The notes under the pieces: generated by a model | Database searches by the model: none | Told to the model about the DNA's origin: nothing | The model's input: the letters and a program-made list of their open reading frames with translations, nothing else | Assembly: GCF_009389715.1 (NCBI RefSeq) | Contig: NW_024067786.1 | Location: 124,001 to 188,000 of the forward strand | DNA: 64,000 nt | From: Phoenix dactylifera | Lineage: Eukaryota > Streptophyta > Magnoliopsida > Arecales > Arecaceae | Reading direction: 5' to 3' | Part shown: piece after piece, positions 1 to 64,000 of the stretch | Position numbering within the stretch: the first letter of the stretch is position 1 | Layout of the letters: every line of letters starts with the position of its first letter | Program-made: the position numbers and the translations under genes

Positions 1-189
1 ATATATTGATTTTAGATCATCAAGGATCAAATCTTTTCAGCATTTGGATCATCAGGATCTTAGATGACCGTGGTGATGCTGTTGGGGTTACCAAACGCCC
101 CCTTATGTCCGTCGCCGAGTCCGTTAACGGAAGGCGGGCGAGCGAGACTGAGAAGAGAAAGAGAGAAAGGGAGCTCGGGGGGAGAGAGA

Positions 190-424
190 GAGAGAGAGGA
201 GCTCTAATGGCGTCGTTCTCCTCTCCTCGCCTCCCACCACCCTATCCCTTCCCTTCATTACCCGCTCCGATCCCTCTCCGGCCATGGGACCTCAGACTTC
301 CGCTATCGCCCAAGAGGGAACCCTAATTCCTTGATTCCCTGGGCTCCAGTCCCTGCAATGCGCGTGGAGCCCAACACCGCCGGCAACAGGGATCTCGACC
401 TCCGCGCCGCCTCCTTGGGCTCTG
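190..424 (+). other. probable non-coding first exon of the BED/hAT-like gene, with upstream ORF
   Basis: A GA-repeat and CT-rich leader is followed by a GT donor at 425 (CTCTG/GTAACC). The next plausible acceptor is TTTTTACAG ending at 2425. Joining these gives a first exon that cannot read into the BED protein: the ATG at 358 stays open to the donor but meets a stop soon after the junction. I therefore treat it as 5' UTR. An ATG at 207 opens a 39-codon upstream ORF ending at 326, which could damp translation of the main frame. The exon's 5' edge is a guess. Only cDNA would confirm the junction. Confidence 0.5.
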
Positions 425-2425
425 GTAACCTCAAAGACTTCACCTTTTTTAGATTTTATTCCTTTTTTGGGGGTTTCGATTGAATGAGATTTTGTCAGGG
501 TGGATTGCTATTCTTTGCGTTTGTGCGTTGGATTTGATTAAGAGGAGGATTCGATCCCTCGAGTGGTTAAAATAGTATCACAGGTGCCACCATTGCTCTC
601 TTTCTATCTTTTTTTTTAAAAAAAAATTCTTCTAATTATATGGTGTTAGTTTGTTTATGAATCTGGCTATCGGGAATCTTGGGAAACCCCTATGGGAAAC
701 ATGGTTGAACCTATGAAACAAGAAGGGAAACTTCTGTAAGTCTGGTTTCCACTGGTTTCTCTGTGGTTTCCCTATGATATCTGGTCCTTCTCGTACATTT
801 ATCCATCTTAATAATTTCATTTTTCACATATTGTTCTTGACTTCCATCTTCCAAAGATTTGACCGCGCTATTTTCGTAACTTTTTGTATCTTTAAGCTGT
901 GTATGTCCTTAAACTACCATTGGCTCCATCTTTTACTCTGTCAATAAAGGACTGCAAAAAAAAAAAAGGTACAGGAGGAGAAATTTTTGGATTTAGAAAT
1001 AATATTTTTTGTGTAGAGACCAACAAGCATAATTCTCTGGATATGTTCCACGGTTCTTAAATTTCTTGGCACAGGTTGGACTAGAATCAGCATCATGTAG
1101 CTCAAAATTGGTAATTTAGGAGAGTTTACCAATATTTTATCGTGCACGAAGGTATTATTGATAATTGTTAGCAGTCGGTAATTCTTATATAAATGGTCTA
1201 TTATAAATGTTTTTCGATGGTCAAGTAGAAGGATGAATGTAATGACAATCTTCTCCATTCCGATGGACTTGAGGACATTTTGCTTCTATGAATTCTGCAT
1301 TTCTGTTTAAGCTTAGTTTCACGGATCAGGATCTGCTTTAGCTCTTTTACTCATATAATTACTTACTATTGGTTTTTCACTTCTTTTTTTCGCGAGGGAA
1401 GTTTCTGATTATGTAGTTGCTGTGATGAGAATTAAAGATGGTCAAGGGGGATTAGAATAATTACAATTTGTTTAAATAAAAAGATGTAAGATCTTGGAAC
1501 AAGTTTGATTATGTTTGATTATCTATGAAAAGCTTGTTCGAAAAAGAGCATGTTGATAAATCACAACTGCAAAATTCCTGATCTCTGTTCATTTTTTACT
1601 TTGTTTTTTTTTTTTTTGCTTATATTTTTTAATTGCTTAGTACAAGGTAGTAAAACTGATACTGTCAATTACCCCTTGTAGAGTTTTTTCCCCTGTTCTG
1701 TCTCCTTCCTTTGTATATTCATTATCACTAAGTGAGTATTCACAAGACAAGCAAGGGTGATTTTCTGGGAGAAAGGGAGAAAAAAGGGAGGGCACTGAAA
1801 CAATCGAAATTTTATAGATAAGATGAAGAAAGAGAAAATAAGAAACACTTTTATGCATTACAGTGAAAAATTACAAAAATGTTATGAAATTTTATGTAAT
1901 TAAAAAATAAAATTAAACTTTGCCTTCAATCCTTTAATCTATGTGAAAATAAGTTGAGGGGGTGTGGTCTTAGTGCGTGTTTGCACAAGTAGGATTGTCC
2001 AGGGCAAATCCTCACTAGCTGAATGTTTGCTTGGTTTGTGTTATTCAAAAGGGTTTTATATTTATTCTTACAAGTATGCTACAACAATTAATCAAAGTGG
2101 CCCATGAACTTTGAAATTGTACCATTTGAGTGGTCGAGTGAACAATCCTTTCTTTATCATCATAATCAGAAGACTAGTCAGATTGGTTGCCAACCATGTT
2201 AAGAAATTCTTTTTTTTTTTTCAATTTTCGATATTTGCTTAGTCTGTGTTGTGTAGCAATGGTTTCCATGTTTGTTGATCCTGCACAGTTATTTCAGGGT
2301 ATCAAACGGATGAGGTCAAGATCCTTTTCATTAAACTAGAAAACAAGATGCCTGTTTGTAAATAGTTACATAATACTTTTCCTAGTCTTCAGTTCTTTGA
2401 TTATCAAAATGTATTGTTTTTACAG
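425..2425 (+). other. intron 1 of the BED/hAT-like gene
   Basis: This is an AT-rich intron of about 2 kb in the 5' UTR, from GTAACC to TTTTTACAG. It has poly-T and poly-A runs but no gene, RNA or repeat that I could recognise. Confidence 0.5.
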
Positions 2426-2428
2426 AGG

Positions 2429-5101
2429 ATGTCTCGAAGTTCTGCTTTTGATGAAGAACATATGGGGGCCAATGATGGGAGCATGGAGTTTCCAGCTATT
2501 GCTGATGGACACATAGTGTTTGACAAGGATAGTTTAATTTACAGTGAAGAAGATCAGGTACAACATGAACTTGAGGTACAATTAGGGGAAGAAAGTCAAT
2601 CTGATGCTAGTGCAACTGTGTTGTGGAAACATGTTATAAAAGGAAAAAAATGTGGAAATGCTCATGGGGGTTCTCATGTCTTCAAATGCAAGCATTGCCA
2701 GAAGCTATACCATGGCACCTATACACGCGTTTATGCACATTTAATGGGGCACAAAAAAGGTGAAAGCAAAGGAATTGGCTATTGTTCTGTTGTAAAGGCA
2801 GACAAAAATCTACAAATGCAAATAAAGAGAGAAGTTGAGCAAGTTGAGAGCTCACCGAACGTTGTTCCACTGAAGAAGTCAAAGCTCAACACAAATTCTG
2901 GTACGACATCACACGGACCCTCTTTAGCCCATTCCTATGTTGGTGCTTTTGAGAAAGATTACTCAACTCAAGATAGAGGTGATGTTGATTCTAAAGTGAT
3001 ACGCTGTTTGTGTGCTAATGGCATCCCTTTAAGCGTGTTAAGTTCACCATATTGGGAAGAAATGGTATCAGCAATCAGTAAAGAATTGGGCTACAAAAGC
3101 CCATCTTATGAAAGAGCACAGACTGTCTTGCTGGAAAATGAAAGGGATAGGGTTGAAAGGGAACTAGACGATTTCAAGCAGAAGTGGCCTCAATATGGAG
3201 TTTCAGTCATGTCAAATGGTTGGACTGATTTTAAGAATCAACCCTTGATAAACTTCTTGGCCTCAAATCAATTTGGCTCTATGTTTCTACATGCTCGTGA
3301 CTTTTTATTGGTTGAGAAGTCCCAGAAAAGCATTTCCGACTATATGCTTGAAGCAATTGAAAAGGTGGGACCATATAATGTTGTTCAGTTGATTACAGAT
3401 AATGCTGCAGATTGTAGAGCTGCATGTGAGGAAGTGGCAAAAGCATATCCTTATGTATTCTGGAATCCTTGCATGGTTCACACGCTAAATTTAATATTGA
3501 AGGACTCTGTAAGGGCCCTTCCTTGGCTCGAGAAGACTTATACGACTGCCAAAGGTATAGTGAAATATATCTTGTATCATTCCCAAGCTGCTGAAATTTT
3601 CCAAAGTTATCCGAAGTTAGAATTATTGAAAGTTGCAGCCAGAGGGTGTGCATCACACTGTATTACTTTTCATCTTCTACTTGACGTAAGGGAAGTTTTA
3701 AGGGCTGCTGTCATATCCGATCTATGGGAGGAATGGGCTAGTTTTCCAAACCTAGATGAGAAAGCAAAGCTTTCTGGAGATGATGTGAAGGCAGGGGTCA
3801 TGTCTGATAATTTCTGGGAGGCAGTACAGTTGGCTCTCTTTATAATAAAACCAATATATAAAATGATTAAATTTACTGATCAAGATGGCCCCCTTATAGG
3901 AGAGGTATGCGAGAGAATGGATAATATGTTGGGAGAAATCAAAGATAATTTGAGAGGACAAGAGCACATCTTTATGGTTGTGAGGGAAAAGGTCTTTTCA
4001 AGGTGGAACAAGGCAAGCGTTCCTTTGCAATGTTTAGCATACGCCCTTACGCCGAAGTATTATGATGAAGAATACCTCCAAATACCAGCTCCAGGGGGTA
4101 GGAAGAGATGTCCTCCAGGTAGGTTTTTTCTTCTTTTCTTTCTTGCTTTCTTTCTTTTCCTTTCTTTCTTGTCTGTTACTGAATTTGCATTCTCCTTTTA
4201 CTGTTACCACATTTGACTCTATTGGTAGAATGTTTGCATATTAGGCATATTTCCTGCCTTCAAAATGTCGATAATATTTTCCCTTATCATAATGACAGAC
4301 CGAGATGATGACATATTTGAAAGTGCCATGAATGCAATAGTCAAAATGCACCCAAATGATGATCAAGCAGATACTGTTCGTGTGCAGTTCATGTCGTTTG
4401 TAGAAAAGAAGGGAAAGTTCTCCTCTGCAACAGCAAAAAGAGATGCAAGGAATCCGAAAATCAATGTTTTGCAGTGGTGGAAGTTTCATGGAGGGGATAC
4501 AAAGGAGTTGAGAGATATGGCATTTAGAGTGCTTGCACAATCAATTAGTACTTTATCTGTTGAGAGGCCATGGAGTACCTATAGCTATATCCACAATGCA
4601 AAGCGCAATAGGCTAAATGCAAGCCGTGCTGATGACCTGATGTATATACATTCCAATTTAAGATTACTATCCAGGTAGAGCACCTCTTTTCTAATTTAAC
4701 TTTATATCTGAATGTTGATGCTGCTCCTTTTTCCAGTATAGTTTCTTACCATCTACTTATACATGTTTAGGTTTAATTCAAATTATAAGTATGGTCCGCA
4801 TAGAAAATGGGATATATGTCCAGAGCTTCCTCTTATGGATGAATCTGCTTTACAGTGGGACGATGTGTGCTTCATGGGCCTCGATGATGAGGACTCCTTG
4901 TTGAAACAAGTTGCTCACTCTAGTAATCCTATACAAGAGCTTTTAAGGATTATTGAAGATGTTCCTTCAAGCAACAATCAATGTGGCGAACAAAGTCAGA
5001 TCACTAGGATGCGTGCAAGTGAAGGGCGAGGAGGGAGAGGAGGCCAAGCTGGTGGTAGTAGTAGGCTTGATTCAAAGGGGAAGACGAAGAAATTCTTGTA
5101 A
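2429..5101 (+). CDS. BED zinc finger / DUF659 / hAT-dimerisation protein (hAT transposase-like host gene)
   Basis: I see three coding exons: 2426-4118 (ATG at 2429), 4299-4674 and 4771-5101. They give about 798 aa with matching phases (1, then 2). An upstream TTG would lie inside the intron, so the ATG of MSRSSAFDEE is the start. A BED zinc finger lies at about residues 61-122 (C87, C90, H104 and C119 as likely ligands). A DUF659-type RNase H-like core follows, with WTDF and ITDNAAD carrying the two expected acidic residues. The hAT C-terminal dimerisation region is at about 610-688 (INVLQWW, LSVERPWSTY, RNRL). The C-terminus is acidic, then Gly/Arg-rich. This domain set is known both from hAT transposases and from domesticated plant genes that bind DNA. 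Introns, a leader exon and the absence of terminal repeats I could recognise favour a host gene, but the apparent D-D-E residues are still present, so I cannot exclude an immobile transposon relic. Target and role are unknown. Confidence 0.82.
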
Positions 5102-7508
5102 TGTGCCTTCTCTCCCTCTTTCTTTTTGAAGGTATATAAAGGATGAGAAGATTTCATGTCAACTAGTTTTACAAAGGTCAAAATCAAAGATGCCAGAAGT
5201 TTCTCCTTAAGATTATAGAACCAACTAAAGCTGTTGTTACCCTCCATCTCATTCATTTTCTCCTCAAAGTCACTAATGTGTAATACACAATGTGATCTCT
5301 GTTGTTTTTATTTTCTTGATTCTTGTTGCTTCTTTTGAATATACTAGTGTAATTCACCTGTCTATCAGCCATTCTTAAACTTGGTGGCTTTCTGACACTT
5401 GAATATGTGTGTCTGTATTGTAAATTGAGAATTTAGAAAGATTGTTGAATTTAGCATTACTTGTACATATTTTTTCCAAAATATTGGCGCATGACATTGA
5501 AATTTGTTTAACAATGTAACCATCATGTTTCTCAGAAAAAAAATTGTTCAACAATGATAAAGGTCAAGTTTCCAGTATGTTACTTTGAACTCGTTATGTA
5601 TGTATATATCTACCTCCTTTCCTTCTGGTCTCAGTTTTCCCTCTGAATTGTGTTGTTCCTTTGATATTTCTATTTCCTTTAAAATCTATCTGCTTGGACC
5701 TGGGACGATAGTCATATGGACCTCGGTAACCTTTCAAAAATATACTATGAACTGGGCTTCAGTACACCTTCAGCAAATAACAAACAAACATCTAGAACAC
5801 AGCATTTCTATGGGAGCAGGTTATCAGTAGTGGTCATTGGATCTCAACTTAAATGCCTCAATCACCCCTTTTTTTTTGCAAAAAATTCCCTGTTTGCTTA
5901 AAGAATGTTGAATCCAGAATTCTTGGTTCAAACAAGGCTTTTGAAGTAGGCTGGACAATTCTGCATGTAGAGATTTATGGACCAGAATATTTTAGGTTAT
6001 CTGGTGTTTTGTTAATTATCTGCTATTTCCTTTGTAATTTTGAAGTAGATTGGACAAGCCTTTTAAAGATATTTCTTCAGTTAGACTTCTTTTTTTTAAA
6101 AAAAACAAATTTATAAATTTCTAGGTTGATAAGTGCTAGATTTAGGGGAATATGAATAAAAAGAATCTCTTGAATATAAAGAGCTTGGATGCTTCTCTTG
6201 ATACAAGGAAGTCATTGGCATAAGAGGGATGGAATATGAGATATGCTAGCATTGTGTTGACATGAGAATATTAGGGCAGTGAATCTGCTTTTAGGTGATT
6301 CAGCGGCTTGTGTTTCAGATGAAATAGAACATATAAGTTTTGGGTGTTTATTTTATCTTAGAAAAGGAGATAAAGTTTCAAATGCTCTGGAAGTAAATTC
6401 ATATGGAGAGTTACCATTCACGTATTTCAAATTCGTGGAGTATAAACATCAACTTATAAATGTAATATGACAGAAGTGAAGTATTTATCAGGCTTGGGGA
6501 TGAGCATTGAGCTACAATTAACAACTTAAATTAGTACTTGAAATGCACATAAACATGGCTATGCTTCACCAAAAGGAAACTGTTTGAGAGAGGGGTATGT
6601 AAGGCACTTTGTTATATTAAAAATTATGCTATCTCATGCAATGCATGGATAGACTCTTTTTGTAATTATATAGCAGCATAGGTAGGTATAAAACATTGCT
6701 TATGTAACTATACATTTATATGCATCTTTTTTATTCGCTTTGAATCATGAAAAACTCAAGCTGTATATTGTATTGCTCAATACATGGTATAACTTGCCCT
6801 TGGGATGGTTCTAACCAGCACCATAGTGATCCCTGCCATCCCAAACCAATGCAATATATACCATACCAGTAGGTATATATTGCAATAAATCTTTATTCAC
6901 AATTAATATCAACAAAAGTCTGTTTAGTTCTTAATTAAAAAAAAAAGAGGAAACGACAATGTATATGTGTTGTGCCCAACTTCCTGTAAATTACTATGAT
7001 TTTTTCAGGAATCATCATAGGCAATATTGGCATTTTGAACTCAAATTAGCACCTTCATATATTGTACCAAAAATGCTATGGGCATTGATTTCATGCAGAC
7101 GAAAAGTTCTTTTGCCATTCAGTTCAAGGGCTTTCGATATAGCTCATAGAAATTGATGCAACACACGGGGTGGTAGAGTATTGAGTTATAAAACTAGTAT
7201 GGGTGGTCTCAAAGATCTATCCATGTGCACTTAATGGTGCCATAAAGTATTTTTTTCAGTTTAACACTTTTGTTGAAGGTGCTTCTGGGAGAAATGATGC
7301 AACCCTCTTCTTCTTCTCCTCTCGTTTCTTCCATTTATTTTTCCCCCTCCTATTTTGATCCAAATGGCTAAATAAACCTAGCATCGACTTGAACACTACA
7401 AGGTGGCGAGGAAAGTCATGCTTAGGTAAAAAAATCTCCTATTTGAGGAATATTTTCAAATAATCTTAGTAACCATCCTTTTCTCTATTGGTTTTATCTA
7501 ACCATTTA
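5102..7508. other. 3' UTR and AT-rich spacer
   Basis: The first few hundred bases should be the 3' UTR of the BED/hAT-like gene. The rest is AT-rich. At about 6770-6900 there is a short stretch rich in GGTATA and ATACCATACC words, similar in style to repeats near 25.5, 30.1 and 57.1 kb. Short open frames here have no recognisable protein features. Confidence 0.5.
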
Positions 7509-7771
7509 GGGCCTATTTGGGTATTCCTACGGGGCTGGGTTGAAAATGCTGTAGGAATCAGGCCTGTTGGCCCATATAACCTGTATTTTCTAAGAGCCTG
7601 TCCAAGCCTAACCTAGGTCCTAGCTTTTGGGCTGCAGACCTTTTTTTTCTTCCCATATGATTTGGGTTGGGTGGTATTTGGTTGATACAGGGCCGTGATT
7701 AAATGAACAACCTAAGTTACGAATCTTACAGAATTTTCAACCCAATCCTATAAGAATATTCAAATAGGTCT
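7509..7771. mobile_element. Harbinger/Tourist-like MITE
   Basis: The left end, GGGCCTATTTGGGTATTC, pairs with the right end, which read backwards is AGACCTATTTGAATATTC. The match continues inward for about 39 bp, including GGGTTGAAAAT. Both sides are flanked by TTA (7506-7508 and 7772-7774), the target duplication expected of PIF/Harbinger elements. The element is 263 bp and has no coding capacity, so it would depend on a transposase made elsewhere. Confidence 0.85.
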
Positions 7772-7774
7772 TTA

Positions 7775-10700
7775 GTGACTATTATATTTCTGAAGTCAAC
7801 TAGCTTGATGTGAGGTGTTCGATAATACACCCACCAAAGTTTGATTTACCAATGGAAGTGCTAACCAGCAAAGCCATCCATTCTTTGGATTGGATGAATC
7901 ATCTTATCAAGCAATGGGAAAATGAACCTTAGGTTTGCTTCCGTTATAGGTTTCTTAGGAACTCAGCTCAACAAGATGAGTTTTTCAATAGTATGATCAT
8001 GGCACATAACCAAAAAGATCTCTATGTACGGATGGTTCTGCCACACACTTGTTCAATCTTGTGACTCGAAAAGTACATTGTAACGAACCTCTAAAGGGGA
8101 TCGTTGCACGCTTTGTCGAGCCATCAATTGCAAATATGACACCCATGGATAGCTTCTTGTGAAACTTCCTTGCACAGATGGCATGCTCCCTTATGACCCC
8201 CCCTATGGTGAGAGAGTTGTTTATCTCACTATCTGCACTGTGCTCACTGTGCCATTGTCCTTTAGGGATTCTTTGCTCATCTCTAGGATTCATGCTGTAG
8301 ACCCTGTCTAATGAGCTTCATTCATAAAGGTATAAGGAGCATGGCATTTTTTTTTTCTTTATCTGGCTCACAAACCATTCCTGGCATATTTTGATGAAAC
8401 TTATTTTAGAATTCCAGTAATAATATAATGGTTAGATTGTAATCCACATTGCTTCAGATCTAATCAGTGTAATACATAGAGATCAACAATCTAGAGTTTT
8501 TTCAGAACCTAGTATGTTATTTTTCTTCTATCCATCTTGTATATAAATTGTTAATGGAACTATCTTTTGTCAAAAAGGGAAGAAAGATACATATGTACAC
8601 ACACTATACACTATGCTTGTGCCCTGACCTATTAAACATGATCCACTCTGGCGTCGTCGGGACCAATTACTGGCCATGAAAGTACCTACTACCACCACTC
8701 TTTTCCTGCAAGCAAAGCAGCTTTCCTTTAAGTTTAGTTTGTACATCTCAACATACTTTGTATTGGATAATCGCATGCCTTGCTGCCCACCTTTCTTCTA
8801 TGTGTGGCATAGCATCATATCTCCAGTTTACTGGCCATAGGTTGGACAAGGCTTTTTTTCTGGCAATGGAAAAAAAGCTGTTACTATCTTTTCATGAGTA
8901 AGAGAATGTGCTGAAAGGTGACAACCCCACTTAGAAGGCATTGGGATTAGGCCTTTGAGTTAATAGCCACTGCCTGCTCCATCTCAGATTAGTGCTACAT
9001 AGAAAGATCATAAGAGCATTTCGTGTCTTGTAATCATCTCGACACTCCATTATCTTGTGTTGGTTGTTGACAATTCACATAAGAGAGGGTTATCCTTAAT
9101 ACCTAACCAACTATTTGTGGGAGGCATATGTCTCAGTAGGTGAATTATCGGCGGCTAGCCTTTCTGGTGCATTAGTGCATATGATTATGCCCTACAAACT
9201 TCTGAGGCTAAATGAGAGCCATACGTCCAAAGAGATTCGATGATGATGAGACATTGGTATAGAGTAAATGGATCCAACCATATCTTCTAGACATGGTTGT
9301 TTAAAGGTGCTTGCTTGAATGTTTCTTAATCTCAGCTTATTCTATGATCACACTTTGCAACATGATAGTGGATAGTTATAAGTTTCCGAAATCAACAAAC
9401 TTCTTTAAGTTTTCGAGCAAAAAGTTATCCGACCAGCTGTATCTGATTTATTTTTCAGCATGCCATGGCGAGGAGACCCATAGGCATAAAGGAGCCATGA
9501 TGGATGTGTAGAACTATTTGAGATGGTTCATGCATGAGCAGCATGGTGGAGAGGCAATCAAACAGCCCTTGTGGATCAGAGGTGTTCTAAACAGGTAAAA
9601 GTCACTTCAAATTTCAGAGAAGGGGGAGGCAATCAAACATGTTACCTAACCACAAAATAAAATGGAGTAGAACTTTCACAAGATCAATTGCTCTTATTCC
9701 ATCACTCACTTTCTCTCAGCCTGAGGCTTTTGCCTCATATACCTTCATCTTGACAAGCTAATAGCTTAGAAACTGCAGGGTAGAGAAGCAGCAGCTTTCT
9801 AATACTATGAAGTTAGAAGGTAGACTAAATTATAGGGCCCAAACAAAAGGGGCTCCCTTCCATCGACACCCAACTGTTTCTTGTGGACCCAAGTGGAGCA
9901 ACAGCACAATGAAATAGGCACCACTCTCTTATTGGACATGTTTCTAAATGAAATTTTGAGGTCTCCATGATTTCATTTAAGGACATAGCCCCCATCAGAG
10001 ATCGCCACCTTCTATCTTTGCCACTTTTTTGCATCTATTCTTCTTTCCTTCTTCAAATGGTGGTCTGCAAGTCACACTGCTTCTTTCTTGTAGAGTCACT
10101 CATCATCAGATCAAACTTGATTGCACTTTAGGCCTTTTTTTTTGTTTTTCCTAAAGGTAACAGCTAGATCTCACTCTTGTTGTACATTGGAGATAACTCT
10201 AATTCATTGCAAGAAGCCACAAAAGCACCATACGTGGTTACTATAAGAAAAGTTATCCACAAAAACATCTAACATGCATATGTTTGCCTCTTACGATATA
10301 TTGGGCAGCCATGCATTTGTTGGGTGGTCCTTTTGCATCTCATAGAGAACCATTGCACTAATCTGAAGCCACCCAATTCTGGAATCCACCATGGACATGC
10401 GACCAACAATAGTCCGAGCTTGATATATCGCATGCACAATTGCAATTTTGATATAATATAACAAAGATTATTTTAAAGCACATTGAAATTTATGTGCAAG
10501 CTCTGGATCTACATTAGTGCTTGCCGGGTTGCATAATCATATACTATCTCATGCTCGATGGGAAAAAAATGATACTTCGAGTATGGCTTCGCATAGACGA
10601 ATGGCATTGTTTTGATGGGCAACATTATAGCAAGCTTGCACCTGAGTAGAATTTTATGTATAGCTACATTCTTCTGCAATACCTTTGACAAAACTAATAA

Positions 10701-12690
10701 ATAAAAAGTTACTTTTAGAATGTAAAGTTACCTGATTGTTAATTGCTCCAACAATGTTTCATGAATATGAATTGATGATTACATCAATTGAAGACCACCT
10801 TAATGCATAAACAAAGCTCTTCAAGATGAGCACCACTCTTAACAAAATCAATTTGTGAAGTTTGATTGGAGACCCACCATCTTAAACTGAATGCAATCAT
10901 TTGATCAAATACCCTACATTTTTTTTTAAAAAAAATCACAAAGAATTATAGTAGTTGCTTCATCTAGTTTTTCATTTATAGAAGTTCTTACTTTAGCAAA
11001 TCGCTTGCTCTTGATGGCCACCTCAAATGTAAGTAATATAATTTTATTAAAGAAAGAATATATGAAATCTTTCCATATTACTTTTGTTGTAGAATACCTT
11101 TCTTCTCGAAGGCTGCCAACCTAGTTCTTTAACCTTTAAATTTCTTTTAGATATTTGCCCAATGTTCCCCTTCCTTTTTTTTTTTTTAATTATGCATCAT
11201 ATATTATCTCTCTTCATTGTTGGGCCTCTTGTTGCTCTGATCATTACACTTAACTAACAAAGTTTATTGGCACTAATGAAATTTTGACTTTTCCAATCAA
11301 TCTCGTAATATATACATACTTTGTACTGCCAACCTAAAGAGATCTTTGTCATCCATATGGACCATTAATCTGATAGGTCCACTATGATTGTGTTAGCATG
11401 GTGGATGGATGACATGAGATAACCTAGTAAATAAGTTGTGCTGGAGATGCTTGAACCCTTTTTGTTATTTAATTACTTGCATGGTAGTCTAATCATTCTC
11501 TTCTGTGGTATGTAGCCCAGAGATGGCCCAATCAATTGGGTTGAGAAAAAAAGGGGACATTCATATACAATATACCTTCTATACTTTTACTGAAAATTTC
11601 CCAAATTAGGGCCAAATGATCTAGTAAATTTAACCTAATCAATCGAACTATTTGTCAAGCTTGAATTTAGATAGTTTGTTATTTAATGAGATTACATAGT
11701 CTACTTGAATGATGTTGTATATCAACATTTTTTCTGAGGAAAGTTGTACACTAATAAATTGTGAGTGTGATCTATCATTCTTGTTCTTATACTTACCTAC
11801 AACTTTTTTATTATTTTTGCGTACAAATATTTTTCTTTTACATATTCCAAATTTTGAATTTCTTATTTTTTCACTGTTATTTTTGTGGGAGAAAGGGAGA
11901 AAGATCTCGCCATACTATGATTATCTAGGTCAAAATACTTGGAGGCGCACTAGCTAAGACTTAGATCAGGAACTTTGTTCAATCTTTTTCTTACTTGAAC
12001 CTATTTGTACAATAATTTGTTAGTGTTAAAGAACATTGACATTTTAAGTAGTTTATATTCTGCTAAACATTCTATTCCTTTCCATAAAATTATTTCAATG
12101 CTATATAATACTTTTTTCTGAAAATTTAAAGAAATATGCATGATTTCTCCTACCTTCTTTTTTTCTTTTTAAATCTCAATGAATTCATTATCCATTCAAG
12201 TTTTAGATAATCAAAATTTTACATTCTATTTCTTTACTACAAAATCTTCTTATACACTTTTCATGGATGCCGAGGGAGTTGAATCTAACCTTCCTTATTA
12301 GATCCCTAATAGTAACTCTTAATTATTCTAAACCGCTATAATAGATTTTGCCTAGAAAATCAAAAAAATATTAGATTATTTTTTTACAATAGATATCTAC
12401 TAATTTCTACATAATTTTATTCACGATCTAAGTAGGAATGGATAATAATCTTAAAAAATATATATTAAATATTTAAAATATGTGCATCAGATATCCAATA
12501 AATATGTATCTTGTAAGTTGTAAATGTGTATCATTCATCTCATATGCACATTTAGAGGAAAATTGTTCAAAGATTTTAAACTATATATTATTCTAAAAAT
12601 ATAACCCCATCTTTTCTGCAAAACAAATTATTAAGTACATTTCTTACACAAAATTCACACCTAAAATAGTTTTTTTTTTTTTGAAAAAGT
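7775..12690. other. AT-rich intergenic region, nothing recognised
   Basis: This region is about 5 kb. The only open frames are short, on both strands, and none has a domain I know. Some parts are less AT-rich and may be decayed transposons, but I found no terminal repeats, target duplications or conserved motifs to name them. Confidence 0.5.
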
Positions 12691-12699
12691 GAGAAAATA

Positions 12700-13030
12700 A
12701 CTCACTGGGGATCCAAAGCTCCACAACGACGTGCCTCTCCAATTCCTAGCTGGCCCGGTCTCCAATGCACCCAGTTTTGCTCCCCAGAAGTGACCAGCCG
12801 GCAGCCTTTCGTTTTAGCCATGCCACGTCGCCTGATGCGGCGAGCGGGTCCCACTGCACCCCCACCCTCGTAGACCGCGCATTCTCTCTTCTCTGGACTC
12901 TGGGCCGAAATTGATCCGGTCAAACTCTCGAACCGCCCAGGTTCGGAACCCGAGCCTAAAGTTTGAAATTTTCGACCGTTGAACGAGGACGGGCGCCCCG
13001 TCTTCTTAATCATACAAACACGCTCCAATT
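12700..13030. other. isolated GC-rich island of unknown nature
   Basis: A sharply bounded stretch rich in GC and CpG sits inside very AT-rich DNA. It reads like a plant promoter or leader (AACCGCCCAGG, CGACCGTTGAACGAGG), but no gene follows it on either strand. A 108-codon open frame on the minus strand has no family features and may just reflect high GC. It could be a stranded promoter, a captured gene fragment or the end of a transposon. Confidence 0.4.
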
Positions 13031-16000
13031 CAACAAACCCAGTTGAATTGAAGATATTCTGCTTGAGAGTATACCTTGTTAAGTTTTTTTTCTTTTTCTC
13101 TTACAGGTTAAATGCCATTTATATAACCATGAGATTATTGTCTTGACTATTGAAGACCAATTAGATTCTTCTATCAGAAAAATTGATGGGTATATTTTGC
13201 TTGGTGTTTTTTTATTTTATTGATTTCATTAAGATTCTACAGGTCGAGCTAAAATCTTGCATGTATCTATTATATATAAAGTCACGTTAGAATGGTTAAT
13301 ATTTTGGATAAATTTAACCAAATCCCACAATCCAGGAGTTACATGATTTTGACCTTTTTTTTCTGTTTTTTTTTTCTCCAAAAACAAACCTAGTGGAAGC
13401 ACCTCTATGGAGCTACTCAAAATGTGTTTGTTTTATAATTGTAAGCCTTACCTTCTCAAAGCCATACTTCCAAATGGCAGATCCTTAGGAATATCTTTTG
13501 GTAAATCGCATACCGGTACCATCTGAAGTAAAATATTTCAGACTTATACCTACCGCATTTCTATTTAAATTTTTTAATGTAAGGTAGGAAAAAGGACCAT
13601 ATTTACTGAACTTGGAGCAAGTAAGCCCATCAGTTAATCGACTTCCAACCTTAGATGGCATGAAGGATCCATGCTACCTAAATTGACACCTAAGTATAAC
13701 ATTCAACTAAAACTAAACTAAAAGGCATTCAACTCATGAGGTGATGCCACCATCTGTGTCCAAAATTTTAGATCTATGGTGGCATGTATAAAATAAGTTG
13801 GCAACCATCTTTAACAACTAATTGATTGCTTGACACTGATGTGCTGCCATCCTCCCCCCTCTTTTCAAATTACATACAAAGAAATCACACCATTCTTACC
13901 TTGGAAATAAAGTAATAAGCTTAACAACCTAAATGCATAGCTATATGAAGGAGACGTGAATCAATGATGAGACATTTGCTCGGTATTTTATATTTGGTGC
14001 CAAATCATTAAGGGAATTGGGCTAAATTTGAAGGACCGATTCTCATGAAACAAGGTGGTGATATTTAAATTGAATAGAACTTAAATATATCTTGGGTGGG
14101 GAAAAGTCAGTAAGAAAGAGACATGTTATTCTCTGAGCTTACAATATTCTGCCGAACTTATGGGAGTTCTTTTAGATGAAGAATTGAGTTTATATTGACT
14201 CGTTTGAATTTGCTATCAGAGGGATAGGGAAGTGGCGATGGGTAGGTAATTTAAATGAAAGAGGCATTTCAATTAAATTGTACTTTAGGAAATTCTTTTT
14301 GAGCAAAATTGTACTTCTGAAGATCATGTTCATTTTTCTATCTGTACCTCTATTTCTATGATGAACCATTACTTATAAAATAGTTTCTGTAAATAATACT
14401 TAAGTTCCAAATAGATGATAAGATCTTAAATTATCCTTATTTCATATGTTTTAATACTTGTTTGTTGCTTTAAATATAGTCTACTTCATAAGCCACTCCT
14501 TTACTTGTCACACATAAAGTGAGGATACACAATCAAAACTAGCAATTTTTTAGTAATAACCATTATGAAAAAAAAAGTTGAATAAAATTTATTTAGATTG
14601 AATTTTAACATTTCTACCAATAAGAAGCAGAGTCTGTCGGATTAATCATTCTGCATGATAATTGTTGTCATCTGCATGCATGGAATAAGGGAATGAGCTG
14701 AAGAGCCTATAAAAAAAAAATACAGAGAATTATCCTTCACTAGTTCGTGAAGGGTGTCCATGAAATTTCTATATGATCATCACTTTGCATTTAGGAAGGC
14801 AAATTCTTGATCTATATTTCTAATGTCATTCCAGATGTGGCAACTACATTTTGTCCATCAAGTTTACTTTCTTCGATTTTTTTTTTCTTATTCTTTTCTT
14901 CTTGCACATATAGAAAAGCCCCAAAAGAGTGAGATTTTTCTAGCAGGAAAGAAAGGAAACTGATTGGAAGGTGATGCCATTCAACCTAGCTGTGAGAAAA
15001 TCTGACACCAAAATGAGTATGCAAGAAATTTTCTTACTTGATCTTTTGATTTTTTAATCACTTTTAAAGATATCCTAAATTTAGCATCACCATAATGGGG
15101 AAAAAAATCTAGATATATGAAATGAAACCCAATACTGAGTGATGTTATATGAAATAAATTTGAATTAATCTTTATGGCTTATAAAAGATCATGCATTCGA
15201 ATTATGCCGAGATGATCTAGGACTTCAAAAGAGAGGGCAATCTACCAAACCTCGATAAGAGCGGATCTCAACCAAGTTGTAGGAAAATCAGCAAGAAACT
15301 CTACTTGTGCAATGCAGATCATTCATGCAATGTCACATGCAAGACAAAACCATGCATAATGAGAATCACTAGAGAACTTGATGTTTGATATTATAGGCTT
15401 TAAATCCAATATTTAAGGTTCACATTCCTATAAAAATGTACATTAACAAGGGAAGAGACATGAATATTAACGAATTGCTAGATGACAATGCAGACTATGC
15501 AATATGACTATGTAACATTGAATTGTAGCCCCTCCTTAGAGGAAGTTTGGCAATATTTAGTAGCACTTGGTAGTGAAAGACCACCCAAAGCCATTGAATA
15601 TTTTTACAAAGACATGTGATTAATTTATTTTCAACTTGAATTTACATACTTTTATACTATTTTTTTCAAAATAAAGTAGAAATAAGTCTTAATTCTTATT
15701 AACTCTTGGAATAAGGAAGGAATAGTTATTCTGGTGATATCTGCTTGCTCCTCAAAATAATCATTCCAAAGGTGAGTAGGAATAACTTTCTGCCTAGAGT
15801 AAAGCCCTCTTTTATTCCGACCTCTTTTTACAAGCAAAAGTATACTCACCTGAATGTTATGCTAGAGATTAATAAAAAAAATGGCTAGACAAAAACAAAA
15901 AAATAATTTATAAATTGATAACTGATCTCTCCATTGATTGGACTATAACTTTTAATCCCTATGGACTGGGACTTTAATACCGACCCCAAGTTACAAAGTT

Positions 16001-17870
16001 TCTTTTATACTTGGTCCCTAATAGTTGTATACACTTATACCCCACTATGTACAAAGTTATAGATAATTGTGCACACACGAATGTAAATATATGCATGGAT
16101 AATTAAACTATGTACAAGAATTAGCATAAGAACGTGCAATATAAGTATTTGCAAATTTTTTATAAGTGTGTGCAAAACTAAAATTAAATGTTAATAGTCA
16201 AAGGACTATGTGTTAGAGTCCATTAAAGAAAGGATAGGATGTTAAGTTCCCCAAAAAAAAAATTTATGGAAAACCATTTCAAGAGGAATGAATGTCCTTC
16301 TTCGACTTTTTTGCGCAAAGATGTAGTTCAGAGTTAACGATAAGCTAATGGCTCTAGAATCATAAAGGATATAGGGCTAACAATATGATGAACTTCCAAA
16401 TATTTGAACTGTAAAATGACATGGAAAGATACATGGAGACCAAAATCTCAAGATTTCATTATGCTTTCATAATTGCTATTTTAGTCAAACTTGCTTATTT
16501 CTGAAATAGTTATTGCAAAGAGGGCTAAAATAAAGCCGTATATTCTTTCTTCCTGTTTTTCATATCTTCTTTCCCGTTTTTCATATGGACAAAAATACTC
16601 TCAACCCTAAAGTCATTCCGTTCTAGAATAAAAAGGAAATAAATGTTCCCTTTCCACTTTTCTCATTCCTTAGCATGGATGCATCTATTGTTAGATTTGG
16701 TGGATGGGAGATTTACTTGAATTACTAAATTTGGCACCAAGTAAATTTAAGGCTTTGTCTCCTTTTCTCTTTGTTGTTAAGGATATTTTAATTATTTCAT
16801 TGATCTATTAACAAAAAAGATTTAAGAAATTGCAGTCTTCACTAGGGCAAAAAGAAAGGAGAATATAAATGCTATATTTCATTTACCTTGAATGGCGGAT
16901 ATCACAACTCACCTCCAATAAATCCAATTACACACTCCTTGCATGGCTCATAAACTAGAGCTGAAACTGCGAAAAACCCTATAGTGACACTTTTGCAAAT
17001 ATCTAACTTGCCATTTGACATCATTTATTTGGGATAGGTAGAATATCTTAGTGGGAGTTCGCATGGGAAATAATAGGATAGACACATTAGAAAGAAATGC
17101 ACCATATCATCTCATGCCCACATCAACACAGTTTTAGAATACAACCTTCTATGCTTGAGTTCATCAAACCATGTCAAGTTCCATATTCTGATACTTAGCT
17201 GAGCCCTATCAAAGCTGGAAAAAAGAGAAAAAAAAGATCCTACTAGTAGCTTATTTAGAAGAAGCAATATAGAATGTCTTCCGAATTCTATTCTCACCAT
17301 ACAAATATACCATTAAATCATAGTTACCACCTTAAAATAACAAAAAAAGCTGTCTCAAAAAAATCAAAACAAAAGAAAGAGATTAAGTGCTCGCAATTGT
17401 TGGGCACCATGCTTATGCAGCAACAATCTAGAGTTTCTACAACCCTTTTGTGAAACTTTGGAACCAATAGTGGGTGGACAATGGAGGGCTACCATGGAGC
17501 CAACAGACACCATTTAAATTAGTTAAACTCCTAAAAAAACTCTCTTTTAGATACTATTGGTTAAACTCAGGGCTGTCATGAAGCCAACAAATTCTCCAGT
17601 CAAATTAGTTAAAAGAACGCATCCTAAGGAGATCAAAACAATCTCATTAACCCACCTTATAAGGGGCATACAGAAAAAAAAAATAAATGGAAAAGGAGAG
17701 CCAAATTAACACTAACGGTCAAGAAGAGTCTAGCACTAAAAATAGCTCTAACACCCCGTGTTCTTGTATTCCAGGTCGATCCTCGATATTTTCTTTTATT
17801 ACAATTAGCGCCCTCCACCGAACCAGAAACGGCTTCCGTCCCGAGCCAAGAGGCTCGGAGGGGGTCTCCG
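13031..17870. other. AT-rich intergenic region upstream of the kinesin gene
   Basis: Nothing that I can name. Short frames only, poly-A and poly-T runs, and no clear terminal repeats. The part near 13.5 kb has ATACCGGTACC-like words resembling the dispersed repeat style noted elsewhere. Confidence 0.5.
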
Positions 17871-17879
17871 TTGGCTTCC

Positions 17880-18339
17880 TTTTCTTTTGGGCATCATAGG
17901 AGAGGGAGGACGAAAGCTCTCTCCTTCCGCCCCTTCGTCTCCTCCCCTTTTTCTTCTCCACCTCCCACCCTCCACGGCGGGGGAGTGACCTCAAGAGAGC
18001 CACCCCTCCACCCCCGTGCTTCCAAAATCAAACCTTTCCCTCCCCCTTCCCCGGTTTTCTTGGGTTTTTTCCGGCGTTTTCTTGGGGACAGGAATGGTGA
18101 GGAATTCGTGAGTTTGGGGTGATCGAGTCTGGTGGCTCTGTTTTGTGATCGGGTCCGTTTTTAGTGTTCCTTTCTCTCCAAAATCGTATCTTTCCGCTTG
18201 TTTACCCCTTCTTTTGTGTTTTTTTGGCGTGTTTCTTGGGTCTAGAATGATTGGGGAATGGTGAATTTGGTGTGATTTGGGTAAGGGTGCCTGTTCTTTG
18301 ATTGGGGTTTCTTTTTCAGTGGATTTTTGAGGGGAGGGG
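17880..18339 (+). promoter_or_regulatory. promoter-proximal and 5' leader region of the kinesin-14 gene
   Basis: Base composition changes here from AT-rich to CT- and GC-rich, ending at the ATG at 18340. This is typical of a plant gene leader. Open frames on the minus strand through this block, and one on the plus strand, carry no recognisable domain and look like by-products of the base composition. The transcription start cannot be placed from sequence alone. Confidence 0.4.
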
Positions 18340-21300
18340 ATGGCGTCGGAGGGGATTCTTTCGATATCGGTGGCTTCGGTGGTGGAGGATGTGCTGAAGC
18401 AGCATGGGTCGAGGCTGAGTGACATCGATTTGGCTTCGAGGAAGGCAGAGGAAGCAGGTGGGTTTATTTCCATATCTTTTTTTTCGACTATTGGAAAAAA
18501 AGGTAGTTTTTGATGATCTTGTCAATTTCTTCTACAATGCTCTATTTTGTTGTAAAATTTGTTATGTATTTATGCTGATTTATGGCTTTTTCTTGACCAA
18601 GATTTTGAATTTTTCCTCTGTAAAAAAAAACAATTACAGTGAAATAATTTTGCAAGCTCACTTGGTTATTTAATAAAATAATCTGTAGACTTGATGTTCT
18701 TTAATTTAATCCTCGAAGTAATTCTGTTGATTTTTTTAACAAATTCCAAGGAAGCATTGATGAAGAATAACGGAATAAAATTCTTTGGTTTTAACTTGTA
18801 ATGGCAGCGACGAGAAGGTATGAGGCAGCCGGTTGGCTGAGGAAGATGGTTGGGGTCATTGGTGGTGCTAAAGATTTGCCGGAAGAGCCTTCTGAGGAGG
18901 AATTCAGGATTGGCTTGAGAAATGGGATAATTCTTTGCAATGCGCTCAACAAGGTTCAACCTGGTGCAGTGCCAAAGGTTGGTTCCAACTTCCAAGGACA
19001 GGGGCATAATAGATTATTGCTATACTTCTTTTTCTACCTTTTATTTGATTCTTCTCATTGTTTCCTGATGATATGATTTGTATCCCTTAATGATTAGTAT
19101 ACTTCTTTTTTACCCTTTTATTTGATTTTTCTAGTTGCTTCTTAATGATCTCATTTGTATCTCTTAATGATTATTGTGTTCAGGTGGTAGAAGCTCCTGC
19201 AGATTTTGCTGTGCTCCCAGATGGAGCAGCTTTGTCAGCATATCAGTACTTTGAAAACTTGAGGAACTTCCTTTGTGCACTCGAAGAGATGGGTCTCCCC
19301 ACATTCGAGGCATCTGATCTAGAGAAGGTGGGCTTTCTAATTTTTAAGCTAATCAGTAGCATTTGTTCTCCTTCTGTTTAAATTATGAACTTCAAAACAG
19401 TGATACGCTTCTGTTGTTCCAATACAAAAATCTTGATAAGTGACCTTTTTATTTTCTCATCTCAGTCAATGGTATTGCATTCTTTAATATTGGTTAGCAG
19501 TTCCCATTTATTCTTAAACTGCATGATAATAGGAACTTCTTTTTTATACAGATATCCACCTAACTTCGCTCTTGAAAATGGGAAAAAAAAATATGCCTGC
19601 TTTATTCTATTTTATTTTGTTGGCCTCCAAACAAGATCTTCATGTTTTCCTTTATTCTCTGGATGGAATTACAGGGAGGTAAGGGCTCAAGGGTTGTCAA
19701 CAGTGTCCTAGCTCTTAAGTCCTACCACGAATGCAAACAAACAGGCAGAAATTATTCCTGGAAATATGGTGGAATATTGAAACCTGCCAGCTCAGGGAAA
19801 TATTTCGTAAGGAAAAACTCAGAACCTTTCATGAATTCCTTGTCTAGGACCCTATCAGGTGACAAATTCCAGGATGGCTTATCACTGGAGCAGAACTTAA
19901 GTGTTGACTTTTCAATAGAATCCTCTGAAATGGTTGGTAAACTGAATCTTTCTGGATTTATTGCACTAATTTGTTCATACCCAGCTCAGCTAAGCAATGT
20001 CTGGTGGTTCCACAGACAACTTCGCATTCGCTGAATATGCTTGTCCGTACAATTTTATCAGATAAGAAGCCTGAAGAAGTTCCATCTGTAAGGATATGCT
20101 TGTCATGTTATTTGGTTGAACTTATCAGTGGATGCGAAGGAAACAACATACCTTTGCACTTTTTTGATGAAAAACTATTTATCTCTTTTGTAGGTTGTGG
20201 AATCGATGTTAGGTAAAGTCATGAAAGAATTTGAACGCCGTATTGCAAGCCAAAATGAGATGGTAGGCTCTTAATTGCATTTTTGTGTTATTTATTTGTA
20301 ATTCAATTTGAGAGCATGTTTTTATACTTTTTGACAATTTGAGCTCCATTGATAACCACATTTACCTATACTGATCCTGCTAACTTGACAGGTGAAAACA
20401 ACTATGAGGGATCTGGCAGATGGTAATATATCCAATGGTTGCCTCTCCAAACCGGATGTTTGGACAGAGGACTCATCTGCTTCTGATGAAACAAAGGTAC
20501 TTTTTGGATCTTTACTTCAAGAAATACATCAGCTTGATGCTTAATTATGGAAATTATAATTGGATCTGATGCAATTAATCGTAGGCTTGGACTGCTGACA
20601 AGACTGATAACAATAATTCCTTCTCTGAACCGAATGTTTTAACGGAGGTCTCTTCTATTTCTAATGAAACAAAGGTACGGTCTGGATCTGTGCTCCGCAA
20701 AGCTTGAATATGCGAAGTAGTAATTCAATTTCAAGCTTGTCTTGAATATTTTCAGTAGTGTAGAGTGCCTTCTGGAATAATTTTTCATCATATGTTAGAT
20801 ATCAATGTGGCTGTTGACAGCTATATATCTAGATGAATTTGGATGTAATTTAAATATTTAGTTATTTTATTGTGTATTACATGGAGAAGGCAAAGAACAT
20901 TCATGTGAGCTCGAAAGATGAAGATGCTCTAAATGGGAGGGTCCTAAAGCAACACAAGATCATTTATCGACAACAAAGAGAGATTCAGGTATAATCTGCT
21001 GCAATATTGTTCTCTTGAAGACAGCTTTGATGATTAGATCTTTTTATCTATATTGATACTTGACAATGCTCTCTACAGGAACTGAAACATACTCTTCACA
21101 GGACTAAAGATGGTATAAAGTTCATGAAATCACAGTACTCTGAAGAGTTTAGCAATCTTGGTAATATTGGGCATGATGTTCATGTCTTTATTGGTCGTTG
21201 GATTTTGTTGAACCTAGTCTCATGGCTATTTTTCTTTTCATAATAGGCAAGCATTTGCAGATCCTTGCTCATGCTGCTTCAGGTTATCATAAAGTTCTTG

Positions 21301-24300
21301 AGGAAAATAGAAAGTTATACAATCAAGTACAAGATCTTAAAGGTGACATTGCCAGCATCTTAACTATCATATTTTCTTTATAAAACATTGTATTGCTATA
21401 CTCAATTTATTTTATTCTTTATTAGGAAATATTAGGGTCTACTGCCGTGTGAGACCTTTCCTTCCTGGACAATTTAGTAGCATGAGCGCAGTCAGTCATA
21501 TTGATGATGGAAATATTACAGTCATCACCCCTGCAAAGTACTGCAAAGAAGGGCATAAATCTTTTACCTTCAACAAAGTCTTTGGCCCAACTGCAACTCA
21601 AGGTTTTTGAACTCATGTTTGTTTCTAGTTAGACATGCCGTATTATATTCCTCAACTACTGAGCACTCTTCTTCAATCAATGCAGAAGAGGTCTTTTCAG
21701 ATACCCAACCTCTTATTCGTTCAGTTCTTGATGGTTACAATGTCTGTATTTTTGCATATGGCCAAACTGGATCAGGAAAAACTTATACAATGGTGAGGAT
21801 TGATAAAACCCTTACCCTGAGCATTAAAAGTACATGAAACTTTGAGCGTAAAAATGGATATTGGTTGATTTAATTTAATTCTGTCATGCAGAGTGGACCT
21901 AAAGAACTTACTGAGGAAGGTCTTGGTGTAAATTATAGGGCATTAAATGATCTATTTCATATCTCAGAACAGAGAAAGGACACATTTTGTTATGAAATTG
22001 CTGTTCAGATGATTGAGATATATAACGAACAAGTGAGAGATCTCCTTGCAAATGATGGTGGTAACAGAAGATATCCTTTTGAACTATCTTTTCTTTTTAA
22101 TATGTAAATGCATTTATATATATTGTTTTTTCTTAAAATAGTGTCGTGTCATATCATTTACATAATTGTAAATGCTTTAGTAAATATGAGCTTCCTTTGC
22201 CGGTGCTATTCAGTCACATCCTTTCTCCACAATTTTCATACATGCTGGATTTCCTTTACATTTAAATACATTAGAAATTCGTAACAGCTCACAAAAAGGA
22301 CTTAATGTACCTGATGCAAACTTGATCCCTGTTGTATCAACTTCGGATGTTATCGAATTGATGAACCTTGGTCAAAAGAATCGGGCAGTATCTTCAACAG
22401 CCATGAATGACCGTAGCAGTCGCTCTCATAGGTTTGAATTTGAGTTAAATTTTCTTGTTCAAATAGCAATTAGATGTGATCACTCTTTCTTATGCACTAT
22501 TGATGGATTCATTTGCAGTTGCCTAACCATTCATGTTCAAGCAAAAGACTTGACATCTGGGAATGTCCTTCGAGGATGCATGCATCTAGTTGATTTGGCA
22601 GGGAGTGAAAGAGTAGACAAGTCTGAGGTCAAAGGAGACAGGCTGAAGGAGGCACAACATATAAACAAATCTCTTTCAGCATTAGGAGACGTAATATCTG
22701 CCCTTGCACAAAAGAACACGCATATACCTTATAGGAATAGTAAACTCACACAATTACTCCAAGACTCTCTTGGTAAGACATGATATTTTAGACTTTATCA
22801 GACAAACTTATCTTATTGCTATCGTGATAGCATTAAATGTTCAGCTTTTACTATTCAGGTGGGCAAGCCAAAACGCTGATGTTTGTCCACATAAGCCCTG
22901 AGATGGATGCCATTGGTGAGACCTTAAGCACTCTCAAATTTGCCGAGCGGGTTGCCACTGTTGAGCTAGGTGCTGCCAAGAAGAACAAAGATAATGGAGA
23001 AGTCAAAGAGCTCAGAGAGCAGGTTTTACCTTCATTGCATTTCTTCAGCTGCATCAGTTGATACACCCTGCACATTATTTATTTACACCGCTTTGTAGCT
23101 TTTCTTAATAATATGTTCTCCCCCCTTAATTTCAGATAGCTAGTCTTAAGGCAGCATTAGCTAGGAGAGAAGGAGAAACTCACATAAGAAGTACAATGTC
23201 CAGCCCTGATATATACAGGATGAAGTCTGGTGCAATCTCCCCATCATATCCGAGCTTCAGGCAGCCAATGGAGGATGTTGGAAACATAGAGGTAATTACA
23301 CTCTTACTAACCCTTTCTCTGTGATTTGGAGTTGGTAATTTCTGCATAATTAGCAGATGATAAATTGTCTATGACTGCATTTTGTGTTAATTGCAATGCA
23401 TGGTGGATGACCAGTATTCAGTCAGAATGGAATGCTTAATGTTAATCTTTGTGTGCTTAACATTGCATTGATGCCATCAGTAGAGGACAAGCTACAAGAT
23501 GAAAAGGAAAAATCATGATATAGAATTGACTTGACAAGCTTTTAAATATACAATGCATCTGCAATTTTTTTTTATAGAACACAAGCCAATAATAAATCTT
23601 CTATATAGAAATGGATTTTGGTTATGGATATTTGTAGAGAAAATTTCCTTTATATCTCCATTCCGAGAGTTGAACATGTAACCATTCTCCCTGGCCTTTT
23701 AGGATCTTGGTCTAAAATCTGTGGAGGTTACTACTATTTCTCCTGGCTAGAAAGTGGATGTCCGCTTACTGTAATCATTTTTACAAAGGTTATGAGCCTC
23801 ATAGAAACTTCCTTATCTTGGCAATTGTTTCTGATCCTACAAATTGTAGATATTTGTATACACATGAATACTAGCAGTTAAATGATAGTATCATCAGTCA
23901 GCTTAATAATTTGTGAAGAAGGTTGATTAGTTACTGCTGACAATTCCTATTGTGCATATTATCTAGCTTATCGTTCACTTGCAAATAGGTAGCAGTAAGT
24001 AGATAACTTTCTGATGAAGTTTTTCCAAATGGTTTGAGTGTAGAATATGTAATCTTTTCAGTAATTCATCAGTGCTTTTGAATGTAGACAACTTCCTGAT
24101 TCCTGTTTATTTCCTTCTAAATATCGTCGTTGCTTTTATTGGTGTTCATGAAATTTAATATATAACCAGCTGTTGAGCTTGATGGTGGAAATTTTGCTGT
24201 ATGACAGTGTCAATATTCAGTCTGATTGGTATTCCTGCTTCTTCTCATATTCTTTTTGTTTGCTTTTGTCTGTATCTGAGTTAGGTCCAGAGTAATTCTG

Positions 24301-26707
24301 CACTGATGCAAAAGGGGGCAAACTATGATATCCGAGAGTTACTGATGGAAACCAATCCTTCTCCATGGCCGGAGAGCTGTGCTGGACTCCAGAAAACAGA
24401 TGACAAAGAAACAAGTTCTGGAGAATGGGTTGACAAGGTCATTATTAACAAGCATGAAGCTGTCGCTCGAGATGAAGATTCGCTAAGAGATTGGGAAGGA
24501 GATGGCACACAACTCCCTGCTTATTTTTATCAAAGATATATTCCTGATGTAAGAGTTTACAGGGATCAGCCTAGAAACCGGGCCGAGTCTGTAGCGACCG
24601 ATGATTCGGATGATCTGGATTTGGCAACCAGTGATTCTTCAGAACCAGATATGTCATGGCAGTTCAATCTTCCAAAACCTAGTGCTGCAATCAATGTGGT
24701 AGAATCAAGGATTAAGAAGCCTCAAACAAAGACAATAAAGAGCCCAGATGTCAGGTAATCTATTTGTGATAAAATTACTGCCCTAATACATCCAAAATGA
24801 CTAGATATAAGATAGAATCTGATTTCTAATCTGAAATTGAGCATGTTCCTAACATATTGCTGTTATTGGCATGACTGAATCATTCCGAAGCAGCAGGATA
24901 TAGTTTAATCTAATTCTAATGATTTTGGCTTGTACTTCATCATAGTATGGGAAGAACCTCTTCTAAAGATATAGAGCTTCCTACAAATTGCTTATTTCTT
25001 TTTTTGAATGAATAAAAATTTCTCATTTCATGTAACAGATATTTCTGCTTGTTAGGGACTCTTCTGGTTTAATCTGTTGATCTACCTCTAATAATGCAAT
25101 AATGCAGATTAATATAACCTATTAATTAACCATACATTATTATCAATGGCTGCACTAGGGGACCTTGCCAGCATTCATAAATACATAATTAGGACTTCCA
25201 TACATTTTTGGTTTAGATCTTCATTCCATCTTTTGATGCATTTACATAAATTTGAGCCACTTATTGGATTCTTCTCAGATCTTTATTCTATTGTGTGCCA
25301 TCTCAGTTAGTTCTCTGATGCTCTAGATCCTCCACCATTGCTATTATGTTTCCTTTGCGTACTCAACTCATTCTTCCTAGCTTTTTTACCACATCATCCT
25401 CAAACAAGAGTTCTAGACCAGCACATTTTAAAAAATCAGATCAATCCATGTATCCAAGATTCGTTGAACCGATATAGGGACTCATATTGGGCAATGACCA
25501 GAATGGTATGGTTTGGGTATGTACCGTACTACTCCGGAGCGAACTTTTTTTTTTTTAAAAATTTTTGAATTGATCTTGGCAAATGATTTGCCGACTTCAT
25601 CGTAGCAAGTCAGCAAACCATTTGCCGACTTCAATAGAAACATGGCAACAAAATAAACAGGTCCCACGTTTCGAAATAGGGAGGGCTTCTAAACCCTCTC
25701 TCTCCTCTTTCTGAGCTGCCTCTCTCCCTCTTTCTCGGCCACTCTCTCTTTCCCTACCCCCTCCCTCTCCCTCTCTCTCCTTCCCTTCTCCTCTCTCCTT
25801 CTCTATCTCTACTTCCCTTGCTTGATTTCTCGAACTGAGGTGCGAAACCATGCCGATTCGCCCTCGGTATGGTTCAATATCTTCCGAATAGGGCGGTTTA
25901 GGGTGGTACAACGAACGCTGCATGTATCTAAATCTCAAGACTATATTTAGTGGTACAACCTAAAATATTGTCTCAACTTCGCTCTTCTTTATTGGCAACT
26001 CATCATTAAGATAAAATACATATGGTATCATGTAGTTTCTCAGTATAATCTTAACTAATATACTATTTTCTTTTCTAATCTACTAGGTTTAAACTATTTG
26101 ATATCACTTCGAAATTCATTTCACACTGGTTAGGCTTCCCATTTTTGCATCTTAACCACAACTTTATCTCTCGAATAGGGCGGTTCAGGGTGGTACAACG
26201 AACGCTGCATGTATCTAAATCTCAAGACTATATTTAGTGGTACAGCCTAAAATATTGTCTCAACTTCGCTCTTCTTTATTGGCAACTCATCATTGAGATA
26301 AAATACGTATGGTATCATGTAGTTTCTCAGTATAATCTTAACTAATATGCTATTTTCTTTTCTAATCTACTAGGTTTAAACTATTTGATATCCCTTCGAA
26401 ATTCATTTCACACTGGTTAGGCTTCCCATTTTTGCATCTTAACCACAACTTTATTTCTTAATTAATCAATTGATTTATTAATTCTGTTTGCACAATTAAC
26501 TTGGAACTACAATATTCTATTGTTCTAATGATTTTCTTTCCTCATCCATGCACCAGGACTTCCCTCATCCCATCTTCGTCGCGGAAAGTGTCCAATGGAG
26601 CTGGCCGAACAACCAGCCGGCCAGGGAGGAATCCCGTTTCCGGTGGCATCGGTGGAAAGCGGTCAGTTAGTGGAAAGGTAGGAAGCGGAAAGCAAAGTTT
26701 ACATTAG
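18340..26707 (+). CDS. KIN14: kinesin-14 motor protein with N-terminal calponin-homology domain
   Basis: Twenty exons: 18340-18457, 18808-18977, 19184-19327, 19675-19932, 20016-20087, 20194-20262, 20392-20496, 20585-20674, 20887-20988, 21079-21160, 21247-21342, 21426-21602, 21686-21792, 21892-22070, 22270-22431, 22519-22772, 22859-23022, 23136-23291, 24285-24754, 26557-26707. Phases agree throughout, giving about 1041 aa, usual for the family. A calponin-homology domain lies at about 41-165 ([28 protein letters not shown]). A short stalk precedes the kinesin-14 neck ([20 protein letters not shown]) and the motor core at about 436-770: P-loop GQTGSGKT at 520-527, switch I NDRSSRSH, switch [11 protein letters not shown] basic, Ser/Gly-rich tail closes the protein. 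Kinesin-14s are minus-end-directed microtubule motors; CH-bearing members (KCH) also bind actin in plants. One intron is AT-AC (see separate entry), and exons 7 and 8 are partly duplicated. The exon 9 acceptor could be 3 nt later. Confidence 0.93.
22071..22269 (+). other. AT-AC (U12-type) intron of the kinesin-14 gene
   Basis: The exon ends GGTAACAGAAG and the intron starts ATATCCTTTT, the U12 donor consensus. It ends TTCCTTTACATTTAAATAC: the branch-site match TTCCTTTAC (consensus TTCCTTAAC) has its A at 22258, 11 nt before the final C. Removing 22071-22269 joins codons as AG+A and reads [19 protein letters not shown], the segment expected in kinesin-14 motors. No GT-AG choice I tried restores this. 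Confidence 0.9.
25480..25960 (+). repeat. CT-rich tract and GGTAC-style dispersed repeat in the last kinesin intron
   Basis: It contains GAACCGATATAGGG and GGTATGTACCGTACTAC. Next come two copies of ATTTGCCGACTTCA (around 25587 and 25622), then a long imperfect CT microsatellite. The GGTATG/GTACCG words recur near 6.8, 30.1 and 57.1 kb, which suggests a dispersed family. Its exact ends are not clear. Confidence 0.4.
25885..26458 (+). repeat. tandem duplication of a 287-bp unit in the last kinesin intron
   Basis: Copy 1 runs from 25885 to 26171 and copy 2 from 26172 to about 26458. By eye they differ at only about six positions in the shared part, so the duplication is recent. The unit starts near CGAATAGGGCGGTT and contains no coding sequence. 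It lies within the 1.8 kb intron 24755-26556, just after a CT-rich tract (about 25690-25830). Confidence 0.9.
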
Positions 26708-27780
26708 AAAGGTGAGAGATTTTCAGGCTTTCATTTTATGACACGACACAAGAGATTGAGGGCCTTGTTCCCCATATAGTGAGTGGCAATAATTCTAGTT
26801 GCTCGTGTTTGTGTGTATGGAGAGTGATCTTGATCGGCGCCTAAGAGGAGGATTGTCTCACCCTTCTGCTTTGCTTTCAAGCTGGTCGAGAAGTGTCAGT
26901 AATCCATAACTCACTTCATTGTTTGTACCATTTACGCTTCAGGAAGAAAAGAATATTGATGAAGGAATACAAAAAAGAGGAAAAAGGGAAGCAAAAGTCT
27001 GAAACTCGGGTGTAATGTTTATAACAAGGCTAATGACTACAAATTTTTTCCCCATGGCATTTCTATTTTCGAGTTATGTGATCTTTATGTTCGACTCAAG
27101 TTCCTAAACCCATATTCTTCTGTAGTTTTACTTAATTCTCATCGAACTGCTTTGGTTCAGTTCCAAATTAAAGACTAAAGAACCTAGGATAATCCAAGAG
27201 GCCATTATATAAAACCAAGCCAGAACAAACACACCTCCGATCCCACAGTTATTATCACTTCAAAGATAGACTTCTTTCATACATCAACAGCAAGGAGTAT
27301 GTCCAGATTATGAAGTAGATGCACGATCGTTCACCATGTAAGTTACCCTAGCTTTTACCTTTCATATGCTGGCTATCAGTACATTATGTGGGGCCTCAGT
27401 AGACTCATTAGCAGGTCATGAAAAAATTGGACAGATGAGATAACAGAGCAAACTTGTTATTGGAGTCAATGCTCTGGCCGTGGCAAAACTAGAAACATCA
27501 TAGCTCTGGAAAAAATGCTAATAAAAGCCTGCACTCTGGAGCTGAATTCAGGCAGATGTCAAACATAGCCTTCCAAAAAATGCTAATAAAAACGTATCTA
27601 GAAACATCAGCAAGGTGTAGAATATATCAATGGGGATGGCAACTACCCAAACATTGTAAGTCTGGTTTTATCATGATTTGATCTGAGCCATCAAGTTAGT
27701 CCTATTGAAAATTTTATATTGACTTGACCTAAATCTAGACCATCAATATTTCTATTAAGTCTGGTGCATAAAATGCAAGT
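26708..27780 (+). other. kinesin 3' UTR and following spacer
   Basis: The transcript end probably lies within the first 350 bases. I see no clear polyadenylation signal to fix it. The remainder has no recognisable gene. Confidence 0.4.
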
Positions 27781-27799
27781 GAAAATTAGCATGGATTAC

Positions 27800-27992
27800 C
27801 ACTGATGTGGGGTCGGAACCCCGACACCAGCCCGCACTACCCCTACCCTCACGGTTTTATCCTACAAAAGGGCCATCGGTAAGAAGAGGTGTTTGCACCC
27901 CCCATTTAAGGCACAGACCTTTCCGCTAATTATCCGATGTGGGACTAAACTGGGAACCCCATCCCACAACAGCCACAATCCCTCAACATTAC
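27800..27992 (-). repeat. repeat carrying a U-snRNA-type upstream sequence element
   Basis: On the minus strand AGTCCCACATCG (27946 down to 27935) matches the plant snRNA upstream element RTCCCACATCG. It is followed about 25 nt later by TTAAAT, close to the spacing used by plant Pol III snRNA genes. Downstream I do not find the start of any U-snRNA I know (U1, U2, U3, U4 or U6). The block ends in a GC-rich hairpin (GGGGTCGGAACCCC). It looks like a repeated element that carries such a promoter rather than an snRNA gene. Confidence 0.4.
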
Positions 27993-29114
27993 ATAGTTTA
28001 ATGGACACTCCGGAGTTTGAGAGACATACTTGTAATGGTTCTATCTCCAAATTAAGAATTAGACTATAGAAGATACAGTGAGAGAAGATATGGTAAAATG
28101 GTGATAACGAGGGTCTACGCTTAAGATCTACAAAGAAACTGAGGCATCAGCTACAGATCACATCAGCAAGGTAAGAGAGTAGAAGGAAATACCTACCTGA
28201 CAAAATTTAAGTATATATCAACTTAATATAACTCTTTGTAAGCTCAGCATTACCATAACCACTCCAATAAAATACTATATCCATTGATTGATTCCAACTT
28301 TTTTACAAGCTCGCATGCTGTTATATCAGAAATCGATGTCGTTCAGTGCATGCACCTTAAAAACTAGACATCATGGCTAATACCACTCCCCCAACAGACA
28401 ATTAGCCTCAGTGAACTCTTAGCAGGCTGATGGCCTCTCCAACACCTGCAAACCAAGCTCATGTTTCAGATATATCTCCCAAAGTAACACAAATTCTCAC
28501 AACCATCTCAAACATTACACCGCATATATCCAGCCAGAATATATGGTTATGTATGTAAAATATAGCCAAACACACATTGGAATCATATGCCTGATAGGTA
28601 ACATTAACACAAGTGGCAAAAGGTCTGACGCAAGAGCCAGAACAATGAGCAGCTTAGTCCATTAAATCTTTTGAGCAAACGCATACTCCCTTAAAGCATA
28701 CTCCATTAAATCAAGACGACAGGTCTAAAACTTTATTTTATGAAGAAACTGAAAAAAATGCTTGACCAAGCTCGATTGAATAGTTTTTTCATATATGCAT
28801 AGCTATGCCCACTAAAGGGAGAATTAAGAATCCTTCCAAATCTAGATACTAATAATAGATAATTATAATACATTCCATGCTTTCCTCTCCAGAGTAATAA
28901 GGCAGGTTAAATATACACCTCCCAAATAAACCTGCTGTCCAAGTGGCCGGTGTGTCATGATAACAACAATGCAGCTGCCTGGGGACCATCTTTAAGCTTT
29001 ATCATCATCACATGATCATCATCATCAGCATCATCATCATCAGCATCATCAACATCGACCGCTGCCGCCGCCGCCGCCGCCGCTGTTATTGTCACCAAGA
29101 ATAAAAGGTTCTTT
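27993..29114 (-). other. spacer and 3' UTR side of the Di19 gene
   Basis: The part next to 29115 should be the 3' UTR of the minus-strand Di19 gene; the polyadenylation site is unknown. It holds a (GCC)n run at about 29061-29083 and an imperfect (ATC)n run at about 29001-29060. Below about 28.4 kb there is nothing I can name. Confidence 0.45.
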
Positions 29115-32100
29115 TCATATGGGATCATCAAATATCGTGGACAACACAAGCTCCCGCACAAAGTGACTCCTCCGAGCTCTCTCCACTTGATCTTTCTCGG
29201 ATAGAGATGGCTCAACACTGGCAGAGGGCAAACAAAGATTTAGGCAAATAAAGTAAAACTTTCTTCTACAAGTAAATTGGGTAACAAGAAGAGTGGAAAG
29301 AAAAGCCTTTTTTGCCAGGGTCTAAGCAAATAATTCAACAGTGGATAATCCAAGTTTGAACATTTCCTAAACTCTCATTCGGCACTATAATGCAAGCAAG
29401 ATTTCCCATTTTCCAAGTGTTTAGCAGCTTGAAAGGTAAAATGCTAAATGCACATTAAAAAATGTCTTGACCTCTTGCAAAATCTTAAGTGCTGAGCAAT
29501 GGGTCTTGCTGGTTTTGGTAACGGGAACAAGGTTTCTTTTCCCCGCTCTTGATAATGTGTGTGTGTGGTAGATTAGATACATAGGCAATTTTGGCTACAA
29601 ATTAAGCAGCAGCACTCTCCCAAGTACTCCTAAGCTCCTCAACTTTGAGAAAGGTTGTATATGATCCCAGGTCTTATTAGTTTAATCTTTCATAGGATTT
29701 TATTACATCTGCACATTCTGACCAAGCAAGGTCTTTGTCAAGGTTCAATTGCCGACCACCTTTTGTCCCACAAATCCAGTTGTGAATTTGTGATATGTGG
29801 ATGACTCACTTATATTTATATTTAATGACTATGACACATGACTTAGAGGATTTGGTTTCTACCAAATCCTTATCATTCTACTTTGATTGGGGAACTGGGC
29901 TAAAATTGAATAACCACAAAAGTGAATTTAACTGAAATCAGAGCGGAGTAGCACTGGAGACAGAATGAGGGAATAACAGAGAACAGGGCTGTTCAATATA
30001 ATACTCGTCTTGCTACAAGTGAGAGTTAAAACAAACATACTTGTAACCTAGATTTTAAAAACCATCAGCATGGGGAGGTATGAATGTTACGGTACCATTC
30101 TGGCAAAAAACCAGCATTGGTACCCAGCACTGTACCTGTTTTTCAGAAAACTGGTACAGACTCCGTTACCAGCTTTTAAAACCATCTGTTGCACTTTGTT
30201 GCCTAGGAAAGATGGGGAGACAACTTGCCTGATCCTGTGAAGGCCATTTTCACTTGCATTCTGTTATCATGTGTAGATGTTTAGGGCATAATAAAAGGCA
30301 TTAGCATGTTGAATTGAGTCTGAATTGAGCCTATTGATAAAGAAGACAGCTCGCTATTGGTGGGTTTCAGGAGCTGATCAAGGTGTTCTAAAAGCATTAA
30401 CAGAGACAGAATAATCAAAAACATCAGTGAGAAATACTAGAATGAGATATTCTACAGGGCCTGGGATGATTGGGCTCCTACAGGTAATTCTAGTGGATCT
30501 GCAGTGGTGAGATATGCTTAGGAATGTGAAACAATTTTCTTAAGGGGAAGATGAAAATGGGTAAACAAGATGATGATTTCCTATACTGCATCATATAGGT
30601 TATGTTGGACACAGAACACCAAAAGGATTGAATAATTAGAAATTAACAATCAAAAAGCCTCTTCATGTTTAAACATTGGTGTCCAAATAAATATGGAAAA
30701 ATCCATTGTACAGGAACACGAGGATTCTACACTGCATGGAACACTATTCGGCTTCTAATTGACAATTGACTACACCCATAAGAAATAGTATGCTTTGTTG
30801 TAAGTTCACATTGGAAGTTCTGGTCCCATTGCCAAGAGAAAGCTGTAGTACTCCTATAAACTGCAAATAAAGTGCAGACTAAGCAAAAGGAGGCCTAAAA
30901 TTCACCCTCTAATTGTTTTTAATACAACCATGACTTGACAGGGGGCAAAAGGAGTGCTTGCTTTTCTTAAAAAAAATTGATCAGCTCAAGATGGAAAGCA
31001 ATAAAAAATGCTCTTTTTCTTTCTATTTTCACCACCTGTTTGTGTAGTAGGGGGACTGAGGGAAAAAGATGTCTACTTGCTAGAGGACATTAATTTTGTT
31101 TTACTGCTATTCTCTTGGTCTATAAAAGTGAGCTTACCTTTTCTCTATCAAACCTTCTTAAATTTCACAACTATAACAAAGATACTACACCTGACTCCAT
31201 ATCCAGTCCCTTAAGAAAGGTTTCTCCAAATGAGAATGACACAGCTGGTAAAACAACAAATTCGCTAGCATCATTATGAGATAAACATTCACATTCGCAA
31301 TACATCCAGCTAAAGACAAATTACTCACAAGAAGCACTTTCTGCTGGTTTCTCTTATCTATTTACCATGCATGCTTCTTGCCCTAGTAATTGAAGAGCCC
31401 AAAACAAGTGCTGTAGTTCATTCATCACTAACTGAGACCTGACAATAGTAACAATCCTAGTTCAATAGCATAAAATTCCATGTGAGTCCATCAAATGCAG
31501 AAGCTACTAGAAAAACTACACCAACACCCACATCTCATTCCTCTATATCTTCCCTGAAATATAAGCTTGCAATTATGACTGGCTGCTTCAAAATCAGAAA
31601 AGAGGAGAGGTAAAGAGAGAGAGAAAGAGGGGGGGGGGGGTGTGGGCCATCTGCTTAGCTTTTTCAAAGAAAAAAGGTAAATGATCAGCCTTAGATTTCA
31701 CTCTTTTTTCCCATCCTCCTTTTGCTTTCTTACTTCATGGACAAATCAGTGACAGATCTGAACCCCAGATCTGTTCCGTAGCTCCACATAACCAGACCAA
31801 GAGACATCTCATTTTATCGCTATTTAGATAGAATCTTCATACAGTAACTAGACCTTCAAATTATAGATCCCTATCATTACCTTCATCATACTTCTTTTTC
31901 ATCTTACTTCATATAATCACATCTAACAGCAGGTCTTTTACCTGCTTTTTTGGGACACGTTTTACCTGTGGAAGCCTGTCTTATGCATTGCCCTCGATAC
32001 CTGAGTCTGTCAAGTCACTGATGTCCTTTTACCCCTAAAGCCTGAAGGACCAAGAAATCTCCTCTCCATCCCCTGTTATTTAATCCAATTTATATCAAAC

Positions 32101-35100
32101 CTGCCGCAAAAAAGTAGGATAACAATCTGTTTCTTATAATCCATGTATTCCTAACACTGGGGCTACATCCGTTTCTTCATGAGATATTCCTGAACTCCAA
32201 ATGGATAATCCAAAATCGGAGAACTATTTTGTAATAAATAGTTTCACTTTGTTTAGCAATACCTTTGGATTCCGAAATGAAAGGCAAGCAGATGATCCAT
32301 CCAACTAAGTCTAGTTTACTTATTCCACTTCCTCATAAAGTACAGGTGTCTCCTCTTCACAGCATAAACAAGGTCGGTCCAAATATCACAAAAACCAAAT
32401 TATCCAACTCTACTGACACTAGTCTCCAATATGTATAAGGATAATTTTCTCCGTCTATTTTCTCTGTCTTTGGAAAAAAGCATGTGCCTGTGCACTCTGA
32501 ATCCTGATTTGAACTTTCTCTCACTTTAGTTTTACTTTAGCATTGAGTCTACCCAAGAAGCTCTACCCACCGAGAGATGGAAGTTAGCCATGGAACAGAC
32601 TGACCATGTTCATTAAACAATCAGGTAACAAAATAAAAGTTCGTTTAGTCACCAAAGAACATGCAGATATATGGGGTGGACTATTTTGAATCCTTTCTGT
32701 ACTGTTGCAAAATTGAACAGCACATAAGTTAGTTGTTAAGTGACTTAAGGGTAGGACTGTAAATGGGGCCAGAATCAGGTCGGATCCATAGCGTATCTGC
32801 ATCCAAACTTGATATGAAAAATTGAACTAGGATTTGGATTTTGGATCCATAAAAATAAGTAAACTTGAACTCACACCAAAAACTGATTAATAATCATATT
32901 CAAGTTATTTTTCTTTAGGTTCAATTCAGCACATGATTTCAGCAGGAAAACAAGCCAAGAGATAGCAATTCCCAAAACTGAAAGGACTCTTATCATAATA
33001 GCCCTCCATATAGCGAGATGCTGGCAAATTGCAGTGGAAAAGGAGCATGATATGACAAGTGAATGATTGGTTTTCCCAAAAAAAATCTAAATACTTCATA
33101 AACATATTTAAATTTCCATTTATATTCAATTTGTGAAACATCAAAACCTAAGTGTCAGCTGGGATTTTGGAACTGAAACGGCAGTGAGCGAGAGTAAGGA
33201 GAGCATGCATGAGAAAAAAAGCACAAATCCAAACATGGAAAAGGGGAGTTACGTGTTTGTGTGTGTGTAGTATGTGTATATATATTCAGGTTGTCGTATT
33301 TTCATATAGCTACGTCCAAGTTAGATCCAATAAAGAATCAGATCATCTATATAAACTCCATCTTCGATGGTCATCAACAACTTAAATTGGATCCTATAAA
33401 ATAGTCAGGTCGTGCAATTGAGTTTTTATATATCATTTACGTCTCTACTTAAGGGTAGCAATGACAACCATTCCCATGATGTTGCACAATGATTTACATG
33501 AAGTTTACATGGAGCAAATACAAGCATTTGTTAGTTAAAAAGAATCAGATAAAAACAAGAAGAATAAGAATTTTCAATTTGAAGCAGGATTTTCAGGCTT
33601 TATTTGAAAAATATCAGCAAAACAATTATGGTTTTCAAGTTAAGGAAGAACCAGAATTTGTGACTCCTAAAATATTTTCCTCGAAGAACATGCACAATAA
33701 AACTATGATGATAGGATCAAAATACAGAATCTGTAATGCAACTGGAAGATCTGATAAATGATCTCATGGCACACCTAGGTGGAAAATTTATAAGCTTATC
33801 TAGTAGCAGGTTGGACATAATATTTGCTGTAAGCCTGAGTAGCCAAAGGAGCCCAACAAGAGAAGTCGTCTAATAACTAGATAACTTTAACAATCCACTG
33901 ATTAGGCTAGATCACAATCCCCAAAAGGACTACCATAAAATCTTCTCGAGGAAGTCAGAATCCAGATCCAGTACAGAGAATCAATACAGAATAATGGCTC
34001 AAAGAAATCTCGAAATTATACAGCTGAACCCAAATGTAAGAGATAACATTTTCTTCTCAGCAACCTGATGAAGATGTAATATGAAAATTAGTATGCAAAT
34101 ACATTACAAGCAACCTTATGTTCTGCACGTGAAAATGAAATCCCTTAACTCATTCCTCCCCCCCCCCCCCCCCAAAAAAAAAAAAAAAAGAAAAAAAAAA
34201 CTGCGTGCTGGAGGTTCTTATCCTTCAATTCTTTTTCCTCCTTGGTTTATCTTCCTTATTACTTCATATTTGTTTCATCTATCAAAGCCCTCAAACTAAG
34301 TACAAATTTAAGGGCTGTAGGCATCTTCGATCAAATCGAGATTGGTGGACCAGACCTTAAGTATGACAACTTACAAAGTTCTCTACACAATACCATTAAA
34401 AATTAAAAGGAGATGTCACAGGCACAGTGAATGGATGCAAAATACAGAGGCACAGACAATGCAACTAGACAATTATATAATGACTGCTCCTTACTTGGAT
34501 AAAATACCTCATTACCAGAATAAAACATTTACAAACCAAAAAAACATTTTCCACCTTCAACTAATAAAAAAATTCCACATAGAAATGACAATTACGTGAG
34601 GACTTCACATTCAGAAAAATGTCTGACAAGTTCATATTAAATTCACTAGAAAGAATACAAACCATAGAACTAGATAATAACAACAGACTTACTAATTACG
34701 GGAAGTAATCAGAACTGACTGCACCAGAACAAGAGAGAATAATTAATTTATTTGACAGCAAGGTATGATTAGAAACTCTAACAGCATTGGTACAAACGAA
34801 GTTAAACATGTATCTGCACTATTAGAATCTAAAGCCACTTGTAAATAAGAAGTTATATTTTATCCTCTTATATACCAAATTTATATCATGCCATGTCCTT
34901 ATACAAACAAATGACTCATCAGAAACAGTAGAAACTAGAAAGTAATTCTAAACCATTTTTCTAATCATGTTACAAAAATCACAACGTTTTTAAAGTAATT
35001 ATGTGGAACTCAGGGAAGTTTCAAAGGATTACAACCAACCCTCATTCAATTATTGGAGAAGCAGTGGGAATTATCAAAACAGTGAGGAAAAAGAGCATGT

Positions 35101-37974
35101 AATTGAGAGGAAATGCCAAAGCTTCATACCTTTCCCCTGCTTTCTCCTCTGAAGTCTTGTTAATCAAATTTCCATCATCCAAGGATTCAGGCTTTACATC
35201 TTTTGATGAATCAGCAACAGGAAAATTCAGAATGAATGATGAAAGCAATGGATCAGGCGCAGCATTCAAGGGAGCAACTGTAAAGGAAGACCCCCCAAAA
35301 AGAGATTGCAAATTCCCCCCTCGAAGATCCTTTCTCAACAAAGAGAGTGTAGAATGGGATCCTGATGAACCTTTACGGAATCTCCTCCTACGCTGCATGT
35401 TAGCTATTATTAAGGAACTCAAACCATATTACTCTATCAAACAGGACATTTGCACAAAACGAACATAGTAAAGATAGCTTGACTTAACAGTTCAGTTTGT
35501 AAAGCAGGGTTTAGAGAATAATAAGAAATTACAGTGCCACTAGATACAAAACAAAAAAGAAAAGGGAGAAACATATATAACACTCCACAATCAAAGTAAA
35601 GAAAGGATATCTTGAAGAAATTCGCATGCTGCACAGTTATGTGCCCAACCATGTCCATCCCAACCCTAGCTGCACAAACAGGACATACCTGAAAGAAGAA
35701 ACAACATCCAATGCTAACAACAATAAAGTCCGCTACACATCCAAGAATTAAAAACATAAACAGACAGCAATACCATGATTGGCTAAGATTGTTATATGTG
35801 GGTTCAAAGATCCTAGCCTTTTTAACAAATCATAAACAAAGAAAGGATAAGAGTAAAAAAGATTTCTTCCAATCCCTACCAACACATAGGAAAGCAAAAT
35901 AAACAAAATAACCTGAAAAAGTCATACTCTGATTAAAAGTACAACCAAATTAAAACAAAAGCAACTTTTAAAACATGGCTAACTTATATTAAAAGGTACC
36001 AGAATTTTACTTCTATTTCTGGGTTGTAAGATACATTAAAATTTGATGACTCCATACCTGAAAATTGAAACACTAAAGAGTACAGGTATATATCAAATAT
36101 ATATGGCCTTTAATGCACAACAAGCAATATCTGACTTGATGCACACTAAAGAAGGTGATGAAGACTTTGTGGCTTCAAAATTTGTAGGTCGACTCATATA
36201 ATAAAATACAATAGATCGATTAAACTTGCTTAAACTAACAGAACTGTGCCTTTTTTTTTTTTTTTCATATAACAACATTGGAGTATAGATACCCAATGAT
36301 CTCAGACATATAATTCCAAGTTTTTCAGATTTACTGTGAAGGACCTAAACCAACCCAAAATGCTTAACAGGAGCCAGAACAAAAAAAAAAACAGTTTTGG
36401 CAACACCAACATCTACTTTACTGCATTAGCATTGAAAACTGGAATGAAGCACATGCTATGCACGTCAGAAAGCACAGTAGGTTGTGTCTGTAAATCATAA
36501 ATCAAAATAGAAGATAAAAACGTCATTTTTGCTGCCTTATTCACTTCCTAATATATCTCTTCATTACAACCATCCCCCACTTTCCAGGTGCATGGCACAT
36601 GATGGATATGGTCGAAAGTCCCTTTGCATTGTCCAACATATGTCCAATGATTGTTTCTGTAATATATCAGTAAGATCTAAAAGCAAAGATGCAAATCTAA
36701 AGGCCAAAAGGAAATATAGTATTTCAATGACTAACAAGAGAAATTTACTCTTTTTTTTATAGAATTTTGAAAAATGATTCGTGTAGTAGTTTTTTATCCA
36801 ACCATGGTTCACTAAATGCAAACATTTTTTAACTTAGAAAAGCAATCTATAAAATCCATTTCAGTTTACAGTTTAAGATTGGACCACCCTGCTTATCCAG
36901 CAAACTCTTAAAGCAGCATGGACATGGTAGACCATCAGTAACAGCATCCCAGTCCATGCTTGCTTGTCTGTACACTTCATGGCAGCTGTCAAAGAGGTGG
37001 AAAAAGACAACAAAAATTACCATATATGCCTACTCAATTTCTAACGAAGCAAGCAAGCAAGAACCACTATTGACACGATGTTATACAAGACTAACCTTGA
37101 ATCCCTAATTTACCTAAAAGCTCACTATAAGCTCATGTCATAATCAAGGGGAAATATCAGAATCCATTCATAATGATTGCATACATAATTGCTTTCCAAA
37201 AAGAGCTTCGGCAGACAATGCATTCATACAGGAAATCCTAAATAATCAATTTGTCATATACGAGTGATAGAAAATTAGAACCATTCACAACTGAGCAAGG
37301 AGCTATATGACAAAATTTTTAGCATCATTGGAGAATGAGTACAGAAAATAACAAAAATCTAGCTACAGATAAATGAAAACAAGAGCTTCAGAATCAGACA
37401 ACAGAAAAACCTTATAAAAACCTAGCACGTAATAAATATCACTTCCAAAAACTTAAAAATCCATTTTTTCCCCTTAACTACCGTTCATTCCATCAAGAAG
37501 ATGTTTCAAAATCCAACTTTTCCCAGCAAGACCCCATAAAAATCCAATTTTGATCAAATATTTACACAAAAATCCCCCCAAAAAAAACTCTTTCCCCCTC
37601 AACATGTGAAAACAAAAGCAGCTCTGGTGCATCTTCGAATCTCAAAAGGACCAGAAAGGAGACAATACCCCATTTTTAGCCTCAACCGAGTGCTCGTCGT
37701 CGATGTGGCAGCACAGCCCCACTATATCAAAATCCTCGGAGCAGAATGGACACGGGAACTCCGCTCTCGAGTCCTCTTCCCCTCCATCGATCTCCTCATA
37801 CCCAAGGTACAGATCTACCAGCCAAAACACCCAATCAAACCCCACTCTCACAAAAGGAAACCAAAACTCAGATAATCCACAACCAGATACTCAATCCTCA
37901 CCGAATCGAGGCTGAACAGCGGACTGGTGGCGTTTCGAGGCGGCAGAGAAGCGGCTCCATGAATCGGCCTCCAT
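29115..37974 (-). CDS. DI19: Di19 (drought-induced 19) zinc-finger protein
   Basis: Five exons on the minus strand: 37974-37902, 37814-37669, 35688-35611, 35398-35130 and 29217-29115. They total 669 nt and 222 aa, the usual Di19 length. The start reads MEADSWSRFSAASKRHQSA, typical of the family. Two Cys2-His2-like fingers lie at about 44-99 (PCPFC with HIDDEH, then CPVC with HITVQH). A basic patch QRRRRFRK (101-108) is a likely nuclear signal. The Di19 C-terminal domain carries STLSLLRKDLRGGNLQSL and ends LVLSTIFDDPI. Known Di19 proteins are nuclear, respond to drought, salt and ABA, and can act as transcription factors; this role is by family only. Intron 3 is AT-AC (separate entry). Intron 4 is 5.9 kb and holds a hAT MITE and other repeats. 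G-box hexamers lie upstream, at 38393, 38986 and 39252. Confidence 0.94.
30040..30200. repeat. GGTACC-rich dispersed repeat in Di19 intron 4
   Basis: A cluster of ACGGTACCATT, TTGGTACCCAGC, CTGTACCTG and CTGGTACAG lies between two copies of a TTTTAAAA(A)CCATC word. The word GGGGAGGTATG also occurs at about 57283 in the MADS gene intron, suggesting related copies. Its class is unknown. Confidence 0.4.
32752..33447. mobile_element. hAT-type MITE in Di19 intron 4
   Basis: The flanks carry a perfect 8-bp direct repeat, CTTAAGGG, at 32744-32751 and 33448-33455, as expected for hAT insertion. The left end is TAGGACTGTAAATGGGGCC, and the right end read backwards is TAGAGACGTAAATGATAT. The element is 696 bp with no transposase. 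Its TIR resembles that of the element at 39547-40309. Confidence 0.85.
33735..33870 (+). mobile_element. decayed Ty1/Copia fragment
   Basis: A short plus-strand reading contains a phrase like FISLSSSRLDIIFAVSLSSQ. It resembles the region between reverse transcriptase and RNase H of plant Copia elements (LIYLSNTRPDIAFAV-type). No LTRs were found. It is an old, broken fossil lying in Di19 intron 4, close to the hAT MITE. Confidence 0.4.
35399..35610 (-). other. AT-AC (U12-type) intron of the Di19 gene
   Basis: On the minus strand the exon ends AATTTCTTCAAG and the intron opens ATATCCTTTC. It closes TTCCTTAATAATAGCTAAC, with TTCCTTAAT matching the U12 branch consensus TTCCTTRAY and its branch A about 11 nt from the last base. 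The next exon starts ATGCAGCG. The join reads NFFKMQRRRR, as expected of Di19 proteins. Intron length is 212 nt. Confidence 0.92.
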
Positions 37975-39300
37975 GGCTTCCTTCTCCCTCCGGTGCTGCT
38001 CCAATCCAAGGCTCAGTTCCCCTGGGAAGCGCGTACAAACCGATCAAGAAACCACTGATCCCTCGTACCCTCGTATAAATTTACAAGGGCGATACGAGAG
38101 AAGAAAAGGGGCAAAAAAGCACGGCAATGCTTTGTGGGGGAGGAAGAAGAAAAGAAGACGGTGACAGAGAGACGGATGAGAGAGATACCCGAAACCTTTT
38201 TTGCGAGAAAAAGGGGGCGAAAGAGCTCGGCAAAAACTCTCGTGGGAGAAGAAGAGATAAGAAGACAGAAGACGACACTACGAGGGCCGAGGGGCACCGA
38301 CCCTCGAAGCCTCAAAGGTGAGCTTTCCAGTACTGGAATTACAAATAGTCCCGATAGCCCGCGGAACGACGATAATGCCACTAGATCTGCTGCACGTGGT
38401 GAAATATGGATCGTCCATAAGAATGTCCGCCGTTGTCCGACCGGTAGCTGATCTAAATGGTATCATTCAGCTGGGTCGGAATCCACGCGGGAAACGGTTG
38501 CTAGGATTGCACGCATAATAAACTTGGATAGGTGTGTTTATGCGGGGATCGAGATCGGACGTAGATGCGTCTGGTGATAGGTTTAGATCAAATTGGACGG
38601 CGCAATTGTTTCCGCATAGAGCTTTTCTAGGATAACTGGTTTGCTAAACGATAGAAATATATTCCATGGTCTTGGCTTTTCGTTTCTCCAAAGATTCCCG
38701 CCCTCCTTTATTAGTGGCAGGTGTATGGTTCCCGGCATACATAAAGGAAACGGAAGGGAACCCAAATATTGTCAGGTCCTTGACGTTCGAACCGTGCACT
38801 GAGCGTTTCTCAACGAATTTCTCAGATGATATACGCTATCGGAATGGGAAACGCGTGGCGTTTACGAGAAACGCGTTTTCTTTCCAGTGGATCGGGCGGC
38901 AGATTTTGGTATTCGCATATTAGTTTCTATGCGCACCCTCGGAAATCAAGTTTCGTCTTTCATTCCTCGTGGTTCGCAGACACGCCACGTGGGGCGTTGA
39001 AGTGATTCCGACCCCAAGCTTGCGGTGGAAGTCATCCGCGACCATCTTTTCTAACCCTGCTACGCGGGAAGGATTGAGTATGAGCTTTTGTGCAGCATAC
39101 AGCTGATTTAGCCGATAGAAATGCAGGAGGCCCGTGGGGCCGTTTGAATTGATTAGGTTACATGGGACAATTTGCTGGATGGGCTGTTCTCTGAGGTAGA
39201 CATGATAGCATATCTTGTTGCAGCGTGCTGATTGTGCGGCGAGGAAGAGCCCACGTGGCACAGATGAAAAAGGTGAGGATATGTGTTCAGATTTGTGCGA
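37975..39300 (-). promoter_or_regulatory. Di19 leader and upstream region with G-boxes
   Basis: A GC-rich block directly upstream of the Di19 start (to about 38500) is the likely leader and core promoter. CACGTG hexamers occur at 38393-38398, 38986-38991 and 39252-39257, the last inside CCACGTGGCA. G-boxes/ABREs of this kind bind bZIP and bHLH factors, and ABA-linked use would fit a drought-responsive gene. That is inference from motif and family. Confidence 0.4.
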
Positions 39301-39546
39301 GGGACTTAATACACATATGGGGGAAGCACACGGTTTGCTTCTTTGCTCGCTCGGTTAGAATTCCCGTTTAATAACCAAGAGGTCCTCAAATCGACTCTCT
39401 CAAAACATGTGTTTTAAACCTTTTTTTTTTTTTTTTTTTTTGTGAATCTCCCTTTTCCTCCGTGTGAAAAAAGAGGACCATTTGCCTTTTTTTTTTTTTT
39501 GTGGATAAATCCAAGGACAATATTTCCATTTATTTACGGATGAAAT

Positions 39547-40309
39547 TAGGGATGCAAATGGGTCGGATAGCCCCGTGACCCGACCCAACCCAACCCGAAT
39601 TTTAGGACCCGCGGGGCCGGGTTAGGCCCTAAATTTGGACCCGTTCTATTTTTCAAGTCGGATCAGGTCCACCTAATCTCGATCCGGACCCGATTAGTGA
39701 ACCTCTGAAAGATAGATATTTTATTTATGATTAGTCCTTTTCTTTCCTATCCCCTATCTATCTATTTTATTCAATTTAGTTATTCACTAGAGTAATTATG
39801 ATATTAAAGTCGATTCGAGGCAAGTGTTCGGATCTATTATGACATAACGATTAGGTGCCCCACGGACCCTTTTTTATCTTGGAAAATCCTTTACCGGCAT
39901 GATGAAAAAACTATCCGACCTATTTTTTTTGGGTCAGTTTTTCTTTTAGAGAATGTTGCATTAATGTTTGGGACCGACTTGTTGAATTTAGAGAATATTG
40001 AATTTGAACATATGAATATAGCTTATCTAGTAAAATATCTATTTCCTTTTCCAAAAGGAATTAGGACAATAATTGCTTGATATTATTTATTATTATATCG
40101 TGAAACTTTGAATATAAAAATGCATAGATCCGGATCCGATCTGGATCTGACTCGAATGATCCGTCGGGTCAAAATTTATAGGCATGAATCCCACCCAATT
40201 CGATTTTCAACCGGATCGGATCTGGATCCAAAATTAGGATCCGAACAAAAAATCGAATTGGATCGGGGTCGCTCAGGATCCAACTTGACCCGACCCATTT
40301 GCAGCCCTA
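39547..40309. mobile_element. hAT-type MITE with TAGGG termini
   Basis: The left end is TAGGGATGCAAATGGGTCGG, and the right end read backwards is TAGGGCTGCAAATGGGTCGG. Flanking 8-mers GATGAAAT (39539-39546) and CATGAAAT (40310-40317) match at seven of eight positions, a hAT-sized target duplication. Terminal TAGGGATG is also the start of the maize Ac terminal repeat. The element is 763 bp, non-coding, with many GGATCC/GACCCG words inside. Confidence 0.85.
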
Positions 40310-40317
40310 CATGAAAT

Positions 40318-40507
40318 AATGTAAAAGGCTTTGCTATGTTTTTTTTACTTAAAAAAAAGGCACAAACTTCTTCAAATTTTAGAAATTAATAAATCTTCTA
40401 ACTCTAACAGAGTTTTTCCGCACTGTATATAAACTTCCTCAAACCAGTTGGATGACAATTCGAGAAAAAGTAGAACAACAACTGAGCTAAAATAGTAAGA
40501 TTTATCC

Positions 40508-40539
<32 letters not shown>

Positions 40540-42106
40540 CTTCGAGATGACTGCTTATAGAGATTAATACCTGGTGGAGTGAGGGATCGACAATGGAGGA
40601 ATGAAAAGAGAGAGCCGAGACAAATAGAAGGCTTTTGTATTATGGTGTGGTGGATAAGATAACGGGACAAGGTAACGGTCATACTCAGTTGTAGTAGTTA
40701 TTGAGGTGTGGGTGCATGGATTTCTAATAATTCGTTAGTGTCCCACGCATGCAACTAGCTATATCTCTGGGCTACTAGACCTGACATACCCAAAGTTGGC
40801 ATGTATTTTGAATCACATGCATGCACGTTCATTGGATGTCCCATGCATGCAATTAGCTACGTGCCTGGGCTACCATGCCCAAAGTTGAAACCAAACTTTG
40901 GATCTCAAATGAAGATATCCAACCATGGGTCCAGTATGTATCTCGTGAAATTAGACCCCACCCAATAGGATATGGATGGATTTTTGATTCTAACTTGCAT
41001 TATAATTGCGTGAATTGGACCTACCTCACAAATTTAGAGCTTGCTCGAACAAGAAAGACTTAAACCAACCTACTTGCAGTTCTAGGTTTTAATAGATTGG
41101 ATGCTCCAAATTGTACCGGTATAACTAAATTCCACGCCTTTAATATAACAAATCATAGTTCGATGTTATTGCTTGCTTAGCCAGGATTAGAACACTATGT
41201 AATGAGGAGGAAAGATATAATGGATGGGACGATATATTTAGGAATTAAGGGTGATGGAGATGGATGTTTGCTATTAAGGTGGATTAAAATAACTTTTTTA
41301 TCCTTTTTTATTCAAGTGGTTGAATTGATAGCAAGAAAGGCTATGTATATTTGATTTCTTTAAATATGAGCTCTATAATAATGCATTGATTCTCCTTGTT
41401 CAAGTCATAATATCATTCATGACTATGAAAATCTTCTTTAGCAAAATCTTGATACCGTAATATGCTATATTGCTTGAATGGCAGATAATTTCTTATATTC
41501 ATCTCATATAATGTTTTGATAGATGAAATTTAACTCTCACAAGATTTTATATTTGTTCTTTATCTATTATAACTTGTTACACCTTAAAACAAGAATAGCA
41601 GGTTCAATGAAATTGGTTATAAGTTTATTTCATCAAAAATTATTATTATATATTACTGATGTAGGGCAGGGGCCTAAAAGTTAACATGGTAATAAAAACT
41701 CCAATGCATTTTTTGAAAGTCATCTTCAAGAATAAAAAAACCCTAGCTAAAACAAGTTAGCTTCTTGGATTTCAATCAAACTTAGGTTGGTTTCAAGTGA
41801 ATGCATTCTATGTCTAACTTAACTGGAAGTCACTGAGTCTTTGTCAATCTTTACACATATTTCTTATATTCAACAAGTCCATGCGATATATTACCAATAC
41901 TATTCTTCCATGTTTTATCCATTATTTCTCAAAATAAATATCGATAAATCTCCATAAAGTTTACTAACTTATTTCAAAAGGAGTCAATTGAAAAGAAGAT
42001 CAAAAATATTGGGAATTATGTTAATTTTTATCAGGATCAAGCGCTACCATTACACGAAAACCCGCAGGAGTTAGTGATGGCGCAACTTTATTTCCTTAAA
42101 CTAGCG
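40318..42106. other. AT-rich spacer
   Basis: It holds a GA microsatellite at about 40510-40537 and a repeated word, CATGCATGCAACTAGCTA or near it, at about 40746 and 40844. No gene was recognised. The last 80 bases (TTACACGAAAACCC, TTAGTGATGGCGC) look a little like the end of a CACTA transposon, but no partner end was found. Confidence 0.45.
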
Positions 42107-42111
42107 CAGGG

Positions 42112-44138
42112 TGATAAATACCTCAGCCCGCCAAGCCAAAATTCCAAGTGTTTGGCCGAGGCCAACCTCGGCCAAGACCATCGCCCGGGCCAAATACACT
42201 ACTTGGAGGTCTGCCCAAGCAGTGGCCGACCATTCCAGCCACCGGCACAGCCCCGCGCAGGCCATGCCCAGCGCCTACGCGAGGTTCTGCACCCACTGCA
42301 GCAGCGCACGGCCAGCCACAGCAGCGCGCGGCCAACCTCGCGCCCAGGCGAACCACGGCACACGCAGCCCACTACGCGCGCCCATTGCAGAGAAGCGACC
42401 AGCGCGCACGCCCACAGGAGCACGCAGCCACGCGCGGCCTCCAGCCCAAGCGTCCACCTGTGCATGGCCTCCAGCCCGCGTGCCCACCTGCGCGCAACCT
42501 CCAGCACGCACGCCCATCTGCGTGCGGCATCCAGCCCGCGCGCCCGCCCGCGCGCCCGCTCGCGTGCAGCCATGAGGCCAACGCCCAGCCGTGCGCAGCC
42601 CTGCGCGCGCATGCCCAGCCGCGCGTAGGCCTCCGCGCACCCGAGCAGAACCCGGGCCGGCCAACGCCCGAGCGCCAGGCCGACCTAGGGCCCAGCGCCC
42701 TGCGCCCGCGCACGCCCGGCGCGCCCGAACCTCGCCAGGCCCAGGAACGGCCAGTGCACAGCAAGGTCGCCTCCCCACTCCTTGCCAGCACTTGGCGCCC
42801 GCGCAACGATGGGTTGCGTGCACGCCAGACATGGGCATGGACACGGGCGGCAACCAAGGGCACCAGCCCATGCGTGCGCAGTTGGGCGCACACGCACAGA
42901 GGGCACAGCAAGCACAAGGCTCGGCCAAGGCTGCATCCGGCCGAGCGCTCCCAAGCCAGACCAATCCAAGGTTAGCGCACGGGTCAAGCCCAGCCAAAGA
43001 CATAGCAAGGCATCCGAGCCCGCCCACATCGGACCCGGACCAGACAGCATGCGCGCGCCCGAGAACCAGACAAGGCAAGCCACGGTCAGCCCGACCAAGA
43101 GCGCAAACCGGGGATAAGTGGCAACCATCCGCGCGCAAGGCCAAACAAGGAAAGCCACGATCAGCCCAGCCAGGAGCGCAACCAAGGGACAAGTGGCAGT
43201 CATCAGCGCGCGGAAGCAAACAAGGAAAGTCATCACCAGATTGCGCCGGCCAAAGCCAACCGACAGAGACACTTGGCAAGCAGCTAGGCATCAGCGCCGA
43301 AGCAAACAAGGAAAGCGCACGCGCAAAATCAAAGGAGGAGCCTGCGGGTTCTTCCATAGCAATCCGGCAGGAGAGGACACAGGCGGCCAGGATGCAACAG
43401 GCCGCAGGATGGACGCGCACAAGGAGGCCACGCCAGCGATCCAAGGGAGCAAGGGCGACAACAGCAAATCCCCACAAATCAGGTGGGATATCACAGCAAA
43501 TCAGGCAGCACAGCCCAGCCACCCAGCGCAGCAACCAAATCAGGCCGCGCCCGGGCAGATGGCAGCCTCAGCTCACGACACGCGCACAGACCACACCGAC
43601 AGCAAATCCCGAGCGCCCACCTCATTACAGCACATGGCCAAAAGGAGCCAAGTTTAGACAGCCCCTGGCGGCCAAACAAGAAAGCCATTTGAATTTGAAT
43701 TGAGTCCCAAATAAGCCAAGGCACTCGGCCTACAAAAGGAGCCTTTAGGACCCTTAGTTCGGCATCTATCATCTACCAATAGCTTTGATTTCAAGTTGTG
43801 TCAAGGGTTGTATCCCTTTGTTTGTCGGCCGAAAGGCTTGGGCTAAGGAGGAGAATATCACTCCCCTTAGATTGTTTAGGCGTCGCAAGGTTCCTTCCGG
43901 ATCTTGCCAAGAGTCCTATGTAATCGTTGCTTGATTGAAATAGAGTCATTTGCTTTTAGCAATTCACCCCCATACATTGATTCTTTCCCTTTGCCGAGCG
44001 CCCATAGAGGTAGAGCATAGGCAAGGTTCCATCGGCAGCAAGAAGGAAGAGAGATACCCACTTCAAGACGGTCCCAACGCACGGCAAATCCTCAACCTTA
44101 GCACGGGGTTTGGGACCGCAAAGCCCCGCGGGCCAACA
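42112..44138 (+). repeat. 5' LTR of the Gypsy element
   Basis: It starts TGATAAATACC and ends GGGCCAACA. The first 1.2 kb is extremely GC-rich and built of degenerate short units (CGCGCGCCC, CAGCCCGCGCGCCC), which opens long meaningless frames on both strands. The last 450 bases are of normal composition and include CCTATGTAATCGTTGC, probably near the transcript end. Confidence 0.92.
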
Positions 44139-44224
44139 CTGGTGCTTTCATTGAGAGTAGTGGATCATTTAACCCGCAACGGCTCTTTGAAACCATTGAA
44201 AACAACAATGCTGAAGTTAGCCGG

Positions 44225-45021
44225 GTGTTGGAGCATTTGGTGACCACATTGGCCGTCATAAGAAGAGAGGGAAATGCCAACATAGAGAGGCTAGAGAGGC
44301 GGTTTGCAGAAAATGAAAACAATGTCAATGAAGGAGAAAGAAAAATGAGAGAAGATAGAAGGAGAGGAGGAAGAGTTGAATGTGGAGAAACAATTGTTGA
44401 TAGATGGGCCGATGGTATCCCTTTGGAGGATCGGCCAAGGAGCATGGAAGGACACATGAGTGAACCCGTGAGGAGTCCCAATCCATGGAGGCCTCATGGC
44501 CAACATGCACATGAAGGAAGAAGGGGGGAAGATCGGGTGAACCATGAAGGAAATGCTAGGGGTTTCGGTCCAAATGAAAGGGGGATCCGAAAACTTAAGA
44601 TTGAGTTTCCATCATTTGGAGGAGGGGATCCTTATGAGTGGCTCGATAAAGTCGAGCAATATTTTCAAGTATATGAGTCCCCAGAGAAGAGAAGGTGACC
44701 TTAGCTAGCTACCATCTTGAGGGGAGAGCCAATAGGTAGTGAAGGTGGCTAAGAAATATTTATGAAAAAGAGGGGAACTACTTGGGGTGGACGGCCTTTG
44801 TCCAAGAGTTCATGAACCAATGGGGGCCTTCACCAACCATCAATCTCCATGGCTAATTGGCCAAGCTCAAGCAAGAAGGCAAGGTGCAAGTATACATCGA
44901 CAAGTTTCGCCAACTACAAACCATGGTGGAGGGTTGGCCGGAAGAGGCATTACTTGGCATCTTCGTGGACGGGCTCAAGCCTTGGCTCTCCAAGGAAATC
45001 AAGCTCAAGCAGCCCACCCGC
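44225..45021 (+). mobile_element. Gypsy gag part, upstream of the hAT insertion
   Basis: Typical plant Gypsy gag phrases are visible: FPSFGGGDPYEWLDKVEQYF, and further on VYIDKFRQLQTMVEGWPEE. These are capsid-region features. The part is a fossil, interrupted by the DNA transposon that begins at 45022. Confidence 0.8.
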
Positions 45022-48000
45022 CAGAGTTGGGCACTGGGCCGGGCCGCCCACGGCCCGGCACGAAGCGGGCCGTGCCTAGCACGGCCCGCTAGCTACAGTA
45101 CCGGGCCGTGCCTGGCACGGCCCATTTAAGGGGGCCGTGCTGGGTCACGGGTTTCTGGCCCGCGGGCCGAGCCCGGCACGGCCCGCTTCGGGCCTGGGCT
45201 GGCACGGCCCGATCTTGGCCCGCGGGCCAAGCACGGCACGGCCCGCGGGCCAGCCCGGCACGGCCCATAAGGGCCTGGGCCGGGCCAGGCACGGCCCGTC
45301 TCCATAAAAATTAATGCTTCATAAATTTTTTTAATAAATTAATAAATATTGAAAACTAAGGATTTATTAATATAAAGCCACCTTAATGGTGGGGGGTTTG
45401 GCATAGACCCCTACCAGTTTATTAATTTAAATCAAAATGGTACATGAAGGGAGGTTTGGACCTTGGTCTGACCTCCAGAATACAATAAGAAAGGGCCGAG
45501 GTTTGGACCTTGGTCTGACCTCCAGAATACAATAAAAATGTACAATTATAAAAAATTAAGAAATTTTACTAATCATCAGTGATTCAGTGAATCAGTATTC
45601 ACTCTTCAGTAGTGTTTGTATCATCATCATCAGAGGATGTTGTATTATGTCCACCTTTATCTTGAAGTCTTGCCTCAGCATCCAACCAATCTTTGAAGCA
45701 GAGAAGCATCTCCACCGTTTCGCCCGTCATCCTACTTCTCTTTTCGTCAAGAACACGCCGACCTGCACTAAAAGCGGATTCCGATGCTACCGTGGACATC
45801 GGCACAGCTAAAATATCGCGTGCAATTGCAGACATAACAGGATATTGATTTTTAACACTCTTCCACCAAGATAATACATCTAGATTCTCTATTTGATTTT
45901 CATCATATACAGACTGAAGATCATTTCGTAAATAAAATTCTAGTTCACTACTTAAAGATGAAGAAGATGAAGATAAACTTGAAGCATGTGTGTGTTTTCT
46001 CTGTGCAATGAATGAAAAAATAGATGACGAACGAGAACTACTAGAAGAAGAAATAGAGGTTTGTACGGAAAATCTAGATCCACGAATTTTTTCATCATAT
46101 ATAGCATAAATATCATTAAGAAGTTGTTTTACCTCATTTTTAGCAGGTTCAGGATCTTGATTCATATTTTTACTGTATGCATCAAGTAAAATTAGCACGC
46201 CATTCAATTTAACTCTAGGATCAAATACAGCAGCTAAGTTATGCATAGGACATATCTTGTCCCAATACTCATTCCATTTAGATTCCATTAGGTCAATAAT
46301 AGGCATTAACACATCATCATATCTATGTTCTGCAAATTTTTGACTAATTATATATGCTTGTTGTAAAAATGAACATGAAGTTGGATAATAAATACCAGAA
46401 AGAACATTGGTAGCATTATAAAAACTAAGCAAAAAATCTTCCAAAATTTTTTCTTTATTCCAATCAGTTTCAGTCAATGTAAAGCCTAATCCACGATCAT
46501 TAATATATGCACTTAATAAGTTTTTATATGGGTATGCATCATGTATCATGCTATATGTTGAGTTCCAACGAGTAATTACATCAAGTTTAAATTTTTTAAA
46601 ACGTTTACTATGATTTATACATAGTTCCTTAAATTCTTGAAGTCTTGATCTTGAAGCATGAATAAAAAAAACTGCATTTCTAATTTTTGAAATCACATCT
46701 TGAATCATGCCCATGCCAGCTTGAACAGAAAGATTTAAGATATGATATGCACATCTAATATGCAATAAATTTCCATTTAACATGGGATGCAATGAGTCTT
46801 TTAATAATGTAATAGCAGAATTATTATTAGATGCATTATCAAAAGTAATAGACATAATTTTATCATTAATATTATATGAACATGCAGTTTGATAAATGAC
46901 ATTTGAAATTTGTTGCCCAGAATGTGGAAAATCAAAAGCACGAAAAGCAAGAATACGTTTATTTAATTGCCAATCATTATCAATATAATGAGCAGTAATG
47001 GCAATAAAACAATTACTACCTACAGATGCTGACCAAATATCAGAAGTTAATGAAATTTTTACATTTAAAGTAGAAAGTGTTTCAATTAAAGTTTGTCTCA
47101 TTGCTAAAAAGTTAGTCATAGCTACTCTTCTAAATGTACGCCTACTAGTTCTTTTGTAAGCAAGTTGTAGGTTTAATTGAACATATTCTTCAAAATTAAA
47201 AGATTCACATAAACTAAAAGGTAATTCATCCTTAACTATCCATTTTACAAGTGCTTTTCTTTGATTTTCTTGATTATATGCAAAATTACCTACAAGTAAT
47301 CCTCCTTGTATATTAAGGGTACTTTGAGTTTGAGCATGAGAATCATGCATCCTATGACTCTCTTGATGTCTTTTTAAATGCCCTGTTCCCCCACTACTAC
47401 TACAACTATAAAGTTTGGCACATTTTTTACATTTAGCTTTCCAGACTCCATCAACCATAACTCTATCAAATTCATTCCATACAGCACTAGTCCTCTTACG
47501 AGAAGAGGTTTGATCTTCACTCGGTTCACTAGTTCTAGAGGAACTAGGAACATGGGGTTGGGGATTAGTTTCTTCTCCCTCAGAAACAGGAGGAATGCCA
47601 AACTGACGTTCCTCAAAAGATGACATATCTAAATTGATGAATTCAAAAAATAAAAACTAACCACAAGGAGGATTGGAGGAATTGAGTAGAGGGTCGGAGG
47701 GCAGAGGCAGAGCCGCAGAGCCGAGATTCTGAGCTTTCTCTTGTGCTCTCAACAGGAGTGACCTTCTCTTCTCAACAGGAACCTCCTTTTGTGTAGCACT
47801 TGAACACTTGCTAAATGCAAACTAAAAATTAAATTGCTAGAAGAGCACTTTAGAAGAGAGAAATAATAGTAGTAGAGAAGGAGAGAATAGTTGGTTTGGT
47901 GTGGTGAGAATGAGGGAGGAAAGGGCTATTTATAGAAGCCCAAAATTTTTTTTTTTAAAAATACCCCTCAATTCAGCCGTTATTGGACTGTTGGGAGGGG

Positions 48001-48289
48001 TAAAAATGGAATTTTTTTCCAAAATAGCCGTTGGAAACGGCTATTTTTCTCCCCCCTCTCCAGACGGGCCGTGCCAGGCACGGCCCGTTTGCGCCCGTTG
48101 CGGGCCGTGCCCGGCCCGGCCCGCCAATAGACGGGCCTGGGGCCGGGCCGGGCTTCCGGTCTGTGCTGAACGGGCCGTGCCCGGCACGGCCCGCTTCATA
48201 AGCGGGCCGGGCCAGGCACAGCCCGTTTAGACCTCGGGCCCGATGGGCCTGGGTCGGGCCGGCCCGGCACGGCCCGATGCCCAACTCTA
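45022..48289 (-). mobile_element. hAT DNA transposon nested in the Gypsy element
   Basis: The left end is CAGAGTTGGGCA, and the right end read backwards is TAGAGTTGGGCA. Subterminal regions (45033-45300 and 48064-48280) are packed with inverted GGGCCGTGCC / GGCACGGCCC words, the kind of repeated site a hAT transposase binds. The 3268-bp element encodes one transposase on the minus strand. I could not find a clean 8-bp target duplication: flanks are CCACCCGC and GCCTTCAA. Gag sequence resumes directly after it, so it landed after the retrotransposon did. Confidence 0.88.
45599..47626 (-). CDS. hAT transposase (BED zinc finger, RNase H-like core, C-terminal dimerisation)
   Basis: One uninterrupted frame of 675 aa starts MSSFEERQFG. 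A BED finger lies at about residues 47-92 (CKKCAKLYS, HLKRHQESH). The RNase H-like core shows TSDIWSA and ITFDNASNN with the two acidic residues, and CAYHILNL with the conserved H. Serine runs occur at about 530-575. The dimerisation region (DVLSWWKSVKNQYP, VASESAFSAGRRVLDEKRSRM) carries the glutamate of the triad. The length and domain order match RICESLEEPER/Tam3-type hAT proteins, which cut and paste DNA between terminal repeats. With both ends present and no breaks in the frame, the element could be active or recently so. Codon use is AT-rich, unlike the GC-rich ends. The leader upstream of 47626 is CT-rich. Confidence 0.93.
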   Translation of the reverse strand: MSSFEERQFGIPPVSEGEETNPQPHVPSSSRTSEPSEDQTSSRKRTSAVWNEFDRVMVDGVWKAKCKKCAKLYSCSSSGGTGHLKRHQESHRMHDSHAQTQSTLNIQGGLLVGNFAYNQENQRKALVKWIVKDELPFSLCESFNFEEYVQLNLQLAYKRTSRRTFRRVAMTNFLAMRQTLIETLSTLNVKISLTSDIWSASVGSNCFIAITAHYIDNDWQLNKRILAFRAFDFPHSGQQISNVIYQTACSYNINDKIMSITFDNASNNNSAITLLKDSLHPMLNGNLLHIRCAYHILNLSVQAGMGMIQDVISKIRNAVFFIHASRSRLQEFKELCINHSKRFKKFKLDVITRWNSTYSMIHDAYPYKNLLSAYINDRGLGFTLTETDWNKEKILEDFLLSFYNATNVLSGIYYPTSCSFLQQAYIISQKFAEHRYDDVLMPIIDLMESKWNEYWDKICPMHNLAAVFDPRVKLNGVLILLDAYSKNMNQDPEPAKNEVKQLLNDIYAIYDEKIRGSRFSVQTSISSSSSSRSSSIFSFIAQRKHTHASSLSSSSSSLSSELEFYLRNDLQSVYDENQIENLDVLSWWKSVKNQYPVMSAIARDILAVPMSTVASESAFSAGRRVLDEKRSRMTGETVEMLLCFKDWLDAEARLQDKGGHNTTSSDDDDTNTTEE

Positions 48290-48565
48290 GCCTTCAAGAA
48301 GCCATGAGGATGGCAGAGATCCTTGATCAAGCCAACATCCATGACCGGCGGCCGACCAAGGAGAGCTCTAAACCGCAGCCATCCAAATACCAACCGGCGG
48401 CAAGCACCTCCAAGCCACAACCGGCCGCTACATCCACTTCAAAACAGCAACCCCCTTGATGTCAAGAGGCTCAGCCGAGATGAGGTGCAAGAGTACATCA
48501 AGAAGGGATTGTGCTTCAAGTGCGGCACCAAGTGGGAAAAGGGTCACCGCTGCAAACCCGGCTAA
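48290..48565 (+). mobile_element. Gypsy gag part with zinc knuckle, downstream of the hAT insertion
   Basis: The gag C-terminal region resumes with LQEAMRMAEILDQA and includes a zinc-knuckle phrase, CFKCGTKWEKGHRC, the nucleic-acid-binding part of gag. Fossil. Confidence 0.75.
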
Positions 48566-48715
48566 TCCTATGTACTGCACATTGACAGCAGCGGAGAGGA
48601 AGATGATGATGCCGCCACCGCCAGCAGCTCTTCGGAGGAGGATGATCCCATCAAAGACCACCCCATCAGCCCCATACCGAAGGACGCCGAACTATCCCTT
48701 CATGCACTCACCGGT

Positions 48716-49150
48716 GTGCAGCGACCTTCAACCATGCGGATGACGGCATGGATAGGCAAGCATGAAGTGTCCTTGCTCGTTGACAACGGATCCTCCCACA
48801 ACTTCATCAATCTGGGGGCCTTGCAGCGTGTAGGACTCAAAGGGGCAGCCACCGAGCCATTCGAAGTCAAAGTAGCAAGCGGCGAAAGACTCAAGTGCCA
48901 AGAAGTTGTCAAAGATGTTCGGCTCAACATCCAAGGGGTTAGAATTTATGCAGATTTGCATGTGCTACAACTTGTAGGTTTGGATGTAGTCCTTGGCAAC
49001 GCATGGCTTCGGGGCATTGGTAAAGTAGTGATAGACTACAATACCATGACCATGGAATTTCGGCTCAATGGAAGGAAGAAGATGTGGACAGCACTCAACC
49101 ACAAAGAAGTTCGGTCGTGCGAAGCCAACATGATCGAGCACTTGTGCTGA
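48716..49150 (+). mobile_element. Gypsy protease part
   Basis: An aspartic protease core is visible: SLLVDNGSSHNFI, followed by GLDVVLGNAWL. In the family this enzyme cuts the polyprotein. Fossil part of the broken element. Confidence 0.8.
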
Positions 49151-49199
49151 GGGGGAGCCCTTTGCTTCGCCATCGTGATGTCCAAACAATGAGTGGCTG

Positions 49200-50600
49200 C
49201 AAAGGGACCTCAACCAAAGGATGATTTGCAAGACTTGCCACCTCAAGTGCGGTCATTACTTGAAGTGCACCAAGGAGTTCTAGCCATGCCGACAACACTT
49301 CCGCCCAAACGCGCCTTCGATCATCCCATCCGTCTTAAGGAGGAAAGCAAGCCAATCAACGTGCCTCCTTATAGGTATGCTCATTTTCAGAAGGAAGAGA
49401 TCGAAAGACAAGTCGAAGACATGCTGAAACAAGGTTTATCCGGCCAAGCACCAGCCCGTTCTCATCACCGGTCCTCTTGGTAAGAAAAAAAGACGGGTCT
49501 TGGAGATTTTGCACTGACTACAGGGCTTTGAACGAGGTCATCATCAAGGATCGATTCCCAATCCCGACCGTGGATGAGATGCTCGACGAACTCCACGGTG
49601 CCAAATACTTTACAAGACTGAATCTCCGGGCCAGCTACCATCAAATCCGGATGCGCGACAAAGATGTCCACAAGACGGCATTCCGCACCCACTCTGGCCA
49701 CTACGAATACTTGGTCATACCCTTCGGGCTTTGCAATGCACCATCCACCTTCCAAGCAGCCATGAACCAGGTATTCAAGCCGCACCTAAGAAAATTTGTG
49801 ATTGTCTTCTTTGATGACATCTTGATCTATTCCAACACCATAGAAGAGCACATGTGGCACCTAGATCTCGTTTTGCGCACTTTGGAAGAACATCACTTCT
49901 TCATCAAACCTTCCAAGTGCGCCTTTGTTCAAACCGAGCTTGACTACCTTGGGCATGTGGTATCCGGGAATGGTGTGCGAGTTGACACCCGAAAAGTAGA
50001 AGCCATGACAGATTGGCCATTGCCCAAGGATGTTTCGGCCTTGAAGGGGTTCCTAGGGCTCACCGGCTACTACCGACGCTTCGTCAAGGGTTATGGCCTT
50101 ATTGCAAAACCCCTCATGGCCATGTTAAAAAAGGATGGGTTTGCATGGACCCCAGCCGCACGCCAAGCATTTGAAGACCTCAAGAGAGCCATGATCCAAA
50201 CCCCGGTGCTTGCATTACCCGACTTCAGCAAACCCTTCCAAGTCTTCACCGACGCAAGCAATGAAGGATATGGCGCGGTTCTAGCTCAAGACAAGCGGCC
50301 TTTAGCATACATTTTCAAAGCCCTTGGGCCGCAGAAAAAAGCATGGAGCACATATGCAAGGGAGCTACTCGCGGTCATACACGCCGTCAAAGTTTGGAGA
50401 CCGTACCTGCTAGGACGATGCTTCACCATTGTCACCGACCAACAAGCCCTCCGACATCTTCTACAACAAAAAATTGTGACGCCGGAGCAGCAAAAATTCC
50501 TGGTAAAGTTACTTGGTTTTGAATATGATATTGTGTACCAACCAGGGAGGGAAAACAAGGTGGCCAACGCCCTCTCTCGCAAGGAAGGGAGTCCCTTGCT
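49200..50600 (+). mobile_element. Gypsy reverse transcriptase and RNase H part
   Basis: Reverse transcriptase phrases are RFCTDYRALNEV, RFPIPTVDEML, IPFGLCNAPSTFQ and the active-site box FFDDILIYS. RNase H follows (FTDASNEGYGAVLAQ, ARELLAVIHAV, TDQQALRHLL). The conserved tail YQPGRENKVANALSR lies close to the polypurine tract. The sequence is typical of Ty3/Gypsy. Fossil part of the broken element. Confidence 0.9.
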
Positions 50601-50645
50601 CGACAGCACCCTTGAGGACAAGGGTATTCTCCAGGGAGGGGGAGA

Positions 50646-52693
50646 TGATAGACACTTCAGCCCGCCAAGCCAAAATTTCAAGTGTTTGGCCGAGGCCAAC
50701 CTCGGCCAAGACCATCGCCCGGGTCAAATCCACTGTTTGGAGGTCTGCCCAAGCAGTGACCGACCATTTCAGCCACCGGCGCAGCCCCAAGCAGGCGCTG
50801 CGCGAGGTTCTGCACCCACTGTAGCAACGCGCGGCCGACCGCGCGCATGACCAGCCACAGCAGCGCGCGGCCAACCGCGCGCCCAGGCGACCCACGGCAC
50901 GTGCAGCCCACTGCGCGCGCCCATTGCAGAGGCGCGGCCAGCGCGCAGGCCCGCAGGAGCACGCAGCCACGCGCGGCCTCTAGCTCGCGCGCCCACCTAT
51001 GCACGGCCTCTAGCTCGCGCGCCCACCTACACGCAACCTCCAGCACGCACGCCCGTCCGCGCGCGGCATCCAGCCCGCGCGCCCGCCCGCGCGCGGCCAT
51101 GAGGCCGACGCCCAGCCGCGCGCAGCCCTGTGCGCGCATTCCCAGCCGCGCGCAGGCCTCCGCGCACCCGAGCAGAACTCGGGCCGGCCAATGCCCAAGC
51201 GCCAGGCCGACCCAGGGCCCCACGCACCAGCGCCCGCGCCCGCCCGGTGCGCCCTGCACCCGCGCACGCCCAGCGCGCCCGAACCTCGCCAGGCCCAGGA
51301 ACGGCCAGTGCACAGCAAGGCCGCCTCCCCGCTCCTCGCCAGCACTTAGCCCCCGCGTAACGATGGGTTGCACGCACGCCAGACATGGGCATGGACACGG
51401 GCGGCAACCAGGGGCACCAGCCCATGCGTGCGCAGTTGGGAGCACACGCACAGAGGGCACAGCAAGCACAAGGCTCGACTAAGGCTGCATCCGGCCGAGC
51501 GCTCCCAAGCCAGACCAATCCAAGGTTAGCGCACGGGTCAAGCCCAGCCAAAGACACAACAAGGCATCCGAGCCCGCGCACATCGGACCCGGACCAGACA
51601 GCATGCGCGCGCCCGAGAGCCAGATAAGGCAAGCCACGGTCAGCCCGACCAAGAGCGCAAACCGGGGACAAGTGGCAACCATCTGCGCGCAAGGCCAAAC
51701 ATGAAAAGCCATGGTCAGCCCAGCCAGGAGCGCAACCAAGAGACAAGTGGCAATCATCAGCGCGCGGAAGCAAACAAGGAAAGTCATTACCAAATTGCGC
51801 CCGGCCAAAGCCAACCGACAGAGACACTTGGCAAGCAGCCAGGCATCAGCACCGAAGCAAACAAGGAAAGCGCACGTGCAAAATCAAAGAAGGAGCCTGC
51901 GGGCTCTTCCATAGCGATCCGGCAGGAGAGGACACTGGCAGCCAGGATGCAACACGCCGCAGAATGAACACGCACAAGGAGGCCACGCCAGCGATCTAAG
52001 GGAGCAAGGGCGACAACAGCAAATCCCCACAAATCGGGTGGGATATCACAGCAAATCAGGCAGCGCAGCCCAGCCACCCAGCGCAGCAACCAAATCAGGC
52101 CGCGCCCGGGCAGATGGCAGCCTCAGCTCACGACACGCGCACAAGCCACACCGATAGCAAATCTCGAGTGCCCACCTCATTGCAGCACATGGCCAAAGGG
52201 AGCCAAGTTTAGACAGCCCCTGACGCCCAAACAAGGAAGCCATTTGAATTTGAATTAAGTCCCAAATAAGCCAAGGCACTCGGCCTACAAAAGGAGCCTT
52301 TATGGCCCTTAGTCCGGCATCTATCATCTACCAATAGCTTTGATTTCAAGTTGTGTCAAGGGTTGTATCCCTTTGTTTGTCGGCCGAAAAGCTTGGGCTA
52401 AGGAGGAGAATATCACTCCCCTTAGATTGTTTAGGTGTCGCAAGATTCCTTCCGAATCTTGCCAAGAGTCCTATGTAATCGTTGCTTGATTGGAATAAAG
52501 TCATTTGCTTTTAGCAATTCACCCCCATATATTGATTCTTTCCCTTTGCCGAGCGCCCATAGAGGTAGAGCATAGGCAAGGTTCCATCGGCAGCAAGAAG
52601 GAAGAGAGATACCCACTTCAAGACGGTCCCAACGCACGGCAAATCCTCAACCTTGGCGCGGGGTTTGGGACCGCAAAGCCCCGCGGGCCAACA
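50646..52693 (+). repeat. 3' LTR of the Gypsy element
   Basis: It starts TGATAGACACTTC and ends GGGCCAACA, and is collinear with the 5' LTR. It has the same GC-rich degenerate repeat block, with a slightly different number of units (2048 versus 2027 bp). Confidence 0.92.
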
Positions 52694-52698
52694 CAGGG

Positions 52699-52930
52699 CC
52701 CATAGCGCCAAGAGTCAACTCTGACCAAGCCTCGTCCGACTCCGGACTCCGACCAAGCCTCATCCGACTCCGGACTCCGACAGGACCTCGCCAGTGGGTT
52801 CAGGGACCTCCTAGTGGTATAACCCACCCTACTCCTCCAGCGCATCCACGTTGGCAGGCGGTAGGACTGACTCGGCCCTTCAGGCCTCCGCCAACATTGA
52901 CTCGGCCCCTCAGGCCTCCACCAACAATTT
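52699..52930. repeat. two short tandem repeats next to the Gypsy element
   Basis: A 28-bp unit (GACCAAGCCTCGTCCGACTC...) occurs twice at 52723-52750 and 52751-52778. A 30-bp unit (GACTCGGCCC...TCCGCCAAC) occurs twice at 52869-52898 and 52899-52928. They look like part of another decayed repeat into which the Gypsy element inserted. Confidence 0.8.
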
Positions 52931-53874
52931 TTACTCTTAAGTTACAAGTCCAAATTCCCCTATCTTCGTCTTTTATCCCTATGTAACACATTTCATGTTT
53001 GTCCAACCATCACCTCTATGCATCCTCGCCTTCGTATACAGTAAACAACATATGTGGAACATTAAAACAACAATACATCTATAGATCATTTACAACAAAT
53101 AGCAAAAGAATCTCTTCATCTAATCCCATCAGTCATCATTCATCAATCCACGAGAAACCATCTATCATCGCATAACGGGTCTCCTCTGAAACCGTTGCAA
53201 CGGCCGTTATTATGAACCAGTGATTTTAAAACGACCCGGTTCAACTGCCTGTTCCCGGTCCGGCCAATTAACCGCCCCGAGAGATTTATTAGGGAAGCAG
53301 CTCCTCTTGGACGGACTCGCTGACCCCGCCTTCCCGCTTCTCTCTCTCTCTCTCTCGATTTCGTCCATTGGGTTCTCCCCATTTCCTTCTCTTTAAGCCC
53401 TTCTCGGCTTCCATCACGATTCCTTTTTCACCCATTTCGATCGATCGCGGCGCCCTTTTAGCTTCAACTCGCAATGGGCGCGGAGAAATCGATTCTATTT
53501 TGGAGTTGGATGGGTTCTGATATCTGGGTCTGGTGATTTCCTCCTTGTCTTCGTTGGATTTCTTTTTGGATTAACAGATATAGAAATTGGATCTTGGGGA
53601 GCGAACGGCACGCAATCTTTGAATTCTGATCTTTCTTTGGTTCTCTCTTCTATTGGGATCTCCTCGTCGAGATGCCAGTTGGGTTGTTCTGATTCAATTC
53701 TTAATATCAAAATTGGATTTTGAGGCACCAGGCTTTGATTCCTGCATCGATATACTCTCAAATTAGTTCTGGAGAAACTTCTCAAAGAAAGATGGATTCT
53801 TTATAGGACTTGCAATAATTTGAAGGGAAGAGGATTGGAAGATAATTTAGAGCATTGCTGCTGGTGATCGAAGG
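52931..53874 (+). promoter_or_regulatory. upstream and leader region of the MADS-box gene
   Basis: An AT-rich stretch to about 53150 is followed by a CT-rich segment with a (CT)n run near 53340, and then a leader-like region to the ATG at 53875. A 5' UTR intron is possible but cannot be placed. No other gene was recognised. Confidence 0.4.
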
Positions 53875-56800
53875 ATGGGGAGGGTGAAGCTAAAGATCAA
53901 AAAATTGGAGAATAGCAGTGGTCGGCAGGTCACCTACTCGAAACGGAGGGCCGGAATATTGAAAAAGGCTAAGGAGCTATCGATATTGTGTGACATCGAT
54001 CTCATCCTTCTCATGTTCTCACCCACTGGAAAGCCGACATTATGTGTCGGAGACCGGAGGTAGCTGTTAATCCTTCATCTTTATTTCAACTATTCTTGGT
54101 TTTTCAAATGCAATTATCAAATATTTAATTGGCTGTAGAATTGAAATGAATTAGAGCACTTTATTTAGGCTGTAGGACCATAAGTAATTTCTAAGAGATC
54201 CTGAAGATTGGTTGTTTAATTGTTCCTCGTAGCCCTTTTTGGAGAATGGATTAGTAAGAACCGTTTCAGCCATCAAATTGAGAACCATTAGCATCTTCAA
54301 AAAAGTATTAAAAAAAGTATGGCTTACTAGCTCAATCAACATTTTATACCGATAATTCATCTTAGTTGGATTATTGCTATTTTGCATTATATCATATGGT
54401 TACTATGTATTTACTAGTTGCAGCACCTCTTTCGACTAATGCTTTGTTTGAAGTTAGATAATCGCCACAATTTTCTTTCCGTTTCGATGTTTATTCTTTG
54501 CTTTATGCAGCACCATTGAGGAGGTTGTTGCAAAGTTTGCCCAACTAACTCCACAAGAAAGAGCAAAAAGGTAAAATAGAATTCCTCTGACCTGTGTACC
54601 CTTTTCCTTGCATTCAGACTAAATGTCTATAACCCTTCTAATGAATGTTTCTACATCATTTGGACAGGAAATTGGAGAGCCTCGAAGTAAGTCCACCATC
54701 ATTTAGCCATTATTTGAACAAAAGTTTACACTCTTTTTTTTTCCTTCGATGGAACATGGTTTCATACTTCAGTATGACCTCAAGCAACCTTGGATCAATA
54801 TTATGCATATTTGAAAAATTTTATTCTTTTTTCCTTGTTGAGAATATAGGCACTGAAGAAGACATTCAAGAAACTGGACCATGATGTTAATATTCAAGAT
54901 TTCATGGGTTCAAGGTAGATAATCTTAAATTTATTTGGATAGCAGAACTCAAGTTTCAAAATTTTGATATTCTTCTTTTGTTTTTATTGCAGCAGCCAAA
55001 CGGTTGAGGTGCTCATCACAAACATCACATTTACAAATTCAACATTCTATTCTATAAGAATTGCCTTTTCTCTCTTTGTATACACGGTTTTGATTGAATC
55101 CCTTGTACAGGACTTAACAAATCACTTACGGTCATTGCAAGCTCAACTATCAGATGTACAGAAGAGACTGAGGTAATATTTTTGAACTTTGACCTGCAGC
55201 TTTCTTTTCTTGGATATCAAGAAAATGCCAAACGATTAGAGAAGCATGCTTCTAAGTACCTAACAACAGAGGGAGACCGTTTATGAGATGAACGACCATG
55301 TTAGATAAGATGACGGAACAAAGCATAATCATGCAATTTCAACAAACACTTTAGCAACATTGAGAAGAGGAAGGAAAAGAAGAAAGTAAGGATAGATGTT
55401 ACAAAGAAAGGGGAAGAGAGGGAATATAGTGTCCTGTTGCCTTTCAATCCTAGGGCTCTCTCTTGTATTTATTGATTGTGGCATGAGGGTGGAGCATGGA
55501 CAGATGATTGAAGTGCACCCAGCATTAGATAGTCTTGGGAAATGGAATAAATCTGTATTTGCAAGCATTTTCCCTTTAAATACAAAAAGCAAAAAATTTT
55601 TTTACCTTCACATTTCATTGCATTACACTAGAAGATGCACATCTAAAATTTTTTGGATCTTTACAGTAATATAGCCATTTATGGCACTGCAACAAGTAAA
55701 TCACTGAGCTGCTCTAATTTCCAGTATTATTAATGCATTCATTTTTGTTATATTTAACATTCAGCTGTTCCTTTTCAGTTATTGGACTGATCCTGATAAG
55801 ATTAATGACATAGACCATATTAGGGCTATGGAACAATCTCTCAGGGAATCTCTCAGCCGCATACAGGTGCATAAGGTATGTTTTCCTTGGCATTCTGGAC
55901 ATTTGCTTTTTGTCTATTAAATGATCATTTTATTAACATTTTTCATATTTGTTGCATATTTTGGTGGCTTGTATGCATAATGATTCTAAATGACATATAG
56001 CACCATAGCTTAGATGCACAGGTTTATGCAGGGGACCTTAGGCCTAATTAACCAACTCATTTTGCTAATTGTTTTTCATGATTATATTACTTACAAATCA
56101 TCCAATATTTCTAGAGTGGGATGCTAGATGACAATTTTAGCACTCTTTCATCATCACATGCTAGCCTCGGGGACTAAGTTATCATGCATGGGCTTGGTTG
56201 AGATGGGAATTAAGCCCTGTTAGACAGAGCTTTTGGTGGGCCAGAAAGCACTTTCTGACCCTCCAAAAATACTTTTGGATGGAATAGAGGTGTTTGATAA
56301 AAATATCAGAAAGTTGTTTTAGCTTTGCCAGAAAGCTAAAACAACTCCTGGGGAGAAGCTCCAAAATAGAGCTTCTTTGGAAAAGCACTTTTAGCATGCG
56401 TCAAAAGGCTGTTTTAATTTATAAATTTTTTTCTTTTTGGACCAAAATACCATAATAAAATATTATAATTATAGAAAATATTCCTTTATATTATAGAAAT
56501 TTGCAGAAGTTCCAACAAATAAAACAAGGAACCCAAAAATTAGTTCCTAAAAATATTATATTAATAAAATAGTAATATATAATGATAATAATTATAATAT
56601 TTTATATCTTTATTATTGTATTATACTATAAATATAATATTATATTACATTATATCATACTGCATTGATATATTATGTTATATAATATCAAATTTTGTTA
56701 TATTATCATGCTATAGTATACAATATTATATTACTATATTATAATAATATTATATTGCATTACAGTAATATTATACTATATCATATATTTATATATTAAT

Positions 56801-59800
56801 ACATATTATATTTTATTATGTTATGTTATATAATACTATGCAATGTCCTTTATCGTCATTTTGTCGTACCAAAAGTACTTAGTTTGTTTACCAAACACAT
56901 ATTAAAGTTCTACAGCATTTTAGAAATATAATTACCAAATAGAAAATAGCTTTTTATAAAAGCTCTACTTTAAAAAGCTCTACTTCTGAAAGGTCTACTG
57001 TCATCAGCTCTGCCAAACAGGGCCTTAGTGGGTATAGAACCATCTGACCTCAAAGTTCATTGTATCGGTACTGTACCGATATTGATACTATATGGTATAC
57101 CTGCTACCATATGGTATATCTCTTGTACCAATATAAGGTCAAGAGGCCCTTTTCTCACTCCTAGCCATGGTACAACCCGAAACCGGGGGGTACCAGTTGA
57201 TTCCACCTGGTACAAGTTGATTCAGCTCCTTTGTCGTACTAGACCTTGGTATCATACCGATGCAATTCAGTACACCAAGTATGGGGAGGTATGGTGAACC
57301 ATGCATAGCTTTGCCTGCATATTTTTACTAGTTCTATGAGTTTATACTTAGTTACAGAAAGGCTAACACCATCTACATTAATCTACTTTGCTCTAATGAC
57401 AGTGTTTCATTGATATTAGCAATTTTATTCATACCTGAATGATACTATTGCAGAACCGGCTAATACCTCCCAATATATAGAATGAAAGAGCTAAGCACAG
57501 TTTATCTGAAAGATATGTATTTCTAGCTAACTTAGTGATCACTGTTTCATCACCAAAAGTGATGTTCAGCTTTGAGGCTGCACATCTTATGGACCAAAAA
57601 GATAAAGCTTTCAGGATTTAGATTTATTACTCGTTTACGGGAGCTTTTCTAACTTACCAAGAGCTAACCTTTTAAGTTAGATAGCTGATTTTCTCATGCT
57701 TTATGCAAGTACTTTCTGCCCCTAATATATAAAACAATAGTACAGATATCTGAATCATCACTTTGATAGAAATTTAATATTATAGACAAGACATTGATTA
57801 GGAGAAGAAAATATTTTTACTATAGTAAACACACATTTTGTAATAATTTTTTATTTAGCTTTTCCTCATCTTAATGGTTGATCATCTGTTCTTTGTGATG
57901 ACAGGAAAACCTTGGAAAGCAACTTGTGTCTCTAGATTGCAGTAGCCAGGTAAAAGCACTTCTTGGTGGAATATATGGGTCTGCTTCCAGTCATTTGCTG
58001 CCTTAAATTAGAAAAAGATTTCACCTTTCTTTATCAATAGCAGCTATCTAATGATATCACACTGATTTTTTAGTTTCAAAATGACATCCATCTACCCTTG
58101 GGATTAGGCGGTGAGCATGGTCCATCGCCTGTAGCATGGCTTCATAGCAATGATGGCCAACAAATGATGCTTCCAGAAGACCCTCATTTACTACCTCAGA
58201 GGTGGGCAGGCAATTTACTACCTCATAGGTGAACAAGATCAATTTTTTTTAATTCCTCTTATGCGTAAACTATTTTATTACCTATTTTCCTAGTCAAAAT
58301 AGGGTCTCCTGATTGTTATAGACTTTTATCATAATCAGAGTCTTTTTGTAACTTAAATTTGATCATAAAGTTTTATGAATGATTGAAAATGTATCAACTC
58401 AACTCTTTCTGGCTCATGCCAGATTGTGGACGAAAGTTTTGGTAAGGTCAATCTCTTGTTGTTGACTTCTTTGACTTTGGTGCATCAACTTGTTCCTTTA
58501 GTCAAAACATGGATGGATCCTTTTGTGAAAGGTTCCAAGCATATATTACGTTACCTAAACCTGCAATATGGTAATATAGTCATTGGGTTTGGTTTGTCAG
58601 AATCATTTTTGAAAATGGATATATGCACTAAAATTACCTGCACACTCCTTAATAATCTTTTCAGCATATCACCATTCTCATCGCCTTTAAATTGGTTGAA
58701 ATGGTTTATCCAGTATATTTGCTAAAGTGATGGATGTGGTTGTTTTGTCTTGTAGAGATATCGGATGCTCCACAGACACATCTATTCAAAGTTATTCTGG
58801 TTACTTCAACACAGGTAAACAAGCAGAGGCCACTGAACAATTACAAGAGGATTCTTTGCATGAGTTCAGCCAAAATGCATGCTTGAGGCTGCAGCTAGGA
58901 GGCCAGTACCCTTACCAGCCCTATTGCCAGAATTTAATTGGGGAGAACACATTCAAGCCCGATGCAGAAAATAGCTTACCAGAAAGCACTATAGATTACC
59001 AAGTTAATCACTCTGAGCCACCCAGGCCTGGATATGATGCAAGCTTTCAGAATTGGGCTTCGACATCTGGGACATGTGGTGTTACCATATATGATGCCCA
59101 GTCATACTCCCGAGTAAGTTCAAGATTTTTTTTACTCATTCTGAATGAGATTAGAACATTTCTACTAGGCTTAGCAACCAGAAGCAGTGATAACTATACT
59201 GAAAGGCAATAAAAGTAGGAAGCAGGATATTTTAGTATCTCAAGAAGCATAATTGCATGATTTAGGAAAACCTTACAAGCCATGTGCTGCATTTTAAAAT
59301 TTATCATCTGAGAAGTAATATCAAGCTTTGCATAAATAAATTAGAAATCCATTTCATAAATCGTGTCGCTCTTCAGGGATGCTGCTACTTTATCTTTAGG
59401 ACTTCAAAATATTGGAGGCAATGGAAGATTATCATATTTCCTAATTATTATTTTTTCCATTCTCATGATTTTGTATCTTTTGGCAATTCAAGGTTTCTGT
59501 ATTGTTCCTGTCGATGCTTGTTTAGTTGCCTATGTAATTTAAACATGCATTTACTCTGAACATTTGGAATTACAAGGATTTGAAACATATTTGTTCTGAA
59601 ACTTTGAATGAAAACCAAAATAGAAATTGGCATCATAATTTAAGATCAAATATTGTACTACCAACTCTGAAATTTTTTTTATGCACAGCTCTCTTGGTAA
59701 TTTCTATTTACTTCAGTTCTGGCAACAACATTTCAATACGACCTAATTAATCAACTTTAATATTTCGGGACAGGCACAAAATGGTTTTCCTTAAACCGTT

Positions 59801-59916
59801 TTACTGATATGATCAGCCTCTGGTTTTCGCTGCTGATGGTTGCGGACTTGTCTGAGCTATAATATTTTTCAGCCGTGTTGAAGCCCTTTAACTGTTTCTT
59901 GCAGCAACCAAACTAA
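53875..59916 (+). CDS. MIKC*-type MADS-box transcription factor (AGL30/65/94-like)
   Basis: Eleven exons: 53875-54059, 54511-54570, 54668-54686, 54850-54914, 54993-55008, 55111-55172, 55779-55875, 57905-57949, 58074-58201 (or to 58228), 58756-59113 and 59905-59916. All phases agree, giving 348 or 357 aa. The MADS domain fills residues 1-60 ([38 protein letters not shown]). Next come [20 protein letters not shown] and a K-like helical region in many tiny exons (16 and 19 nt), the hallmark of MIKC* genes. The C-terminus is Gln/Ser/Pro-rich. MIKC* factors act as dimers in pollen and gametophyte development in Arabidopsis; a similar role here is inference. The last exon codes only QPN and a stop, so it is the least certain. 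Intron 7 holds a Harbinger MITE. Confidence 0.9.
56213..57024. mobile_element. Harbinger-like MITE in MADS intron 7
   Basis: TTA flanks both ends (56210-56212 and 57025-57027). The left end is AGCCCTGTTAGACAGAGCTT, and the right end read backwards is GGCCCTGTTTGGCAGAGCTG. The 812-bp element has a core of almost pure A/T (about 56580-56850) and no coding capacity. The TTA target and GGCCCTGTTTGG-type ends fit PIF/Harbinger. Confidence 0.85.
57050..57300. repeat. GGTACC-rich dispersed repeat in MADS intron 7
   Basis: It has a dense set of palindromic words: TCGGTACTGTACCGA, ATGGTATACC, ACCATATGGTATA, GGGGGTACCAG and GTATGGGGAGGTATGG. It sits just after the MITE. A similar style is seen near 6.8, 25.5 and 30.1 kb. 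It is not assigned to a class. Confidence 0.5.
58420..58630 (+). mobile_element. possible decayed Ty1/Copia fragment in MADS intron 9
   Basis: A short reading has a phrase like [17 protein letters not shown], resembling the KRILRYLKGT-type region of plant Copia RNase H. It is isolated, old and broken, with no LTRs seen. Confidence 0.35.
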
Positions 59917-61780
59917 GACTTCACAAATCATGTTGTTTATCAGTATCTCTAGTCGGCTTCTCAGGTCATTTGGTGGCATTCATCCCATAGAACATGTACC
60001 ACAGAAGCTACATACTTGCATGAATCTTCAGCAGCCATTGACATGGTTTCCTTAGTACTACAATACTCAGAGGCCATTTGTAACATAAAGATGTGATGTA
60101 TATTCTTACCTTGACACAAAATAGTCGTAGCTACGAAATATGTCATAGAGAAAATTCTTGGTAGATATAATGGTTAATGAGCCCCACCTTGCCATTATGT
60201 TCAGGTCAGTTGTAACAATTCGCCTTGTAAATTTTATTTGAACAATGGGCATTGCCCCACCACTCTCTCCAACGATGATGGTCGATGGACTAACCATGCA
60301 TGAAACATGTGTTATCCTATGTGCATTGTCCCACCTCTATCATCAACTATGGCTATGGTTAGTGAGTTTCTGGGTCTGGCTTCTCAGGCATGCATTGCTC
60401 CAATGAAAAATTCAGTTTTTACTTTCTTGGACCATACAAATTAACATGTTCCTAGATAGCAGTCGATTAGCCCGGAAATCTTTAACATAGGTTGAGCTAG
60501 AAAAGAGTGCAACATCCTTAATGCCCTTAATGACAAACAAAGAGCCTCCTTCCCAAATTCAATCTACCTAAAGGGAGTGAATATCAAATTTGTTAGCCTA
60601 GCAAGCAGCAGTAAGTTTAGCCACAGGGTCAAATTGAGTAGGAATGGAAATTGGCCCCATGGCTATGAGCAGCCCACCATGATATAGCAAGAAAAATCCT
60701 GCTACTGCTCCACCTTCATGGACATTGTTATACTCATGCACTCAAGTGTGATCCCAAAAGTTTGCCCTGAAAATTGCATGCTGGCCAGCCAAGCTAAAGA
60801 ATATAGCCAGCTCTCACATTCACTTGTGCTGGGGCTGCCATATTTGAAGCCTCCTTTGGATATTGTATTCCTCCCATCTCGGTTGCAGGCATCTACCTGC
60901 CAAGATAAACAAAAGCCTATCAGCAATCCAAACTCTGTTGCTATGCGGACATTGAAACAGAGTATTCTGAATATCCTATCCTCAATATGAGTGTGACCAA
61001 GGATTTAATTCCTGCCAAAACAGGATGACACAATCAATACTGTATGAAAAACCGGGATCCAAGATAACCGAAGGATATTGATGCCCCGACCATCTTGGCT
61101 GTATCAACGAAACCGGAACAGTGAAGACAAACTATGACATTATTATTATTTCTCTTCTTTCCATTGTATCCTAACCATATTAACCCAAGAACGTACCATC
61201 AGAGAAGCAAACCAGGATGGGTCTTTGTTTTTAGATTTAAAATCCAAACAAGTCTTTATTGTTTCTAATCCTTCTATCCAACTCAAGAATGTACCATCAG
61301 AGTTTTTTTTACCATCTATTACACAGATCTTAAAGCGCTCCAAATTCCATCATTCATTCGCTGCATAGATCTCAAAGCAAACAGTGGATGATCCAACGGT
61401 CGCCGGATGCCAAGATGTGAACAACCACGATCTCTTATTTGGATAACCGAAATATGTGAACGTCGAATACTCCTCTCCTCAAAGTCCTCGTGCAAATCTC
61501 TAGTAAGATCAATTACCGACAACTCAAAACATAGTTTACGTCGCAGAGTGGAAGCCAAGTTTTGCCATCGCCCCAGCAATAATACACTGCGGGTCATCGT
61601 GTGTTCCCCAACGCTTCCCATATCCACCCACATCTGCTGTACCAGCACTGAATCACGACCGTTCCTTCCCTAACCGTGGGCTCATCAGTATTCATCCAGT
61701 CAACCCACCGTCTCTTAACTTAAACGCTACCTCTTCCTTGGATCACTCAAAAGCCCCGCTAGGGAATGGAGAAGTCAGAA
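59917..61780. other. 3' UTR and spacer
   Basis: After the MADS stop codon the region to 61.8 kb holds only short frames on both strands without recognisable domains. A repeated phrase, AAGAA(C/T)GTACCATCAGAG, occurs at about 61187 and 61285. Otherwise nothing was recognised. Confidence 0.45.
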
Positions 61781-61788
61781 GAAACTCA

Positions 61789-61994
61789 CACGTGCCAACC
61801 CGTCCTCGGGGCCTCCCAACACGTGCTAGTCGCGGCACCCACACGTTGACGCCACCGGAAAGTAAATAAATAAATAAAAAGTACTTACACGTGTCAGCGT
61901 TATTACAACTTCCCGTAACGTATTCATTATTTTAATATATTTTATTATCCCGCTTAGACCGCGGTGACCGGACTCCAACCTTCTCGTATAATAG
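61789..61994 (+). promoter_or_regulatory. G-box cluster and TATA box of the proline-rich gene
   Basis: CACGTG occurs at 61789-61794, 61820-61825 and 61888-61893, within 250 bp of the start codon; two read ACACGTG. A TATA-like TATAATAG lies at 61987-61994, about 40 bp before the ATG, so the leader would be very short. G-boxes bind bZIP and bHLH factors in light, ABA and stress responses. Confidence 0.55.
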
Positions 61995-62033
61995 GCGAGC
62001 ACGACGAGCTCCGATTTCTCTGATCCCTCCGCG

Positions 62034-62546
62034 ATGGAGACACCTCCCGAATACTCACCGGCGCTTCTCCGCCGTCTCCTCCTTCTCCTCCTCGTCGCCT
62101 CTTCGCCGTCGATCTCGTCAGCGACGGTCGTGATCAAAGACGAAGACCCGTTGGCCACCACCCCGCCTCCCCCAGACGGGGTGGCCTGCACCGTATGCGC
62201 CGCCTGTGACAACCCCTGCCAGCCCCTCCCCTCCTCCCCTCCTCCTCCGCCGCCGTCGCTGCCGCCGCCGGAACCCTCCACCGAGTGCCCTCCACCGCCT
62301 TCCCCTCCGGCCGATGTCTACTACTACTCCCCTCCACCGCCGTCGCAGCCAGATGTGGAAGCCTCTCCTCCTCCTCCCTCCTCCGCCGGGAGCAACTGCC
62401 CTCCACCGCCGCCCAATCCTCTAGTTCCCTGCTTCTATTGTTACTCCCCCTCGTCATTCCCTTCTGGGTCCCACCAGGTGGGGCCTCTCGCTCTCGTCTC
62501 TTCTCTTCTTCTCTCCTTCCTCTTCTCCCTTTGTCTTCTGTTGTAG
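62034..62546 (+). CDS. secreted proline-rich (extensin-like) protein, probably GPI-anchored
   Basis: This is a single-exon frame of 170 aa. The N-terminus has RR followed by LLLLLLVASSPSISSA, a good signal peptide (cleavage near residue 30). Residues about 43-135 are built of Ser-Pro(3-6) blocks (SPPPPPP, TECPPPPSPP, YYYSPPPPS) with Tyr triplets and several Cys, typical of hydroxyproline-rich cell-wall proteins. The C-terminus (VGPLALVSSLLLSFLFSLCLLL is the region, at 149-170) is hydrophobic and ends the protein, which suggests a GPI-anchor signal. A function in the wall or at the plasma membrane surface is inferred from composition. The open frames on the minus strand are by-products of the CCG/CCT repeats. 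Nothing identifies a specific named gene. Confidence 0.75.
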   Translation: METPPEYSPALLRRLLLLLLVASSPSISSATVVIKDEDPLATTPPPPDGVACTVCAACDNPCQPLPSSPPPPPPSLPPPEPSTECPPPPSPPADVYYYSPPPPSQPDVEASPPPPSSAGSNCPPPPPNPLVPCFYCYSPSSFPSGSHQVGPLALVSSLLLSFLFSLCLLL

Positions 62547-64000
62547 AACTCTCAGCTGTTCCCAGTATGCATGCCCTCCTTTTCTATCCTTGGAGGTGAT
62601 CTTCTCCTAGTACTGGGTATTCCCAAAAGGAGCTCCTTGTTTCAGAGTTAAGAAGTTAAGAGCAGCACTACGTGGTCACTCGTGCTATTGCTTTCTTGTT
62701 CTTCTGGGTCTACTTTTATTTTGGTTATCTCCATGCATACTGCCTGAGTGTGATAAGTGATTCTTATTGTAAGTGGGGTATTATTCAGAATAAAGTACAG
62801 GGGTGAGAAAGTAGGGGAATTTAGTGATTACAAACGCTTGGAAGCTATATTCCTTGCCTAAAGTATAGTTATAATTAATTTGTATATTAAATGGAAAAAA
62901 GATGTTACAATTGGCATCAAGGTCAAGTAATTAAATGTTGTTTACTAAGAAAGCACTTGTTCTGTGGATGCTGTCTTGTTGTTACTTAGCTCAAATGTAT
63001 ACTAATGGCTCTACCTCATGCTGCAAGTTGGCTCAGCTTGGCCAGTGAAAAACATGTATCACAGGCTTCCATCTACCATTGATTACATGACTGAAATTAA
63101 GATCATCTGATGAAAATTTAGTATTATGATGCCAAAGCTCGAGGCGACTCGACTCTTGTTCGATCAGGTCCATGCGCATATTCCTTTGGTAGAAGAGAAT
63201 ATTGAGAGAGAGGTCACGACGATGACATTGCTTCATGTCGCATATTAGGCATCACGATTACTGATTGTATATAATGTTTATGGTTTCATCATTCTATATT
63301 TTGTTCAGATAGGAGTAAAATTCCGTCCATTTCGACTATGAACCTTCAAAGCACAAATGTCATTAGTTCAGTTGGATTGATCAGCATTCATGATACCACC
63401 CATGAAGAGGCATTCCCTTATTATACAAGATGTATCAGTGGGCTCAAACTATCAGGGGATCCCATTATGTCATGCAAATTTTTGCCATAACTTGTCTAAG
63501 TCTAGCTTGGCTTATTAGAGCCTATATAATGATTCTCTACAGCTGCTGCTGCTCTTTGGCTTTGACGAAGTTGATAGCTTGAGGAGACGAATAGATGGAT
63601 ATACATATAATTAAAGAATTGTATAGGTACATAAAAATAATTCATCGCATAAAGGAATCTGCAATTCATGTGCAGAAACGCAAACAAAGGGCGTAAACAT
63701 AATTAAAGAAATGGTAAGGGTATTATATAAATTTTCCGTCAAAAGTTTCACGTTGTGGACCTCGTGGCCGCAGAAACAAATCTGCGATCCCATGGGAACT
63801 GACGTAAGAATTGTACCTGTACATAATTGTGCACCGAGTGAGGGGCGTATCGGAAATTTTTGTTTCACGAGATATTACTACGATTCGGCCAAACTTATTT
63901 AAAGATCCCTATATTGTAAGAAACTTATATCCAGGTCCACGGTCCGTATCAGCCTTTACGGGAACTCGGTACCTGTCCCTATCGAGTATCGACTCCTTCC
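62547..64000. other. 3' UTR and spacer to the window end
   Basis: No gene was recognised. The last 70 bases (GGTCCACGGTCC, ACTCGGTACCTGTCCC) are richer in GGTACC-like words and may be the start of another dispersed repeat cut by the window edge. Confidence 0.4.

Follow-up and report, generated by a model that had tools for sequence, protein, structure and literature searches.

The presence of an intron with AT and AC ends between the zinc fingers and the basic patch of a Di19 gene raises the question of whether it belongs to the U12 type, which machinery removes it, and whether its removal could be regulated. The gene lies on the minus strand of the window, i.e., the whole stretch of 64,000 nt of the Phoenix dactylifera genome that was analysed, and all the features described below are on that strand. 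We built its exon model from sequence homology and splice signals. The model predicts a complete reading frame of five coding exons, which join into 222 amino acids and finish with a stop codon, and Pfam identifies in this product the domains zf-Di19 (PF05605, 1.4e-25) and Di19_C (PF14571, 1.3e-33). The coding part of exon 1 (37902–37974) precedes an 87-nt GT-AG intron, and exon 2, with the first zinc finger (37669–37814), precedes a GT-AG intron of 1980 nt. Exon 3 (35611–35688) encodes the second zinc finger (VCPVC...HANFFK). Exon 4 (35130–35398) opens with MQRRRRFRK; it carries the basic patch MQRRRRFRKGSSGSHS and the larger part of Di19_C, whose end is found in exon 5 together with the stop (29115–29217), after a 5912-nt GT-AG intron. 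This fourth intron (29218–35129, 5.9 kb) far exceeds the others in length. An upstream protein segment starting with MDWDAV was rejected: it was taken from intron 2, and the true first-finger exon is 37814–37669. Four introns, the usual five-exon structure, are reported for 31 of 36 Di19 genes (PMC8954995), and the gene of the window matches this structure when coding exons are counted. Some barley Di19 genes are described with just one or two introns, pointing to intron loss in some lineages (PMC12109150).

Intron 3 (35399–35610) is 212 nt long, is in phase 0, starts with ATATCCTTTCTT, and finishes with GAGTTCCTTAATAATAGCTAAC. U12-type introns have either AT-AC or GT-AG termini, a 5′ splice site with the consensus RTATCCTTT, and a branch site close to TTCCTTRAY about 10–13 nt from the 3′ end. 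The termini of intron 3 are AT-AC and its donor ATATCCTTTC (35601–35610) fits this consensus. The nonamer TTCCTTAAT (35409–35417) fits that of the branch site, and its two As, at distances of 12 and 11 nt from the final base of the intron, lie within the expected range. The 3′ splice site is the AC at 35399–35400, and exon 4 begins with ATGCAG, with an AG 6 nt downstream. The donor forms duplexes with the U11 (−6.2 kcal/mol) and with a stretch of the U6atac (−9.4 kcal/mol) of this genome, and TTCCTTAAT pairs with the GTAAGGA stretch of its U12 gene; these pairings are descriptive and were made without shuffled controls. The coordinates, donor, branch nonamer, and AC end given in the sequence-only reading thus proved exact to the base. 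Its placement of the intron between the second-finger exon (...HANFFK) and the exon with the basic patch resembling a nuclear localisation signal (NLS) is seen in the gene model as well. The NLS-like label gains backing, by analogy only, from cotton Di19, in which the two zinc fingers are described as adjoining a conserved region that holds an NLS and CDPK sites (PMC4734338). AT-AC termini make up 13–26% of the U12 introns of the four plants listed in Table 2 of PMC7367187, and phase 0 is given as the less usual one for minor introns, with an average of 22% (PMC10639083). Intron 3 of Di19 shares its termini with plant AT-AC U12 introns generally, but has the rarer phase.

Short motifs of this kind may occur by chance. 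The donor motif ATATCCTT alone has 8 matches in the window where shuffled sequences average 4.26 (8 or more in 8 of 100 shuffles), and TTCCTTAAT alone has 1 match where 1.81 are expected. Hence, the single motifs are unremarkable, being neither rarer nor commoner than chance allows. We then defined a joint pattern on both strands: ATATCCTTT, followed 60–700 nt downstream by TTCCTTRAY and 5–14 nt later by an ending AC. It occurs once in the window and has a mean of 0.005 in 200 dinucleotide shuffles (1 of the 200 with a match), a figure that is indicative because we chose the pattern with the finding already known. That every Di19 locus examined has identical ends placed at one and the same codon boundary is stronger evidence than this estimate.

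To obtain these loci, we searched the 773-Mb genome from which the window comes, at the DNA and protein levels. Matches to Di19 were found on at least 10 contigs, and those 10 were examined. They correspond to 8 distinct copies and two near-identical contigs (C1635, close to C139, which is the window, and C1783, close to C3), each taken to be the same copy represented on a second contig. The copies form two groups, defined by eye and checked against exon-3 identity: C139, C29, C120, and C3 in one, and C11, C9, C8, and C4 in the other. Exon-3 identity is 397/468 and 388/468 within the groups and 719/1248 between them. All 10 loci have ATATCC at +1 to +6, an AC end, and the same codon boundary, at which a K or R codon is followed by (M/L)Q; exon 3 of C120 ends with AGG instead of AAG. 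For the sequence-only reading, orthologues lacking the intron would have counted against it; within this genome, its position is constant in all 10 loci. The donor is ATATCCTT in nine loci and ATATCCTA in C29, and the intron length varies between 112 and 218 nt. More variation is seen in the branch nonamer: five loci have the full TTCCTTAAY, four (C120, C11, C9, and C8) are one base off, and C4 is two bases off. This last copy (L026, G000:C4:10796734-10799964), whose exon 3 contains an in-frame stop, is probably a pseudogene. Despite this stop, it keeps ATATCC...AC. Six bases beyond the AC, an AG (35398–35393 in the window) is present in C139, C1635, C29, and all four second-group copies. It could allow an in-frame alternative omitting two residues (MQ or LQ). 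Overall, the signals, their spacing, and the identical ends in 10/10 loci point to a real and conserved intron that almost certainly belongs to the U12 class, in line with the assignment made in the sequence-only reading.

The comparison of the two groups provides information on how these signals were maintained. It consists of 16 pairs drawn from 8 copies, and the pairs are not independent. The first eight positions of the intron are identical between groups in 124 of 128 cells, against 27 of 63 for four-fold sites in exon 3. The intron interiors have an identity of 0.81 over aligned columns between groups, against 0.79 when one partner is shuffled. Within groups they are slightly above the shuffles (0.81 versus 0.77 and 0.80 versus 0.72). 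The splice signals were held while the intron interior lost its resemblance across groups.

The genome also encodes components of the machinery that these signals imply. A genome with U12-type introns is expected to contain genes for U11, U12, U4atac, and U6atac. An Rfam search identified one U12 (94.6 bits), one U11 (78.7 bits), and six U6atac loci (two with 95–97 bits and four with 35–59), all over the cut-off, and none of 14 control genomes matched any of the three models. We take the USE-like box to be a plant snRNA promoter element. It lies 64–78 nt upstream of the U12, the U11, and the two best U6atac loci, and is absent upstream of two weaker U6atac loci (L032 and L033). The Rfam search returned no U4atac at an E-value of 0.001. 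At E-values up to 10 it gave two candidates (32.4 and 31.9 bits, for a cut-off of 53), and 11 of the 14 control genomes also matched at this level. The candidates (L035 on C3 and L036 on C156) are near-identical and have a USE-like box at −80, and the Rfam model may fit the gene of this plant poorly. The energies of their duplexes with U6atac (−54.7 and −55.1 kcal/mol) do not discriminate, since 100 shuffles have a mean of −42.0 and a minimum of −56.3. The Pfam domain Ubiquitin_4, presumably that of SNRNP25 (U11/U12-25K), is present in the genome over the cut-off.

The same boundary might be processed by the major spliceosome, either at nearby GT-AG or GC-AG sites or at the AT-AC ends themselves. 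We tested rival pairs with donors from −72 to +39 and acceptors from −40 to +59 around the U12-type sites, at equal offsets. Candidate pairs that are in frame and free of stops are plentiful near the boundary (32 in the window copy and 16 to 33 across seven copies), and there is an AG 6 nt past the AC end. However, not one of the pairs tested is common to the seven copies with open exons, and the GT-AG objection named in the sequence-only reading, as far as genomic sequence can address it, did not refute the intron. The pairs shared within groups begin 34–65 nt inside exon 3, and their use would cost residues of the second finger. In C4, there is no such pair at all because of its exon-3 stop. 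The AG at +6 reads CAA in C120, C3, and C1783, and therefore only the AC serves all loci. We regard splicing at GT-AG or GC-AG sites as highly improbable. Removal of the AT-AC intron by the major spliceosome has a precedent, since such introns are described in sodium-channel genes (PMC2831892). Those have a G at +5, whereas in all 10 Di19 loci this position is a C within ATATCC, and intron 3 has the U12 branch nonamer. This makes such a route, if anything, even less credible than the use of nearby sites.

A different question is whether minor splicing of this intron acts as a regulated brake, with a share of the Di19 transcripts normally keeping the intron and stress shifting that share, as the sequence-only reading had suggested. 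Retention yields a premature stop: the frame gains 57 codons and closes at a TGA (35437–35439), giving 156 amino acids that keep zf-Di19 with both fingers and lose the basic patch and Di19_C. The position of the intron, parting the zinc fingers from the NLS-like region (as in the cotton protein, PMC4734338), would suit such a switch. Published data leave some room for it: Di19 is listed among the alternatively spliced genes conserved across cereals (PMC4578763), and At-Di19-5 among those affected by alternative splicing coupled to decay (PMC3591102), in both cases in text that does not name the U12 intron. DI19 is also named among genes with skipping of small exons, which is an event other than the U12 intron (PMC10808074). 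On the other hand, we looked for a conserved product of the retained intron across the 10 Di19 loci and did not find it. The extension varies from 7 to 57 codons (57 in the window and C1635, and, for the remaining eight loci, 23, 7, 12, 7, 20, 23, 13, and 30), and the intron interiors are unconserved between groups, so that neither a conserved isoform nor a regulatory stretch within the intron is visible. In the largely open-access literature that we covered, we found no paper from 2017 onwards on the retention of plant U12 introns in drought, and, among the papers listed for Di19 with a U12 intron or intron retention, none that deals with stress regulation of intron 3. We consider the regulated brake unlikely, although clearly less so than either route through the major spliceosome; stress regulation of Di19 via this intron is possible but unsupported.

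The explanation that we favour is that intron 3 is an ordinary U12-type intron, constitutively removed, older than the split into the two Di19 groups, and with its signals under selection. We hold it to be likely, and not more than that, because the word constitutive excludes regulated removal, to which we leave a minor share. Constitutive rather than regulated removal is assumed here as the default. Two observations weigh against this explanation: the U4atac candidates score below the cut-off, and the branch nonamer deviates from TTCCTTAAY in 5 of the 10 loci. In minor splicing, the donor is recognised by U11 and then by U6atac. In Di19, U11 and then U6atac would recognise ATATCCTTT, U12 would pair with TTCCTTAAT, and the minor spliceosome would join ...FFK to MQRRRR..., so that the NLS-like region and Di19_C follow the zinc fingers in one frame. 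When removal fails, the premature stop would lie 307 nt upstream of the last exon junction (exon 4/5), and the message would presumably be degraded or translated into a fragment without the basic patch. We infer from the genomic signals that intron 3 is spliced in this species. A U12 intron in the Di19 family is already known from Arabidopsis: Di19-2 is reported to have one (PMC3422263, PMC4892727, PMC5853960), and its splicing to be defective in u11-48k plants (PMC4892727). The two genes belong to the same family and their introns to the same class, but they are from different species, the u11-48k dependence is reported for the Arabidopsis gene only, and the likeness is at the level of the class.

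The best parallel to intron 3 of Di19 is the U12 intron of CBP20. All CBP20 genes studied are described as having an AT-AC U12 intron that separates the RNA-binding core from the tail containing the NLS (PMC5932401). In this genome, CBP20 (L047, G000:C9:16433400-16436000) has ATATCCTTTG ... TTTCCTTAACAAAGTATAC before the tail-coding exon, so that the intron is at its published place and serves as a positive control. In both genes, an AT-AC U12 intron (intron 4 in CBP20, intron 3 in Di19) lies between the part that binds nucleic acids and the tail that bears the NLS or, in Di19, the NLS-like patch. The genes are nevertheless different, and the CBP20 intron has about 2.1 kb and is in phase 1 (length and phase worked out by hand), whereas that of Di19 has 212 nt and is in phase 0. 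The parallel suggests a broader reading, in which the plant minor spliceosome gates the nuclear entry of some nucleic-acid-binding proteins, among them Di19 and CBP20. We consider this very doubtful; if it were true, incomplete minor splicing would specifically lower the nuclear form of these proteins, and Di19 output under stress would depend on the activity of the minor spliceosome.

The identification of intron 3 fixes the Di19 gene model. Predictors that expect GT-AG introns can miss or mis-annotate AT-AC ones. If its removal were regulated, minor splicing would be linked to the drought response. All the Di19 copies found here have kept, at the same codon boundary, an intron of the minor-spliceosome type, so the expression of each copy is expected to rely on that machinery.
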